Of a DNA stretch of 64,000 nt, positions 1-64,000 are shown one piece after another; the stretch's first letter is position 1; every line of letters starts with the position of its first letter. The translations under genes and the position numbers were made by a program. Under the pieces are notes generated by a model. The model worked only from the letters and a program-made list of their open reading frames with translations, did not search any database and was not told the DNA's origin. Source of the stretch: Corynebacterium aurimucosum. Lineage in GTDB: Bacteria; Actinomycetota; Actinomycetes; Mycobacteriales; Mycobacteriaceae. The stretch covers positions 1,178,001 through 1,242,000 of the forward strand of contig NZ_CP047048.1 in the NCBI RefSeq assembly GCF_030408555.1, in the 5' to 3' direction.

Positions 1-104
1 CGCTCCTCGTAGCCTTTGGCGTGACCTTGATTCCGCTGCGCCAGGGCAAGATTGGACGCCGGCCGCGCTCGACTAGCGTGGTGCTGGAAACGGATCCCTC
101 CTGA
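1..104 (+). CDS. C-terminal end of a WecA/Rfe-type glycosyl-1-phosphate transferase (partial)
   Basis: Only the last 33 codons are in the window, read in frame 3 up to TGA at 102-104. The visible peptide starts with a hydrophobic stretch (LLVAFGVTLIPL), followed by a basic cytoplasmic-looking tail. In mycobacteria and corynebacteria the gene upstream of the atpI-like gene is rfe/wecA, a decaprenyl-phosphate GlcNAc-1-phosphate transferase of cell-wall linker synthesis, and a membrane-helix-plus-basic-tail end fits that family. The assignment rests mainly on gene order. The rest of the gene lies outside the window. Confidence 0.5.
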   Translation, partial: LLVAFGVTLIPLRQGKIGRRPRSTSVVLETDPS

Positions 105-120
105 GGTAGGGTATGGGGCT

Positions 121-555
121 GTGACTGATTCAACGACTTCCGAAGAGCTATCGCCCTATGACGATCATCGTCGTCCCCTCAAGCGCGCCCTGCGCCTCGG
201 AGCCATTGGCCTCGTCGTAGTGACCATCGCATCCCTGGCCCTCTGGGGTGGCGTTCGTGGGTTGCCCGGCATCTGGGGAGTGCTCGTCGGCGCTGGTATC
301 GGAGGCGGCTTCGTGCTCTTTACCGCAGCTTCGGTGCTCCTTACCGCGCGGACTACTCCCTCGACCACGATGGCTGTGGTGCTCGGCGGCTGGTTGCTCA
401 AGGTGGTCATCCTCATCATGGTGCTGTTGCTGATTAAGGACTTGGACTTCTATGACACGATGGCGCTGTTTGTGACTGTGTTGCTAGCGCTGGCGGTGAC
501 GCTGGGAACCGAGGTCTGGGGTGTGATTACTTCCAACGTGACCTACGTGTCCTAG
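121..555 (+). CDS. AtpI-like membrane protein upstream of the ATP synthase operon
   Basis: A 144-residue protein with a short charged N-terminus and about four hydrophobic segments, the arrangement of the AtpI-like / Rv1303-type proteins that precede atpB in actinobacteria. AtpI proteins are thought to help c-ring assembly or magnesium handling; here that role is inferred from position. I prefer the GTG at 121: a purine-rich GAGGTAGG at 103-110 sits about 10 bases upstream and the frame-compatible TTG at 52 lies inside the preceding gene. The upstream gene ends 16 bases before this start, so the two are probably co-transcribed. A terminator-like hairpin follows at 577-614, separating it from atpB. 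Confidence 0.75.
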   Translation: MTDSTTSEELSPYDDHRRPLKRALRLGAIGLVVVTIASLALWGGVRGLPGIWGVLVGAGIGGGFVLFTAASVLLTARTTPSTTMAVVLGGWLLKVVILIMVLLLIKDLDFYDTMALFVTVLLALAVTLGTEVWGVITSNVTYVS

Positions 556-576
556 CGTGCCTCGATCTCCATCACA

Positions 577-614
577 GGCCACTGCTTCCGGTGACCCCGG
601 GAGGGTGGCTTTTT
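577..614 (+). terminator. Rho-independent terminator between the atpI-like gene and atpB
   Basis: GCCAC at 578-582 pairs with GTGGC at 605-609, with an inner CCGG/CCGG helix, and the stem runs straight into TTTTT. It should end the upstream transcript, so atpB and its followers need their own promoter downstream. Confidence 0.65.
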
Positions 615-1000
615 GTGTAGTAAGACACGTCTTTCAACCTGCTCATTACCCCCGTCAAGGTGGGAAAACGTGGGTATGTGACCAAATACACTCAGCAGGG
701 TTTTGGCAGAATGCGGGCCTTTTATGAGGCTTTCTGGTGCTGGGCTGTGGCTTTAGGTCCGCAACGGTGCCCCCACGTGCGAAAACTTGAGGGCGAACTG
801 ATAGCATTCTCTTCGGGTTACCGCGGGTTAGCGTCATGCTATCCCGAAAAAGTACGGTTTATCCTTGCCCTGTTTACGCTGATGTGCGACGGAGTCCGTG
901 GACAGGGCAAAGAGCTTGAGACGTCCATCGCACCACATAGCCTTCGACAAGCTGTGTGGCCCGAACACGGGAGAGAACGCTGAGCGTTACGACATTGGCC
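615..1000 (+). promoter_or_regulatory. Promoter and structured leader region of the atp operon
   Basis: No convincing gene is seen in these 386 bases; the short ORFs here lack coding character. The stretch must contain the promoter for atpBEFHAGDC because a terminator precedes it. A 9-base inverted repeat (TTGCCCTGT at 865-873, ACAGGGCAA at 902-910) encloses a smaller ACGG/CCGT hairpin and could fold in the leader RNA. AT-rich hexamers near 835-862 could serve as -10 elements, but none is strong enough to call. Confidence 0.4.
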
Positions 1001-1813
1001 ATGAAGGGTGAGTTTCACGCACCCGAACTGGATCCAGAATTTTTCCCGGGGCACGTAACCGATGATGGTGAAGTCGTCGATCTCTTGTTCGCCGATTTCG
1101 CCAACGGTTGGTTCGCTTTGGATCGCATCATGCTGGTTCGCCTGTTCATGGCGGCCATTCTGGTGCTCCTTTTTGTTGTCGCCTTTAGGAACCCGAAGCT
1201 GGTTCCTAAAGGATTGCAAAACGTAGCGGAGCATGCGATTGACTTCGTACGAATTCACATCGCAGAAGACATCTTGGGCCGTAAGGAAGGACGTCGATTC
1301 CTTCCGATCTTGGCCACGATCTTCTTCGGTGTTTTGTTCTGGAACGTAGCAACTATTGTTCCAGCTCTAAACATCTCTCCGAACGCTCGTATTGGTATGC
1401 CAATCGTGCTGGCAGCCGTCGCGTACATCGCCATGATCTACGCCGGTGCTAAGCGCTTTGGCTTCGGCAAGTTCATCAAGTCTTCGGTGGTTATTCCTAA
1501 CCTGCCGCCGTTGCTGCACGTGCTTGTTGTGCCGATTGAGGCTTTCTCTACGTTTGTCATGCGTCCAGTCACGCTGGCTCTTCGTCTGATGGCGAACTTC
1601 CTGGCTGGCCACCTCATTTTGGTCCTGTTGTACTCGGCAACGAACTTCTTCTTCTTCCAGTTCAACGGCTGGACTGCCATGAGTGGCCTGACGCTGGTCG
1701 CAGCGGTTCTGTTCACGATTTACGAAATTATCGTCATTTTCCTGCAGGCATATATCTTTGCCCTGCTGACGGCGGTATACATCGAACTATCGCTGCATGC
1801 AGATTCGCACTAA
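1001..1813 (+). CDS. atpB: ATP synthase F0 subunit a
   Basis: Subunit a is the membrane stator that forms the proton half-channels against the c-ring. The 270-residue protein starts MKGEFHAPELDPEFF, as corynebacterial AtpB does, and has several hydrophobic helices. The conserved helix carrying the essential arginine is seen in RPVTLALRLMANFLAGH. I chose ATG at 1001 because the upstream in-frame extension is not conserved in character; the ribosome site before it is weak (GAGAG at 971-975). It is the first gene of the eight-gene ATP synthase operon. Confidence 0.95.
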   Translation: MKGEFHAPELDPEFFPGHVTDDGEVVDLLFADFANGWFALDRIMLVRLFMAAILVLLFVVAFRNPKLVPKGLQNVAEHAIDFVRIHIAEDILGRKEGRRFLPILATIFFGVLFWNVATIVPALNISPNARIGMPIVLAAVAYIAMIYAGAKRFGFGKFIKSSVVIPNLPPLLHVLVVPIEAFSTFVMRPVTLALRLMANFLAGHLILVLLYSATNFFFFQFNGWTAMSGLTLVAAVLFTIYEIIVIFLQAYIFALLTAVYIELSLHADSH

Positions 1814-1863
1814 CAACAACGCGAACCTCGCGGTTAACTAAATACCCCAAAACCACCACATCC

Positions 1864-1883
1864 CCCGCGGACAAATCCGTGGG
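1864..1883 (+). promoter_or_regulatory. Hairpin just upstream of the atpE ribosome binding site
   Basis: CCCGCGGA (1864-1871) and TCCGTGGG (1876-1883) form an 8-bp stem (one G-U pair) with a CAAA loop. It lies about 10 bases before AAAGGGA, the atpE ribosome site. No T-run follows, so it is not a terminator. A role in RNA processing or in raising atpE translation is inferred; subunit c is needed in excess over the other subunits. Confidence 0.45.
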
Positions 1884-1893
1884 AAAACATTGA

Positions 1894-2154
<261 letters not shown>

Positions 2155-2199
2155 AGAGCGCTTTACACAAAGTAAATCGAACTTTAAGAACGGAGCCCC

Positions 2200-2772
2200 A
2201 TGAACAACGTCATTTACTACCTTGCAGCAGAGGGAAGTGAGCACCTGCCGCTGGAGAGCGGTAACTCCATCCTTCTGCCCAAGATGTACGACTTGGTCTG
2301 GTCCCTCATTCCGTTCGCCATCATCCTGCTTGTGTTCTGGAAGCTCGTTCTTCCGGCATACAACAAGATGCTGCAGGAGCGTGAAGACCGGATCGAAGGT
2401 GGCCTTAAGCGTGCGGAGGCTCAGCAGGCCGAAGCAAAGGCCGCCCTGGAAAAGTACAATGCTCAGCTCGCTGACGCTCGAGCAGAGGCTGCGGAGATTC
2501 GTGAGCAGGCGCGTGAGCGCGGCAAGCTGATCGAGGCAGAGGCTAAGGAAGCTGCAGAGGAAGAGTCTCGTCGCATCCTGACCGCCGGCGAGAAGCAGCT
2601 TGAAGCTTCCCGTGCACAGGTCGTGTCTGAGCTGCGTTCCGACATCGGGCAGAACTCCATCAATCTGGCAGAGAAGCTGCTCGGCGGCGAACTTTCGGAC
2701 GCCACCAAGCAGTCCTCCACGATTGATAACTTCCTGTCCGAGCTCGACACTGTGGCACCGGCCGGAAAGTAG
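2200..2772 (+). CDS. atpF: ATP synthase F0 subunit b
   Basis: The 190-residue peripheral stalk protein has one membrane helix (around residues 28-50) followed by a long, charged, Ala/Glu/Arg-rich coiled coil. It links subunit a to delta and F1. Start ATG 2200 follows AACGGAG. Only 6 bases separate its stop from atpH, so they are translated together. Unlike mycobacteria, where a second b is fused to delta, b and delta are separate genes here. Confidence 0.95.
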
Positions 2773-2778
2773 GCAACG

Positions 2779-3594
2779 ATGAAGGCAGCTAGCCGCGAAG
2801 CACTCGCTACCACTGAGTCCAAGCTGGATGAGTTCCTCTCCAGCGACCGCTCGGTAGCGACTGCTACCCAGGCAGGCCAGGACCTCTTCGAGGTAGTCCG
2901 CGTCCTCGACGGCGACCGCGAACTGCGCGTCGCTCTGACCGACGACGCCGCCACCGCAGAGGAGCGCAAGTCCCTGGTACAGACCCTTTTCGGCGGGAAG
3001 GTCACCCCGGTAGCACTCCAGGTGCTGCAGGAGGCCGCCGCCGCACAGTGGTCGAGCCCGCGTGATATCGCCCGTGGCCTCATCATCCTCGGCCGCCGCG
3101 CACTGCTGCGTGGCGCTGAGTTTGAGGGCAAGCTGGGCCAGGTAGAAGACGAGCTCTTCTCCCTGTCGCGCGTGCTTGACCGAGAAGGCGAACTGACCCA
3201 GCTGCTTTCAGACCGTACTGCTACGTCCGATCGTAAGGTCGGGCTGCTGGCAAGCGTGCTCTACGGCAAGGTCACGATGGTTACTGAGGCGCTCGCGCTG
3301 CAGGCCATTGGCCGCCCGGAGCAGAACCCGATTGATGATCTCGCCGGTTTGGCGGACACCGCAGCCAAGCTGCAGGGCCGTACCATCGCGCGCGTGACCA
3401 CTGCGGGTGAGCTGAACGATAGCCAGCGGGCAGCACTCGCTGAAAAGCTGGGCAAAATTTATGGTCGTGCGATGTCCATCCACTCTGAGGTTGACACCAG
3501 CCTCCTCGGTGGTATGACCATCCGCGTCGGCGATGAAGTCATCGATGGCTCGACGGCAGGCAAGATCGCCCGCCTTCGCGCGCAGATGGCATAA
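2779..3594 (+). CDS. atpH: ATP synthase F1 subunit delta
   Basis: At 271 residues this is longer than the roughly 180-residue delta of most bacteria and matches the long corynebacterial form. The C-terminal part (TIARVTTAGELNDSQR... VDTSLLGGMTIRVGDEVIDGS) is the conserved delta/OSCP region that caps F1 and joins it to the b stalk. ATG 2779 lies 6 bases after the atpF stop. The extra N-terminal helical region probably enlarges the stator contact; that is inference. Confidence 0.95.
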   Translation: MKAASREALATTESKLDEFLSSDRSVATATQAGQDLFEVVRVLDGDRELRVALTDDAATAEERKSLVQTLFGGKVTPVALQVLQEAAAAQWSSPRDIARGLIILGRRALLRGAEFEGKLGQVEDELFSLSRVLDREGELTQLLSDRTATSDRKVGLLASVLYGKVTMVTEALALQAIGRPEQNPIDDLAGLADTAAKLQGRTIARVTTAGELNDSQRAALAEKLGKIYGRAMSIHSEVDTSLLGGMTIRVGDEVIDGSTAGKIARLRAQMA

Positions 3595-3654
3595 GCCGAA
3601 ACGACAGAAACGATTAAGTAATTGCTGGAAGATACTACCGAGAGCAGGAAGAAC

Positions 3655-5295
3655 ATGGCGGAGCTGACGATCTCCTCCGACGAGATCCGTAGCGCGATTG
3701 CGAACTACACCTCGAGCTACTCCGCGGAGGCCTCCCGTGAGGAGGTCGGCGTGGTCATTTCGGCAGCTGACGGTATTGCGCAGGTTTCGGGCCTGCCGTC
3801 CGTCATGGCGAATGAGCTGCTCGAGTTCCCGGGCGGCGTGATTGGCGTCGCACAGAACCTTGACACCAACTCCATCGGTGTCGTGGTCCTGGGCAACTTC
3901 GAGTCGCTGAAAGAAGGCGACGAGGTCAAGAGGACCGGCGAGGTTCTCTCCATCCCTGTGGGCGAGGAATTCCTCGGCCGCGTAATTAACCCCCTGGGCC
4001 AGCCGATTGACGGCATGGGCCCGATCACCGCTGAAGAGGACCGCGTCCTCGAGCTGCAGGCACCGTCCGTGCTGCAGCGTCAGCCGGTGGAAGAGCCGAT
4101 GCAGACCGGCATCAAGGCTATTGACGCGATGACCCCGATTGGTCGCGGTCAGCGTCAGTTGATCATTGGTGACCGTAAGACGGGTAAGACGGCTGTCTGT
4201 ATCGACACCATCCTAAACCAGAAGGCTAACTGGGAATCTGGCGACAAGAACAAGCAGGTTCGCTGCATCTACGTCGCCATCGGCCAGAAGGGCTCCACCA
4301 TCGCTGGTGTGCGCCACACCCTGGAGCAGCACGGCGCTCTGGAGTACACCACCATCGTGGCTGCTCCGGCATCCGACGCCGCCGGCTTCAAGTGGCTGGC
4401 ACCGTTCTCCGGTGCAGCTCTGGGTCAGCACTGGATGTACCAGGGCAACCACGTCCTGATCATTTACGATGATCTGACCAAGCAGGCTGAGGCCTACCGT
4501 GCGATTTCCCTTCTGCTGCGCCGTCCGCCGGGCCGCGAGGCTTACCCGGGCGACGTCTTCTACCTCCACTCCCGTCTGCTGGAGCGTGCTGCAAAGCTCT
4601 CCGACGATATGGGTGCAGGTTCCATGACCGCACTGCCGATCATTGAGACCAAGGCGAACGACGTCTCCGCCTTCATTCCGACCAACGTTATTTCTATTAC
4701 CGACGGCCAGGTCTTCCTGGAGTCCGACCTGTTCAACCAGGGCGTCCGTCCGGCAATTAACGTCGGTGTGTCCGTCTCCCGTGTTGGTGGTGCTGCACAG
4801 ACCAAGGGTATGAAGAAGGTTGCCGGTAACCTGCGTCTTGAGCTGGCTGCCTACCGTGACCTGCAGGCCTTCGCGGCCTTCGCATCCGACCTGGATCCGG
4901 CCTCCAAGGCTCAGCTGGAGCGCGGTGAGCGCCTCGTCGAGCTGCTCAAGCAGGCCGAGTCCTCCCCGCAGCCTGTCGAGTACCAGATGGTATCCATCTT
5001 CCTCGCAGACCAGGGCATCTTCGACGTCGTTCCCGTCGAGGACGTACGCCGCTTCGAGAAGGAGCTGCACGATCACCTCAACTCTGCAACCCCGCAGGTG
5101 TTCGAGCAGATCCAGGGCGGCACCGCTCTGACCGACGAGTCCAAGGATGCACTTGTTGCAGCAGCTAAGGACTTCACTCCGTCCTTCCGCACGACCGAGG
5201 GCCACAACCTCGGCACCGAGGCGCCGGTTGACCCGCTCGCCGCGGATGACGTGAACAAGACCGAGCTCAACGTCTCCCGCAAGACGGCCAAATAG
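3655..5295 (+). CDS. atpA: ATP synthase F1 subunit alpha
   Basis: A 546-residue non-catalytic nucleotide-binding subunit. The beta-barrel region is followed by the P-loop GDRKTGKT, the [22 protein letters not shown]alker B region and the signature [14 protein letters not shown]. An extended start (TTG 3622) is possible, but ATG 3655 gives the [15 protein letters not shown] start of corynebacterial AtpA and is preceded by a GAGCAGGAAG ribosome site. It lies between delta and gamma in the usual operon order. Confidence 0.97.
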
Positions 5296-5351
5296 AGTTT
5301 CGCACGCTCTAAGAATTAACCGTCTAGAAAAAGAAGGGAGGAGCGAACACC

Positions 5352-6335
5352 ATGGCTAATCTTCGTGAACTGCGTGACCGTATCCGGTCCGTCAATTCCA
5401 CCAAGAAGATCACCAAGGCACAGGAGCTCATTGCTACCTCGCGCATTACCAAGGCTCAGGCCAGGGTAGAAGCGGCACAGCCTTATGCACGTGAACTGTC
5501 CAGCGTGCTCAACAAGCTGGCGGCGCACACGTCCCTGGATCACCCGATGCTCCGGGAACGCGAAGATGCCAAGGTAGCCGCCATTCTCGTGGTCTCTTCT
5601 GACCGCGGTATGTGCGGTGGCTACAACAACAACATCTTCAAGAAGGCGGCCGAGCTGGAAGCCCTGCTGAAGAGCGAGGGTTTCGAGACCGTCCGCTACG
5701 TCACCGGTAATAAGGGCGTTGGCTTCTACAAGTTCCGTGAGGCCGAGGTCGCTGGCAGCTGGACTGGATTCTCGCAGGATCCGACCTGGGAAAAGACGCA
5801 CGACGTGCGCCGCCACATTATCGACGGCTTCGTTGCCGGTTCGAATGGCCAGGCCAAGACCCGTGAGGGTATCCACCTGGAGGGCGAGACCGTTCGCGGT
5901 TTCGACCAAGTACACGTTGTGTACACCGAGTTCGAGTCCATGCTGACCCAGACCGCGCGTGTGCAGCAGCTGCTGCCGGTGGTACCGGTTATCGAGGAAG
6001 AGGACTACAACCTGGGTGAGTCCGCGCTTTCCGACGCCGAGCCGAATAATCAGATCACTCCTGATTACGACTTCGAGCCGGATGCGGACACCCTGATGGA
6101 AGCGCTGCTTCCGCAGTACGTTTCTCGCCTCCTGTTTGCGATGTTCTTGGAGTCCTCGGCCTCCGAGTCCGCCGCACGCCGTACCGCAATGAAGTCTGCA
6201 ACCGACAACGCTACCGAGCTGGTCAAGGACCTCTCGCGCGTGGCCAACCAGGCCCGTCAGGCGCAGATTACCCAAGAAATCACAGAGATCGTCGGTGGCG
6301 CTGGGGCGCTCGCCGAAAGCGCAGAAAGTGACTAG
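5352..6335 (+). CDS. atpG: ATP synthase F1 subunit gamma
   Basis: A 327-residue central rotor shaft. The N-terminal MANLRELRDRIRSVNSTKKITKAQELIATSR helix and the C-terminal ESAARRTAMKSATDNATEL helix are the conserved ends that form the coiled coil inside the alpha3beta3 ring. Between them is a Rossmann-like fold with an acidic insertion (around residues 218-240) of the kind seen in actinobacterial gamma subunits. AAGGGAGGAG at 5334-5343 is a strong ribosome site. Its stop is 3 bases from atpD. Confidence 0.96.
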   Translation: MANLRELRDRIRSVNSTKKITKAQELIATSRITKAQARVEAAQPYARELSSVLNKLAAHTSLDHPMLREREDAKVAAILVVSSDRGMCGGYNNNIFKKAAELEALLKSEGFETVRYVTGNKGVGFYKFREAEVAGSWTGFSQDPTWEKTHDVRRHIIDGFVAGSNGQAKTREGIHLEGETVRGFDQVHVVYTEFESMLTQTARVQQLLPVVPVIEEEDYNLGESALSDAEPNNQITPDYDFEPDADTLMEALLPQYVSRLLFAMFLESSASESAARRTAMKSATDNATELVKDLSRVANQARQAQITQEITEIVGGAGALAESAESD

Positions 6336-7787
<1,452 letters not shown>

Positions 7788-7797
7788 GGAGAGGCAC

Positions 7798-8166
7798 ATG
7801 GCTGACATCACCGCCGAATTGGTTTCGGTTGAGCGCCTGCTGTGGACCGGAAAGGCCACCATGGTGACGGCTGAGACCACCGAGGGTGAGATCGGCGTGC
7901 TTCCTGGACATGAGCCCATGGTTGGTCAGTTGATCGACAATGGTGTTGTGACCATCCACCCGGTGGACGGCGATCGTCTCGTCGCTGCCGTCCAGGGTGG
8001 CTTCCTCTCCGTGTCCGAGAACAAGATCACCGTCCTCGCTGATTGGTCCATCTGGGCCTCTGAGGTCGATGAAGCACAGGCACAGGAAGACCTGAAGTCT
8101 GAGCGCGAGCTGACGAGGTCTCGTGGCGACGCCGCGTTGCGCGCCGCCCGCCGCCTCAACAGCTAA
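7798..8166 (+). CDS. atpC: ATP synthase F1 subunit epsilon
   Basis: A 122-residue rotor subunit that regulates ATP hydrolysis. The N-terminal beta-sandwich ([30 protein letters not shown]) is clear. The C-terminal helical part is a single charged helix ending [14 protein letters not shown], shorter than in E. coli. GGGAGAGG at 7787-7794 is the ribosome site. It is the last gene of the operon and is followed by a terminator. Confidence 0.96.
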
Positions 8167-8225
8167 CGGATGAGCGGAGAGGGAAACGACGGGCAGCAAT
8201 GACCGCCCTTCCCACTCTCACTTAG

Positions 8226-8263
8226 GAACCCCACAACCTCGATAAGAGGGGGTGGGGTTCTTT
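8226..8263 (+). terminator. Terminator of the atp operon
   Basis: GAACCCCACAACCTC (8226-8240) faces GAGGGGGTGGGGTTC (8246-8260) across a 5-base loop, broken only by a 2x2 internal mismatch. TTT follows. It lies 60 bases after the atpC stop. Confidence 0.85.
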
Positions 8264-8306
8264 CGTGTTCTTGGGTAAGGACTAGCGTTGCTTCCGTCAA
8301 CGGCGG

Positions 8307-8312
8307 TACAAT
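8307..8312 (+). promoter_or_regulatory. -10 element TACAAT for the DUF2550 gene
   Basis: TACAAT matches the actinobacterial -10 consensus and lies 40 bases before ATG 8353, just after the atp terminator. No well-spaced -35 is visible. Confidence 0.5.
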
Positions 8313-8352
8313 CAATCCATCGTTTCGTACTCGCTGTGAAGGACATCATTCC

Positions 8353-8838
8353 ATGAATTCTCAGGTGCTTCAGGGGCTAACAATTCTTTTAGGTCTGTGT
8401 GCACTGGTCGTTCTGGTTTTCCTCATCCTAGCGGCGGTGCGCTTTTTCACCGTGCGCTCCCGCGGCACGAGCATCCTTTTGCGCCAACTACCGTCGAAGG
8501 ACTCTCATTCTTGGCGTCATGGTCTCGTGCGCTATGACGGCGAGTATATGGACTACTTCAAGCTCCGCTCCGTCATGCCGCGCGCCAACAAGCGCTTCAA
8601 TCGCCTCGACATCGAATTGGGCAAGACTCGCCCGATGGATGGTGACGAGGCTTCTTTTATGCCCTCGGATCACCAAATCATCCAGCTTCGCATCGATGGT
8701 AGGGACTATGAGATTGCCTCGGATGCGCAGGGCATCATGGCCCTGAATGCGTGGGTCGAATCAGCCCCTTCGAAGTGCCAAGAAAAGTTGGACTATCACC
8801 AGATGCGCCAGCGAGCTACCCGTTTACCTAAGAAGTAG
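8353..8838 (+). CDS. DUF2550 family membrane-anchored protein
   Basis: A 161-residue protein with one N-terminal membrane helix (about residues 9-32) followed by a soluble domain containing [21 protein letters not shown]. This is the DUF2550 family found downstream of atpC in corynebacteria and mycobacteria (Rv1312 type). The biochemical role is unknown. The topology suggests a cytoplasmic or periplasmic domain tethered to the membrane. The next gene, nucS, starts 23 bases downstream, so they may share a transcript. Confidence 0.8.
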
Positions 8839-8861
8839 CGCTCAACGATAGGGTAGAGGAC

Positions 8862-9554
8862 ATGCGTCTTGTCATCGCCCAATGCTCCGTAGACTACGTC
8901 GGCCGCCTCGACGCCCACCTTCCGATGGCGGATCGGCTCATCCTTATCAAGGCCGATGGTTCGGTGTCCATCCATGCGGATGACCGCGCCTACAAGCCTT
9001 TGAACTGGATGACACCACCATGCACCTTTGAAGAGTCGGCGATTGAGGATATCGATGGCGAAGACACAGGAGAAAAGCTGTGGCTGGTGGAGAACCCGAA
9101 GGGTGAGCAGCTACGCATCACCATTGCTGAGATCCACCAGGACATCACTATGGAGCTGGGGGAAGATCCCGGCCTAGTCAAGGATGGCGTGGAAGCGCAC
9201 CTGCAGGAGCTCTTGGCCGAGCATATTGAAACGTTGGGAGAGAAGTACTCGCTAGTGCGTCGCGAGTACCCCACGGCTATCGGGCCGGTGGACATCATGG
9301 CCAAGAATGCCAAGAACGAGTTTGTCGCCGTTGAGGTCAAGCGCCGCGGGGGCATTGATGGAGTCGAGCAGCTTTCGCGCTACCTCGAGTTGCTGAATCG
9401 CGATGACCTGCTAGCACCCGTGCATGGCGTCTTCGCCGCGCAGGAAATCAAGCCCCAAGCACGGACCTTGGCGGAGGACCGCGGCATCCGTTGCGTCGTC
9501 CTGGATTACCAGGAGCTGCGCGGCATCGAATCCAACGAGCTGCGGTTGTTCTAG
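8862..9554 (+). CDS. nucS: Mismatch-specific endonuclease NucS/EndoMS
   Basis: NucS cuts both strands at mismatched bases and provides the non-canonical mismatch repair of actinobacteria, which lack MutS/MutL. The 230-residue protein has the N-terminal DNA-binding/dimerisation domain and a C-terminal RecB-like nuclease with Asp144 (GPVDIMAK) and Glu158-Val-Lys160 (AVEVKRR) as the metal site. It ends in LRLF, the expected sliding-clamp-binding tail. ATG 8862 follows GGGTAGAGGA. Its stop overlaps the GTG of the next small gene (TAGTG). Confidence 0.95.
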
Positions 9555-9838
9555 TGCCACGCCGCAATCGTAGAATCCGCGAAGAGCCGCGTTCATTGCC
9601 CCGCGATGGACGTGCTTTCCTCGGATCGCAGACTGTACCCGGGCCGCGGTGGACTAATGGAGAGCCTTTCGTTATGCGGCACGTCGGCAGCGCGGCTGCT
9701 CAGAAGTACTACGTGTGCCCGGGTTGCAATCAGAACATCCCTCCCGGGGTGGCGCATATCGTGGCGTGGCCACGGGATACCGGTGGGCGCGGTGAGGACC
9801 GCCGCCACTGGCACCGGCACTGCTGGGACCGGCGGTAG
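9554..9838 (+). CDS. Conserved small Cys/His-rich protein coupled to nucS
   Basis: Translation from the GTG that overlaps the nucS stop gives 94 residues: a basic N-terminus (RRNRRIREEP) and then a compact domain with CPGCNQNIPPG, HIVAW and RRHWHRHCW. The CxxC plus the later H and C resemble a zinc-binding site. Similar short proteins with the CPGC...IPPG...VAWP...RRHWHxxCW pattern are known next to nucS in many actinobacteria; their function is not established. The one-base stop/start overlap indicates translational coupling, suggesting a link to NucS or DNA repair, but that is inference. A longer upstream start would run inside nucS and is unlikely. Confidence 0.75.
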   Translation: MPRRNRRIREEPRSLPRDGRAFLGSQTVPGPRWTNGEPFVMRHVGSAAAQKYYVCPGCNQNIPPGVAHIVAWPRDTGGRGEDRRHWHRHCWDRR

Positions 9839-9848
9839 GATAGCGGGC

Positions 9849-10157
9849 ATGATTGTTGCCTTTTCCGTAGCCCCCACTGTTGTGGGTGATGAAAGCGCTG
9901 AAATGTCCGAGGCCGTGGCCGAAGCCGTGCGTGTTGTCCGGGCCTCCGGCCTGCCTAATGAGACCAACTCCATGTTCACCATCATTGAAGGTGAGTGGGA
10001 CGAGGTCTTCGCGGTCATCAAGGAGGCCACCGATGCCGTACGCGCCGTGTCGCCGCGCACGAGCTTGGTGATTAAGGCCGATATCCGCGAAGGCGTGAGC
10101 GGGCAGATAACCCAAAAAGTAGATTCCGTTAACCGTTACCTGGAGGAGAACAAGTGA
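9849..10157 (+). CDS. Thiamine-binding MTH1187/YkoF-like (UPF0045) protein
   Basis: A 102-residue ferredoxin-like fold protein. MIVAFSVAPTVVGD, the central FTIIEGEWDEVFAVIKEA and the ending GQITQKVDSVNRYLEE match the UPF0045/MTH1187 family, some members of which bind thiamine or related compounds. ATG 9849 is preceded by TAGGAT at 9836-9841, 7 bases away. This would be a leaderless start, and the hexamer overlaps the stop of the previous gene. The stop overlaps the GTG start of the next gene by 4 bases. Confidence 0.85.
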   Translation: MIVAFSVAPTVVGDESAEMSEAVAEAVRVVRASGLPNETNSMFTIIEGEWDEVFAVIKEATDAVRAVSPRTSLVIKADIREGVSGQITQKVDSVNRYLEENK

Positions 10158-11077
10158 CTGGACCGTACGTAGGAGGAGCCCTCGACCTGGGCGCCATCAA
10201 GCAGCAGGCGGAGGCCAAGGCGAAAGCACAGGAACAGGGCACTACTGGTGCCTCGGCAGGTGTGCAGCCCTTCTTCGAGGTCACCGAGCAGAACTTTGAG
10301 AATGACCTGGTGCGCCGCTCTGCCGAGGTACCTGTTATCGCCTTGATCGGCTCGCCGCGCTCGCCTGCCTCCGAGCAGCTCAAGAAGGACTTCGAGGAGA
10401 TGGCGGCCGCCGGTGGCCTGAAGTTCATCGTGGGCTACATCAATGCCGATGTCGTTCCCCAGGTGGCGCAGGTCTTCGGCGTGCAGAATCTGCCGACCAC
10501 TGTCGCCATCGCTGCAGGCCAGCCGGTCACCAATTTCGAGGGCGGGCAGCCACGTGAGAACTTGGAGCAGTGGGTTGCGGCGATCGTCGACAAGCTCGGC
10601 CCCCAGCTCAAGGGCTTGCCTGACCAAGATGTGGCGGGGGAGACCCCCGAGGAAGAAGCAGCGGATCCGCGCCTGAGCCTGGCTGAGGACGCACTCAACC
10701 GCGGCGATTTCGATTCCGCTATTGCTACCTACGAGGAGATCCTGGCTGCCGAGCCAGACAACGTGGAGATTAAGCAGGCCCGCGACACCACGCTATTACT
10801 CAAGCGCCTGGACCCGGCTAACCGCAGCGAGGATCCTATCGCTGCGGCGGATGCTGCCCCGGAGGACGTGTCCAAGCAGCTCGATGCCGCCGACGCGGAG
10901 GTGGTTGCCGGTGCTCCCGACCGCGCCTTCGAGCGCCTCATCGAGGCCATGAAGCGTACCGCCGGGGATGAGAAAGAACAGCTTAAGACCCGACTCTTGG
11001 AGCTTTTTGGGCTCTTTGATTCCGGTGATTCGCGCGTGCTCGCCGCACGCACGAAGCTGGCCAGCGCGTTGTACTAA
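10154..11077 (+). CDS. CnoX/YbbN-like thioredoxin-fold protein with TPR domain
   Basis: A 307-residue cytoplasmic protein. After a variable N-terminus, residues about 40-155 form a thioredoxin fold (PVIALIGSPRSPASEQLKKDFEE ... FGVQNLPTTVAIAAGQPV). The usual CXXC is replaced by SPRS, so it cannot act as a disulfide reductase. Residues from about 175 form TPR-like helices (AEDALNRGDFDSAIATYEEILAAEPDN). This matches the CnoX/YbbN co-chaperone family and Rv1324 of mycobacteria. GTG 10154 overlaps the upstream stop and has GGAGGA 6 bases before it. Confidence 0.85.
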   Translation: MTGPYVGGALDLGAIKQQAEAKAKAQEQGTTGASAGVQPFFEVTEQNFENDLVRRSAEVPVIALIGSPRSPASEQLKKDFEEMAAAGGLKFIVGYINADVVPQVAQVFGVQNLPTTVAIAAGQPVTNFEGGQPRENLEQWVAAIVDKLGPQLKGLPDQDVAGETPEEEAADPRLSLAEDALNRGDFDSAIATYEEILAAEPDNVEIKQARDTTLLLKRLDPANRSEDPIAAADAAPEDVSKQLDAADAEVVAGAPDRAFERLIEAMKRTAGDEKEQLKTRLLELFGLFDSGDSRVLAARTKLASALY

Positions 11078-11091
11078 GGAGGGCGTCGTAA

Positions 11092-11117
11092 TAGGGCCCA
11101 GCTTGTGCTGGGCCCTA
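11092..11117 (+). terminator. Strong hairpin after the CnoX-like gene
   Basis: TAGGGCCCAGC (11092-11102) and GCTGGGCCCTA (11107-11117) form a perfect 11-bp stem with a TTGT loop, 15 bases after the stop codon. There is no T-run, so it may end or protect the transcript. Confidence 0.55.
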
Positions 11118-11234
11118 GAGCGGCCTTTCCGGACGATCGCGGGCTGAACCCTCAGGATGGCTCAGATGAGTCCTCTCCTGAGGTTCTTTTTGTGTTCAAG
11201 CAATTATGTGAAGCACCTCATGTTAAATTCCTTC

Positions 11235-11250
11235 TAGTGTTATGTAACAC
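11235..11250 (+). promoter_or_regulatory. Palindrome GTGTTA-TG-TAACAC before the peptide-binding protein gene
   Basis: A perfect 6-2-6 palindrome at 11237-11250 overlaps possible -10 hexamers (TAGTGT 11235-11240, TATGTA 11241-11246), 33 bases before the start codon. It looks like an operator; the regulator is unknown. Confidence 0.45.
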
Positions 11251-11282
11251 AATAATTGGTCGACTCTTTCAGGAGGACTCTC

Positions 11283-12860
11283 ATGCGCAAGCTTCTCGGC
11301 GTCATCGGCGCCGCCTCTCTTGCTTTTACCCTGACCGCCTGCGGAAGCGATAGCTCCGATAGCGCCGGTGGTTCCAACTATGTCCGAGTTCTGGGCACCG
11401 AGCCGCAGCAGGGCCTGATCCCCGCAATGACGAATGAGAACGGCGGCGGACGCATCGTCGACATGCTGTATTCCGGGTTGGTGTACTACGACGCCGAGGG
11501 TAACGTGCACAACGAGATGGCGGAGTCCATCGACAAGGAAGGGGAGAAGACCTACAAGGTCACGCTCAAGCCCGACCTGAAATTTTCCGACGGTTCTGCC
11601 GTAACTGCGGATACCTTCGTCGATACGTGGAATTACGCGGTGGCCAACGAACAGCTCAACGAGAGCTTTTTCTCCTCCATCAAGGGCTACGGGGAAGGCG
11701 TCAAGGAGATGGAGGGCCTTAAGGTCATCGATGAGCGCACCTTCACTATCGAGCTCACCCAGCCGGAGAGCGACTTTCCGAGCCGCTTGGGCTACAACGC
11801 TTACTTCCCAGTCCCCGCAGCCGCACTGGAGGACCCGCAGGGCTTTGGCGAATCCCCAGTGTCGAACGGTCCCTACAAGATCAAGGAATGGAATCACAAC
11901 CAGAACCTGATCATCGAGCCGAACCCAGAGTACAAGGGTGACCGTGCCGCGCAGAACGACGGCATCGAGTTCACCTTCTACGCTGATTCCAGCGCGGCCT
12001 ACATGGACCTGTTGGCGAATAACCTCGATGTCCTCGAAGCCATCCCGTCCTCTGCCTTCGGAAGCTATGAACAGGACTTGGGGGACCGCCAAGAAACCAA
12101 GCCTGCTGCCACCTACCTGGAGATGTCCATCCACATGGAGACCCCGCACTTTAGTGGGGAAGAAGGCGCGCTGCGCCGCAAGGCAATCTCGATGGCTATC
12201 AACCGCGAGGAAATCGCGGAGACCATCCTCCACGGCACCCGCACACCGGCCCGCGAGTTCACCTCCCCGGTCCTGAATGGCTACAACGACAGCCTGCCCG
12301 GTTCGGAGAACCTGAACTATAACCCGGAGGAGGCGAAGAAGCTCTGGGCGGAGGCCGATAAGAAGTACGGTGCTTTTGAAGGCTCGTTCCCCATTAACTA
12401 CAACACCGACGGCGACAACAAAGATTGGGCCGATGCCGTAGCCAACAACATCAGCAACACGCTGGGAATTCAAGCCGTGGGGAACCCCTACCCGGACTTC
12501 AAGTCCTTCCGCGATGCCTACCGCAGCGAGCGTATGGACGGTGCCTACCGCACGGCGTGGTTCGCCGACTATCCCTCCATGGGCAACTTCCTCGGGCCAA
12601 ACTTCACCACGGGTGTAGCTTCCAACGACTCGAAGTACTCCAACCCGGAATTCGATGAGCTGATCGTGAAGGCCAACGGCGCCGCAAATGAGGAGGAAGC
12701 CGCGAAGCTCTACAACCAGGCGCAAGAGCTTCTGCTGCGTGACCTTCCTTCGATCCCGCTGTTCTACCCGAACGTGGTCGGCGGGTGGTCGGAGAACGTC
12801 CAGGACGTGACCTTCAACTGGAAGTCCCTGCCGGTGTATTACGCGGTGAAGAAGAACTAG
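11283..12860 (+). CDS. Peptide ABC transporter substrate-binding lipoprotein (OppA/DppA family)
   Basis: A 525-residue SBP_bac_5 family protein. The N-terminus MRKLLGVIGAASLAFTLTAC is a lipoprotein signal with lipobox LTAC, followed by a Gly/Ser linker. Family motifs visible include DLKFSDGSAVTADTFVDTWNYA and GTRTPAREFTSPV. It should capture oligopeptides at the cell surface. No permease or ATPase gene is adjacent, so it must work with components encoded elsewhere. CAGGAGGA at 11270-11277 sets ATG 11283 as the start. A palindromic operator-like site overlaps its promoter. Confidence 0.9.
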   Translation: MRKLLGVIGAASLAFTLTACGSDSSDSAGGSNYVRVLGTEPQQGLIPAMTNENGGGRIVDMLYSGLVYYDAEGNVHNEMAESIDKEGEKTYKVTLKPDLKFSDGSAVTADTFVDTWNYAVANEQLNESFFSSIKGYGEGVKEMEGLKVIDERTFTIELTQPESDFPSRLGYNAYFPVPAAALEDPQGFGESPVSNGPYKIKEWNHNQNLIIEPNPEYKGDRAAQNDGIEFTFYADSSAAYMDLLANNLDVLEAIPSSAFGSYEQDLGDRQETKPAATYLEMSIHMETPHFSGEEGALRRKAISMAINREEIAETILHGTRTPAREFTSPVLNGYNDSLPGSENLNYNPEEAKKLWAEADKKYGAFEGSFPINYNTDGDNKDWADAVANNISNTLGIQAVGNPYPDFKSFRDAYRSERMDGAYRTAWFADYPSMGNFLGPNFTTGVASNDSKYSNPEFDELIVKANGAANEEEAAKLYNQAQELLLRDLPSIPLFYPNVVGGWSENVQDVTFNWKSLPVYYAVKKN

Positions 12861-12909
12861 CGCTCTGGTCTCCTACTGGCACACCGCAACACGATTACAG
12901 TAGGGTGGC

Positions 12910-13308
12910 ATGACCTCCGTACTATTTCTTTGCAATACCAACCGCGGCAAGTCTCAGATGGCGGCTGCCCTAGCTAAGAAGCATGCGCCCGATTGGGAGA
13001 TTCATTCTGCAGGAGTAAAGACCACTGAACAGCATCGTGCGCAGGGCGTTAATGCTGAGGCGCAGGCCTCTCTGGCAAAGGTCGGCGCCGACACGGCAGG
13101 TACGCCGACCTTGATTGATTCCGACCTCGCATCGTCGGTCGACCACGTCATCATCGTCGGTGATGCCGACTATGACGGAGTGGCTGAGCGTTGGGAGATC
13201 GAGGACCCGTCCGTACGCGGCCTAGAGGGAGATGAGCGAATGGATGCGCTTCGCGATGACATCGATGCTCGCGTACGAGCTTTCCTTGATGTTCACGCGC
13301 AGGACTGA
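12910..13308 (+). CDS. arsC: Arsenate-mycothiol transferase (LMW phosphatase fold)
   Basis: A 132-residue protein resembling the mycothiol-dependent arsenate reductases ArsC1/ArsC2 of C. glutamicum. These attach mycothiol to arsenate so that mycoredoxin can reduce it. The P-loop is CNTNRGKSQMAAAL with Cys8; as in the corynebacterial enzymes, Lys replaces the Arg of the classic CX5R phosphatase loop. IIVGDAD and the acidic C-terminal helix fit the family. TACAGT at 12896-12901 lies 8 bases before ATG, a leaderless arrangement. No arsenite pump or arsR is nearby, so this is a stand-alone copy. Confidence 0.85.
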   Translation: MTSVLFLCNTNRGKSQMAAALAKKHAPDWEIHSAGVKTTEQHRAQGVNAEAQASLAKVGADTAGTPTLIDSDLASSVDHVIIVGDADYDGVAERWEIEDPSVRGLEGDERMDALRDDIDARVRAFLDVHAQD

Positions 13309-13315
13309 AAACTAA

Positions 13316-13386
13316 AACTGCCCGAGTTGCCAAAGTTCCCCGCCGAGATTCAAGATCTGGCCAGAACTTTGGCAACTGGGGCAGTT
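13316..13386. repeat. 22-bp inverted repeat between convergent arsC and glgB
   Basis: The arms at 13316-13337 and 13365-13386 are complementary at 21 of 22 positions (core GTTGCCAAAGTT / AACTTTGGCAAC), with a 27-base spacer. It lies between two convergent genes and has no clear T-run on the plus strand. It may be a bidirectional terminator or a small mobile or REP-like element. Confidence 0.7.
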
Positions 13387-13457
13387 GTGTCTCTCAGGCC
13401 TTGCTTGCGACGAGCGTGAGCACGCGCCGAGCCAGGCTCGGCGCTAGGCCGCGCAGC

Positions 13458-15578
13458 TTAGCCACGGAAGGCGTACCACTGCACCGAGTTGGCCGGCAGG
13501 TGCAGCTGTACGTGGTTGCCTTCGGAGCGCACGCGGTGGGCAAGGTCGTTGCCAGCACCCTGGTAGACGGCGTCGTCGGTGTTGATGACTAGCTCCCATT
13601 CGCCGTCGCGCGGCACCCAGAGGTCATAGTTTGGCACCGAGCTGCCGGAGAGGTTGCACACCGCCAACACTGCGGAGCCATCCTTTCCGTAGCGCACGTA
13701 GCCGAGCATGTTGTTGTTCGAGTCATCAGCCTTGACCCACTGGAAGCCGTCCTGGGTAAAGTCCTGTGTCCAGAGTGCCGGGTGCTGCATGTACACCGCG
13801 TTGAGGTCGCGCACTAGGCGCTTGATGCCGTGGTGCCACTCGTTGCCCCAGCCCTCCAAGTTGGACCAATCCACGGAGTGGCCTTCGGCCCATTCGGTGG
13901 TCTGGCCAAACTCCTGGCCCATGAACATCAGCTGCTTGCCCGGGTGGGAGAACATGTAGCCATACAGAGCGCGCAGGCCCGCGGCCTTATTCCAGTCATC
14001 GCCCGGCATGCGCTCCCACAGGGAGCCCTTGCCGTGCACAACTTCGTCGTGGCTAAACGGCAGCACATAGCGCTCCGAGTAGGCGTAGACCATGGAGAAG
14101 GTGAGCTCACCGTGGTGGTACCGGCGGTGAATCGGCTCGTGCTTGAAGTACTCCAGGGTGTCGTTCATCCAGCCCATGTTCCACTTCAGGCTAAAGCCCA
14201 AACCGCCTTCATGCGTCGGAGCGGTCACGCCTGGCCAGGAGGTGGATTCTTCGGCGATGGTCAGCACGCCCGGGTGGGTGCGGTTCAGCGTGGCGTTGGT
14301 CTCCTGAAGGAATTGGACGGCCTCAAGATTTTCGCGCCCGCCGTAGATATTGGGCAGCCATTCATCGCGGGAGTAGTCCAAGTAGAGCATGGAGGCTACG
14401 GCGTCGACGCGCAGGCCGTCGATGTGGAACTCCTCCGCCCAGTAGAGGGCATTGGCTACTAGGAAGTTGCGCACCTCGTTGCGGCCGAAGTCGAAGACAT
14501 AAGTTCCCCAGTCAGCCTGCTCGCCGCGGCGCGGATCCGGGTGCTCGTAGAGTGCCTGGCCATCAAACCGGCCCAGCGCCCACTCATCCTTGGGGAAGTG
14601 AGCTGGTACCCAGTCGACGAAGACGCCGATGCCGGCCTCGTGCAAATCGTTGATGAGCGCGCGCAGCTCGTCCGGGGTGCCCCAGCGCGCGGTAGGTGCG
14701 TAGTAGCCGGAGACCTGGTAGCCCCAGGAACCGCCGAAGGGGTGCTCGGCCACGGGCAGAAATTCCACGTGAGTAAAGCCGTGCTCCACCAAATAGGGGA
14801 TGAGCTCCTCACGCAGGCTGTTGTAGTTGGCGCCTACCTTCCACGAGCCGACGTGGAGCTCATAGACACTCATAGGGACGTCGAGGTCGCCGTTGCGGTT
14901 GTTCATCCACTCCTCATCGCTCCATTCGAAGCTGGAGCGAGCCACCACGGAGGCGGTTTCCGGCGGGGCAATGGTGCGCTTGGCCAGGGGATCGGCCTTG
15001 TCAATGCGCGGGGAGTTCTTGCCGTGGACGGCAAACTTATAGCGCTCGCCTTCGCCCACTCCGGGGATGAAGACCTCCCAAATGCCCGTGGAACCGAGGC
15101 ATCGCATGGGGTATTGGGTTGGGTTCCAGCCGCAGAAGTCACCGACCACGGCCACACCCTCCGCGTTAGGCGCCCACACGGCAAACGCCGTGCCCTCGAC
15201 CGTGCCCAAGTCGGTGGTGTAGCTCTTGAGGTTGGCACCGAGCACTTCCCACAGGCGCTCGTGGCGGCCCTCACCGATGAGGTGTTGATCCAGGGTGCCC
15301 AGGGTGGGCAGGAAGTGATAGCCGTCCGCTACTTCGGTAGCGGGCTGGCCCGGGTAGGTGATGCGCAGGCGGTAGTCTGCTTCTTCGGCGAGCGGGGCCT
15401 CCCAGATATCATCCCCAACCGCGCGCATAGCAATCGTGTCGGTTGCGGTGACGAGCTCGACGGCTTCGGCACCGGGGCGGCGAGTGCGGACGGTACCGTC
15501 GTGCCACCCATAGAAATCATGGGGCGCGTGGTGGCGGCAGTGGTTAAGGCGTTCGAGGTCTGAGGCCGGGATGTTCAT
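13458..15578 (-). CDS. glgB: 1,4-alpha-glucan branching enzyme
   Basis: A 706-residue GH13 enzyme that creates alpha-1,6 branches in glycogen-type glucans. After an N-terminal region and a CBM48 domain (around residues 100-200) comes the catalytic barrel. Its nucleophile is Asp392 in [12 protein letters not shown], and other catalytic segments are LTIAEEST and [13 protein letters not shown]. The beta domain ends VQWYAFRG. I chose ATG 15578 ([11 protein letters not shown]); an ATG 7 codons upstream is also in frame. It lies downstream of glgE on the same strand, but a terminator between them suggests separate control. Confidence 0.93.
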
Positions 15579-15616
15579 ACTGACCAAATTACCGAACAAC
15601 GCCCGCCCGCGGGGCA

Positions 15617-15666
15617 GAAAAGAAACCCCGCGCTACCCGGAAAGGGGGACGGAATCAGCGCGGGGT
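15617..15666 (-). terminator. Terminator after glgE (minus strand)
   Basis: ACCCCGCGCT and AGCGCGGGGT (15657-15666 and 15625-15634) form a perfect 10-bp stem, read on the minus strand into TTTCTTTTCT. It lies 18 bases past the glgE stop and before glgB. Confidence 0.85.
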
Positions 15667-15684
15667 GGTGAGGGTTTTAAAAGC

Positions 15685-17691
15685 CTAGGGGCGGTAGTCG
15701 TTCACACGGCGCCACGCTATGCGTTCCTGCAGGTCATGGTGGGCCGGCGGGAGGACGAAGATGTGGGCGACGTCACGCAGCGGCTCCAGACGCACGAAGT
15801 TACGGTCGGACCACTCGTAGGCAGCTCCACTGATGGTGTCCTGCACCGTGAAGTGATCGCCCGGGTGGCGGCCCACGGCGGCAAGATCCAGGAAGACTGT
15901 GGCCTCCTGTGCATTGCGCGGATCCAGGTTGACCACCACGAGCACCACGTTGCCGGTGGTGGGATCAGCCTTGGAGTAGGCAATGATGGCCTCGTTATCA
16001 GTGTTGTGGAAGCGCAGCGTGCGCAGCTGCTGGAGGGCCGGGTTCTCGCGGCGGATGACGTTGAGCAGGCGGATATAGGACTCCAGGGAGTCACCAGACT
16101 TAACGGCGGCCCGGAAGTCGCGCGGGCGCAGCTCGTATTTCTCCGAATCGAGGTATTCCTCGCTGCCCGGCTTGACTGCTTGATGCTCGTAGAGTTCGAA
16201 GCCGGAGTACACGCCCCACAGCGGGGAGAGCGTGGCAGCCAAAGTGGCGCGGATGGCGAACATGGCGCGCCCGCCGGTCTGCAGAGATTCGTGGAGGATA
16301 TCCGGGGTATTGACAAAGAGGTTGGGGCGGCAGATATCGGCCTGCTCCACGTGCATCTGCGCGAACTCGGTGAGCTCGTGCTTGGAGGTCTGCCACGTGA
16401 AGTAGGTATAAGACTGCGTAAATCCAGCCTTGGCCAAACCGAACAGGCGCGGGGCGCGGGTGAAGGCCTCGGAGAGGAAGATGACCTCCGGGTGGGTCAC
16501 GTGCACCTTGGAAATCAGCCAATTCCAGAAATTGGCGGGCTTGGTGTGCGGGTTGTCCACGCGGAAGGTGGTGACACCAGCCTCCACCCAGATCATGACG
16601 ATGCGGTAGATCTCCGCATAGATGGCATCCGGGTCGTTATCGAAATTGAGCGGGTAGATGTCCTGGTACTTCTTCGGCGGGTTCTCGGCGTAGGCAATGG
16701 TGCCATCGGCCAACACCGTGAAAAACTCTGGGTTGGTCTTGGCCCACGGGTGATCCGGGGAGGCCTGTAGGGCTAGGTCCAGTGCTACCTCCAGGCCCAA
16801 GCCAGCGGCCTTCTTGACCAGCTGCTTGAAGTCCTCCATGGTGCCCAATTCCGGGTGCGTGGTGGAGTGGTCCTGAATGGCCCAGGGAGAGCCCACGTCA
16901 CCAGGCTCCGCCACCACGGAGTTGTTGCGGCCCTTGCGGTGCACCTTGCCAATGGGGTGGATGGGCGGGAAATAGACGGTATCGAAACCCATGGCGGCCA
17001 CGCGCTCCAGTGCCTGCGCCGTGGTCTTAAACGTGCCGTGCACGGGGTTTCCCTCGTCATCCCAGCCGCCGGTCGAGCGCGGGAAGAGCTCGTACCACGA
17101 GTTGTAGAGAGCTTCAGGACGCTCTACCAGGACCTCGTGGATGTCACCTTCCACCAGCAGGTGACGCAGTGGGTGGCGGTGGAGGATCTCCATGACCTCC
17201 TCGGACAGTGCGGTGCGCACGCGCTTATCGACGTCCACCGACTCATCCTTCAGCTCCTTCGCCGCCTGAAAGAGCAGCTCCGCCTTGTCACTCGGGCACT
17301 GAATCGCCGCCTCCTCGAAGAGCTCGGCGCCGTGTAGAAGGTCATTGCTGAGCTCTTGTGCGGATTGTCCTGCCTCCATCTTCTTGACCACCGCGTTGCG
17401 CCAGGTGGACATCGGATCCGACCAGGCATCGATGCGGAAGAACCAACGCCCAGTGGTGGCTGGGCTAAATACGCCGTGGACTCGGTCTGGATTCTCCGGG
17501 TCCACCGTCATAGTAACGGCGGAGGTAGATGGGGATTCGGTGTTCCATACCGAGAGCGTTGCGGCGACGGCATCGTGGCCCTCGCGCCACACCAGCGCAG
17601 TGACAGGGATAACCTCTCCGACCACAGCCTTCGAGGCGGCATTACCGGAGAGGGAGGGGCGGACATCGTCGATACCAAGGCGTTGAGTCAT
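15685..17691 (-). CDS. glgE: Maltosyltransferase GlgE (alpha-1,4-glucan:maltose-1-phosphate)
   Basis: A 668-residue GH13_3 enzyme that extends alpha-1,4-glucan using maltose-1-phosphate, part of the trehalose-to-glucan pathway of actinobacteria. The nucleophile is Asp379 (TFRVDNPHT) and the acid/base Glu408 (FLSEAFT). Their 29-residue spacing equals that of the characterised Streptomyces enzyme. The N-terminal domain (residues 1-100) and helical insertion are typical. TATTCT at 17698-17703 on the minus strand lies 6 bases before ATG 17691, supporting this start over ATG 17697. It is transcribed divergently from the ABC ATPase gene. Confidence 0.93.
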   Translation of the reverse strand: MTQRLGIDDVRPSLSGNAASKAVVGEVIPVTALVWREGHDAVAATLSVWNTESPSTSAVTMTVDPENPDRVHGVFSPATTGRWFFRIDAWSDPMSTWRNAVVKKMEAGQSAQELSNDLLHGAELFEEAAIQCPSDKAELLFQAAKELKDESVDVDKRVRTALSEEVMEILHRHPLRHLLVEGDIHEVLVERPEALYNSWYELFPRSTGGWDDEGNPVHGTFKTTAQALERVAAMGFDTVYFPPIHPIGKVHRKGRNNSVVAEPGDVGSPWAIQDHSTTHPELGTMEDFKQLVKKAAGLGLEVALDLALQASPDHPWAKTNPEFFTVLADGTIAYAENPPKKYQDIYPLNFDNDPDAIYAEIYRIVMIWVEAGVTTFRVDNPHTKPANFWNWLISKVHVTHPEVIFLSEAFTRAPRLFGLAKAGFTQSYTYFTWQTSKHELTEFAQMHVEQADICRPNLFVNTPDILHESLQTGGRAMFAIRATLAATLSPLWGVYSGFELYEHQAVKPGSEEYLDSEKYELRPRDFRAAVKSGDSLESYIRLLNVIRRENPALQQLRTLRFHNTDNEAIIAYSKADPTTGNVVLVVVNLDPRNAQEATVFLDLAAVGRHPGDHFTVQDTISGAAYEWSDRNFVRLEPLRDVAHIFVLPPAHHDLQERIAWRRVNDYRP

Positions 17692-17748
17692 GCCCATAGA
17701 ATAATGCAGCTGTGTCAGTTTCACCGGGGAAGAAGGATTTCAGCCACA

Positions 17749-18597
17749 ATGGTGGCTGTGAACACTCCAGAGCAATTGAGCCAGCAAGACCCTGAACTGA
17801 TGGAAACCGACGAAGATTGGTTGATTGACTTCCGCGGCGTCGAGCTGCGACGCGGTGGGCGCACACTGGTGGGGCCCATCGACTGGCAGGTGGAGCTCGA
17901 TGAACGCTGGGTCATCATCGGCCCCAACGGCGCGGGCAAGACCTCCTTGGTCCGAATGGCTGCCGCCGAAGAGTTCCCGTCCGCTGGTGTGGCTTTCCTC
18001 ATGGGTGAGCGCCTGGGCAAGACGGATATGCGCGATCTGCGCGCCGCCATCGGTATTTCCTCCGCCGCCGTCCAACACCGCATCCCGGATAGAGAACGCG
18101 TGGATGATCTCGTTGTGTCTGCCGGTTATGCGGTCCTCGGCCGCTGGCGTGAGGACTACCAAGACATGGACTTCTCCCGTGCCGATGACATCTTGGAACA
18201 AGTGGGTGCAGCGCACCTGGCAGAGCGGACCTGGGGCACGCTTTCTGAAGGCGAGAAGAAGCGCGTCATCCTCGCCCGCGCGCTGATGGCCAACCCGGAG
18301 CTGCTCATCCTGGATGAGCCTTCCGCCGGTATGGACTTGGGTGGCCGTGAGGACCTCGTGGGCTACTTGGGGGACCTAGCACTCGATGCGGATGCCCCGG
18401 CAATTGTCATGATTACCCACCACGTCGAGGAAATCCCTTATGGATTTACCCATGCGATGCTCCTAGATGAGGGTAAGGTCGTGGCCAAAGGACTCATTAA
18501 CTCTGTCCTGACGTCGGAAAACCTCTCCAAGGCTTTCCACCAACCCATCCAGGTGGACCGCATTGGGGAGAGGTACTTCGCCCGACGAGTCCGCTAA
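17749..18597 (+). CDS. ABC transporter ATP-binding protein (YlmA/ModF-like)
   Basis: A 282-residue single-domain ATPase with Walker A IIGPNGAGKTS, the signature LSEGEKKR, Walker B LLILDEPSAGMD and the switch HHVEEIP. No membrane partner is encoded nearby. Stand-alone ATPases of this type, conserved next to glgE in corynebacteria, are annotated as iron-siderophore or unknown ABC proteins, so the substrate cannot be named. ATG 17749 is used; GTG 17758, 7 bases after CACAAT, is an alternative leaderless start. It shares a 57-base promoter region with divergent glgE. Confidence 0.85.
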   Translation: MVAVNTPEQLSQQDPELMETDEDWLIDFRGVELRRGGRTLVGPIDWQVELDERWVIIGPNGAGKTSLVRMAAAEEFPSAGVAFLMGERLGKTDMRDLRAAIGISSAAVQHRIPDRERVDDLVVSAGYAVLGRWREDYQDMDFSRADDILEQVGAAHLAERTWGTLSEGEKKRVILARALMANPELLILDEPSAGMDLGGREDLVGYLGDLALDADAPAIVMITHHVEEIPYGFTHAMLLDEGKVVAKGLINSVLTSENLSKAFHQPIQVDRIGERYFARRVR

Positions 18598-18623
18598 CCC
18601 CTAGCACATAACCCCTAGTACAT
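18596..18623 (+). repeat. Two tandem 14-bp repeats after the ABC ATPase gene
   Basis: AACCCCTAGCACAT (18596-18609) is followed at once by AACCCCTAGTACAT (18610-18623), with a degraded third unit after it. The first unit overlaps the stop codon. Confidence 0.6.
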
Positions 18624-18692
18624 AACCTCAGTACGCCTTCTCGACGTATACCTCTCGAATTCTGCTCCTAGCTTGCAGACACGGAAAGTTGC

Positions 18693-19520
18693 ATGAGCCA
18701 GTCCATCCACGACAGCCTTGATGCCATCGACCCTGGCGAAACCACGGGCTTTAACGGGGCACGCCTGGCCGCTACTGTCCTCTTGTTACGCGATACCGCG
18801 GAGGGCTTGCGCGTGTGGATCCAAGAACGCGTGCACACCATGCGTAATTACCCCGGCCACGTTGTCTTTCCCGGCGGCGGTGTAGACCCGCGTGACTTCC
18901 CACCGCGTTCTTGGGACTCCGGCGAACTATGGGCGGGCAGCTCGGTGGTCTCCATGGCACGGCGCATGGGCGTAACCAAGTACAAGGCACACGCCCTTGT
19001 CTTCGCGGCCGCCCGGGAGCTTTTCGAGGAGGCCGGCACGCTGCTGGCCATCCGCGAGGACGGCTTGGTTTCCGACGCCTCTCGCTACCACCGTGAGCGC
19101 GAGCTGTTAGAAACCCACGAGATTTCCTTCACCGAGTTCCTTGAGCACAACGGCATGCGTGTCGACGCCGACATGCTACTGCCTTGGTCCCGCTGGGCTG
19201 GGGAAGACAACAACCACTGGTTCGACACCTTCTTCTTCATCGGTGTACTACCCGAAGGCCAAGAACCCGATGGAGATACAGGCGAAGCCGACGACGCCGG
19301 CTGGTTCGACCCACAACTGGTCCTCGATGGCTGGCGCGCCGGGTTGGTGCGCCTAGCTATCCCGACGTGGGCGCAGCTCAAGCGTTTGACCTCCTACGCC
19401 ACGGTCAAAGAGGTCTTAGATGATGCCTCCTTCTCCGACCTGCGTCCGATTATCGGCGACCCGCGCGATGATGAGCGCTACCGTGAATACTTCACCACTT
19501 TCCCTGTCGACCGCATTTAA
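18693..19520 (+). CDS. Nudix hydrolase (NUDT19-like, long form)
   Basis: A 275-residue Nudix protein. The Nudix box is split: VVFPGGGVDPRD carries the first glycine, and AARELFEEAGTLL carries the catalytic REXXEE helix after an insertion of about 50 residues. This arrangement is known from NUDT19/RP2-type CoA diphosphatases. The substrate is not deducible; a CoA or nucleotide derivative is likely. GGAAAG lies 9 bases before ATG 18693. The methyltransferase gene follows 41 bases later in the same direction. Confidence 0.85.
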   Translation: MSQSIHDSLDAIDPGETTGFNGARLAATVLLLRDTAEGLRVWIQERVHTMRNYPGHVVFPGGGVDPRDFPPRSWDSGELWAGSSVVSMARRMGVTKYKAHALVFAAARELFEEAGTLLAIREDGLVSDASRYHRERELLETHEISFTEFLEHNGMRVDADMLLPWSRWAGEDNNHWFDTFFFIGVLPEGQEPDGDTGEADDAGWFDPQLVLDGWRAGLVRLAIPTWAQLKRLTSYATVKEVLDDASFSDLRPIIGDPRDDERYREYFTTFPVDRI

Positions 19521-19561
19521 GTCGGCCTCGCCCGGCATCAACCGATACAGAAGAAACCTGC

Positions 19562-20713
19562 ATGAGCTACACCCTGGACGAAGTTGCCTTCCTACGCGAG
19601 AACGCCGCTACGATCGATGCCGCCGCAGCAGACCTGGAAGGGACCAAGAAGGCGCACCTGCGGGACGTCGCCAAGCTGCAGGCCCAATTCGGTAATTATG
19701 GCCGCGCCGTAGCCGAGCTGATCCAAGCCCGCAGTTCCGGCAAGCTACCGGGGCAGTGGCTTATGGATCACGACTCCGCCCAACAGGCCACCCCACCCGC
19801 AGTGGCGGCTTATCGCGCGCAGTTCCTTCAGGAACGCAACGTGGACTTCGTCCACGACCTCACCTGCTCCATCGGCACCGAAGGCCAGGCCTATCGCCCC
19901 GGCGCTTATGTGGGCAGTGACCTAGACGCCTCACGCGTGGCCATGGCGCACCACAACATTGAGCACCCAGTTTTTCGCGCCGATGCTCTAACCACCACGA
20001 CGACCGCCCAGGTCTGCATCGCCGACCCTGCGCGGCGACAGGGTGGCAATCGCATCACGCGCCTAGACCAACTCCTACCACCGCCAGCAGATCTGCTGGC
20101 CACCCACGGCGAGATGGCCATCAAGTGCGCCCCCGGCATTGATCATTCCGAATGGGAAGGCCTGGCTTGCGTGGTGAGCCTCGATGGCGGGGTGAAGGAA
20201 GCCTGCCTGTATACCCCGGGCCTGGGAATGGGGAAGAGGGCAGTGGTCCTCAACACCACGCCCGAAGGAATACACACTGACGTCATCGAGGATGACCTCG
20301 ACGAAAACGAGCTGCCTGAGGCTGGGCCCATGGGGCGCTTCCTCATCGACCCCGACGGCGCCATCGTGCGCGCCGGGCTGGTGCGCCACTACGCCGCGCG
20401 GGAAGGCTTGCATCAGCTGGACCCGCGCATTGCCTACCTCACCGGCGACCGCCTTCCGCAAGGCATGTCCGGATTTGAATTCATCGAGATGGTCCCCATG
20501 AAGAAGCTAAAAGCGGCCATGGCGGCCCACGACGTCGGCTCGCTGGAAATCCTGGTACGCGGGCAAGACGTGAACCCGGACCAGCTGCGTAAGAAGCTCA
20601 AGCTCAAAGGCTCCACTGCCAAGACACTCGTGGTCACGCGCATTGGAACGAAGGGAGTCGCGGTGTTGTGCGGACCGCGAGTAGTATCGACCGAAGGTAA
20701 TTACGCACCCTAA
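19562..20713 (+). CDS. Class I SAM-dependent methyltransferase with THUMP-like C-terminal domain
   Basis: A 383-residue protein. The central Rossmann fold shows a motif I region (VHDLTCSIGTEGQAY), GSDLDASRVAMAHHNI and the motif IV-like IADPARR, seen in RNA and DNA methyltransferases. The C-terminal region (LEILVRGQDVNPDQLRKKLKLKG) matches the THUMP-like domain found in this actinobacterial family. The target is unknown, possibly RNA. ATG 19562 has only a weak purine-rich site. It lies between the Nudix gene and etfB, all on the plus strand. Confidence 0.8.
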   Translation: MSYTLDEVAFLRENAATIDAAAADLEGTKKAHLRDVAKLQAQFGNYGRAVAELIQARSSGKLPGQWLMDHDSAQQATPPAVAAYRAQFLQERNVDFVHDLTCSIGTEGQAYRPGAYVGSDLDASRVAMAHHNIEHPVFRADALTTTTTAQVCIADPARRQGGNRITRLDQLLPPPADLLATHGEMAIKCAPGIDHSEWEGLACVVSLDGGVKEACLYTPGLGMGKRAVVLNTTPEGIHTDVIEDDLDENELPEAGPMGRFLIDPDGAIVRAGLVRHYAAREGLHQLDPRIAYLTGDRLPQGMSGFEFIEMVPMKKLKAAMAAHDVGSLEILVRGQDVNPDQLRKKLKLKGSTAKTLVVTRIGTKGVAVLCGPRVVSTEGNYAP

Positions 20714-20747
20714 TAGTTTCAAAATTTACGGAAGGGGAAGTGCCCAC

Positions 20748-21548
20748 ATGCCAGTCATTGTGGCTCTGGTCAAGCACGTACCGGATACGTGGTCAACCAA
20801 GACCCTCGAGGCGGACCACACGTTGGACCGTACCTCGGTGGATAACGTCATCGATGAGGTCAACGAGTACTCCGTCGAGCAGGCACTGCGCTTGCGCGAC
20901 GATAACGCCGACGCCGGCTATGAGGTCGTGGCGCTTACGATGGGCCCGGCCGCTGCCGATGAGGCTCTGCGCAAGGCACTGGCCATGGGCGCAGACCACG
21001 CCGTGCACGTGACGGACGACGCCCTCGCCGGCGCCGACGCCCTGGCTACCGCCTGGGTTCTCAACGCCGCCATCAACAAGGTGGGAGAAAAGTTCGGTGA
21101 GGTCCAGGTCATCACCCTGGGCAACAACTCTTCGGATGCCTCCACCGGGCTTATCGCTGGCCTGCTGGCTGAGTATCGCCAGCTGCCCGCACTCACGGAG
21201 CTCAAGGCCGCCTCCCTGGCCGGTGCCACCGCTACCGGCACTCGCGAGGATGCCCACGGCCACTGGGAGCTTAGCGCCAACCTACCGGCGATCCTGTCCT
21301 TTACCGACAAGGCCGATAAGCCGCGTTTCCCCAACTTCAAGGGCCTGATGGCCGCCAAGAAGGCTGAGGTCACCACCCTCGCCGTGGCGGACCTCGGCAT
21401 TGACGGTGTGCCTTCCACCACCACGGTCACCGCCTCCGCGCAGCGCCCGGCCCGCACCGCCGGTGAGGTCATCACCGACCCGGATCCGGCCGTGGCTGCC
21501 GCCAAGGTCGCGGACTTCCTGGCCGCCAAGAATCTCATCGAGGGTTAA
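20748..21548 (+). CDS. etfB: Electron transfer flavoprotein beta subunit
   Basis: A 266-residue subunit that with EtfA carries electrons from acyl-CoA dehydrogenases to the respiratory chain. Visible family features are MPVIVALVKHVPDTWS, the NEYSVEQALRLRD region and the nucleotide-binding DASTGLIAGLLAE segment. GGAAGGGGAAG before ATG 20748 is a strong ribosome site. EtfA follows after 12 bases, so the two form an operon. Confidence 0.95.
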   Translation: MPVIVALVKHVPDTWSTKTLEADHTLDRTSVDNVIDEVNEYSVEQALRLRDDNADAGYEVVALTMGPAAADEALRKALAMGADHAVHVTDDALAGADALATAWVLNAAINKVGEKFGEVQVITLGNNSSDASTGLIAGLLAEYRQLPALTELKAASLAGATATGTREDAHGHWELSANLPAILSFTDKADKPRFPNFKGLMAAKKAEVTTLAVADLGIDGVPSTTTVTASAQRPARTAGEVITDPDPAVAAAKVADFLAAKNLIEG

Positions 21549-21560
21549 AGGAGAAAAGAT

Positions 21561-22520
21561 ATGTCTCACGTTTATGTCCTAGTTGAGCACGAAGCAGACC
21601 AGCTCAGCCCCGTTACCGGCGAGCTCATCACCGCCGCCCGCGCGCTCGGCACCGTCTCCGCCGTCGTCGTGGCCAAGGATGCCGCCACCGCCGCCTCTTT
21701 CGATGCCGAGCTGGGCAACTTCGGTGCCGCCCAGGTGGTCCAGGCCACCGCCGCGGACTATGAGCAGCGCATCGTCACCCCGGAGGTCGACGCCCTCCAC
21801 GCCTTGGCCGCCAATAACCCGGCGCCCATCGTGCTGGCCTCCACCCCGACCAACAATGAGATCGCCGGTCGCCTCGCCGCCCGCCTGGGCTCGGGTGCCT
21901 TGGTCAACGTCGACGGCATTAATGCCGACGGTACCGCCCACCACACCATCTTCGGTGGTTCCTACGAGACTTCCTCCACAGCCACCGGTTCTGTGGTCTA
22001 TACCCTGCGCCCAGGCTCCGTGGTTGCCGAGCCGCAGCCGGTCACCGCAGCACCCGCGCCCTTCGAGCTGCCTGCCGCTACAGCGAAGGACGTCACCGTC
22101 ACCTCCTTCACCCCGGCTGAGAAGACCGCCCGTCCGGAGCTGACCTCCGCCAAGGTCGTCGTGGCCGGTGGCCGCGGCGTGGGCGATAAGTTCGCCGACG
22201 TGGTGGAGCCGCTTGCCGATTCCCTCGGGGCCGCCGTCGGCGCTACCCGCGACGCCGTAGATGAGGGCTTCTACGACCCGGCCCACCAGATCGGTCAGAC
22301 CGGTGCGACCGTGTCCCCGAAGCTCTACATCGGCCTGGGTATTTCCGGTGCTATTCAGCACACCTCCGGCATGCAGACCTCGGAGACCATCGTCGTGGTC
22401 AATCAAGACCAGGACGAGCCCTTCTTCCAGATCGCCGATCTCGGCGTGGTGGGTGACCTCCATGAGATCGCCCCGGCACTTGCCGCGGAGCTGACCAAGC
22501 GCAAGGAGGCTGGCAACTAA
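21561..22520 (+). CDS. etfA: Electron transfer flavoprotein alpha subunit
   Basis: A 319-residue FAD-binding partner of EtfB. The C-terminal FAD domain is clear: VVAGGRGVGDKF, GATRDAVDEG, QIGQTG and GISGAIQHTSGMQTSETIVVVN. AAGGAGAAA precedes ATG 21561. The stop TAA overlaps the ATG of the cysteine desulfurase gene (TAATG), tying the three genes into one operon. Confidence 0.95.
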   Translation: MSHVYVLVEHEADQLSPVTGELITAARALGTVSAVVVAKDAATAASFDAELGNFGAAQVVQATAADYEQRIVTPEVDALHALAANNPAPIVLASTPTNNEIAGRLAARLGSGALVNVDGINADGTAHHTIFGGSYETSSTATGSVVYTLRPGSVVAEPQPVTAAPAPFELPAATAKDVTVTSFTPAEKTARPELTSAKVVVAGGRGVGDKFADVVEPLADSLGAAVGATRDAVDEGFYDPAHQIGQTGATVSPKLYIGLGISGAIQHTSGMQTSETIVVVNQDQDEPFFQIADLGVVGDLHEIAPALAAELTKRKEAGN

Positions 22521-23656
22521 TGCCGCTCTACCTCGATTACGCAGCCACCCAGCCCATGCGCCAGTGCGCTATCGACGCATGGACACAGGCAGCCAGTTCC
22601 CTCAACCCGGGCGCGTCCTATGCCTCCGGGCGCAAGGCACGCTCCGTGCTGGATGACGCCCGCGAGACCGTTGCCGAGCTGCTCGGCTGCGAACCTATCG
22701 AGGTCATCTTCACCTCCTCCGGCACGGAGGCGGACAACATCGCCATTCAAGGCCTGTTCCGCGCTGCGCAGTCTGCTTCCCCCGAAGCCGCGCAGCGCAT
22801 CGTTTCGACCCCCATCGAGCACCCTGCCGTGCTCGAAACCGTGGAGAAGCTCCAGACTGAGCACGGCGCGACCGTTGAGCTTCTCCCGGTTGATTCCACC
22901 GGCCACGTCAGCGATTTAAGCGCCCTGGATACCCCGGCCGCGGTGGCCACCTGCATGTGGGCCAACAACGAGACCGGCGCCATTCAGCCGGTCGCGGACA
23001 TTACCCAGCGCGCCGCCGCGCAGAACACCCCGGTGCACATCGATGCAGTGCAGGTTGCCGGCAAGCTGCCCATCAACTTCCACGAGCTGGGTGCCACCAC
23101 ATTGGCGGCCAGCGCCCACAAGTTCGGCGGCCCGCGCGGCATCGGCCTGCTGCTTGCACGCCGTACCCCCGCCCCTCAACCCATCGCCTTCGGCGGCGGT
23201 CAAGAGCGCGGCATCCGCCCCGGCACCGTCGACGTGGCTAGTGCGAGCGCGCTTGCCGCAGCTCTGCGTGAGTCTGTCGCGGAAATGGAGCAGGAGGAAA
23301 TCCGCCTGACTGCACTTCGCGACAAGCTCAAGGCCGGCATCGAATCCAGCATCGACAACGTCATCATCAACTCGGCCGAGCCCACCTTGGCTTCTCATCT
23401 GCACGTGTCCTTCCCTGGTACGGACGGCGACAGCCTCATCATGCTTCTTGACGCCGCCGGCATCGAAGCCTCCGCCGGCTCCGCCTGCCACGCGGGAGTT
23501 AACCGCATGTCCCACGTGCTCGAAGCGATGGGCATTGACGAAGAACACGGCCGCGGCAGCCTGCGCTTCAGCCTGGGACGAATGACCACTGAAGAAGACA
23601 TCGACGTGGTCCTGGCAGAACTTCCGGAGATTATCCGCCGCGCCCGGTCGGTGTAG
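22520..23656 (+). CDS. Cysteine desulfurase (IscS/NifS-like)
   Basis: A 378-residue class V PLP enzyme that releases sulfur from cysteine as enzyme-bound persulfide. The PLP lysine is in ASAHKFGGPRGIG and the active-site cysteine in GSACHAGVNRMSH. The N-terminal LDYAATQPM is typical. It overlaps etfA by one base. In related corynebacteria the 2-thiouridylase gene mnmA follows directly, which suggests this enzyme supplies sulfur for tRNA thiolation. Here about 8 kb of accessory DNA separates the two. Confidence 0.92.
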   Translation: MPLYLDYAATQPMRQCAIDAWTQAASSLNPGASYASGRKARSVLDDARETVAELLGCEPIEVIFTSSGTEADNIAIQGLFRAAQSASPEAAQRIVSTPIEHPAVLETVEKLQTEHGATVELLPVDSTGHVSDLSALDTPAAVATCMWANNETGAIQPVADITQRAAAQNTPVHIDAVQVAGKLPINFHELGATTLAASAHKFGGPRGIGLLLARRTPAPQPIAFGGGQERGIRPGTVDVASASALAAALRESVAEMEQEEIRLTALRDKLKAGIESSIDNVIINSAEPTLASHLHVSFPGTDGDSLIMLLDAAGIEASAGSACHAGVNRMSHVLEAMGIDEEHGRGSLRFSLGRMTTEEDIDVVLAELPEIIRRARSV

Positions 23657-23768
23657 ACACAACAGCTCCCAGCCAGTACCGACGCCCAAAGACAAAGGCG
23701 AGCAAACGCGTTTCGCAATCTTCGGTGTTATGCCACGGAGCCGATAGCCCATCAGGCACAATGTTGTC

Positions 23769-25484
23769 ATGTCGAAGTTCTCTGAGGTCCTAGAACAGCT
23801 GCGTGAAAACCAACCAAAGGCTAAATATGGCATTGCCTTTGAGAAGCTGATGGTCAACTATTTCAAGACCGACCCGACCTTGAAGAACCAATTCGATGAG
23901 GTCTGCCGCTGGACGGATTGGCGCTACAACGGTGGTAAGGCGGATACCGGCATTGACCTGGTAGCTCGCCGCGTGGATGACGGCACGTGGACCGCCATCC
24001 AGTGCAAGTTCTATGACTCCAAGGCGCGCATCCAGAAGTCGCATCTGGATTCCTTCTTCGAGGCTTCCGGGCATTCCTTTGACACCGAAGAAGGCCGCCA
24101 GCACTTCGGGAGCCGCCTCATCATTTCGACGACGGATCACTGGTCCTCCCATGCGGAGGATGCCCTAGCCAATCAGATTATTCCGACCAGCCGCATTGGC
24201 ATCTCCGCGATTGCGGAGTCACCCATCAACTGGGATGTGGCCTTCCCTGGGTCGGAGGTACGCGATAAGACCATCCAGATCAATCTCTCCCAACGTGAAA
24301 CTTTTGAGCCCCGCCCGCACCAGCAGGCGGCGATCGACAAAGCCATTGAAGGGTTTAAGACCCATGACCGCGGCAAGCTCATCATGGCGTGTGGTACCGG
24401 CAAAACCTTTACCGCCCTGCGCCTTGCGGAACGCGTCGCTGAGGACAACGGCGGCAAGGCTCGCATTCTCTTCCTCGTGCCGTCTATTTCCTTGCTCTCC
24501 CAAACCCTCAAGGAGTGGACCGCTCAGGGCCGCCTCGACATGCGCGCCTTCGCGGTGTGCTCCGATAGCAAGGTCTCCAAGAAGGCCGAGGACATCGCTG
24601 TCTATGACCTTGAGGTTCCCGTTTCTACCGAGGGTAAGGACATCACTACACGCTTTGAATCCGGCAAGCGTGCCAAGGGCCTCAACATCGTCTTCTCCAC
24701 CTACCAGTCCATCCAGGCGGTGCATGAGGCCCAGCAGGTAGGCCTCGATGATTTCGATCTCGTCATTTGCGATGAGGCCCACCGCACCACCGGCATCACC
24801 TTGGCCGGTGAGGACGCCAGCAACTTCGTCCGCGTCCACGATGCCGACTACATCAAGGCTTCCAAGCGCCTTTACATGACGGCAACCCCGCGCCTCTACG
24901 ACGAAGCCGTCAAAGGGAAAGCCGAAGAACACTCTGCGGAGCTGGCCTCCATGGATGATGAAGCCATCTACGGCCCGGAGTTCTACCGACTTGGCTTCGG
25001 TGAGGCCGTGGACAAGGGTCTGCTCACGGACTACAAGGTGCTTGTCATGACCGTGGATGAATCCGTGGCTGCCCAAGCTATGGCTCACAGTGAGAACAAC
25101 CAGGTCAACCTTTCTCTGGCGTCTGCCATGATTGGCGCCTGGAACGGCCTGGCCAAGCGCTCCGGCGAATTGCAGGGCAAGAAGGGCGGTTTCGACGAGG
25201 ACGCCCAGCCCATGCAGCGCGCGGTGGCCTTTGCCAAGGACATCAAGACTTCCCAACTTATTGCGGAGACTTACCCCTCGCTCATCGGCACCCACCAAGA
25301 ACTGCTCAAGGAAAAGGCAGTGCTTAACGACGTCTCCCTGACCAACGTCGACCTTAACGTCGCTGCCCAGCACGTCGACGGCGGCATGAACGCCATGGAG
25401 CGTGGCACGAGGCTGTCCTGGCTCGAAGCTCCTTCAGGGGGGGCAGCAGTCGCGCATGCTCACCAACGCGCGCTGCCTTTCTGA
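23769..25484 (+). CDS. Type ISP restriction-modification enzyme, 5' part (nuclease and helicase); frameshifted
   Basis: The first 571 codons of a split gene. Residues 1-150 form an Mrr-like PD-(D/E)XK nuclease with Asp63 (TGIDLVAR) and Gln78-Cys-Lys80 (AIQCKFYD). An SF2 translocase follows, with Q-motif FEPRPHQQAAID, Walker A ACGTGKTFTA near residue 210, DEAH (CDEAHRTTG) near 336 and TATPRLY near 372. The reading frame is lost in a run of seven Gs at 25437-25443 and stops at 25484, before helicase motifs V and VI. This product cannot translocate or methylate on its own. Deleting one G joins it exactly to the next frame, giving one protein of 1662 residues, the size of known Type ISP enzymes such as LlaGI. 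Confidence 0.85.
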   Translation: MSKFSEVLEQLRENQPKAKYGIAFEKLMVNYFKTDPTLKNQFDEVCRWTDWRYNGGKADTGIDLVARRVDDGTWTAIQCKFYDSKARIQKSHLDSFFEASGHSFDTEEGRQHFGSRLIISTTDHWSSHAEDALANQIIPTSRIGISAIAESPINWDVAFPGSEVRDKTIQINLSQRETFEPRPHQQAAIDKAIEGFKTHDRGKLIMACGTGKTFTALRLAERVAEDNGGKARILFLVPSISLLSQTLKEWTAQGRLDMRAFAVCSDSKVSKKAEDIAVYDLEVPVSTEGKDITTRFESGKRAKGLNIVFSTYQSIQAVHEAQQVGLDDFDLVICDEAHRTTGITLAGEDASNFVRVHDADYIKASKRLYMTATPRLYDEAVKGKAEEHSAELASMDDEAIYGPEFYRLGFGEAVDKGLLTDYKVLVMTVDESVAAQAMAHSENNQVNLSLASAMIGAWNGLAKRSGELQGKKGGFDEDAQPMQRAVAFAKDIKTSQLIAETYPSLIGTHQELLKEKAVLNDVSLTNVDLNVAAQHVDGGMNAMERGTRLSWLEAPSGGAAVAHAHQRALPF

Positions 25485-28400
25485 GGGCGTTGACGTCCCA
25501 GCGCTGGATGCCGTCATCTTCTTCAACCCCCGCAACTCCATGGTGGACGTGGTCCAGTCCGTTGGACGCGTCATGCGCAAGTCTGAGGGCAAGGACTACG
25601 GCTACATCATCCTGCCCGTCGCCGTAGCCAGCAACGTCTCCCCAGCAGAAGCTCTCAATGACAACCAGCGCTTCAAGGTGGTCTGGCAGATCCTCAACGC
25701 GCTGCGTGCCCACGATGATCGCTTCAACGCGAAGATTAATTCCATCGCCCTTAACGGCACGGCTGGACAGGAAGACCTGCCCATCGACGTTGTTCATGTC
25801 CCAGGGGACGACGAGAAAAGCGACGCTGAGAAGCTTAGGGAAGCGGATGAAACTAAATCCCCAGAACCGCTGGCTGATAACTCAACCGTGACCCAGCAGA
25901 TTGCCTTGTTCTCTCTGGAGCAGTGGCAAGAAGCCATCTACACCAAGCTGGTGGACAAAGTCGGTACCCGAACCTACTGGGAAGACTGGGCCGACGATGT
26001 CGCCACCATTGCGGAGAATCAAATCACCCGCATCAAAGCTCTTCTCGACGGCGCCGATGGAACCCTGCGCACCGAATTCGACAGCTTCGTCGAAGGCCTG
26101 CGCAATAACCTCAACGATGGCATCAGTGAAGAAGACGCCATCTCGATGCTCTCGCAGCACCTCATTACTGCGCCGGTCTTCAACGCGCTCTTTGAGAACC
26201 ATGACTTCATCACCCACAACCCCGTGGCGCAGGTCATGGAGAAGATGGTCCAGGCGTTGTCTAAAGCAAACCTCGATACCGAAACCGAGTCCCTGGAGAA
26301 GTTCTACGAGTCCGTCCGCGTCCGCGCCTCTGAGGTGAACTCTGCTTCCGGCAAGCAGCAGGTCATCAAGGAACTGTACGAGCGCTTCTTCCGCAAGGCC
26401 TTCAAGAAGCAATCAGAAGCCCTCGGCATCGTCTACACCCCGGTCGAAATCGTCGACTTCATCCTGCGCGCCGCCGATGAAGTATCCAAGAAGCACTTCG
26501 GTAAGGGGCTTACCGACGAGGGCGTGTGCATCCTTGACCCGTTTGCTGGCACCTCCACTTTCACGGTTCGCCTCCTGCAGTCCGGCCTTATCAAGCCGGA
26601 GGATCTCGCTCGCAAATACGCCAACGAACTCTTTGCCACCGAGATCATGCTGCTTGCGTACTACGTCTCCGCGGTAAACATTGAGACCACCTACAACGCC
26701 CTACGCGAGGAAGCGGCGCTGCGCAACGGCGAACCCGAACCCGAGTACGTCCCATTCACCAACATCGCTCTGGCCGATACCTTCCAAATCCACGAGGAAG
26801 GCGACATCCCAGACCTCAACATCTTCCGCGAGAACAACGAGACCATCGAGCGCCAAAAGAAGGCGCCCATCAACGTGGTGATTGGTAACCCGCCGTACTC
26901 AGCAGGGCAGAAGTCCGCCAATGACCTCAATGCGAATCAAAAGTATCCAAGTCTAGATGCGCGAATCTCGGAGACTTATGCTGCTAGGTCCACCGCAACG
27001 AATAAGAACTCACTTTATGATTCGTACCTTCGTGCCTTCCGTTGGGCAACTGACAGGATTGGAGATCAAGGTGTAGTTGTCTTTGTCACGAATAATGGTT
27101 GGATTGATGGAAACACCGGTGACGGTATTCGTTTGTCCATGGCAGAGGATTTCACTGACCTCTACATATTCAATCTCAGGGGTAATTCTCGCACTGCCGG
27201 CGATCTTGCAAAACGGGAAGGCGGGAATGTTTTCGATATTCGAGTAGGAATTTCTATCGCTATCGGTGTCAAGGACGCAAACGAGAAGTCTTTTGAATTG
27301 CATTATGTAGCTTCACCTGATTATGCGTCTAAGGCGGAGAAGATTGAAGAAGTAGTTAATGCAACCATCAGTAATTTGAATTGGCAGTCAGTTGTTCCTA
27401 ACAAGGAGGGCGACTGGCTGAATCAGCGTTCGGAAGACTTCGTTACCTGGCCGGTCATCGGTGAGAAAAAGGGTGGGTCGACTAAGTTTTTCGACCTGCA
27501 TTCTCGAGGTCTCTCCACTGCAAGAGACACGTGGGCTTACGCGCAGACAGAAGACAGGTTGCTATCGAAACTCGGAGTTCTTGCCGGTACTTATACTGAA
27601 GCAACTGCAGCGCTACAAAATTGGCTCACTGAACAAGGAATCTCAAAGCCTCGGGAAAGGGACGTGACTGCATTCCTACAGGCCCATCCTCATTTCGCAG
27701 ACACTACTAAAGTTTCCTGGAATAGGACGCTGAAGAACCTTGCAGCTAAGGACACGGAGATTCCGGTACGCCGTAATCGGGTATATCGTTCGCTCTATCG
27801 CCCATTTTTGAAGCAGCGGGTCTACTTCGAACAGTCACTTAACGATATGACCTATCAACTCCCATCAATGTTCCCAACCCCGGAACACCGGAACATTGGC
27901 TTCGTTGTTATGGCTCCGCGTGATGCAGCGAATTTCGCAGTACTTGCGACGGACCTTATGCCGGATTTGTCTTTCTTTACCTACACTGGCCAATTCTTCC
28001 CTCGCTTCACCTGGGCCGCCGTTTCGGCGGACGATGGTGGGCTGTTTGGTGAGGGGAGCGTCGCTAAGCAGGGCGAAGCCAGCATCTATGGTTCGATTGG
28101 TGAGGTCGTCGATGGCTACGTGCGCGTGGACAACATCACTGATGAGATTAAGGCTCTCTACCGTGAAGCGCTGGGTTCAGACATCACGGGTGATGACATC
28201 TTCCACTTTGTCTACGGCAAGCTGCATGACCCCGGCTACCGCACGAAGTACGCGGCTGACTTAAAGAAGATGTTGCCGCATATTGAGACGCCGAGCTCGC
28301 GTGCGGAGTTCGACAAGTTTGCTGCTGCGGGCCAGGAGCTGATGGATCTTCACGTTAACTACGAGTCCGTGGAGCCGTGGCCGTTGGACATTCAGGTCAA

Positions 28401-28758
28401 GGGCGATGAGGCCGACCGTGAGACATGGCGCGTGCTCAAGATGAAGTGGGCCAAGCGCAAGGACCCGGAGACGGGCAAGAACGTCAATGACGTGACCAAG
28501 CTGATCTACAACAAGCGCGTGACCATTTCTGACATTCCGGCCGAGGCGGATGAGTACATGCTGGGCTCGCGCTCAGCTGTCGCCTGGCTGATTGACCGCT
28601 ACCAAGTCAAGAAAGATAAGGCCTCCGGCATTGTTAATGACCCGAATGATTGGGCCGACGAGGTGGGCAACCCGCGTTACATCGTGGACCTGATTGGCAA
28701 AGTCGTGCGCGTGGCGATGGAGACTGTACGAATCGTGGATGGGCTGGGTTCTGAATAG
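25402..28758 (+). CDS. Type ISP restriction-modification enzyme, 3' part (helicase end, methyltransferase, target recognition)
   Basis: The continuation in frame +1. It opens with helicase motif V/VI (NARCLSEGVDVPALDAV, QSVGRVMRK), then a helical coupler. An N6-adenine methyltransferase follows with motif I ILDPFAGTSTFTVRLL and motif IV VIGNPPYSAG. A target-recognition region (about 26930-27960) and a conserved C-terminus complete it. The recognition region has visibly lower GC than its flanks. Genuine homology begins at about 25438; an internal ATG at 25456 could start a separate protein. Taken alone this half lacks the nuclease and the Walker A motif but keeps the whole methyltransferase. 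Confidence 0.85.
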   Translation: MARGCPGSKLLQGGQQSRMLTNARCLSEGVDVPALDAVIFFNPRNSMVDVVQSVGRVMRKSEGKDYGYIILPVAVASNVSPAEALNDNQRFKVVWQILNALRAHDDRFNAKINSIALNGTAGQEDLPIDVVHVPGDDEKSDAEKLREADETKSPEPLADNSTVTQQIALFSLEQWQEAIYTKLVDKVGTRTYWEDWADDVATIAENQITRIKALLDGADGTLRTEFDSFVEGLRNNLNDGISEEDAISMLSQHLITAPVFNALFENHDFITHNPVAQVMEKMVQALSKANLDTETESLEKFYESVRVRASEVNSASGKQQVIKELYERFFRKAFKKQSEALGIVYTPVEIVDFILRAADEVSKKHFGKGLTDEGVCILDPFAGTSTFTVRLLQSGLIKPEDLARKYANELFATEIMLLAYYVSAVNIETTYNALREEAALRNGEPEPEYVPFTNIALADTFQIHEEGDIPDLNIFRENNETIERQKKAPINVVIGNPPYSAGQKSANDLNANQKYPSLDARISETYAARSTATNKNSLYDSYLRAFRWATDRIGDQGVVVFVTNNGWIDGNTGDGIRLSMAEDFTDLYIFNLRGNSRTAGDLAKREGGNVFDIRVGISIAIGVKDANEKSFELHYVASPDYASKAEKIEEVVNATISNLNWQSVVPNKEGDWLNQRSEDFVTWPVIGEKKGGSTKFFDLHSRGLSTARDTWAYAQTEDRLLSKLGVLAGTYTEATAALQNWLTEQGISKPRERDVTAFLQAHPHFADTTKVSWNRTLKNLAAKDTEIPVRRNRVYRSLYRPFLKQRVYFEQSLNDMTYQLPSMFPTPEHRNIGFVVMAPRDAANFAVLATDLMPDLSFFTYTGQFFPRFTWAAVSADDGGLFGEGSVAKQGEASIYGSIGEVVDGYVRVDNITDEIKALYREALGSDITGDDIFHFVYGKLHDPGYRTKYAADLKKMLPHIETPSSRAEFDKFAAAGQELMDLHVNYESVEPWPLDIQVKGDEADRETWRVLKMKWAKRKDPETGKNVNDVTKLIYNKRVTISDIPAEADEYMLGSRSAVAWLIDRYQVKKDKASGIVNDPNDWADEVGNPRYIVDLIGKVVRVAMETVRIVDGLGSE
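25437..25443 (+). repeat. G7 homopolymer at the frameshift of the Type ISP gene
   Basis: Seven consecutive Gs lie where the upstream and downstream frames should join. With six (or nine) Gs the frame reads ...PSGGQQSRMLTNARC... and the two halves become one ORF of 4989 bases. The tract may be a slippage-prone on/off switch, a fixed mutation or a sequencing error. Confidence 0.8.
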
Positions 28759-28774
28759 CGTTGCAAAAAGCTGA

Positions 28775-28791
28775 GCCACGGTATTCGTGGC
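28775..28791 (+). terminator. Small hairpin after the Type ISP gene
   Basis: GCCACG-GTATT-CGTGGC forms a perfect 6-bp stem 17 bases after the stop codon. There is no T-run, so it is only a possible terminator. Confidence 0.35.
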
Positions 28792-28921
28792 GACAGCGCA
28801 TTCCGCCCTGGATTCCTGGATGACCGGAGTCCGCCGGCTTGGGTGGGGCGTCGCCAAACACTGCGTAACAGTCAGAGTTTTTGACTTGGCACCTAGAGCC
28901 GGACACCGAGGGGGTTGGCAC

Positions 28922-29326
28922 CTAGAACATGAACTTCGGCCCGAAGTACGCAACGATGGGCACAACAGCCAGTATTGCCAGCACGAGTGCGAGGACGGCG
29001 GTCTTCCGGCGCGACGGTGGCTCATCGGATGAGAGAGACTGGCAGGCCAGAAAGGCAAAGAGCGGTGCGAGAACCGGGGTGGCGAAGCACAGCCCAATGA
29101 AGGTGAAGATTCCGGAGAAACCGAATAGGGCCGAGGCGGGTTCCTCGACGGCATCGGCGACGAATAGTGAGAGGAACCCAAGCACCCAGCCGCACAGAAT
29201 GATGACGGAGCCCCACAGGGCGAGTTTCTCGTTGAAGACTCTTGCCAAGCCACGGCGCGGAGGCAGACCCGATTCCTGGGATTCTTCGAAGGCCTTGGGC
29301 GCGGTGGGCTCGGCGTTCTGATCCAT
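28922..29326 (-). CDS. Small membrane protein, unknown function
   Basis: From ATG 29326 (AAGGAC 8 bases before it on the minus strand) the frame gives 134 residues. A hydrophilic N-terminus (about 35 residues, rich in E and P) is followed by three or four hydrophobic helices, with a charged SSDEPPSRRK loop before the last. The layout resembles small DUF4190-like actinobacterial membrane proteins, but I cannot assign a family. The frame stays open far upstream, which is only the antisense of the lysozyme gene. It is divergent from that gene. Confidence 0.6.
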   Translation of the reverse strand: MDQNAEPTAPKAFEESQESGLPPRRGLARVFNEKLALWGSVIILCGWVLGFLSLFVADAVEEPASALFGFSGIFTFIGLCFATPVLAPLFAFLACQSLSSDEPPSRRKTAVLALVLAILAVVPIVAYFGPKFMF

Positions 29327-29446
29327 GGAGCTGTCCTTCTTCGGTATCAGTCTGTGGCGCTGCCATCGGCTGAGTGAGCGGTAAGTCTGTTTTCGCGCAG
29401 TGTAGCAGTGGTTGTTGCTGGGAGCAGTCGTCCGGAGCTGCGTTAA

Positions 29447-29505
29447 ATCTGTGACAAACGAGTTTAAAGTTTCGCGTGTTGCATCTGTGACTAATGTTGT
29501 TAAAG
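29447..29505 (+). promoter_or_regulatory. Two 23-bp direct repeats in front of the lysozyme gene
   Basis: The units at 29447-29469 and 29483-29505 both begin ATCTGTGAC and end TTAAAG, and agree at about 18 of 23 positions with a 36-base period. They fill the region where the promoter should lie. A bound regulator of cell-wall genes (for instance MtrA) is possible but unproven. Confidence 0.45.
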
Positions 29506-29512
29506 AGGTAGT

Positions 29513-30676
29513 GTGGCGCGCATGAGCCATGCACGTCGCCTTGTTACCGCCGCCGTTACCGCAGTAGCGGCCGTGGCACTGTCCGTATCCACCGCCGTTG
29601 CCATCCCGTCCTACGCACCTTCTGGTGTGGATGTCTCCGGCAATAACCACATGTCCCTGCGTGGGATCGACTGGAATGCCGTGAAGTCCGACGGCCAGTC
29701 CTATGCCTTTGTCAAGGCCACCGAGGGCGTTGGGTTTGTCAACAACCACTTCGTGCGCGATGCCAATGCCGCAGCAGCTGCTGGGCTCAAGGTTGGCGCC
29801 TACCACTACGCACGCCCGGCGGGTGACGCCAAGCAGCAGGCAGCCAGCTTTGCCTCCCAAATCGCGCTGGTGCCGACGCAGACCCTGCCGCCGGTGCTTG
29901 ACATTGAGGTTGATGAGGGCCTGAGCGCTAAGCAGTTGGAGGAGTGGATTGATACCTTCATGACGGAGGTAAAGTCCCTGACAGGCCGCACCCCGATGTT
30001 GTACACCTACAAGTACTTCTGGATGGGTCAGATGGGTAACACCACGCGCTTCTCCGAGTACCCGCTGTGGTTGGCGGCCTACCAGGATACCGCGCCCGAA
30101 CCGGTTGGAGGCTGGGACAAGCTGGCCTTCTGGCAGCGTTCGGGAAGCGGCCGCGTGGCCGGCATCGAGACCGATGTGGACATGAACCTCTTTAACGGTA
30201 CTGAAGCCCAGCTGCACTCCTTCTCCGGTGGCAACTACATTGACTTCGGTGGCATCTTGGATGACTTGGTCATTCCGGGTGTGGACCTTGGTGATGACGC
30301 CGGTGTGCTGATTGCGGGTATCCTGGCCCTAGCAGCGGGTGCAGTAGCCGTTCCTGCCGTAGCGGATGCCGCGAAGGATGCGGGCTTGGACGTGGATCCG
30401 ACCGGGCTTGTGAAGCAGGCAGAAAAGCTGCTCAACACTGGCGCTATTAGCACCGATGACCTCAAGGACATGTCCAATAACGACGCCAGCATCGGTGACC
30501 TGGCCATCTTCCTGGATAACGCACAGCACCTGCAGGACGTCGACGCGGATAACGTAAGCCAGCAGGATGTAGAGAATGCAGACCGCGCCGCACGCAGCGC
30601 TGGTCACGCCGCAGGTGTAGCCATCCCAGCGTTTAATTCCAAGCAGGTAGCGGACCTGCTCAATAGCCTGCGCTAA
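29513..30676 (+). CDS. Secreted GH25 lysozyme-like muramidase
   Basis: A 387-residue secreted protein. A basic start and hydrophobic core (residues about 8-29, ending AVA) form a signal peptide. Residues about 35-220 are a GH25 domain: SGVDVSGNNH and PVLDIEVDEG carry the catalytic acidic residues, and YAFVKATEG and AGAYHYARP-type segments are characteristic. It should cut the glycan of peptidoglycan. The last 160 residues contain a hydrophobic Ala/Gly-rich segment and acidic helices, with no domain I recognise. The start may be GTG 29513 (AGAGG 4 bases upstream) or ATG 29522. Confidence 0.85.
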   Translation: MARMSHARRLVTAAVTAVAAVALSVSTAVAIPSYAPSGVDVSGNNHMSLRGIDWNAVKSDGQSYAFVKATEGVGFVNNHFVRDANAAAAAGLKVGAYHYARPAGDAKQQAASFASQIALVPTQTLPPVLDIEVDEGLSAKQLEEWIDTFMTEVKSLTGRTPMLYTYKYFWMGQMGNTTRFSEYPLWLAAYQDTAPEPVGGWDKLAFWQRSGSGRVAGIETDVDMNLFNGTEAQLHSFSGGNYIDFGGILDDLVIPGVDLGDDAGVLIAGILALAAGAVAVPAVADAAKDAGLDVDPTGLVKQAEKLLNTGAISTDDLKDMSNNDASIGDLAIFLDNAQHLQDVDADNVSQQDVENADRAARSAGHAAGVAIPAFNSKQVADLLNSLR

Positions 30677-31515
30677 TCGTTGTTGGTTGCCACGGTATCG
30701 CGCCGCGGGGCCGCGCCCTTAAAAAAGCGGCGGGTCCAGGACTCGTCGCGGAAGTGTGCAGGCACGGCACCGGAGAGTAACGGCTTGGCCAGTGCAGCGG
30801 CTTCGGGGGAGCCGTCCGCGGGTAGTTCGGTATCTGAGCCAATGAGAATGATGTTGCCGTAGCGCCGGCCTTTAAGCATGGGAGGGTCGGCGATAACCGC
30901 GACGTGTGCGAAGACTTCTGCCATCCCGGCTAACTCCGCCTTTGCGCCCTGGAGATCGGAATGGTCACCGCAGTTGGCCACGTAGAGGCCACCGGGGCAT
31001 AGTGTTGCATGGGCGTGCTGGAAAAATTCTTGGGTGGTGAGGGGCTTCGGGGTTGTATCACCCGCGAAGACGTCTCGGATGATGACGTCGAAGCGGTTCG
31101 GCGGGAACCCTTCTGTGACCTCTCGCGCCTCGCCGGCGCGGATTTTGACGCGGGGCGCGGAAGGAATATCGGCCAGCTCACGGATGAGCTCCGCTAGCTT
31201 GGCGTCGAGTTCGACCACAGTGTTGTGGGAATCCGGCCACAGGTCAGCCAAGTAGCGTGGTAGCGAGCAACCACCGCCGCCCAGGTGGAGTAGGCGTTTG
31301 CCAGGTGCGAGATTCTCTACCGCGGCGGCGATCCAGCGCATGTACTCGAACTCTAGGCTGCGCGGCTCATCGGGGATGAGGTGTGAGGAAGGTACGCCGT
31401 TGACGTTGAGGATGAAGGCGCCGTCGTGGAAAGGATCCGGCTCGACGACGAGTTCGCCGGTGGAAATCTCGTAGGTGCCCGCGATGGAGTTGGTGGTGTT
31501 GCGCTTTCTGCCCAT
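30673..31515 (-). CDS. Spermidine synthase-like methyltransferase-fold protein
   Basis: A 280-residue protein with the spermidine synthase-type Rossmann fold: LEFEYMRWIAAAVENL, LLHLGGGGCSLPRYL (nucleotide loop), VVELDAKLAELIREL and FDVIIRDVFAGD. The membrane part of fused MFS-spermidine synthases is absent. The substrate cannot be stated; polyamine synthesis is not implied. AAGAGG on the minus strand supports ATG 31515 rather than the longer frame. Its stop codon overlaps that of the convergent lysozyme gene by three bases. Confidence 0.8.
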   Translation of the reverse strand: MGRKRNTTNSIAGTYEISTGELVVEPDPFHDGAFILNVNGVPSSHLIPDEPRSLEFEYMRWIAAAVENLAPGKRLLHLGGGGCSLPRYLADLWPDSHNTVVELDAKLAELIRELADIPSAPRVKIRAGEAREVTEGFPPNRFDVIIRDVFAGDTTPKPLTTQEFFQHAHATLCPGGLYVANCGDHSDLQGAKAELAGMAEVFAHVAVIADPPMLKGRRYGNIILIGSDTELPADGSPEAAALAKPLLSGAVPAHFRDESWTRRFFKGAAPRRDTVATNND

Positions 31516-31619
31516 AGTGCCTCTTAGCTTAGGGAATAGGCTGCGTGGTTCGCGTGTTGGGGTATGAGGTACACCGCGACTAGCCTTGGTGGACAACAAA
31601 GCAACGAGAAGGGGAGAGC

Positions 31620-32705
31620 ATGCGAGTATTGGTAGCCATGTCCGGCGGCGTCGATTCCTCGGTGGCTGCAGCACGCGCAGTGGAAGCAGGCCATGACGTC
31701 ATTGGCGTGCACTTGGCCCTGCACAAGGATGCACAGCAGACCCGTGAGAAGGCACGCGGATGCTGCTCCCTAGAGGATTCCGCCGACGCCCGCCGTATAT
31801 GCGACAAACTCGGCATTCCCTTCTATGTATGGGACTTCTCCGAGGAGTTCAAGGAAGCCGTCATCGGGGATTTCGTGGACTCCTACGCCCGCGGTGAGAC
31901 CCCGAATCCGTGCCTGCGCTGTAATGAGAAGATCAAGTTCGCAGCCTTGCTGCGCAAAGGCATGGCGCTGGGCTTTGATGCAGTCGCCACGGGTCACTAT
32001 GCCACCATCGACTCTGATGGCTACATGCGCCGCTCCCTGGATGAGAACAAGGACCAGTCCTACGTGCTGGGGGTGATCACCAAGGAAGAGCTGGACCACT
32101 GTTTCTTCCCGATTGGAGATACCCCGAAGCCGCAGATCCGCGAGGAAGCCAAGCGCCACGGATTCTCCACTGCGTCCAAGCCTGATTCTTATGACATCTG
32201 CTTCATCCCGGACGGCAATACCCAGGCCTTCCTGGGCCGTTCCATCGGACTGCGTCCGGGGATGATCGTGGATACCGAGGGCAATGAGCTCAAGGAACAC
32301 GATGGCGCGTGGAACTACACCATCGGCCAGCGCAAGGGCCTAGACATCAAGACACCGACTGCCGACGGCTCCCCACGCTACGTCACCGACATCGACGCGG
32401 CTACCGGCACTGTCACCGTGGGATCGCGCGCCGACTTGGCTGTGACCCACATCGAGGCTGACCGCCTGAAGTACCTGCACCCGGCGATGGAAGGTGACTT
32501 CGACTGCGAGGTGCAAGTTCGCGCCCACGGCTCCGTCGTTCCCTGCCATGCTCACGTGGACCGCGAGGCCGACCGCATGACGCTGGAGCTTAACGAGCCC
32601 CTTTCTGGTGTAGCCCGCGGCCAGGCCGCTGTGCTCTATTTGCCGAGCCCGGATGAGCTGGGAGATATTGTGCTCGGTTCCGGCACCATCTGCGGGACTG
32701 AGTAG
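31620..32705 (+). CDS. mnmA: tRNA-specific 2-thiouridylase
   Basis: A 361-residue PP-loop enzyme that thiolates U34 of tRNAs for Lys, Glu and Gln. [12 protein letters not shown] is the ATP PP-loop. The catalytic cysteines lie in [12 protein letters not shown] and DICFIPDGN. The C-terminal beta-barrel is present. AAGGGGAG before ATG 31620 is the ribosome site. Sulfur would come from the cysteine desulfurase encoded about 8 kb upstream. The next gene begins directly after its stop. Confidence 0.95.
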
Positions 32706-33614
32706 ATGACGGGATTCGCACTGGGGCCTATGCCCGGTACCTCCATCGCGGAGGCCGCAGACATCATCATGGGGGAGACTGAGCTGCCCGCTATTCCGCA
32801 GCTGCCCGAGCGTGGGTTGGGCTCCGATGCGGTGGGCCGCACGGCCAGCATGCTGGAGGCTATCTCCATCGACCGTGGCCCGCGTTCCTGGCGCATGACG
32901 GCACGCCCGCAGTTGCTCACCCGCCGCACAGGGGACCGCTTGGAGCGTGACCTCGACGAGGTCCAAGAGGTCTGGGGTGAGAGCGTGCCGCGCGTCAAGG
33001 TGCAAGCACTTGGCCCCTGGTCGCTGGGGGCGAGCATTGAGCTTTCCGACGGCCACCGCGTCCTCACCGACCGCGGCGCCTTCACCGAGCTTTCCGAGTC
33101 GCTGCTTCATGGTGTCCACGCCCACGCCGCGGATGTCGCGCGCCGCTTCCACGGGGAGGTCGTCGTCCAGCTCGACGAGCCCCTGCTTGCCGACGTTGTG
33201 GCCGGGCGCATTCCTGGCACCACCGACTTCGATACCATCCCTGCTGTCCCGGACGAGGTCGCGTTTGACCTCCTGCAGTCCTTCGACGCAGATTACCTGC
33301 ACGCCCCGCCGCTGTGGTCCCTCGCGCGTGCCGCAAAGACCTTCCTCACGACTTTCCGCGGCCTAGACACCCCGCGTCACCTCGACGGCCTGGGTGAGCA
33401 CTTGAATGCCGGCCACCGCATCGCTCTGGGTATCGAAGGTTCCGATTCCCGCGCGGAGGCCATCACGCTGGCCCGTCACCTTGACCGCATCGGCATGCCA
33501 CGCGAGCTGCTCATCGATCATTTCGACGTCTACCCAGTCAAGGCCTCCGCTCGTTCACTGCGCTCGGTATCCGAGACCGCCGATATCCTGGTTCGCGACG
33601 CCGGTGACCTTTAA
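32706..33614 (+). CDS. MetE/UROD-superfamily protein (methionine synthase-like)
   Basis: A 302-residue protein resembling the C-terminal, cobalamin-independent methionine synthase (UROD/MetE-like) fold. Segments are FALGPMPGTSIAEAA, VVVQLDEPLLADVVAG and GIEGSDSRAEAITLARHL. It is less than half the length of full MetE and does not show the full set of zinc ligands, so true methionine synthase activity is uncertain. ATG follows the mnmA stop with no gap, as is usual for this pair in corynebacteria. Confidence 0.75.
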   Translation: MTGFALGPMPGTSIAEAADIIMGETELPAIPQLPERGLGSDAVGRTASMLEAISIDRGPRSWRMTARPQLLTRRTGDRLERDLDEVQEVWGESVPRVKVQALGPWSLGASIELSDGHRVLTDRGAFTELSESLLHGVHAHAADVARRFHGEVVVQLDEPLLADVVAGRIPGTTDFDTIPAVPDEVAFDLLQSFDADYLHAPPLWSLARAAKTFLTTFRGLDTPRHLDGLGEHLNAGHRIALGIEGSDSRAEAITLARHLDRIGMPRELLIDHFDVYPVKASARSLRSVSETADILVRDAGDL

Positions 33615-33622
33615 CCCAGTTG

Positions 33623-34753
33623 TTAATCGACTCGTCCTAGGCTGTCTGTAGCGGTGAAGTAAGCCTCCATATACGGGATGACGAACTGGAGCCTGCCATG
33701 GGCGGTGGGTTCGATCAGGTCGGCGTCGATAAGCCTTTGGCGTGTGGCAGACAGCGACCGGACTGTCCGGTCCTGGTGTGTGGCAATGTTCTTGATCTCT
33801 GCTGTGCCGTCCTCCATGACCGCGCTCATCGCTTCGAGGAAGAGACGCTGCGCCGGCGGAAGCGCTAGGGTAGCGGGCTGGTGGACCTGAGCGCCGAGAA
33901 CTGAGATCGCCTCGGCTGACACCGCCGCGACGTCGCGTTCCTCGATGCTGCTTCCGCCCTCACGATGAGCCTTTCCCCAAGCCAGTGAGCCTACGAGCTG
34001 CACCATGTAGGGGTAGCCGCGCGATAGCCGCACAGCGGCCGCTACCGCATCGTCGGTGAACTCGAGCCCCGACTGCGCGGCGGTCTCGGTGAACGCTACC
34101 TCGGCGTTCGCGGGGGAGAGTGGCCCCAGAACGAACTTCTGCGCGCGGCGCAGGAAGGTGACCCCCGGCAGATCCAGCAGGCGGTTGACTCCCTGCGGAA
34201 GGCCCGCGGCGACAATAGCGACGACGAGCTCATCGCGCACCAAGTCTTGGTAGGTCACGGCCAGGGAGGTGAGGTCCTCGGCATCTGCGTCCTGTACCTC
34301 GTCGATAGTCAGCAGCACGCCCGTGCCTTTCAGTAGTGCTAAGAGCTCGCGCAGTCGGGTGTTGAGCGTGGGTTTATAGGCTTCCTCGGTGTTGTGTTGG
34401 ATGCCGATGGTTGCCACTCCGCCAATGCCAACTCGGTTAACCTTGCTCTTATCCGCTGGGGCTAGCTTGTCTATGATGCGCGGGATGGTGGTGTCCACCA
34501 GTTCCTCCACCATGGAGCTGCGTCCCGAGGCTCGGAGGGTAATCCACCCGCGGCTCGAGGCGATATCTTCGAGCTCATTGAGCAAAACTGTTTTACCGAT
34601 ACCGCGGGCGCCGCTGATGATGAGCGAGCGGCCCGGACTTCCAGGCTGGGAGTCAAGCGCAGCCCGGAAGGTGTCGAGTACTGCCGTGCGGCCGACCCAG
34701 AAGAGTGGTGGCACGCCGAACGTGGGGCGGAAGGGATTCTCATGCTGGGACAT
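33623..34753 (-). CDS. AAA-type ATPase with C-terminal winged-helix region
   Basis: A 376-residue protein. VGRTAVLDTFRAAL is a lid-entry motif; Walker A is SGARGIGKTVLLNEL and Walker B LLTIDEVQDADAED, followed by a sensor segment (VVAIVAAGLPQG). The last 80 residues (ALPPAQRLFLEAMSAV ... TVRSLSATRQRLIDADLIEP) look like a winged helix. This is the archaeal-type/Cdc6-like ATPase group (COG1672-like), often in accessory DNA with unknown jobs. TAGGAT lies 6 bases before ATG 34753 (leaderless), and tandem repeats sit over the -35 region. It is convergent with the MetE-like gene, 8 bases apart. Confidence 0.75.
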   Translation of the reverse strand: MSQHENPFRPTFGVPPLFWVGRTAVLDTFRAALDSQPGSPGRSLIISGARGIGKTVLLNELEDIASSRGWITLRASGRSSMVEELVDTTIPRIIDKLAPADKSKVNRVGIGGVATIGIQHNTEEAYKPTLNTRLRELLALLKGTGVLLTIDEVQDADAEDLTSLAVTYQDLVRDELVVAIVAAGLPQGVNRLLDLPGVTFLRRAQKFVLGPLSPANAEVAFTETAAQSGLEFTDDAVAAAVRLSRGYPYMVQLVGSLAWGKAHREGGSSIEERDVAAVSAEAISVLGAQVHQPATLALPPAQRLFLEAMSAVMEDGTAEIKNIATHQDRTVRSLSATRQRLIDADLIEPTAHGRLQFVIPYMEAYFTATDSLGRVD

Positions 34754-34772
34754 AGGCCCATCCTAGAGCATT

Positions 34773-34819
34773 GGGAGATTTGGGAGACTTTTTAAAATCC
34801 GGAGATTTGGGAGACTTTT
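34773..34819 (-). promoter_or_regulatory. Tandem operator-like repeats upstream of the ATPase gene
   Basis: An exact 19-base repeat (plus strand GGAGATTTGGGAGACTTTT) occurs at 34774-34792 and 34801-34819, period 27. Each copy itself contains two GGAGA/GGGAGA units 9 bases apart. They start 8 bases upstream of the -10 hexamer (34760-34765), covering the -35 position, so autoregulation by a bound protein is likely. Confidence 0.65.
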
Positions 34820-34824
34820 GACGG

Positions 34825-35220
34825 TTAAGGCAAGCTGTTCAAGTCAATCGAGTTGGGCCACGCGGCCATGAGGCGAGTGTCTCGACTAACGAGAGGAGCT
34901 TCGAAGATGTTGGACACTGCTACATAAGCTGAATCATAGATGGAGAAGGTGTGTCGACGGCTCCAAACGTGGTTGGCGATGTCGCCTACGTTTATCAACT
35001 CAATGTTGAATTCCATGACATCGTTAGCGAGAAAGCTTGCCGTAGCGCTGTCGATTGCTTCTGCTCGCTCCAACCTTTTCAGCACGCTTAGGCACTCCAA
35101 GGGCATGTGGCTCGGTGCAATGAAATCTGCCTCGGGATAAGCAGTGCTAAGCCGTTGAAGCGCATCGCGTTTCAAGAGGAACTCGATCGCTGCTGAGGCA
35201 TCGATGACTAACAGCGGCAT
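34825..35220 (-). CDS. vapC: PIN-domain toxin (VapC family)
   Basis: A 131-residue PIN ribonuclease. The acidic triad is Asp7 (LLVIDAS), Glu42 (PLECLSVLKR) and Asp96 (SIYDSAYVA), with Asp114 (SRDTRL) as the fourth. VapC toxins cut tRNA or rRNA when free of antitoxin. Its start overlaps the end of the antitoxin gene by 13 bases, the standard coupling. GC content is lower than in neighbouring core genes, a sign of transfer. Confidence 0.85.
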   Translation of the reverse strand: MPLLVIDASAAIEFLLKRDALQRLSTAYPEADFIAPSHMPLECLSVLKRLERAEAIDSATASFLANDVMEFNIELINVGDIANHVWSRRHTFSIYDSAYVAVSNIFEAPLVSRDTRLMAAWPNSIDLNSLP

Positions 35221-35465
35221 GAAGCGTCCCGTGCTTCACGTATTGCGGCCACCACGTCAAAGTCCTTCTTGAGCTGAACGGGTTCGCGCTGCGAAAGCTC
35301 TTCCAACTTTTCTTCCAAGGTTGGGCGAGAAGCGACCTTTTCAAGGGTCTCTCGCAGGTAGCTAGAAAGTGAAACGCCCTTACGGTCAGCACGCATTTTA
35401 AGAATGTCGACGACGTGAGCATTGACATCACGGATCTGAACATTGATAGTTTTCGGGTTTGTCAT
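35208..35465 (-). CDS. Ribbon-helix-helix-like antitoxin of the VapBC pair
   Basis: An 85-residue protein from ATG 35465: TINVQIRDVNAHVVDILKMRADRKGVSLSSYLRETLEKVA is a ribbon-helix-helix-like DNA-binding start (FitA/VapB type), and the acidic and basic C-terminal tail would wrap the toxin. TATTAT (35473-35478) lies 7 bases before ATG, so the mRNA is probably leaderless. A perfect palindrome directly upstream is the likely operator. Start codons further upstream would lie inside that operator. Confidence 0.8.
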   Translation of the reverse strand: MTNPKTINVQIRDVNAHVVDILKMRADRKGVSLSSYLRETLEKVASRPTLEEKLEELSQREPVQLKKDFDVVAAIREARDASCRC

Positions 35466-35478
35466 ACCCGCCATAATA

Positions 35479-35499
35479 GTGCATGCAATATGCATGCAC
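35479..35499. promoter_or_regulatory. Palindromic operator of the VapBC operon
   Basis: GTGCATGCA-ATA-TGCATGCAC is a perfect 9-3-9 palindrome immediately upstream of the -10 hexamer. Binding by the antitoxin, alone or with toxin, would block RNA polymerase. Confidence 0.75.
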
Positions 35500-35510
35500 A
35501 ATGGATAACC

Positions 35511-35765
35511 TTAGGAATTTATTACCTCGCCCGCCCGCCAAGTCACCGCGCCGGCGTACAGAGCACATGCGGCAATGAAGCCATACCACCAGAAGAAGTG
35601 GAGGCCGTTATTCCAGGGCATGGCAAGTCCGATAACGGCGACGGCGAGGGTCTTCATCAGGGCGGAAATAACGCGTGAGATCGTCTTTTTGGGGACAATG
35701 ATTGCTTTCCATGCGGGCCCTAGAAGGGAAGCAATGATAACGATCATGTTGATAGTGAGGACCAC
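35511..35765 (-). CDS. Small membrane protein, duplicate copy
   Basis: An 84-residue protein with three hydrophobic helices and the motif GLHFFWWYGFIAACALYAGAVTWRA. It is a paralogue of the 87-residue protein at 37606-37869; the FFWWYG segment and spacing are the same. It starts at GTG 35765 with AGGAGA just upstream, 9 bases after the end of a serine-hydrolase remnant. Function unknown. Confidence 0.7.
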   Translation of the reverse strand: MVLTINMIVIIASLLGPAWKAIIVPKKTISRVISALMKTLAVAVIGLAMPWNNGLHFFWWYGFIAACALYAGAVTWRAGEVINS

Positions 35766-35774
35766 GGTTTCTCC

Positions 35775-35870
35775 TTAGTGCGCGAGCCCGTCGAATAGTG
35801 CTTGGGCTAGGTCTTCAGTGTCGGTGAGAGAATCGTTGTTGGCGAAGGCGGCGCGTTTGGGGGCTTTCAC
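35775..35870 (-). pseudogene. Remnant of the serine hydrolase C-terminus
   Basis: The minus strand reads ...KRAAFANNDSLTDTEDLAQALFDGLAH-stop. This corresponds to the last 28 residues of the intact hydrolase at 37879-38877 (KRATFANNDSLAGTENLAQALFDELAS). Similarity ends at about 35870. The distance to the following membrane gene (9 bases) equals that in the intact operon, so this is the scar of a segmental duplication. Confidence 0.8.
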
Positions 35871-35927
35871 GAAACCACTTCAATCTTTTTACGAAACCTC
35901 CTGCCAGCCAAAAAATTAGCCGCGAAC

Positions 35928-35970
35928 GAAAAAATGACCCACTCCCTTCGTTTGGAGGGGTCATTTTTTC
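35928..35970. terminator. Bidirectional terminator
   Basis: GAAAAAATGACCC...CTCC faces GGAGGGGTCATTTTTTC with one bulged base, giving A-rich and T-rich flanks usable on both strands. On the minus strand it lies downstream of cadD and upstream of the hydrolase remnant. Confidence 0.8.
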
Positions 35971-35987
35971 TTGGTCTCAACGTCGTT

Positions 35988-36104
35988 TTAGGCCCAATTT
36001 CGGCTCTCGCCCACGACCTCTAGGCCACGGGCTTCGTCTTCGTTGTTGAGGACCAGCCGGTGGTGGCTTCGTTCGCTGGGTGGCGGGGTCTTGTAGCGCT
36101 CCAT
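35988..36104 (-). pseudogene. Possible fragment of a degraded gene
   Basis: The minus strand between cadD and the terminator has a frame ending ERSHHRLVLNNEDEARGLEVV-GESRNWA-stop. From ATG 36104 it would encode 38 residues, and the frame stays open further upstream into the end of cadD. Composition looks protein-like, but I do not recognise a family. It may be the truncated tail of a lost gene. Confidence 0.3.
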
Positions 36105-36210
36105 GGCGGTCTTGTTGCTGCGATCACGCGGGACTGGCTGCGGGTAGTTGTTGGGGTCTGAACCGAGAGGGGTGCGCCCGGTCGGGGCCGTTTGGAACGC
36201 AGTTGCTACG

Positions 36211-36810
36211 TCAGAGCCCGAAGGCTCCGCCGCTGACGAGGATCGCTATGCCGAGGCCGATGAGAACGATGGGAAAGAGGATGTGCTCCCAGCGTTCGAG
36301 CACTTCCGCGATCGGGGGGCGAGTAGCGACGTACTTTGCCAGGGCTACCAGGACCGCAACGAGCGCGAGGAAGATAACGCAGTAGGCGACTACTGCGAGA
36401 GGTTCCACGCTGAGGAATACAGGGGTGTAGACGCCGATGTTGTCGCCACCGTTGGCAAAGGTGACGCCTGCGACTGTCCCCACGCCGACCTTCTTGCCGG
36501 CAACCTTGGCCTCGTCGTCATCGTCGTCGTCTCCGCGCCAGGCCTGCCATGCGGCCCAGAGGCCGAGGCCCAGCGGGATGAGACCGAAGTACGGGATGGC
36601 TGTCGAGGGCAGGAATGCTCCGGCGCCCATGGTCACTAGAACCGCGGCACCGAGGATGCCCGCGAATCCGAGGTACTGGCCGGCCAGAATGCGGGCGGTG
36701 GTGCCGCGCTGGCCTGCCCCTCGCGCGAAGAAGAGGGAGAGCACGATGATGTCGTCGATGTTGGTAGCTGCGAACAGGCCTATCGCCTGCAAGGCCGAGG
36801 TGAGGATCAT
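36211..36810 (-). CDS. cadD: Cadmium resistance transporter (CadD family)
   Basis: A 199-residue LysE-superfamily membrane protein that exports cadmium. The start SALQAIGLFAATNIDDIIVLSLFFARG and the second-half repeat GVTFANGGDNIGVYTPVF are the two acidic, inverted halves typical of CadD. The central acidic loop GDDDDDDEAK is cytoplasmic. Its ATG overlaps the cmtR stop (ATGA), so regulator and pump are co-translated. The operon lies between two direct repeats and may be a transferred metal-resistance module. Confidence 0.9.
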   Translation of the reverse strand: MILTSALQAIGLFAATNIDDIIVLSLFFARGAGQRGTTARILAGQYLGFAGILGAAVLVTMGAGAFLPSTAIPYFGLIPLGLGLWAAWQAWRGDDDDDDEAKVAGKKVGVGTVAGVTFANGGDNIGVYTPVFLSVEPLAVVAYCVIFLALVAVLVALAKYVATRPPIAEVLERWEHILFPIVLIGLGIAILVSGGAFGL

Positions 36811-37166
36811 GCGTCCTCCCCAGCTGCGTAGCACCCGGGAAGCGAGCAGGCGGGATCGATGCACGGGGCGTCTTCGTCTACTGCCAAGGTGGCATCGACC
36901 AATGTAGTCAGCGCCTGTGCCAGGTGCGGATCGGCGATCTCGTATTGCGTCCGACGCCCCTCGGGCTCGGAGACGACAATCCCACAATCGCGCAAGCATG
37001 CGAGGTGATTGGACACATTCGAGCGTGTCAGGTCCAGATCTCGGGACAGTTCCGCCGGGTAAGCGGGGTGGTCGAGCAGAGTCAAGATGTTCCGGGATCG
37101 AGTGGGGTCGGCCAGCGCACGACCCAGGCGGTTCATCACGTCGAGACGCGAAGCAATAGTCAGCAT
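36807..37166 (-). CDS. cmtR: Cadmium/lead-sensing ArsR-family repressor
   Basis: A 119-residue winged-helix repressor close to mycobacterial CmtR: RLGRALADPTRSRNILTLL, LTRSNVSNHLACLRDCGIV. Cys57, Cys61 and Cys102 occupy the positions of the CmtR metal ligands, and extra cysteines lie at 107 and 112. Cadmium or lead binding should release it from its operator, which overlaps the promoter just upstream. Leaderless start at ATG 37166. Confidence 0.92.
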   Translation of the reverse strand: MLTIASRLDVMNRLGRALADPTRSRNILTLLDHPAYPAELSRDLDLTRSNVSNHLACLRDCGIVVSEPEGRRTQYEIADPHLAQALTTLVDATLAVDEDAPCIDPACSLPGCYAAGEDA

Positions 37167-37173
37167 GCGCTGA

Positions 37174-37201
37174 ACTATACAGCGTTCGCTGAACTAGTCA
37201 A
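37174..37201 (-). promoter_or_regulatory. Promoter and operator of cmtR-cadD
   Basis: On the minus strand TTGACT (37196-37201) and TATAGT (37174-37179) are separated by 16 bases, and the -10 lies 7 bases before ATG. The nonamer AGTTCAGCG occurs twice (in the spacer and running from the -10), with an inner CAGCG-AA-CGCTG palindrome, fitting an ArsR-family operator. Confidence 0.75.
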
Positions 37202-37605
37202 GTTCCGGATAGCGATGCAGCTGTGTGCGCTGCTCAAGAGGCAGTGGAAGTAGCCGAGATGGCAGAGATTCCGGCAAAGTTGCGAAAGCAGCGTCGCCAG
37301 CTCGAGATTCAAGTTGCGCACGAGCCTGGCGTAGTTCGCGAGATCCGTTTTGAGGGCCCAAGCAATGACCCGAACGGGACAAAACTCGATGGCCTCATCG
37401 TCTTGAACTGGGAAGGCTCGAACAATCTTATCTACCTCATCCGCAGCCTTGACTCGATTCCCGTTTGCAGCGGGGACACTTCAGGGTCGGACGACGGTTC
37501 GCGCCGCCAGCACGCTTCTGAAGGGTGGCAATTACGGTGGGGGCGACGCCATGGATGTGGACCGTGCGGGGAGCGGGAGCAGTCATACCGTCAGTGTACG
37601 GGGAC
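37202..37605. other. Region without a supported gene
   Basis: About 400 bases between cmtR and the small membrane gene. The plus-strand frame from 37262 (MAEIPAKLRKQRRQLEIQV) and a minus-strand 49-codon frame at 37437-37586 (with LKCPRCKRESSQ) each look partly protein-like, but neither has a convincing start, length or partner. Degenerate remnants of lost genes are the best guess. Confidence 0.4.
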
Positions 37606-37869
37606 TTAGATTGTGTTTGCGGGCTTCGAGGTCATAGCCCGCCAAGCCACCGCGCCGGCGTACACAGCACATGCGGCGACGAGGCCATACCACCAGAAGA
37701 AGTGGAGGCCGTCATACCAGCGCAGGGAATTTCCGATAAACACTAGGACGAGGGCCGTAATCGCTACGGAAATAGCGCGATAGACCGTCTTTCCTGGGGT
37801 GGTGAAGGCCTTCCATGCCGACTGAAGGAGAGATGCAATGATAATGATCATGCTGATGGTGAGGAACAC
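37606..37869 (-). CDS. Small membrane protein in the serine hydrolase operon
   Basis: An 87-residue protein with three hydrophobic helices, including GLHFFWWYGLVAACAVYAGAVAWRA. It starts at GTG 37869, 9 bases after the hydrolase stop, with AAGGAGA between; translation is probably coupled. Its paralogue is at 35511-35765. No family is recognised. The conserved pairing with the hydrolase suggests a helper or immunity-like membrane role, which is inference. Confidence 0.75.
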   Translation of the reverse strand: MFLTISMIIIIASLLQSAWKAFTTPGKTVYRAISVAITALVLVFIGNSLRWYDGLHFFWWYGLVAACAVYAGAVAWRAMTSKPANTI

Positions 37870-37878
37870 GGTATCTCC

Positions 37879-38877
37879 TTAGGATGCGAGCTCGTCGAAA
37901 AGAGCTTGGGCCAGGTTTTCGGTGCCGGCGAGGGAATCGTTGTTGGCGAAAGTAGCGCGTTTGGTGGCCGGATCGATGATAAGCATCGTGGAATAGCCGT
38001 AGGTGCCGCCGTTGTGCCAGTACCCAGCTTTATCCTCGCTGGGAGGCTGCCAGCCATAGGCGATATCGCCATTGTCCATGAACCACTCGGCGAACTTGGC
38101 CATGTCACTTGCCGTGGAGCGGATAGCGCCCGCGGGCGCAGAGCCATCCATCTCCCACGGCTCAGCGTGGCGGCCGGTGGGGGTGAGGCCGCGTGGGGCG
38201 TCGTCAGGCACTGAGCCTGGCGTCATGAGGTAGGTTTCCGTCATACCGGCTGGCTCGAAGATGCGTTCTTTGAGCATCTGCTCATAAGGCTGCCCGGCAA
38301 CGGTCTCGAGCATGTGGCCTAGGAGCCCATAGCCAAGATTGGAATAGGATTCTTCGCCGCGGCCCTTTAGCTCGGCCTTCGTGGCGGCGGCCATGATGTC
38401 CTCTACGGTCTCGCCTTCATAGGGGTTCGAACCGGTGACACCTAAGGCGAGACTGCTGAGGAGGCTCGCGCTCGCCAGTCGTGGTAGGCCAGAGGTGTGG
38501 TCGAGCAGTTCCCGCACGGTGGCGTCAGCGACTGGTGCATTGCCGACATCGAGGACCTCGCCCACAGTGGTGTCAGGTTTCAACTTTCCTTCTTCGACGA
38601 GCTGGTGGGTCAGTTCGCCGGTGAACATCTTGGTCACGGAGCCGATTTCGACCTCTGTGTGCTCGTCGCTGCCCAGCCCCGCGAAGGTGGCCTTGCCGTC
38701 CTTGAGAGTGAAGGCGGTGAGATTGTGGAAGCCGGGCTCGGAGTGCTCTTCCAACTGAGCAGCTAAGGTTTCGTCGCCAGTCTTGTCTTTCGCCAGAGCA
38801 ATTCTTTGCGGCCCCGTGATGAGCAGGACGGTTGCAACGGCAATGGCAGCGATGACGGCTAGGGAAATTCTACGCAT
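37879..38877 (-). CDS. Secreted serine hydrolase, class C beta-lactamase family
   Basis: A 332-residue protein. Residues about 1-29 form a signal peptide or anchor. The serine-hydrolase motifs are Ser80-Val-Thr-Lys83 (IGSVTKMF), Tyr178-Ser-Asn180 (YSNLGYG) and His288-Asn-Gly290 (WHNGGTYG), as in AmpC/EstB-type penicillin-binding proteins and esterases. HNG instead of KTG favours esterase or D-amino-peptidase-like activity over true beta-lactamase. ATG 38877 overlaps the stop of the upstream regulator gene (TAATG), so the two form an operon with the small membrane protein. Confidence 0.87.
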   Translation of the reverse strand: MRRISLAVIAAIAVATVLLITGPQRIALAKDKTGDETLAAQLEEHSEPGFHNLTAFTLKDGKATFAGLGSDEHTEVEIGSVTKMFTGELTHQLVEEGKLKPDTTVGEVLDVGNAPVADATVRELLDHTSGLPRLASASLLSSLALGVTGSNPYEGETVEDIMAAATKAELKGRGEESYSNLGYGLLGHMLETVAGQPYEQMLKERIFEPAGMTETYLMTPGSVPDDAPRGLTPTGRHAEPWEMDGSAPAGAIRSTASDMAKFAEWFMDNGDIAYGWQPPSEDKAGYWHNGGTYGYSTMLIIDPATKRATFANNDSLAGTENLAQALFDELAS

Positions 38878-39389
38878 TAGTGATCCTCGCTTGCCGTGAT
38901 GATGGTCAGCAGGGGGATAACTCGGGCGGGGCGGATGGCATATTCGCCACCGGACTTTGTGGTCCAACTGGCATGGGTCAGTGCGCTCAAGTGGTGATAG
39001 GCGGTGCCTGTGGAGGAGACGATGCCCTCTTCGACGAGCTCAGCGGCTGTCGCGGGCGCGGCGAGGAGGCGGCGCAGGATTTCACCGCGGACCGGATGTG
39101 CGAGCGCGGATAGGCGCTCGAGGTTTTCTGTCCAGTCCTCGTCGGTGATGAAGTTGGTGGGGCGCTGCCATTGATAGGCATAGGTGCGCTTGCCGACGTT
39201 TATGTTGCCGCCAAAGATGACGGAGCCGTCGGGAAGCTGCTCGTTGGGTGCGAGGGCGTCGACCAGCCAGTAGGCCGAGCTTTCTCCAGTGGCGGATGCG
39301 GGGTCGGCGTCAGTGGGTGTGGTGCGCCCCTCAAGCGCGGCGACGCGCGTTTCAAGTTCGGCGAGGCGTGCTTCGACTGTCGTTTCCAT
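38877..39389 (-). CDS. ArsR-like winged-helix transcriptional regulator
   Basis: A 170-residue protein. An N-terminal helix (ARLAELETRVAALEG) may form a coiled coil. Residues about 95-150 are a helix-turn-helix of the ArsR type: LSALAHPVRGEILRRLL, AAELVEEGIVSSTGTAYHHLSAL. No metal-site cysteines are present. It overlaps the hydrolase start by one base and probably controls the operon through the palindrome just upstream of its own ATG. Confidence 0.8.
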   Translation of the reverse strand: METTVEARLAELETRVAALEGRTTPTDADPASATGESSAYWLVDALAPNEQLPDGSVIFGGNINVGKRTYAYQWQRPTNFITDEDWTENLERLSALAHPVRGEILRRLLAAPATAAELVEEGIVSSTGTAYHHLSALTHASWTTKSGGEYAIRPARVIPLLTIITASEDH

Positions 39390-39390
39390 G

Positions 39391-39418
39391 TTTTCTAGAA
39401 TTCCAGAACTCTAGAAAA
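39391..39418. promoter_or_regulatory. Palindromic site upstream of the regulator gene
   Basis: TTTTCTAGA (39391-39399) and TCTAGAAAA (39410-39418) are perfect inverted arms with a 10-base spacer. They begin one base upstream of the regulator's ATG. Likely autoregulatory operator. Confidence 0.6.
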
Positions 39419-39435
39419 CTGGCAAGGGGGCAGGC

Positions 39436-40107
39436 TTAAGAAATCATCGGCCATGCGGTGGAGACATCGGAGGCATCGCGCCCGCGGCCTTCCAGATACT
39501 TCTTGAAGGATTCGCGGTCCTTGTACCACTCCACGGCCTGGTACTCCATGAGCTCGTTGGTATCCATCTGTGCTAGCTCGGGGAAGTGCTGGCGCACCTG
39601 CTTCCAGGCCACGCGGGCGGCCGCGAGGGCGTCAGCAGTCGCCTCATGCGCGTTGCTCAACTCCACGCCGTAATGGGCGGAGACCTCCTCCAAGGTGCGC
39701 TTGCCCTTGCGCCACTTATCCTTAACGCGGTCGATGACGAAAGGATCGAACACTGGACCGTCGACCGTGAAGTCCCCGGTCAGTGCGCGCAGTACGGAGA
39801 GATCATAGGCGGCGTTGTAGACAATGAGCGTAAGCCCTTCATCCCAGGCCCGATAGATGGAATCGACCGTTTCCTTGAGTACCTCCTCGTGCGGGCGACC
39901 CTCCGCGCGGGCCTTCTCGGTAGTGATGCCGTGGATCTTGGCGGCTTCCTCGGGGATTTCCACGCCGGGGTCAGCGAGCATTTCCCGCTTATCCACTTCG
40001 CGCCCGTCGATACGCACCAGGGCAGAGGTGACGATGCGGGCTTCTTTGGGCTTTACGGAGGTGGTTTCGAGGTCGAAGGAGAGCATGCGGGTGGCGTCGA
40101 AGTTCAT
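39436..40107 (-). CDS. DnaQ-like 3'-5' exonuclease
   Basis: A 223-residue DEDDh exonuclease: Exo I SFDLETTSV, Exo II NAAYDLSVL and Exo III HEATADALAA. It resembles the stand-alone DNA polymerase III epsilon-like proteins of corynebacteria. ATG 40107 gives MNFDATRMLSFDLE; the longer frame lacks family character. It is divergent from ligA across a 127-base region. Confidence 0.87.
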   Translation of the reverse strand: MNFDATRMLSFDLETTSVKPKEARIVTSALVRIDGREVDKREMLADPGVEIPEEAAKIHGITTEKARAEGRPHEEVLKETVDSIYRAWDEGLTLIVYNAAYDLSVLRALTGDFTVDGPVFDPFVIDRVKDKWRKGKRTLEEVSAHYGVELSNAHEATADALAAARVAWKQVRQHFPELAQMDTNELMEYQAVEWYKDRESFKKYLEGRGRDASDVSTAWPMIS

Positions 40108-40152
40108 GGACAACACTCTAGCGCCCGGCTCGGACATGCACTGTGGAAGTAC

Positions 40153-40185
40153 TGCAGAATGACGGACGAACCTTTGCAGAATGAC
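40153..40185. repeat. Two 11-bp direct repeats between exonuclease and ligA
   Basis: TGCAGAATGAC occurs at 40153-40163 and 40175-40185, a 22-base period (about two helix turns), in the shared promoter region of two DNA-metabolism genes. Confidence 0.5.
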
Positions 40186-40220
40186 CATCCGCAGGTCACA
40201 GGCATGTCCGGCAGTCCCGC

Positions 40221-40226
40221 TACACT
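40221..40226 (+). promoter_or_regulatory. -10 element of ligA (leaderless)
   Basis: TACACT ends 8 bases before GTG 40235, so transcription should start at or next to the start codon. Confidence 0.65.
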
Positions 40227-40231
40227 AGTGA

Positions 40232-43022
<2,791 letters not shown>

Positions 43023-43026
<4 letters not shown>

Positions 43027-43781
43027 AGATTGCGGCTTTGGACATGGATGGCACTGTTTACGTCAACGAAGACATAACTGAGGCCGTAAAGGAAGCCATC
43101 GCCGCATGGCGGGCTGCTGGCAACCTCGCTATCTCTGCGACGGGCAAGTCCATTGCCAACGCCCGGAACACACTCGAGCCATTCGGGGTGGAGTTGGATT
43201 ACCACGTGCTCTACAACGGCACCGTCATCACGGATGGTGACTACTCCATCCTCCACGAGGAACACCTGCCCAGCGATACCGTGCAGGCCATCATCGACCG
43301 TTTCACTGGGCTGCCATTAAATATCTACCTGACGGGCTTGACTGGGGCTGACCAAGTGGCGTGGGACGGCCTGGCTGGCCGTGAATCTTCGATGGTGGCG
43401 AATACGGAAGTGGTGGATCCGGGGGACGTCGCCAAGCGCAGCACCGTTCTCATGTCCCTGTGGATTCCGGGCGACGCCGAGCTACGCCGCGAAGTCGACG
43501 AGTGGGTGCGTGCGAATTGCGATGTTGAGTCCTCGTTCAACTGCGACTTCTACGACATCATGCCACCCGGACACAACAAGGGCGAGGGCTTGACACGACT
43601 GCTTGGTCACCTCGGCCACGAAGAGGCTGAACTCTACACCTTCGGCGATAGCTTCAACGATCTCTCGATGCATTCCATCGCCACCGAGTCCTTCACGTTC
43701 CCGGGAACACACATCACCGACGAGGTAGACCACGTGGTTCCTGACGTCGCCGCGGGCCTCAGCATATTGCTCGACCGCTAG
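43023..43781 (+). CDS. HAD-family (Cof-type) phosphatase, copy 2
   Basis: A 252-residue paralogue of the preceding gene, with the same motifs: LDMDGTVYVN, ATGK, HNKGEGLTRLL and TFGDSFNDLSM. Sequences such as EAIAAWRAAGNLAISATGKS and ARNTLEPFGVELDYH line up closely with copy 1, showing tandem duplication. ATG 43023 overlaps the upstream stop. Motif IV has GDSFND where copy 1 has GDGHND, so substrates may differ. Confidence 0.88.
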
Positions 43782-43787
43782 GTCGAA

Positions 43788-44447
43788 CTAGGTGAGGAAG
43801 GCGCCCAGGATGGCGCCCAAGTCACCCAGGTGCTCGACCTCGGAAGCGAGATAATCGGGCCCGCCAACGCGGCCCATCACCACGACATAGTTCGTGCCTA
43901 CGAGGGGAGCGGCCGCCAGTGCGGATTCGATGAGGGTCCACGATTCCGGGATCCACGTGTCCTTCTCCGGATTGAGCACGCGGGCGGAGGTGATGTTGAG
44001 GTCGGTGGGGATCGAGCCGTCGTCGGCAGGTGCGGCGTCAGAGGCGGCAATGCGGCTGATCTTCTCATCGTTCGCAATGACGATGGCCCAATTGGAGGTC
44101 AGTGCCTTGGGAATTGCCGCGCAGACTTCCTTCATCGCGGCGGTTACGTTGCGCTGCGAGGCAACCTTCGCCAGTACATGGATCTGCCCGCGGCGGTCAA
44201 CGCGGCCGCTGAACGGACGGATGGAATCAATTTCTACGCCTTCCACGGCCTGGGCTGCCGTGATGATCTCATCTGCCATGGTGGACTGGGGGAGATCGAG
44301 CACGATGTCATCCATGACCGTCCCGTCAGGGAAGTTTTCTACGATGTCGACGGAGCGAATATCGGCCTCGATGTTGCCCATCGCGTTGGCGAGGAGGCCA
44401 AGGCTGCCGGGAGTGTCAGGGAGGAGGACACGGACGAGGTACGACAT
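43788..44447 (-). CDS. ACT-domain protein
   Basis: A 219-residue protein with an N-terminal ACT domain (YLVRVLLPDTPGSLGLLANAMGNIEADIRSVDIVE, GLLANA-type). The remainder resembles a GAF-like or nucleotide-sensing domain without catalytic signs. ACT domains bind amino acids, so a regulatory role is likely. It is convergent with the HAD pair (6-base gap) and divergent from gatC. The gene next to gatC is usual in corynebacteria. Confidence 0.8.
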   Translation of the reverse strand: MSYLVRVLLPDTPGSLGLLANAMGNIEADIRSVDIVENFPDGTVMDDIVLDLPQSTMADEIITAAQAVEGVEIDSIRPFSGRVDRRGQIHVLAKVASQRNVTAAMKEVCAAIPKALTSNWAIVIANDEKISRIAASDAAPADDGSIPTDLNITSARVLNPEKDTWIPESWTLIESALAAAPLVGTNYVVVMGRVGGPDYLASEVEHLGDLGAILGAFLT

Positions 44448-44654
44448 ATCGTTCTTTCTGGGGAAGATGACTAGGTAGGGAATTCTTGATATGAAAAGTT
44501 TATAGAACTTGATCGATGGTACCCAACGTATCGAATACTATTCAATAGCTCGTGTTGCGTTTAGGGGAGGAGCGGTGGTGGCGTGGCATCAGCCGTGCAG
44601 TACCATGGGTGCTTAGCTATCAACCGTCTCAATGAATAAAAGGATGGAGTTCGC

Positions 44655-44957
44655 GTGTCTGATATTTCGCGTGACGAGGTCGCGCACTTGGCAAAGCTGT
44701 CGCGATTGGCCCTGAGCGAGGAAGAACTGAAACAGTTCGCCGCGCAGATCGACGAAATCGTGGATTCCGTGTCCGCGGTTGGCAAGGTCGAGGCTGAAGG
44801 TGTGGAGCCGATGTCGCACCCGCACTCCGTTAACGCCCCCATGCGTGAGGACGTTGTCGTGCGAACCCTCACTGCTGAGCAGGCCTTGGACCAGGCCCCC
44901 GCAGCTGATGAAGATCGCTTCATGGTTCCGCAGATTCTGGGTGGAGGAGACGAATAA
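44655..44957 (+). CDS. gatC: Glu-tRNA(Gln)/Asp-tRNA(Asn) amidotransferase subunit C
   Basis: A 100-residue chaperone-like subunit that wraps GatA and Gat[22 protein letters not shown] and the ending [15 protein letters not shown] are typical. GTG 44655 follows AAAGGATGGAG. gatA starts 2 bases after its stop. TACCAT at about 44601-44606 is a possible -10 element. Confidence 0.95.
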
Positions 44958-44959
44958 GA

Positions 44960-46444
44960 ATGGCACAATTCATTGCGCCCACCGAGGGCATTACCGCGCT
45001 GACCGCCGCCGAGCTGGCTGAGAAGATTCACTCTCGCGAGCTCACCTCCCGCGAAGTTACTCAGGCCTTCCTGGACCGCATCGCGGAGACCAACGGCGAA
45101 CTCAACGCCTTCCTGCATGTTGGTGCTGAGGAAGCACTGGCGGCTGCCGACGCCGTCGATAAGTCCCTCGACGCTGGCGAAGCGCCCGCTTCCGCGTTGG
45201 CCGGTGTGCCGCTAGCCCTCAAGGATCTGCTGGTGACTACCGACGCCCCCACGACCGCCGCCTCCAAGATGCTGGAGGGTTGGGTGTCACCTTATGACGC
45301 TACGCTGGTGACCAAGCTGCGCGAGGCCGGCATTCCGATCTTGGGTAAGACGAACCTCGATGAGTTTGCGATGGGCTCCTCTAACGAGAATTCTGCCTAC
45401 GGTCCGGCTCACAATCCGTATGACACCGAGCGCACCCCGGGTGGTTCCGGTGGTGGTACCGCTGCGGCTCTTGCCTCCGGTCAAGCCCCGCTGGGTATCG
45501 GTACTGACACCGGCGGCTCCATTCGCCAGCCTGCCGCTTTGACCAACACCGTGGGCGTGAAGCCGACGTACGGCACCGTTTCTCGCTATGGCCTCATCGC
45601 TGCTGCAAGCTCTTTGGACCAGGCAGGCCCGACCGCGCGCACGGTCCTAGATACCGCGTTGCTGCACGAAATCATTGCCGGCCACGACTCCTTCGACGCC
45701 ACCTCAGTGGATAAGCCGGTCGCGCCGGTAGTCGCGGCCGCCAAGGAAGGCGCCAATGGAGATCTTTCCGGCGTCAAGGTCGGCCTGATCAAGCAATTCG
45801 AGCGCGACGGCTGGCAGCCGGGCGTGATGGAGGCCTACCACGCCGCGGTTGAGCAGCTGAAGTCTCAGGGCGCAGAGATCGTCGAGGTTGACTGCCCGCA
45901 CTTCGACGATGCTCTCGCGGCGTACTACCTCATCATGCCGTGTGAGGTCTCCTCCAACCTGGCCCGCTTCGACGGCATGCGCTACGGTCTGCGTGTCGGC
46001 GATGATGGAACCCACTCTGCGGAAGAGGTTATGTCCCTGTCCCGCGCGGCTGGTTTCGGCCCCGAGGTTAAACGCCGCATCATGCTGGGTACCTACGCGC
46101 TGTCCGTCGGCTACTACGACGCCTACTATTTGCAGGCACAGCGCGTGCGTACCCTCATCGCCCAGGACTTTGAGCGTGCTTTCGAGCAGGTCGATGTCCT
46201 CGTATCCCCGACCACCCCGACCACGGCCTTCAAGCTGGGGGAGAAGGTTGAGGATCCGATGGAGATGTACAACTTTGACCTGTGCACCCTGCCGCTGAAC
46301 CTCGCTGGCGTGTGTGGCATGTCTGTCCCTTCCGGCATGGCATCCGACACCAACTTGCCGACCGGCCTGCAGATCATGGCCCCCGCATTCCAGGACGACC
46401 GCCTGTACAAGGTCGGCGCCGCCTACGAGGCAGGACGCAAGTAG
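44960..46444 (+). CDS. gatA: Glu-tRNA(Gln)/Asp-tRNA(Asn) amidotransferase subunit A
   Basis: A 494-residue amidase that releases ammonia from glutamine. The Ser-cisSer-Lys site is visible as [23 protein letters not shown] and [11 protein letters not shown]. It forms the complex with GatC (upstream) and GatB, which is encoded 6 kb downstream rather than in this operon. Confidence 0.96.
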
Positions 46445-46468
46445 CCCGCAGAACCGTATTCGGTAGTA

Positions 46469-46514
46469 AATCTGAGCCGGTGACTTTTCACGGAAACGTG
46501 GGAGGCCACCGGCC
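46469..46514 (+). terminator. Hairpin after gatA
   Basis: GCCGGTG and CACCGGC enclose a smaller CACG-GAAA-CGTG hairpin. TCGTCGTTTTATT follows shortly. It probably ends the gatCA transcript. Confidence 0.5.
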
Positions 46515-46516
46515 CT

Positions 46517-46602
46517 CGTCGTTTTATTCGACGGTGGTTGTGTTCCTGGTTTCTTGGGTTCTTTCCTATCTGTTGGTGTGGTGTCGTCGTTTTATTCGAC
46601 GG
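46517..46602. repeat. Two 18-bp hairpin repeats next to the HNH gene
   Basis: CGTCGTTTTATTCGACGG occurs at 46517-46534 and 46585-46602. Each copy is itself a CGTCG/CGACG hairpin with a 7-base loop. The second ends 6 bases past the stop of the minus-strand HNH gene. They could be terminators or marks of a mobile element. Confidence 0.7.
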
Positions 46603-46608
46603 CGGGGT

Positions 46609-47880
46609 TTAGAAGGGGATGTCGTCGGTGCTGGCATCTGTGTCGGTGGTGTCCGCGTCCTCGGCTTGGGCTTGGGCTTGTTGTTGTGCGTAGTCGTCGA
46701 GTTCTTGTTTTAAATGTTGGGCTTCCTCGCGGATGCGTTTCCTGGTGGCGGTGATGTGTTGGGCGACTGTTTGTGCCCAGCGTTTCTGTTTTGGTGCTAG
46801 CGGCCCGTCGGCTTCGGTAATAGTCCAGGTGCCGTCTTCATATAGCCAGATGACATCCCCGCTGTAGGGGTCGAGCAGGTATTTGAGGGTGCCATCGGTT
46901 TTCATGTTGTGATGGCTTTGGCATAAACACGCTAGGTTCTTCGGGTGGGTTGGCCCGCCTTCAGCCCAGTTGTGTCGGTGATCCAACTGGCTGAGAAAAG
47001 CAGGCTCGCCGCATCCGCCGACCCGGCAGGTACCGTCGCGGCCTTCGACAAGTTTGCGCATAATCAGGCCGGGTTGGTAGCCGTCGGCTTCGGCGACCTC
47101 ACCGGTTAAATCTCGCACCTTGTCATGTGGCATGGGCTCAGCCCGCCAGCCGAAGCCTTCAATAAAGGTCGGTGCATCCTCAATATCGCAGGCCTGGTAG
47201 GTGTGGAGCACCACCGTAGCTGGTGGCTGTATTTCACCGGAAAGCAGTTTGATGACTGCCTCAGGGACAGTGATGTCTTCCTTGGTTGCGGTCTGGTGGA
47301 TGAAAGCATCAAGTTTCATGCCGGTGTCTTCCCCAACCTGCAGTTCCAACCAGGCAGAGGTACCGTTAGAGGAAAACCGGTAGCTATCTTTAGGGCGGGT
47401 ATCCCGATAGGCAATGGAATCATCCAGTGTTTTACATATATCGCGGACTTTGCGCCTGATTTGACTACGTGTAGGAAAGGCTTGGTTCGGCTTAGAAGGG
47501 GTAAAGAAGTCAGCCAGGAGGGTGTCGATGAACTCTAGGGTTTCATCAGTCAAGGCTGTGAGTGCTGACATGGGTTGATCGATAGCAATGAGGGATTCAA
47601 TATCCAGCAGGCAGTGGGTGTCTTGTATGGCTTTGACTTTCGGCAGGCTATCTAGGCGGTGGATGGCACGCAGGCCGGATTTGATGTGGCCTTCCGGCAG
47701 TGACCAGGCAGCCACTAGGGATAGTGCGGTGGTGTTGATATCGGCGTGCAGGCTGGGCATGGCCCCGACCCAGGTTTTATAGGTGGCTCTCCGGGCTTGA
47801 GCACGGGCCATCGCGTGTGGGTTATTAGGGTTGGTGGTGGAAAAGAAAAAGGTAGGCGGGCGTGTAGCAGTAGTGGTCAT
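46609..47880 (-). CDS. HNH endonuclease with DUF222/13E12-type domain
   Basis: A 423-residue protein. A long helical N-terminal region of the actinobacterial 13E12/DUF222 type is followed near residue 300 by an HNH nuclease with CRVGGCGEPAFLSQLDHRHNWAEGG and LACLCQSHHNMKT, including two zinc-type cysteine pairs. The tail is Gln/Asp-rich. Genes of this family occur in many copies in actinobacteria and behave like mobile or selfish elements. ATG 47880 follows GGGGGAGACC. Lower GC and its place between core genes gatA and pfkA suggest insertion. Confidence 0.87.
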   Translation of the reverse strand: MTTTATRPPTFFFSTTNPNNPHAMARAQARRATYKTWVGAMPSLHADINTTALSLVAAWSLPEGHIKSGLRAIHRLDSLPKVKAIQDTHCLLDIESLIAIDQPMSALTALTDETLEFIDTLLADFFTPSKPNQAFPTRSQIRRKVRDICKTLDDSIAYRDTRPKDSYRFSSNGTSAWLELQVGEDTGMKLDAFIHQTATKEDITVPEAVIKLLSGEIQPPATVVLHTYQACDIEDAPTFIEGFGWRAEPMPHDKVRDLTGEVAEADGYQPGLIMRKLVEGRDGTCRVGGCGEPAFLSQLDHRHNWAEGGPTHPKNLACLCQSHHNMKTDGTLKYLLDPYSGDVIWLYEDGTWTITEADGPLAPKQKRWAQTVAQHITATRKRIREEAQHLKQELDDYAQQQAQAQAEDADTTDTDASTDDIPF

Positions 47881-48065
47881 GGTCTCCCCCGAGATAAACA
47901 TGTATTAGAAGAAGTGTTCTAGCCATGATTCTAGCGGCCACCGCCCCACATAGCCATAGTTAGCGCTAAATTCATGTCAAGTCGTTACTATAAACGGGGG
48001 TAGCGGCTGAGCATTTCGCCTAGATATTCGATACTTAACGGATGTGGGTGGCGGCGCTTTTGTGA

Positions 48066-48111
48066 AACGTGAAACGCCCCTCCGGCCGTCAAGGGCAGCG
48101 CGAAGGGGCGT
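48066..48111 (-). terminator. Terminator after the small membrane gene (minus strand)
   Basis: ACGCCCCT (48104-48111 as read on the minus strand) pairs with AGGGGCGT (48074-48081) and runs into TTTCACGTTT. It lies just past the stop of the 107-residue membrane protein gene. Confidence 0.65.
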
Positions 48112-48121
48112 GGGTGGGGGT

Positions 48122-48445
48122 CTACTGGGCGTCGGAAAGCGCGTAGGCAGCGCCGGCACTTGCGGCGGTGACGGTCAGCACGGCCGGCCAGGAGCCCATC
48201 TTCTTAGCCAGCGGGTGGGAGAGGCCGAAAGCGCCGGTGTATAGAGCTGCCAAGCCAGCGGTAGTGGCTGGGTTCGTTTTCGCCCACCAGCTGCGGCCCG
48301 CCCAGACGCCAGCGGCGGCAAGCACCACGCCGCCAAGCGGGCGAATGCCTGTCTCCCGGGCGGTGAGCCACCCGCCGATAAGGCCTAGCGTGACGGTCGC
48401 CGCCGTTGATACATCCTGCGGTTTCTTGATATCAATCATTCCCAT
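48122..48445 (-). CDS. Conserved small membrane protein
   Basis: A 107-residue protein with about three hydrophobic segments, glycine/alanine-rich: LGLIGGWLTARETGIRPLGG, GGVVLAAAGVWAGRSWW. It resembles uncharacterised corynebacterial proteins encoded near pfkA. No function can be assigned. Its start (ATG 48445, with ATG 48439 as an alternative) lies back to back with the MFS gene. Confidence 0.65.
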   Translation of the reverse strand: MGMIDIKKPQDVSTAATVTLGLIGGWLTARETGIRPLGGVVLAAAGVWAGRSWWAKTNPATTAGLAALYTGAFGLSHPLAKKMGSWPAVLTVTAASAGAAYALSDAQ

Positions 48446-48493
48446 GTGCCTCAGTTTAGGCCGCGTGAGCGCGTTGTGGCTAGACTTCGCTCC

Positions 48494-49870
48494 ATGAAAC
48501 TCGCAGCAACCCCGACCTCGGAAAAGCAGGCTTGGCTCGCCATGGCCGCGCTGTCACTGGGCTTCTTCATGTCCTTGCTCGACCAATCGATGATTGCCGT
48601 TGCGCTTCCCGACGTCCGCCGCGAGTTCAACGCCGACGTCAACCAGGTGCTGTGGGTCTCCGCGATCTATCTGCTCGCCGTGGTCGTGCCGCTGTTGTTT
48701 ACCGGCCGCCTCGGCGATATTTACGGTCAGAAGAACATGTTCCAGTTGGGCGTCGGGCTCTTTGGTATCGGCGCGCTGCTGTGCGCGCTCGCGCCCTCGG
48801 TGGAGTTTCTTATCGCAGCAAGAGCCCTGCAAGGTTTCGGCGCGTCGATTCAAATGCCGCAGACTATGGCCGTCATCAACCGTATCTTTGCCCGCGAGCG
48901 GCGCGGCCGTGCGCTCGGCGTTTGGGGAGTGGTTGGGTCTTTGGCCACGCTTGCCGGACCGCTCTTGGGTGGCTTCGTTGTCGCCGCCTTCGGGTGGCAG
49001 GCGGTGTTTTGGATCCATATACCTTTCGTCGTCGCTGCAATCGTCTTATCCGGTCTGTGGGTTCCTTCCTTGCCGACGGCGACGGGGAAGATTGACTTTG
49101 TGTCGGTGGGGGCGTCGTTTATCGCGTTAACGTGCTTTGTGTTCGCAGTGCAGCAGGGCCCAGAGACGGGCTGGCCGTGGTGGATTTGGGCCCTGCTCCT
49201 TGCTGGTGTGGTGGGCATCTACATCTTCGTGCGCTTGCAATCATCGCGGGGGAAGGCGGCGCTCGTCCCCCTCGTGCTGTTTAATGACCGCAACTACTCC
49301 GCAGGTTCAGTGGCCATCGTGTCCATGGGCTTTATGGCGGCGTCGATGATGATTCCAATCATGATGTGGCTGCAGGTCGAGCAGGACATGTCGGCGCGGG
49401 ATGCTGGGCTCATCGTTACACCTATGGCGCTGGTCTCTCTGTGCGTGTCGCCCTTGGCGGGCATTCTGGCGGATAAGCTGCACCCACGGCGTCTGGCGGT
49501 CGCGGGATTCGGCATCCTGATTGCAACCTTCCTCGCGCTGTGGTTCCTCATGTACGCCGAAGTGTCGGCCTGGTGGTTGTGCCTGCCCTGCGCGGCGCTG
49601 GGGGCGGGGCAGTCCTTCATCTGGGGTTCCAACGCCGCGACGACGATGCGCGATATTGACGCAGATCTCATGGGCGCGGCATCCGGCGTCTATAACACTT
49701 CTCGGCAGGTTGGTTCGGTCATCGGCGTGGCCGCTGTTTCCGCGGTTATGCAGGTAGCGGGGGCCGCGGATTCCCTCGTGGTCATCGTTGCGATGCTATC
49801 GGCGGGGTGTGTGGCTTCGCTCTTCTTCCGCGACACCCTGCATGCGGTAGCGGAAACTGCGAGCCTATAG
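48494..49870 (+). CDS. MFS drug efflux transporter, DHA2 (EmrB/QacA) family
   Basis: A 458-residue transporter with about 14 membrane helices. It carries motif D1 ([17 protein letters not shown]), motif A ([13 protein letters not shown]) and motif C-like [16 protein letters not shown]. It should export toxic compounds by proton antiport; the substrate is unknown. TAGACT at 48481-48486 lies 7 bases before ATG 48494, indicating a leaderless start and arguing against the upstream in-frame start at 48446. Confidence 0.87.
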
Positions 49871-49892
49871 GGAAGCGAGTAGATTGGATGTC

Positions 49893-50924
49893 ATGCGTCT
49901 TGCTGTACTGACATCCGGTGGTGATTGCCCCGGTCTGAATGCTGTTATCCGCGCGGTCGTTCGCACCGCATCCAACGAGTTCGGCGATACGGTCGTCGGC
50001 TACGAGGACGGCTGGGTTGGTCTCATGGAAGACCGTCGCCGAGACCTTTATGACGACGCTGAGATCGACCGCATCCTTCTGCGCGGCGGAACCATCCTTG
50101 GCACCGGCCGCCTCCACCCAGATAAGTTCAAGGCTGGGCTGGACACCATCAAGGCCAACATGGCTGATGCGGAGGTCGATGCGCTCATCGCCATTGGCGG
50201 TGAGGGAACGCTGAAGGGCGCCAAGTGGCTGTCTGATAATGGCATTCCAGTCGTCGGCGTGCCGAAGACCATTGACAATGACGTCAATGCAACGGACTAC
50301 ACCTTCGGTTTCGACACCGCAGTCTCCGTCGCAACCGATGCGATCGATCGCCTCCACACCACCGCTGAATCCCACGACCGCATCCTCATCGTGGAGGTCA
50401 TGGGCCGCCACGTCGGTTGGATCGCACTGCATGCTGGCATGGCTGGTGGTGCGCACTACACGGTGATCCCTGAGGTTCCATTCGATATCGCAGATATCAC
50501 CAAGGCAATGGAGCGCCGCTTCCAGATGGGTGAGAAGTACGGCATCGTCTGCGTTGCTGAGGGCGCTCTGCCCAAGGAAGGCACCATGGACTTCGAAGAA
50601 GGCGGCGTGGACCAGTTCGGCCACCAGACCTTCAACGGAATTGGCCAGGTCATCGGTGATGAGATCAAGAAGCGCACCGGCTACGACGTGCGCACTACGG
50701 TCCTCGGCCACATCCAGCGTGGTGGTACGCCAACTGCCTATGACCGCGTGTTGGCAACCCGTTATGGCACCCATGCTGCCCGCGCCGCGCACAATGGACA
50801 GTCCGGAATGTGCGTGGCCTTGCACGGCGAAAACATCGACCTCGTGCCGCTCGAGGAGGCCGTGGGCAAGCTGAAGGTGGTTCCTGCCAAGCGTTATGCC
50901 AACGCTCAAGCCCTCTTTGGTTAA
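49893..50924 (+). CDS. pfkA: 6-phosphofructokinase
   Basis: A 343-residue glycolytic kinase. [37 protein letters not shown] (catalytic Asp), [12 protein letters not shown] and [14 protein letters not shown] are all present. GGEGT rather than GGDGS places it in the actinobacterial type; ATP rather than pyrophosphate use is expected. TAGATT (49880-49885) lies 7 bases before ATG 49893, so the mRNA is probably leaderless. Confidence 0.95.
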
Positions 50925-50961
50925 ACACCACTAGGACTCACCCTTAGTTAATAAAGGAATT

Positions 50962-52560
50962 ATGACAAGCGTATTAGCTTTCCTGGCTGATCAGCCGGTT
51001 CTCTTGGTGTTCCTGCTGATTGGCCTCGGCATGGCCCTCGGCGGTATTAAGACACGGGGCATCAGCTTGGGCGCGGCAGCCGTGCTCTTCTTGGGCATCG
51101 CTTTCTCGGCCGCTGCCTCCGCCGTCGGCGTCGAAGCTTCCGTTCCTCCCATTTTGGGAATGTTTGGCTTGGTGCTCTTTGCCTTTGGCATTGGCAACAA
51201 CTCAGGCGTGTCCTTCTTCAAGTCACTGAAAACTGCGACTGGCCCCGTGCTTTCCATGATCGCGGTCTTTATCGTCGCCGCCCTCGCTGCTTGGGGGCTG
51301 GGGACCTATGTCTTTGGGTTGTCGAGTGCCACCATCGCCGGTACCTTCGCTGGCGCGGTGACAAATACCCCTGCTTTGGCGGCGGCCTCGGAGGCTACGG
51401 GCGATCCGGGCTCAGCAACGGTGGGCTATGCGGTGTCTTATCTGTTTGGCGTCATCGGTATGCTCGCGGCGACTGTGCTGGTGCTTCGCGACGCCGGTAA
51501 TGACGACGACACCCTGTCACCCGTCACGCGCCAGCACATGCAGATTCTGCGTGAGACCTCCGTTGCAGAGCTCGCGGACATTGGCAATGGGGAAGTGCAG
51601 GTCACCCGTTTACGTCGGGTAGGCAGCAACGTGATCGTCCTGCCGAAGTTTTTTGATGTGCTACACCCAGGGGATGTCGTCACGCTTGTCGGCGCCCCCG
51701 AGGACCTCGACAACATTATTGAGGACGCTGGGCGTGAGTCGCCACAGATTCTCAACGATGACCGCCACGAGCTAGATTTTCGCCGCATCACTGTGTCGGA
51801 GCACAACTTGGCCGGTCTGACCATCGCGGAGCTGAATAACCAATTGGCGGATCGTTGGGGCGCACGAATCTCGCGTGTTCGCCGGGCCGATAACGACCAG
51901 GTCGCAATCCCCGAACACATCGTAGAGCTGGGGGACCGCGTGCGCGTCGTCGGTTCAAAGAAGTCTCTGCGGGAGATTTCTGCTTTTCTCGGTGATTCCT
52001 CCCAAGGCCTGACGGATATCAACCCGGTCTCCCTCGGCTTAGGCATGGCTCTCGGCGTTTTCGTGGGCCACCTCGAGATCCCTCTACCGGGAGGTTCTTC
52101 CTTTAGCCTCGGCGCTGCCGCGGGCGTCCTCATCGTGGCGCTGATCATGGCGCGCATCGGGCGCATCGGCAACACGGTCACCGCACTGCCGCACTCGGCC
52201 AACACGATTCTTTCCGAGCTAGGCCTGCTGCTCTTCTTGGCGCAGGCCGGAACGAATGCGGGTGGGGAGATTGCCGGCGCCTTTACGGGTGGTTCGTGGT
52301 GGAAAATTCTCCTGCTCGGTGCAATCATCACCACGCTGGTAGCCACCGGGTTCGCCTTTGTGATGCGGCGTTTCCTGCACGTTGGTGCTACAAAGACCGC
52401 GGGGGCCATGGCTGGTGCGCAAACGCAGCCGGCGGTGTTGGCTTTCGTTAACAACCGCACCAATACTGACCAGCGAGTTTCTTTGGGCTATGCCATGGTC
52501 TATCCGGCGGCGATGATTGCCAAAATTCTCATTACCCACGGCATCACCTTGTTGGGTTAG
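50962..52560 (+). CDS. AspT/YidE-type transporter with central TrkA-C domains
   Basis: A 532-residue membrane protein of the aspartate:alanine exchanger family. Two membrane halves contain the repeated GMALGG/GMALGVFVGH and TNTPALAA / AQTQPAVLAF motifs. A cytoplasmic region (residues about 190-350) with two RCK_C/TrkA-C-like domains separates them (VTRLRRVGSNVIVLPKFFDVLHPGDVVTLVG). Corynebacterial members exchange or export amino or dicarboxylic acids; the substrate is not certain here. AAAGGA precedes ATG 50962. Confidence 0.85.
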   Translation: MTSVLAFLADQPVLLVFLLIGLGMALGGIKTRGISLGAAAVLFLGIAFSAAASAVGVEASVPPILGMFGLVLFAFGIGNNSGVSFFKSLKTATGPVLSMIAVFIVAALAAWGLGTYVFGLSSATIAGTFAGAVTNTPALAAASEATGDPGSATVGYAVSYLFGVIGMLAATVLVLRDAGNDDDTLSPVTRQHMQILRETSVAELADIGNGEVQVTRLRRVGSNVIVLPKFFDVLHPGDVVTLVGAPEDLDNIIEDAGRESPQILNDDRHELDFRRITVSEHNLAGLTIAELNNQLADRWGARISRVRRADNDQVAIPEHIVELGDRVRVVGSKKSLREISAFLGDSSQGLTDINPVSLGLGMALGVFVGHLEIPLPGGSSFSLGAAAGVLIVALIMARIGRIGNTVTALPHSANTILSELGLLLFLAQAGTNAGGEIAGAFTGGSWWKILLLGAIITTLVATGFAFVMRRFLHVGATKTAGAMAGAQTQPAVLAFVNNRTNTDQRVSLGYAMVYPAAMIAKILITHGITLLG

Positions 52561-52603
52561 GCGGTTGCGCACGGTGTCGCGCTGACATACTAAGATGGCA
52601 CGC

Positions 52604-54109
52604 ATGACTGCTGCGATGTATGACCTGATGGACTATGACGAGGTCCTTGAAAAGTTCGATCCCGTTATGGGCATGGAAGTTCACGTGGAGCTCAATACGG
52701 AGACCAAGATGTTCTCCACCTCACCCACGAACTTCAACGCAGCCCCCAACTCCAACGTGGACCCGGTGTCTCTCGGCCTGCCAGGCGCCTTGCCCGTGGT
52801 GAACTCCAAGGGCGTGGAAGGCGCCATCAAGATTGGCCTGGCGCTGAACTGCAAGATTGCGGAGTCTTCGCGCTTTGCCCGCAAAAATTACTTCTACCCG
52901 GACCAGCCGAAGAACTACCAGATCTCTCAGTACGATGAGCCGATTGCCTACGACGGCTACATCGACGTCGTCCTCGACGACGGCACCGAGTGGCGCGTAG
53001 AGATTGAACGTGCCCACATGGAGGAGGACACCGGCAAGCTCACCCACTTGGGTGGCGCCGATGGCCGTATCCACGGCGCAACCTCCTCGCTGGTGGATTG
53101 TAACCGCGCGGGCATTCCCCTCATTGAGATTGTGACCAAGCCAATTATGGGTGCCGGCGAGCGTGCTCCCGAGGTAGCGCGCGCCTACGTGACGGCGCTG
53201 CGTGAGCTTGTCGCCGCTCTCGGCGTTTCTGATGCCCGCATGGATCAGGGCTCGATGCGCGTTGACTCCAACGTCTCGCTGCGCCCGGTGGGCCAGGAGG
53301 AGTTCGGCACCCGTACCGAAACCAAGAACATCAACTCCTTGCGCTCGGTTGAGCAGGCGGTGCGCTTTGAGATGCAGCGCCAGGCGCAGGTGCTTGTCGA
53401 CGGTGGCGAGATCATCCAGGAAACCCGCCACTACCAGGAAACGGATGGCTCCACCTCGAAGGGCCGCCCGAAGGAGACCGCGGAGGACTACCGCTACTTC
53501 AATGACCCGGATCTGCCTCCGGTGATTGTTTCCCGCGAGTGGGTCGAAGAAATCCGCCAGACCCTGCCGGAGATGCCGTGGATTCGCCGCGCCCGTATCC
53601 AAGAGGAGTGGGGCCTCAAGGATGAGGAGATGCGTGACTTGGTCAACGCTGGCGCGCTTGATCTCATCATCGAAACCGTGGAAGCCGGAACCACCCCGGA
53701 TGAGGCGCGCTCCTGGTGGGTTTCTTACCTGACTGGTAAGGCCAATGAGGCCGGCGTTGAGCTGAGTGCTCTCGACATCACCCCGGCGCAGGTTGCTCGC
53801 GTTGTCGAGTTGGTTAAGGAAGGCAAGCTGACCACCAAGCTGGCTCGCCAGGCGGTCGACGGCGTGCTGGCCGGTGAGGGGGACGTCGACGAGGTCGTCG
53901 CCAAGCGCGGGCTCGAGGTCGTGCGCGATGACGGCGCGATTGAGAAGGCCGTCGACGATGCCCTGGCCGCTAACCCGGACATCGTGGAGAAATACAAGGC
54001 CGGCAACAAGAAGGTCACCGGCGCTATCGTGGGCGCGGTCATGAAGGCCACCCAAGGTAAGGCTGACCCGGGACAGGTCAACAAGCTGATTGCGAAGAAG
54101 CTCTCCTAG
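52604..54109 (+). CDS. gatB: Glu-tRNA(Gln)/Asp-tRNA(Asn) amidotransferase subunit B
   Basis: A 501-residue subunit that phosphorylates and transamidates the misacylated t[39 protein letters not shown] and the C-terminal YqeY-like tail ([17 protein letters not shown]) are typical. TAAGAT (52591-52596) lies 7 bases before ATG 52604, favouring this start over ATG 52595, which overlaps the hexamer. Its partners gatC and gatA lie about 6 kb upstream. Confidence 0.94.
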
Positions 54110-54164
54110 TCGGTAGAGATTTCCATTAGGCGAGGTCAGGCGGCTGCGGGGTACCGTGGTCGCC

Positions 54165-55220
54165 ATGACTATTTCTACCAAAGCCCTGCAGAAGACCGGC
54201 CCGAACGAGCCCTTCGAGGTCGTGACCATCCAGCGCCGCGAGCCGCGCGCCGATGACGTCGTCATCGACATTAAGGCCGCAGGAATCTGCCACTCGGATA
54301 TCCACACCATCCGCAACGAGTGGGGCGAGGCGCACTTTCCGTTGACCGTCGGCCATGAGATCGCCGGCGTGGTCTCCGCTGTGGGGGAGGAGGTCACTAA
54401 GTTCAAGGTGGGGGACCGCCTCGGCGTGGGCTGCCTGGTCAATTCCTGCGGCGAGTGCGAGCAGTGCCAGGCCGGAATGGAGCAAAACTGCCTCAATGGT
54501 GGCGTGGGGACCTATAATTCCACCGACGTTGATGACACCATCACCCAAGGCGGCTACGCCGAAAAAATCGTGGTGAACCAAGACTTCGTTTTGCGTATCC
54601 CCGATGCACTCGACTTCGACGTAGCGGCACCCCTGCTCTGCGCCGGTATCACCACGTACTCTCCGTTGGCGCGCTGGGATGTGAAGGAAGGTCAAAAGGT
54701 GGCCGTCGTAGGCCTGGGCGGCCTGGGGCACATGGGCGTGCAGATCGCTGCCGCGAAGGGCGCGGATGTCACGGTCATCTCGCGCACTTCTCGCAAGGCT
54801 GAAGAAGCTGCAGAGCTTGGAGCGAGCCGTACCTTGGCCACCACCGAAGAAGAGGACTTCTTCAGGAAGCATCGCGGGGAGTTCGATTTTATTCTCTCGA
54901 CCATCTCCGCAGAGTACAGCCTCGAGGACTATCTGCGGATGCTCAAACCCCGCGGCATCATGTCGGTGGTGGGTCTGCCGCCAGAGGCCTTACCACTGCG
55001 CCTCAACCGCTTAGTCGGCGGCGGCAAGGTGCTCACGGGTAACAATATTGGCGGCATTGCGGAAACCCAGGAGATGCTGGACTTTTGTGCTGAGCACGGC
55101 TTGGGCGCGGTGATCGAGAAGGTGGGCGTCGACGAGGTTGATGCCGCCTACGAGCGAGTCGTGGCGGGTGATGTGAAGTTCCGTTTCGTCATTGACACAG
55201 CGACGTTCGCTGAGCACTAA
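54165..55220 (+). CDS. Zinc-dependent alcohol dehydrogenase (cinnamyl/YahK type)
   Basis: A 351-residue MDR dehydrogenase. Catalytic zinc ligands are in GICHSD and GHEIAG. The structural zinc cysteines are in NSCGECEQCQAGMEQNC. The NAD(P) loop is GLGGLGHMGVQ. It resembles NADP-linked aldehyde reductases that turn over many aldehydes. TACCGT (54152-54157) lies 7 bases before ATG 54165, a leaderless start. It stands alone between gatB and the YkvI-type gene. Confidence 0.9.
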   Translation: MTISTKALQKTGPNEPFEVVTIQRREPRADDVVIDIKAAGICHSDIHTIRNEWGEAHFPLTVGHEIAGVVSAVGEEVTKFKVGDRLGVGCLVNSCGECEQCQAGMEQNCLNGGVGTYNSTDVDDTITQGGYAEKIVVNQDFVLRIPDALDFDVAAPLLCAGITTYSPLARWDVKEGQKVAVVGLGGLGHMGVQIAAAKGADVTVISRTSRKAEEAAELGASRTLATTEEEDFFRKHRGEFDFILSTISAEYSLEDYLRMLKPRGIMSVVGLPPEALPLRLNRLVGGGKVLTGNNIGGIAETQEMLDFCAEHGLGAVIEKVGVDEVDAAYERVVAGDVKFRFVIDTATFAEH

Positions 55221-55322
55221 GAGGTGAGCCGTCTCATGCTTTAGCGGTTGTTGGAGCAAGCTCTCTACAGCCGCACATATGTTTTCCTATCAGCGTGGCG
55301 TAAGGTAGAGACTATGTACCGT

Positions 55323-55374
55323 CATACTTATGTCAAAGTATGGCGCGTTTTTATGCACTAGTCATTAAGCATAA
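55323..55374 (+). promoter_or_regulatory. Two successive inverted repeats before the YkvI-type gene
   Basis: CATACTT-ATGTCA-AAGTATG (55323-55342) and TTATGC...GCATAA (55351-55374, 12-base loop) follow one another in the 185-base upstream region, which is AT-rich. They may be operator sites or leader hairpins. Confidence 0.45.
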
Positions 55375-55405
55375 GAAGAAGAAAATAGAAAGCAGATAGG
55401 AAAAC

Positions 55406-56830
55406 GTGTCTTATAAAAACGTTATGGGCCTCGCTTTGTCCTTTATTGGCTTGCTCGTTGGTGCGGGCTTTGCCACGGGGCAGGAAGTTGTCCAGTACTT
55501 TACGTCCTTCGGTATTCCTGGCATGTGGGGAATCTTGGTTGCCGGCTTGGTCATGACCCTTGCCGGCACGGTCTTCCTCCAGCTGGGAAGCTATTTCCAC
55601 GCCAGCGAGCACAACCAAGTGTTTCGGAACATCACCCACCCGATCATTTCGCGCATTCTGGATGTCGCAGTGATCCTTACGCTCTTTGCGGTGGGCTTTG
55701 TCATGCTGGCCGGTGCCGGTTCCAACATGCAGCAACAGTTCGGCTGGCCTGCCTGGGTTGGTTCCTTGCTCATGCTCGTCCTGGTTCTGATCACGGGCAT
55801 GTTCGATGTTGATAAGGTTTCCCAGGTCATTGGCCTTCTTACGCCGACCATCATCATCGCGGTGCTCTTCGCCGGCGCTTATACACTGCTGCATATGCCG
55901 GACAGTGTCGACGCTGCAATTACTGCATCCGAAGCGATTGAATCCCCAATCCCGCACTGGCTTATCTCCGCGCTGAACTACAACGGCCTAGCCCTCATCC
56001 TGGCTGTATCGATGTCCCTGGTGATCGGCGGCGATAATATCAGCCCGCGCGAGGCGGGCGTCGGCGGCATCGTGGGCGGCGCGGTTTACGCGGTACTCAT
56101 GGCCATCGCCGGTTTCTCGCTGCTCATGAACGCAGAGAGCGTGGGCGATTCCGATATTCCGATGCTGACCCTGGTAGACAATATCCACCCAACACTCGGC
56201 GTCATTATGGCCATCATCATTTACCTGATGATTTTCAACACGGCCATCGGTATGTTTTACGCGCTGGGTAAGCGTTTGTCCTCTGGCAAGGAATCGAAGT
56301 ACCGCATCATCTTCATCGTAGGCTGCCTCGCTGGCTTCGCCGTGTCCTTTGCCGGTTTCAAGGCACTGATGCAGTATGTCTACCCAGTACTGGGTTACAT
56401 GGGCATCGTCCTCGTGGCCATCCTGGTTATTGGCTGGCTGCGCTCCCTGGGCAAGATCAAGGACGAGGGGCTGCGCCGTGAGCGCATCCGCGCCCTGTTG
56501 CACCTCAAGCTGCACCCCGATTCGGAGTACGACGCAGCTCGTTACGACGACGAGATCGGCCAGCAGATCGCTGATTCCAACATGGATGATGAAGCCCTCT
56601 ACGAGGACCTCGTCTCCGATGTGGTTGACGAATTAGACTCGGATGAAGACCTAGACTTCGACAGGGAAGGCTGGGAGGAAAACCGCAACGATCACTCCTA
56701 CTACACTGAGCGCGAGGGCGTGGAGCAGGACCGCAGCGACGAAGAAATTAAGGCCTGGGTCGAGGAGACCGGCGCGGTGGGAGACCCTGCCGAAGACGAA
56801 GAGCTCCCAGAAGAATCAAAGAAAGATTAG
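55406..56830 (+). CDS. YkvI-like membrane transporter with acidic C-terminal tail
   Basis: A 474-residue protein with about ten hydrophobic helices (residues 5-345), similar to the YkvI family, which belongs to the APC-type fold. LSFIGLLVGAGFATGQEVVQYF is a typical first helix. The last 120 residues are strongly acidic and hydrophilic (for example DELDSDEDLDFDREG) and probably cytoplasmic. Substrate unknown. GTG 55406 follows AGATAGGA. Its stop overlaps that of the convergent lysE gene. Confidence 0.8.
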   Translation: MSYKNVMGLALSFIGLLVGAGFATGQEVVQYFTSFGIPGMWGILVAGLVMTLAGTVFLQLGSYFHASEHNQVFRNITHPIISRILDVAVILTLFAVGFVMLAGAGSNMQQQFGWPAWVGSLLMLVLVLITGMFDVDKVSQVIGLLTPTIIIAVLFAGAYTLLHMPDSVDAAITASEAIESPIPHWLISALNYNGLALILAVSMSLVIGGDNISPREAGVGGIVGGAVYAVLMAIAGFSLLMNAESVGDSDIPMLTLVDNIHPTLGVIMAIIIYLMIFNTAIGMFYALGKRLSSGKESKYRIIFIVGCLAGFAVSFAGFKALMQYVYPVLGYMGIVLVAILVIGWLRSLGKIKDEGLRRERIRALLHLKLHPDSEYDAARYDDEIGQQIADSNMDDEALYEDLVSDVVDELDSDEDLDFDREGWEENRNDHSYYTEREGVEQDRSDEEIKAWVEETGAVGDPAEDEELPEESKKD

Positions 56831-57516
56831 AAGAGCAGGAGCTTTGCCGTCAGCGCAAGCATGACACAGCCGATGACGATGTTGACTACGCGCCACGTCG
56901 TCGGCTTGGCCAGCACGTGGGAAAGTTTCCAGGCACCAAAGCCCAGGGAGGGGAACCAGACGGAGCTGGCCAAAATCGCGCCGCCTGCGAAGACCCAGCG
57001 CTGGTCGCCATATTGGTTCGCAATGGAGCCCAGCATGACCAGCGCGTCGACGTAGGCCAAGGGATTGAGCCAGGTCAGCGCCAACGCACCAAGGACGGGC
57101 TTGATCCAGGACTTAGAGCGCATGCGGGGGCGAATTTTGGTGAGTACGGAGGTTCCTGAAGCTCCCGAATTGCCCGAGTTGTCTTCAACGACCTGCGCTA
57201 CCGGTGCAGTTTCCTCAATGACCAGTGCATCCTGTTGCTTCTTGAAGGCATCGCGGAAGCACGTGCATCCGAAGTAGATGAGGTAGGCCGCGCCCAAGTA
57301 CTTGACCACGACGAGCGCGGTGGGGAAGCGTTCGACGAGGACGCCGACGCCGGCGGTGCCGCCGGTGATCAGGATGACGTCGGAAAGCAAGCATGCCAAC
57401 AGGATGGGCCCGACATGATCGCGTTTAATGCCCATCTTGATGATGTAGGCATTCTGCGGTCCGATGGCGATGATGAGGGATAGACCTAGCGCAAATCCTG
57501 CAAGCAATACTGACAT
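56827..57516 (-). CDS. lysE: L-lysine/arginine exporter
   Basis: A 229-residue LysE-family exporter with about six membrane helices. GLSLIIAIGPQNAYIIKMGI at the start and ALALTWLNPLAYVDALVMLG in the middle are the family signatures. A Gly/Ser-rich cytoplasmic loop separates the halves. It exports lysine and arginine when they build up. It is divergent from lysG, which activates it. ATG 57516 gives MSVLLAGFALG. Confidence 0.93.
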   Translation of the reverse strand: MSVLLAGFALGLSLIIAIGPQNAYIIKMGIKRDHVGPILLACLLSDVILITGGTAGVGVLVERFPTALVVVKYLGAAYLIYFGCTCFRDAFKKQQDALVIEETAPVAQVVEDNSGNSGASGTSVLTKIRPRMRSKSWIKPVLGALALTWLNPLAYVDALVMLGSIANQYGDQRWVFAGGAILASSVWFPSLGFGAWKLSHVLAKPTTWRVVNIVIGCVMLALTAKLLLF

Positions 57517-57586
57517 GGCTTCTAGTCTGCGCATAGCGCCATATGAAGTCTAGTTAAATGTTCTACAGCTGGTTTAATATAGCTTC

Positions 57587-58471
57587 ATGAATCCGCTCCA
57601 TACCGAAACGTTGCTGGCCATCATCGATGAAGGATCCTTCGAGGGGGCTGCGGCTGTGTTGGGAATCACTCCTTCGGCCGTCAGTCAGCGCATCAAAGCG
57701 CTGGAAGTTTCGACCGGCCGCATCCTTCTGCGCCGCGGCACTCCGGTCACCGTGACTGAAGCAGGGGAGATCGTCGCCCAAGCAGCACGGCGCATGGCGC
57801 TGGTCCAAGCTGAGGCGGATGCGCGGCTGACCGAGCGCCTGTCCCGCGTTCCACTCACCGTTGCTATCAACTCGGATTCCCTGGCCACGTGGTTCCGCCC
57901 TGTAATCCAGAGCACCGCCGAGCGCGGTGAGGCGGCGCTGCGCATCCGCATCGAAGATGAAGCCCGTACACTCGCCATGTTGCGCCGGGGTGATGTGCTG
58001 GGCGCGGTTACGCGCGAGCAAAACCCGGTCTCAGGTTGTGAATCCACGTACCTCGGTACCATGCGCTACTTTGCCGTCGCCGCGCCCGCTCTGGCGGAGA
58101 CTTTCGAGGACTGGGAGACCCTGCCCATCGTGGGCTTCGGTCCGAACGACGCCACCTTGGATGACGCCATGCGCGAGCGCTTCATTGATTCCCATGTTCT
58201 GCGTGCGCGGGTGTCCCAGATTCCTTCTTCGGAGAGTTATGTCGAAGCAGTGCGCTATGGCCTGGGGTGGGGCTTAGTGCCGCGCCTGCAGGCACAGCCC
58301 TTGCTGGAGACCGGGGAGCTGGTGCTTCTCGACGACTTCCCGCTTGACATTGACCTCTACTGGCAGCGCTGGCGCCTGGAGTCGGAGTTGCTTGCGGACC
58401 TCACGGCGGATGTCTTAGACGCAGGCCGTGCAGTTTTAGCTTCGCGCCGCGCCGATAAAGATGCACCATAA
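57587..58471 (+). CDS. lysG: LysR-family activator of lysE
   Basis: A 294-residue LysR regulator. The N-terminal helix-turn-helix (TLLAIIDEGSFEGAAAVLGITPSAVSQRIKALE) is followed by a ligand-binding domain of the ArgP/LysG type. It senses basic amino acids and activates lysE. TAATAT (57575-57580) lies 6 bases before ATG 57587, a leaderless start. The 70-base gap to lysE holds both promoters and the operator. Confidence 0.94.
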   Translation: MNPLHTETLLAIIDEGSFEGAAAVLGITPSAVSQRIKALEVSTGRILLRRGTPVTVTEAGEIVAQAARRMALVQAEADARLTERLSRVPLTVAINSDSLATWFRPVIQSTAERGEAALRIRIEDEARTLAMLRRGDVLGAVTREQNPVSGCESTYLGTMRYFAVAAPALAETFEDWETLPIVGFGPNDATLDDAMRERFIDSHVLRARVSQIPSSESYVEAVRYGLGWGLVPRLQAQPLLETGELVLLDDFPLDIDLYWQRWRLESELLADLTADVLDAGRAVLASRRADKDAP

Positions 58472-58499
58472 GGGGGCTGTACTGCCTTAAGTTGGAGGT

Positions 58500-59501
58500 A
58501 TGAGCGATAAAACTCCTGATAAAGCCACCGACTTTGATGACGATATTCCGACCTACACGGGGAAAGACTCCGTGAAGGACAGCACGTCTAAAGAAGAAGC
58601 TACCGATAAGCCGAAGAAGAGCAGCCTCTTCCAGCGTCCCGGACGTGCCGAGCCGCAAGTGATTAAGCCCAAGAAGGCCGAGGAGCCTGCCGTTGAAGCA
58701 GAGTCTGAAGCCAAGACCGAAACTTTTGAGGGTGCCTCCCGTGGCTCCCTGTCTTTCGACAGTGCTGCAGCAGAAACCGAGACCACCGCCTTCCCGCGCG
58801 CGGAGGCGACGACAGAGTCCGAAGCGGAGACAACTGCTATGCCGGTATCGGCAACCGCTGCCGCTGATACCACAACTGAACCTGTGGCAACTGAGAGCTA
58901 TGAAGAGGTACCAAGCACGGTTGCTGTTGCCGACCCCGCCGTGGACTCCGAGGCAGCAGCGGTGGAGGAGAAGCCGGAGCCGGCACGTCGCGGCACCATC
59001 GACTTCGGTCTGCTCTTCGTGCGCCTAGCGCTCAGCGTTTACCTGCTCGTGGCGGGTGCTTCGACCTTCTTTAAGCTCGGCGGTAACGAGGGACTGTCCG
59101 GCTTGGAGAAGGAGTTCGGCGAGTACACCATGGCTGCAGCCTTGGCCATCGGTGTGCCGACTGTTCAGCTCATTGCCGGAGCCTTCCTGCTTCTCGGCCT
59201 GGTGACACCGCTGGCCGCTATGTTCGGCCTTATCGTCACGGGCTTCTCCGCTATCCACGGCCTCAACGCCTCCGGTGCCGGGTTGGATGTCTTCGCGTGG
59301 AATGAGAGTGTCTGGCTGGGGCTCGTCCTCTTCGTTATCGCGGTGGCCCTGCAGTTCACCGGCCCGGGATTCATCTCCTTGGACTTCAATCGCTCCTGGA
59401 CCCGCCGCCCGCTGGCAACGTCCTGGATTTTCGTCGTCATTGGCGTGGCCGCGCTGGTCGCTATCTGGTGGTTTGGCGCTGGCGTTAACCCGATAAACTA
59501 G
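58500..59501 (+). CDS. DoxX-family membrane protein with long acidic N-terminus
   Basis: A 333-residue protein. The first 160 residues are hydrophilic and rich in Glu, Ala and Thr, probably disordered. Residues about 165-330 form a four-helix DoxX-type membrane domain (FVRLALSVYLLVAGASTFFKLGG, GAFLLLGLVTPLAAMFGLIVTG). DoxX proteins are linked to redox and oxidative-stress functions; the precise role here is unknown. TTGGAGG precedes ATG 58500. Confidence 0.8.
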   Translation: MSDKTPDKATDFDDDIPTYTGKDSVKDSTSKEEATDKPKKSSLFQRPGRAEPQVIKPKKAEEPAVEAESEAKTETFEGASRGSLSFDSAAAETETTAFPRAEATTESEAETTAMPVSATAAADTTTEPVATESYEEVPSTVAVADPAVDSEAAAVEEKPEPARRGTIDFGLLFVRLALSVYLLVAGASTFFKLGGNEGLSGLEKEFGEYTMAAALAIGVPTVQLIAGAFLLLGLVTPLAAMFGLIVTGFSAIHGLNASGAGLDVFAWNESVWLGLVLFVIAVALQFTGPGFISLDFNRSWTRRPLATSWIFVVIGVAALVAIWWFGAGVNPIN

Positions 59502-59530
59502 GCGTTGTTAGCGCGTTTCTACGCTCCCAG

Positions 59531-59620
59531 CCTGCAGCTATATACAAGATCTTGTTGTTTTCCATTGCGTAAAGTAAGTTGTTTTCTGTAATGGAAAACA
59601 ACTTACTTTGGTGCTGCAGG
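59531..59620 (+). promoter_or_regulatory. Nested inverted repeats upstream of a membrane protein/HTH pair
   Basis: Three inverted pairs share this stretch. CCTGCAGC (59531-59538) pairs with GCTGCAGG (59613-59620). GTTGTTTTCCATT (59554-59566) pairs with AATGGAAAACAAC (59590-59602). AAAGTAAGTTGTTTTC (59571-59586) pairs with GAAAACAACTTACTTT (59594-59609). The last two share a right arm, so they exclude each other. Likely operator sites for the regulator gene of this operon, or a leader switch. Confidence 0.6.
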
Positions 59621-59634
59621 AGGGAGCTTTAGTT

Positions 59635-60072
59635 TTGTCTGATCAGGATGTTCGGGACGCACTTGCATTTGAGGAGCAACAACGGCTGGCCGCAGCCAAG
59701 CGGCCGCCCATCTGGTTGAGCCTGCTCGCAGCGGTGGTGTACGGTGCGTGGTTTGCCTACATGTGGATCAAGGATGACGTCCATCCTCTCGTTCTTGTTG
59801 GTGGACTGCTTCTTGTACTCGCGCTCTTGGTGAGTCTCGCCTTCTTTTATCGCACGGGGGTGAGGGATTCGATGCGCCAGAAGGTGGATCCGCATGCGTC
59901 ACGGAGTGTCACCTGGCGGTATTTTGCGGGTTTGGGTTTCATGATTCTGCCGGCACTGTTCAATCCTTTTGTTGAAGGGCATGTTATTGCCTCGTGCATC
60001 GCAGGTGTGCTGTGCAGCTTGGCGGTCTTTTGGACGTTGCACACGGGTGCGCTGGATAGGATGCCGCGATGA
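59635..60072 (+). CDS. Small membrane protein paired with an HTH regulator
   Basis: A 145-residue protein with about four hydrophobic helices after a short hydrophilic start (SDQDVRDALAFEEQQR). TTG 59635 is chosen because CAGGAGGGAG at 59617-59626 lies just upstream. Its stop overlaps the next ATG (ATGA). Membrane proteins paired with a small MarR-like regulator are common in this group, with unknown function. Confidence 0.7.
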   Translation: MSDQDVRDALAFEEQQRLAAAKRPPIWLSLLAAVVYGAWFAYMWIKDDVHPLVLVGGLLLVLALLVSLAFFYRTGVRDSMRQKVDPHASRSVTWRYFAGLGFMILPALFNPFVEGHVIASCIAGVLCSLAVFWTLHTGALDRMPR

Positions 60073-60383
60073 ATGGGCTCGATCCGGTAATTCACCCGCT
60101 CAATCGCTTTAAGATTTGCGCCACACTCAATGCTTTCGGTGCCACGCAGGGTGGGGAAGTAAACCGTGAGATGAAGTTCGCTATGTTGCGTGACCGCACG
60201 GAGCTTTCCGACGCCTCCCTGTCCAAGCAGCTTGGTGCATTAGAGAAAGCTGGCTACGTCACGCGCTTCCGCGAGTACGGCACCAGCCGCGCTAAAGATT
60301 CGGTATGGGTCGCTCTGACGGAGGAAGGTAAAACAGCTTTCGATGGTCATTTGGCGGCGCTTAAGGCTTTGGCCGGAGATTGA
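60069..60383 (+). CDS. MarR-like winged-helix regulator (transcription factor, DUF-type)
   Basis: A 104-residue protein: HPLNRFKICATLNAFG, FAMLRDRTELSDASLSKQLGALEKAGYVTRFREYG and VALTEEGKTAFDGHLAAL. This is the winged-helix transcription regulator type (HTH_27) that acts as a dimer. It overlaps the membrane protein gene by 4 bases and probably represses the operon through the inverted repeats at 59531-59620. Confidence 0.82.
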   Translation: MNGLDPVIHPLNRFKICATLNAFGATQGGEVNREMKFAMLRDRTELSDASLSKQLGALEKAGYVTRFREYGTSRAKDSVWVALTEEGKTAFDGHLAALKALAGD

Positions 60384-60471
60384 TCGTGGGCACAGTTCAC
60401 AAGGCATCAGCGTTCCCACGCATCATGCCGATGACGGTTTTAGAGCCCGAATGTCCTAGGATTTAGGGGCT

Positions 60472-62679
60472 ATGGCGAAATCATCGACGTATCGTACAGA
60501 CATTGACGGCCTGCGCGGCTTGGCCATCGCGCTGGTCGTGTTCTTCCACGTCTTCGTGGGCAAGGTCTCAGCGGGCGTCGACGTCTTCCTGCTTATCGGC
60601 GGAGTCTTCTTTTTCGGGCCCCAAATTCGCAACGCCCTCAACCCTCGGGGGCTAACCCCAGTCCAAGTGGTTATCAGGATGCTGCGTCGACTCTTTCCGG
60701 CGCTCGTGGTTACGGTCACTGTCACGCTGGCCCTAGCCCTAATAGTCTTTCCCCCGACGCGGTGGGGAAGAGAAGGCCGAGAAGCGCTGAGCTCGTTAGC
60801 CTATGTCCAAAACTTCGCTTTATCGGCTGCCGGACAGGACTACGCTGCCATTGGTCAAGATGTGAGTACGTATCAACACCTGTGGTCCATGTCAGCCCAG
60901 CTGCAAATCTATCTAGGATCCCTACTGGTTATCTTCCTGTGTGCAGGTGTGTACCGGCTCTGTGGACGCCGTGAAGGTAAGGCCCAGGTCAGTGGTATAA
61001 ACATGGCCCCTTGGGGGCTCGGCATTGCTACGCTGGCCAGCTTCCTTTACGCGATGTATCTGCATGGTGTTGACCAAGGTACAAATTATTACTCGCCGCT
61101 CAGCCGTTTCTGGGAGGTTGGCCTCGGCGGGCTGCTGGGGCTGTGGCTGACACAACCGGGAACCCACCGCATGTCTGGAACTGCTGGGGCCGGTCATCGG
61201 AAGACTGACTGGAGTCTTGTTGGCCTAGCGCTCATCCTGGCCACCGGAGTAGTCATGGACGGCGCCCAGCAGTTCCCCGGCCCTGCGACGCTGATGCCGC
61301 TTGCGGGCGCGGCTCTCATTATCGTCGCGGGACCTTCCTCGCGTCTCGGTCGGCTTCTGACCACCGCACCATTCCAATTCTTAGGTCGAATTTCTTACAG
61401 TCTTTACTTGTGGCACTGGCCATTGTTGGTGTTGGTTACCTATCTACTCAGTGGGGGAGAGTCCAACCGCGATGGTATGGGCATTCTCGCTGCTGTTGGC
61501 ACTACCCGTGGACTTGCGGCGGGTGCCGGCGTCATTGCCCTCTCGGTGGTGCTTGCCTGGCTCACGCTGAGCTACGTGGAGGTGCCGACTCGGCAGAAAA
61601 CTAAACCCGGAGAGCGCTCTTGGGCGCCAGGGAGGTTAGTCGGTGTAGAAAAGGGTGCGACGGCAGGTATCGCGGCGCTAACCGTCTCAGCTATAGCACT
61701 GGCCGCGTGGGCGCAGCCTCCTGCGGTTTCGGATTCAACCGCGAGCATTAGCGAGAGCGACACTATTGACTATCCCGGCCCCGATGCTCTCCTAAACGGT
61801 GTTGAGGTGCCGCCGCGTGACCCGGTGCCGAATGCTCTCAACCCTATTGAGTCTTTCTACCCGGCCTCGCACGCCGATGGCTGCACGGCACTTTTTGAAC
61901 ATGAAGAGCCGATTCTGACGCATCAGCGAAACACTGAGGATATACCGTGCGCATACGGTGACCTGGAATCCGCTCGTACGATGTACCTGTTTGGAAATTC
62001 ACATGCGGACCATATATTGACGACCTTGGATATCGTGGGTCGTGACCAGGGGATTCGAATTGTTCCGCTGCTGAAGATGGGCTGCTTCCCAGGCGGTGAG
62101 CCTAAGCGCTCCGACGGACACGACTACCCGGAGTGCGCCGCCTGGACCGAGGCTGCTTTGGAATACATGGAGGCCAATCCAGCTACGGAAGGCACCTTTC
62201 TCATTTCTACCCAGCCAGCGCCAGGAACCATGGGGCCCGAGCAGACTCCCGAGGGACTCCGCACGGTGGTCGAACGCCTCAACAGTGCGGGCATGCGAGT
62301 GTGGGGTTTGCGCGACACGCCCTGGCCGCACACCTCGGCAGGCCCCTTAGATGTGCGTGACTGCGTGGCTGCGGGTGGATACGTTGCAGGCGATCCCCTG
62401 CTTGATTGCGGCGTGGAGCGAGACGACTCACTGTTGGCTGAGAACCCTGCCGTGAGCGCACTGGCTGGGTTGGATGTCACTCACCTTGACCTGACAAACG
62501 CCATGTGTGGTCCAGAGCGTTGCCCTGGCGTGATCGGCAACGTGATGGTTTACCGCGATTCTTCGCATCTCACCAACACGTTCGCCGCCATGTTGAGTGA
62601 CGGGCTAGAGCGCCAAATGTACGGTGGTACGCTACCTAGCGATGAACTTGTTGAAGAACCTACTTCCCCCGGCCTCTGA
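60472..62679 (+). CDS. Membrane acyltransferase with SGNH domain (OafA/YrhL type)
   Basis: A 735-residue protein. Residues 1-360 form an acyltransferase-3 domain with about ten helices: YRTDIDGLRGLAIALVVFFHVF carries the conserved histidine, and ISYSLYLWHWPLLVL is the second motif. The C-terminal region (from about 430) is an SGNH-like hydrolase domain (YLFGNSHADH as block I, DSSHLTN near the end). Such proteins O-acylate cell-envelope glycans. TAGGAT (60457-60462) lies 9 bases before ATG 60472. The glycosyltransferase gene overlaps its end. Confidence 0.88.
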   Translation: MAKSSTYRTDIDGLRGLAIALVVFFHVFVGKVSAGVDVFLLIGGVFFFGPQIRNALNPRGLTPVQVVIRMLRRLFPALVVTVTVTLALALIVFPPTRWGREGREALSSLAYVQNFALSAAGQDYAAIGQDVSTYQHLWSMSAQLQIYLGSLLVIFLCAGVYRLCGRREGKAQVSGINMAPWGLGIATLASFLYAMYLHGVDQGTNYYSPLSRFWEVGLGGLLGLWLTQPGTHRMSGTAGAGHRKTDWSLVGLALILATGVVMDGAQQFPGPATLMPLAGAALIIVAGPSSRLGRLLTTAPFQFLGRISYSLYLWHWPLLVLVTYLLSGGESNRDGMGILAAVGTTRGLAAGAGVIALSVVLAWLTLSYVEVPTRQKTKPGERSWAPGRLVGVEKGATAGIAALTVSAIALAAWAQPPAVSDSTASISESDTIDYPGPDALLNGVEVPPRDPVPNALNPIESFYPASHADGCTALFEHEEPILTHQRNTEDIPCAYGDLESARTMYLFGNSHADHILTTLDIVGRDQGIRIVPLLKMGCFPGGEPKRSDGHDYPECAAWTEAALEYMEANPATEGTFLISTQPAPGTMGPEQTPEGLRTVVERLNSAGMRVWGLRDTPWPHTSAGPLDVRDCVAAGGYVAGDPLLDCGVERDDSLLAENPAVSALAGLDVTHLDLTNAMCGPERCPGVIGNVMVYRDSSHLTNTFAAMLSDGLERQMYGGTLPSDELVEEPTSPGL

Positions 62680-63889
62680 CCCTGATTGGCGTGTTCCGGC
62701 CGTCCGGGTGCTCTATTTCGTTGCTGGCGTTATGGTATTTGCTGCCGTAGTGTGGTCCCCAGCCGGGACCACGGGATCTGATTTTGATCCCATTTGGAAC
62801 GCCGTTGACAAGTATGTCCATGGTCAGCCGGTCTACGATGAGGACTACTCCACGCTCGATCCCCACTACCTGTACTCACCGGGGGCAACTTTTCTTCTCG
62901 GACCAATCGGCTGGCTGCCCGGCCGGGACATCGCACGTACTATCATGATGTGGCTAGGCGCGGTGTCCATCTTCACTGCGCTGTGGCTGCTGGCTGCCTC
63001 GGTTGCGGCGCGCTATCGGGGCCCTGTCTTCGCTGTGCTAGTCATCGTGGCCTGCGCCTTTAACGAGCCGGTGAAAAGCACGCTGAGCCTTACCAATATC
63101 AACGGCTTCCTCTTCCTGCTACAGGTTCTTTTTGCGCTGTTGACTATCAAGCTGCTGGCAAGCGGCTGGCGTGCGGCCCTGAAGTCTCGGGAGGCCGTCG
63201 CAGCGGGCATTATTCTTGGCGTGGCCATGACCATCAAGCCACAGTTTCTAGCTCTGGGCGTGGTATCACTGTTGTCCGGCCATATCGCCGTGCTCGTCGT
63301 GGCTGCGGTATTCATGGTCGTGGTTTTTGCCGCTGGGTGGTTCACAATGTCCCAACCACAGAATTACGTCGACCGTTTGCTGCCTTACCTGGGGCAGGCC
63401 CGCGACTATAACAATGGTTCCATCGAAGGCGTGGGCCGGCAGCTCGACTGGTCGGAGGGAGCCATCACGGGCGCAACCGTGGCTTTCCTCGTAGTGGTGG
63501 GGCTAGCGTTGGTAGCACTGTGGCGCTACAAGCGCGAGCAACCGGTGGTGTGGGTGTACTGCTCACTCGGTGTTCTTTTTGCCGGAGTGCTAATGACTAC
63601 TGGTCTCATGCAGGGCTACTACTGCATCTGGCTGCTACCAGTGATTGCGACGGTGGTGATCCCCGGCAGTCCCGCGCGAACCTTACTCATCGTAGTGGTC
63701 TGGTGGTGCCTAGTTTCCAGCGCTGCGCCGCCCGAGGGCCTGTGGGCACCAGCGGAAGCTATTATCCGCTGGCGCTCGTCCTTGGCCTGGGTGGCACTGC
63801 CGCTCATTATGGCCGGGATGGCCTACTGGACGTGGCCATCCACCACGCGCACCGCACCACGGTCAGCGGACGTGGCCATGTTGGCGTAG
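62642..63889 (+). CDS. GT-C family (GT87/DUF2029) glycosyltransferase
   Basis: A 415-residue integral membrane protein with about ten helices and an early loop carrying the acidic motif [15 protein letters not shown], typical of polyprenyl-phosphate-sugar-dependent GT87 enzymes. [12 protein letters not shown] and [12 protein letters not shown] are family features. In Corynebacteriales these enzymes build lipomannan or arabinan (AftC/PimE relatives); the exact product is not certain. ATG 62642 lies within the end of the acyltransferase gene. Its last 67 bases overlap the convergent ilvD gene. Confidence 0.82.
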
Positions 63890-64000
63890 GCGCGCAGGGC
63901 CTTGGTGACCGGGCGGTTGCGGTGCTTCGGGGTCCAGGGCTTCTCGCGCTGCTCCTCAGTGGCGCGGCGGCGTTCGAGAACGTCCTCGTCGACGTCGAGG
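63823..64000 (-). CDS. ilvD: Dihydroxy-acid dehydratase, C-terminal end (partial)
   Basis: The minus strand encodes the last 59 residues of IlvD, including [18 protein letters not shown] and [16 protein letters not shown], ending in TAG at 63823-63825. IlvD is the iron-sulfur enzyme that makes 2-keto acids for isoleucine, valine and pantothenate. The rest lies beyond the window. It overlaps the end of the convergent glycosyltransferase gene by 67 bases. Confidence 0.9.

Follow-up and report, generated by a model that had tools for sequence, protein, structure and literature searches.

A Type ISP restriction-modification gene split at a homopolymeric G tract in Corynebacterium: a candidate phase-variable defence gene

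If a restriction gene is divided between two reading frames at a homopolymeric run, then the divided copy could be the off state of a switch, a young pseudogene, a two-part form that still works, or an error of sequencing or assembly. Such a gene lies in the window analyzed here, a stretch of 64,000 nucleotides (C1:1178001-1242000) from a 2.74-Mb genome of two contigs, with Corynebacterium species, among them C. minutissimum, as its closest named relatives. The question raised by this locus is which of these forms the divided copy represents, and what the relatives of the gene say about each.

Domain layout of the divided gene

The original prediction, that a run of seven Gs (G7, here site A) splits one Type ISP gene, is borne out by the sequence and its open reading frames (Table 1), and the nuclease, SF2 translocase, adenine methyltransferase and recognition domains that it placed across the two frames were recovered by Pfam and motif matches. 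ORF1 reaches its stop 15 codons past the start of the tract. Its nuclease region has a D...QxK pattern from residue 63 (pattern search), and the second frame has an Eco57I/N6_Mtase match (Pfam; Eco57I E 4.9e-08); every Type ISP part was found, namely nuclease, SF2 motor, coupler, adenine methyltransferase and specificity domain. The motor motifs identified by pattern are GTGKT, DEAH and TATPR in ORF1 and QSVGRVMR in the second frame. Walker A, DEAH and motifs III and VI of the SF2 motor thus form a complete set, but one that is divided between two frames, and because QSVGRVMR occurs only in the second, the first product ends before helicase motif VI, as had been proposed. After the tract, the Helicase_C match (PF00271) starts only at profile position 65. 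The tract interrupts this domain where family residues vary (SPAGEHESR, SPADENESR, EADIAPTESR etc.), and L003/L032 and several clusters close to the window are without a tract and have SPAGEHESR instead.

The domain order is the same as in the Type ISP enzymes LlaBIII (4xqk) and LlaGI (5ffj). Residues 5-1660 of P0001, a full-length relative of the window gene, match LlaBIII end to end (E = 0), but LlaBIII has NPNKPADEAR at the tract position, without a glycine run. The undivided gene had been projected at 1662 residues; P0001 confirms that a full-length form exists, but its natural length is 1663 residues, with three glycines read through the tract position. Compared to the window frames, P0001 differs at 0 of 555 residues before the tract and at 3 of 1104 after it. 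A Type ISP enzyme is a single polypeptide, as P0001 is, whereas the window as read encodes the parts in two frames. As read, the window therefore carries a Type ISP gene in an off-frame allele rather than a complete Type ISP enzyme.

The aminotransferase class V gene upstream likewise adjoins the Type ISP gene in L032, L062, L066, L091, and L092, and an mnmA-like gene is also found beyond it in L032, L033, L066, and L084. When plasmids were searched by tblastn, identity was 53-58% in the 20 matches listed, and 4 of 716 records reached 60-80%, the others being lower.

Table 1. Features of the window at and around the divided Type ISP gene
Feature	Position	Strand	Basis
nucS, mismatch-repair nuclease gene (NucS_C PF01939 at 9189-9551)	8862..9554	+	Profile
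Upstream neighbour: aminotransferase class V, cysteine desulfurase-like	22520..23656	+	
ORF1, 571 aa: N-terminal part of Type ISP enzyme (nuclease and first motor half)	23769..25484	+	
Mrr_cat_2 nuclease domain PF13156, residues 33-163 of ORF1	23865..24257	+	Pfam E 4e-44
ResIII / SF2 first motor half PF04851, residues 179-375 of ORF1	24303..24893	+	Pfam
Second frame (1118 codons), running from the end of Helicase_C through the coupler and adenine methyltransferase to the specificity domain	25402..28758	+	Pfam
G7 tract (site A), within second motor half, directly before conserved NARCLSEGVDVP	25437..25443	+	Sequence
Candidate separate product from internal ATG, 1100 aa	25456..28758	+	Start use presumed
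ISP_coupler PF22240	25975..26349	+	Pfam E 8.6e-52
DPFAGT (residue 379 of second frame) to NPPY (residue 496), which we take to be methyltransferase motifs I and IV	26536..26898	+	Pattern
Type_ISP_C specificity domain PF18135	27487..28692	+	Pfam E 1.1e-87
Downstream neighbour: tRNA_Me_trans, mnmA-like	31620..32705	+	

Tracts in close relatives and elsewhere in the gene family

One and the same in-frame tract in all isolates had been named beforehand as the sign of an assembly error. The comparison of relatives instead gave variable lengths, both in-frame (two or three glycines) and out-of-frame (G7, G8), the in-frame forms at site A being known from proteins only. Among the 120 protein clusters listed of 7997, APSGGQQSR is present in 4, APSGGGQQSR in 6, and APSGVQQSR in 1. 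Nine clusters in the same list start at MLTNARCLSEGVDV, directly past the tract, and this MLTNARC start is the start at the window's internal ATG (25456). Such clusters have the form that a gene finder would be expected to give an out-of-frame copy, but they could alternatively stem from contig ends or other breaks. Additionally, in a second list of 120 clusters, two 574-aa clusters, one with 4 and one with 79 members and both judged at the level of the cluster rather than member by member, stop just past the tract.

In a DNA scan, the tract of site A with its right flank pattern was found in 3 of 242 genomes of the genus. HMSC078H07 (L066) has G8 at this site, and its frames up- and downstream differ. 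In C. minutissimum 1941, the gene is located on two contigs, each of which runs into other DNA at the run (G8 and G10, respectively). The DNA inside this tract is a repeated element, the first 209-218 bases of which occur in four places of the genome with 100% identity, and the run length before the element arrived may have been different. The tract forms in relatives rule out that site A is unique to the window's genome. Two marks of a contingency locus of the simple-repeat type were found, namely a repeat tract within the reading frame and the occurrence of in-frame and out-of-frame lengths among relatives.

Tracts are not confined to site A. In the Type ISP genes of the fetched Corynebacterium and Actinotignum loci, G/C runs of 8-14 occupy six or seven positions besides site A, which lends further support to the phase-variable reading. 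Positions are given as approximate P0001 residue numbers, and the on or off state was scored from the frames of the matching segments on either side of the run. At site B (residues 224-229), C. propinquum has G9 (off), C. pseudodiphtheriticum G8 (on), and C. spheniscorum G10 (off), and 15 of 240 proteins start soon past this site (pattern match). Site C (residue 320) has G10 in the on state, and site D (residue 300) has G10 in the off state in two Actinotignum. At site E (residues 982-991), C10 is on (C. riegelii, NML140438), and the off copies have C9 in NML130628 and G053 and C14 in NML98-0116. The C14 copy differs beside the run as well. Sites F and G (residues 698 and 687, respectively; C11, off) belong to one variable linker and are perhaps a single site, and site H (residue 1546) has G11 in the on state. 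With site A included, 18 genes carry tracts, with 5 in one frame, 11 frame-shifted, and 2 not scorable. On a tree of 87 genes (residues 310-549), in which several deep forks are unresolved, the tract genes fall by reading into eleven separate clusters. Since their positions differ and the tract genes are in separate clusters, a single ancestral run behind all runs was rejected. Same-site tracts in related genomes may reflect one event or may have been moved by recombination, and a tract may also have been transferred between lineages.

The runs are more frequent than chance would provide. Runs of at least 8 were counted 12 times in 70 Type ISP genes (64 genomes), compared to 1.48 expected from genome-wide counts (median 8 runs of at least 8 per genome over the 64 genomes, genome lengths being rounded), with a Poisson P of 6e-8 if ancestry is disregarded and of 9e-4 if only seven events are independent. 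G225 had entered the set by way of a tract search; without it, 11 runs were counted against 1.47 expected (P 4e-7, ancestry disregarded). The 70-gene count covers the fetched genes and thus leaves out genomes such as G193, G032, G195, G130, and G111. In a local control, 250 kb of gene contained 16 tracts and 478 kb of flank contained 5 (odds ratio 6.1, Fisher P 1.4e-4). The control used 52 of the 57 named loci, five with fewer than 900 matched residues having been dropped. This set holds near-duplicates (L080/L081; L036, L038, and L061, which are identical in the tree region), L033, which is part of a gene on a separate contig, and L070, a gene in which two runs that flank Ns were both counted. 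Type ISP genes carry runs approximately 6-8 times above the flank or genome background, in figures that take no account of shared ancestry. Across its 2.74 Mb, the window's genome has 13 G/C runs of at least 7, and several of the twelve besides the G7 of site A look intergenic by ORF layout.

The sequences on either side of site A have evolved under constraint. In 15 pairs of six sequences, dN/dS over codons 1-550 is 0.007-0.037; in 10 pairs of five sequences, dN/dS over 430 codons past the tract is 0.019-0.120. The values are low also between off-frame copies, and thus most of the divergence arose under constraint. On the basis of these values and of the open frames on either side, the tract was rejected as an old pseudogene scar. 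In comparison to twelve related clusters, P0001 is 92-100% identical per 100 residues over residues 1-600 and 801-1000, where covered, and 39-93% identical over residues 1101-1400. Tract and non-tract alleles thus diverge most in the recognition part, a pattern also known from allele families of switching methyltransferases.

Switching weighed against decay, error and a two-part form

If the split copy results from plain decay, then the restriction gene is costly or dispensable, frameshifts land in homopolymers, and the copy is a recent pseudogene that does not revert to any useful extent. Unrelated inactivating mutations in homologues, originally named as the mark of a plain pseudogene, do occur in the family. 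G190 and G153 have an in-frame TGA approximately 100-120 codons before the gene end, the Type ISP gene of C. jeikeium has a frameshift without a tract, and Type ISP matches are fragmentary in some genomes (e.g. G007, G062, G111, and G132). The repeated foreign DNA inside the tract of C. minutissimum 1941 fits decay as well, as do the five independent inactivations reported for one C. acnes restriction system (PMC4746626), and the ratio of on to off copies among the 18 tract genes (5 vs 11) is close to what unselected slippage would produce. However, the tract-bearing copies near that of the window have frames that are open apart from the tract, with low dN/dS, and decay leaves this, the 1100 open codons past the tract, and the intact site A forms with two different glycine numbers unexplained. 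Similarly, it does not explain long runs, each of which first needs an open gene, at seven or eight positions with 6-8 fold enrichment. It is slightly weakened in that two candidate inactivations were rejected: an apparent insertion in C. striatum is a scaffold stretch of Ns, and the TGA of G021 is outside the matched gene frame. As an account of the split copy, plain decay is thus unlikely; in the family, decay and switching probably both act.

Homopolymer miscalls are a familiar artefact, and G7 was seen in one assembly. An error of sequencing or assembly, with the gene of the window's genome in fact intact, is nevertheless very unlikely, as G8 is present in an independent assembly (HMSC078H07), two 574-aa clusters stop just past the tract, and nine clusters start past it; moreover, an error would account for the window alone and not for the family pattern. 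The divided gene might instead be a working form in two parts, in which the second frame, started at the internal ATG, is a stand-alone methyltransferase and restriction is off, an arrangement that is compatible with switching. This ATG precedes the end of ORF1 by 28 bases and is followed by 1100 open codons, and dN/dS past the tract is low, although time spent in frame would explain the latter equally well. The ATG follows the G run at a distance of 12 bases, which is beyond the usual spacing of a ribosome site, and the fragment would retain a broken motor half. In favour of a separate product, HP0669 of H. pylori 26695 alone methylates GGANNAG in E. coli, according to the accessible text of the report (PMC3936762). 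Overall, a two-part working form is considered somewhat unlikely.

Slippage-driven on/off switching of the Type ISP gene at the tract is regarded as probable, and the comparison of related sequences favours it over plain decay. In this respect the phase-variable reading that was first proposed has gained support, and we infer that switching takes place within clones. Tract length would change by slipped-strand mispairing within clones and would revert at a useful rate, the split copy would not restrict, and selection, with phage attack on one side and DNA uptake or self-damage on the other, would maintain the tract. In the window's genome, the one genome examined for repair genes, NucS is present and the MutS_V profile gave no match. 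NucS of M. smegmatis, a relative, is inactive on 1-2 base indels and so leaves small indels, and the authors of that study tie this blindness to mycobacterial phase variation at homopolymer runs (PMC11551767, available portion). Taken together with the G tract of the actinobacterial gene pglX, these observations make slippage in the window's tract expected. Because G7 is short, its switching rate is probably below that of the G9-G11 copies.

The effect of the off state may depend on where the tract is located. Since the C-terminal piece of a split H. pylori Type ISP gene methylates alone, tracts before the methyltransferase could well, by analogy, abolish restriction with methylation retained, whereas tracts inside the methyltransferase (residues 982-991) should abolish both activities. 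For the same reason, the original expectation that a methylation motif would be absent in G7 isolates is uncertain.

Precedents and significance

Several parts of this reading are already known singly. Restriction systems that undergo phase variation have been described, and so have split Type ISP genes and G tracts in the defence genes of actinobacteria. A close precedent is pglX of the Pgl system (phage growth limitation) of Streptomyces coelicolor, like the window gene an actinobacterial phage-defence methyltransferase with a G tract, the switching of which is attributed to G-tract length and occurs at 10^-2 to 10^-4 (PMC4365076, in the part available). Unlike the switching proposed for the window gene, that of pglX has been measured. 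PglX acts within a system of several genes and is without the Type ISP nuclease-motor chain. In H. pylori, a Type ISP gene is likewise in pieces by frameshifts (HP0667-HP0669 and JHP0612-0613), HP0669 being the methyltransferase-specificity part of the split gene in strain 26695; unlike the window tract, the frameshifts of 26695 are stated, in the accessible text, not to be due to sequence repeats (PMC3936762). Phase-variable single-chain restriction-methyltransferases are also described, in the excerpts available, as a Type IIG enzyme in C. jejuni (PMC4889913) and as JHP1272/HP1353 in H. pylori, where JHP1272 is switched by homopolymer runs. These Type IIG examples belong to other phyla than the window gene. 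Type IIG enzymes are, in addition, without an SF2 motor. Cutibacterium (Propionibacterium) acnes, likewise an actinobacterium, has 54 variable homopolymeric tracts (96% G/C), some of which frameshift genes, and no Type ISP gene is named among its tract genes in the available part of the report (PMC4746626). The open-access literature searched, as far as its accessible text extends, contained no description of repeat-driven switching of a Type ISP gene, and the available parts of reviews named no phase-variable Type ISP gene. Within that literature, repeat-driven switching of Type ISP genes would be new.

A broader proposal is offered tentatively, as possible but doubtful in its entirety. In Corynebacterium and relatives, Type ISP enzymes may constitute a recurrently phase-variable defence family, in which long G/C runs arose independently at seven or eight positions of one gene, on a backbone with a strain-variable recognition domain. 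At sites A-D, the off state would drop restriction and keep methylation by means of an internally started C-terminal half, so that restriction could return without self-cutting. If switching is true, then single-chain restriction motors are under slippage control in many Corynebacterium species, which would help to explain strain differences in phage resistance and transformability. The separate tract positions would thereby provide a natural test of whether restriction can switch without losing self-protection.

Truncated Type ISP enzymes

Two Type ISP genes that lack the tract (the long G/C run inside the gene) carry an in-frame TGA, at codon 1558 of 1660 in C. minutissimum ATCC 23348 (locus L032) and at codon 1546 of 1668 in locus L034. 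These near-C-terminal stops, 3' of the recognition domain, are an inactivation of another kind. Additionally, seven protein clusters (P0121, P0122, P0131, P0136, P0137, P0141, and P0145) end at methyltransferase motif I, and their foreign tails are alike (ILETF...IQTRANYDLAA and similar). The likeness of the tails reads as if a similar element had been put into the conserved motif I codon in several lineages.

Additional and partial gene copies

Two Type ISP genes were taken from each of six genomes (G019, G053, G056, G141, G178, and G190), and in G053 the tract is present in just one of the two. Near the intact C. pseudodiphtheriticum gene, a short segment of the enzyme is present a second time.

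Features outside the Type ISP coding sequence
Locus	Position	Feature	Placement
L048 (C. pseudodiphtheriticum)	10601-10723	residues 925-965 repeated, 92% identical	~1.3 kb past intact gene
L059	9741-9749	G9 run	short distance past Type ISP gene end
L055	9534-9541	C8 run	short distance past Type ISP gene end
G000:C1	615620	G10 run	
G000:C1	1993927	C13 run	

G/C runs outside the gene

For the runs in L059 and L055, an effect on a gene downstream is possible. The G10 and C13 runs tabulated for the C. aurimucosum genome itself (G000) are the two longest G/C runs found there; from the ORF layout, both look intergenic, and they could affect the adjoining genes.
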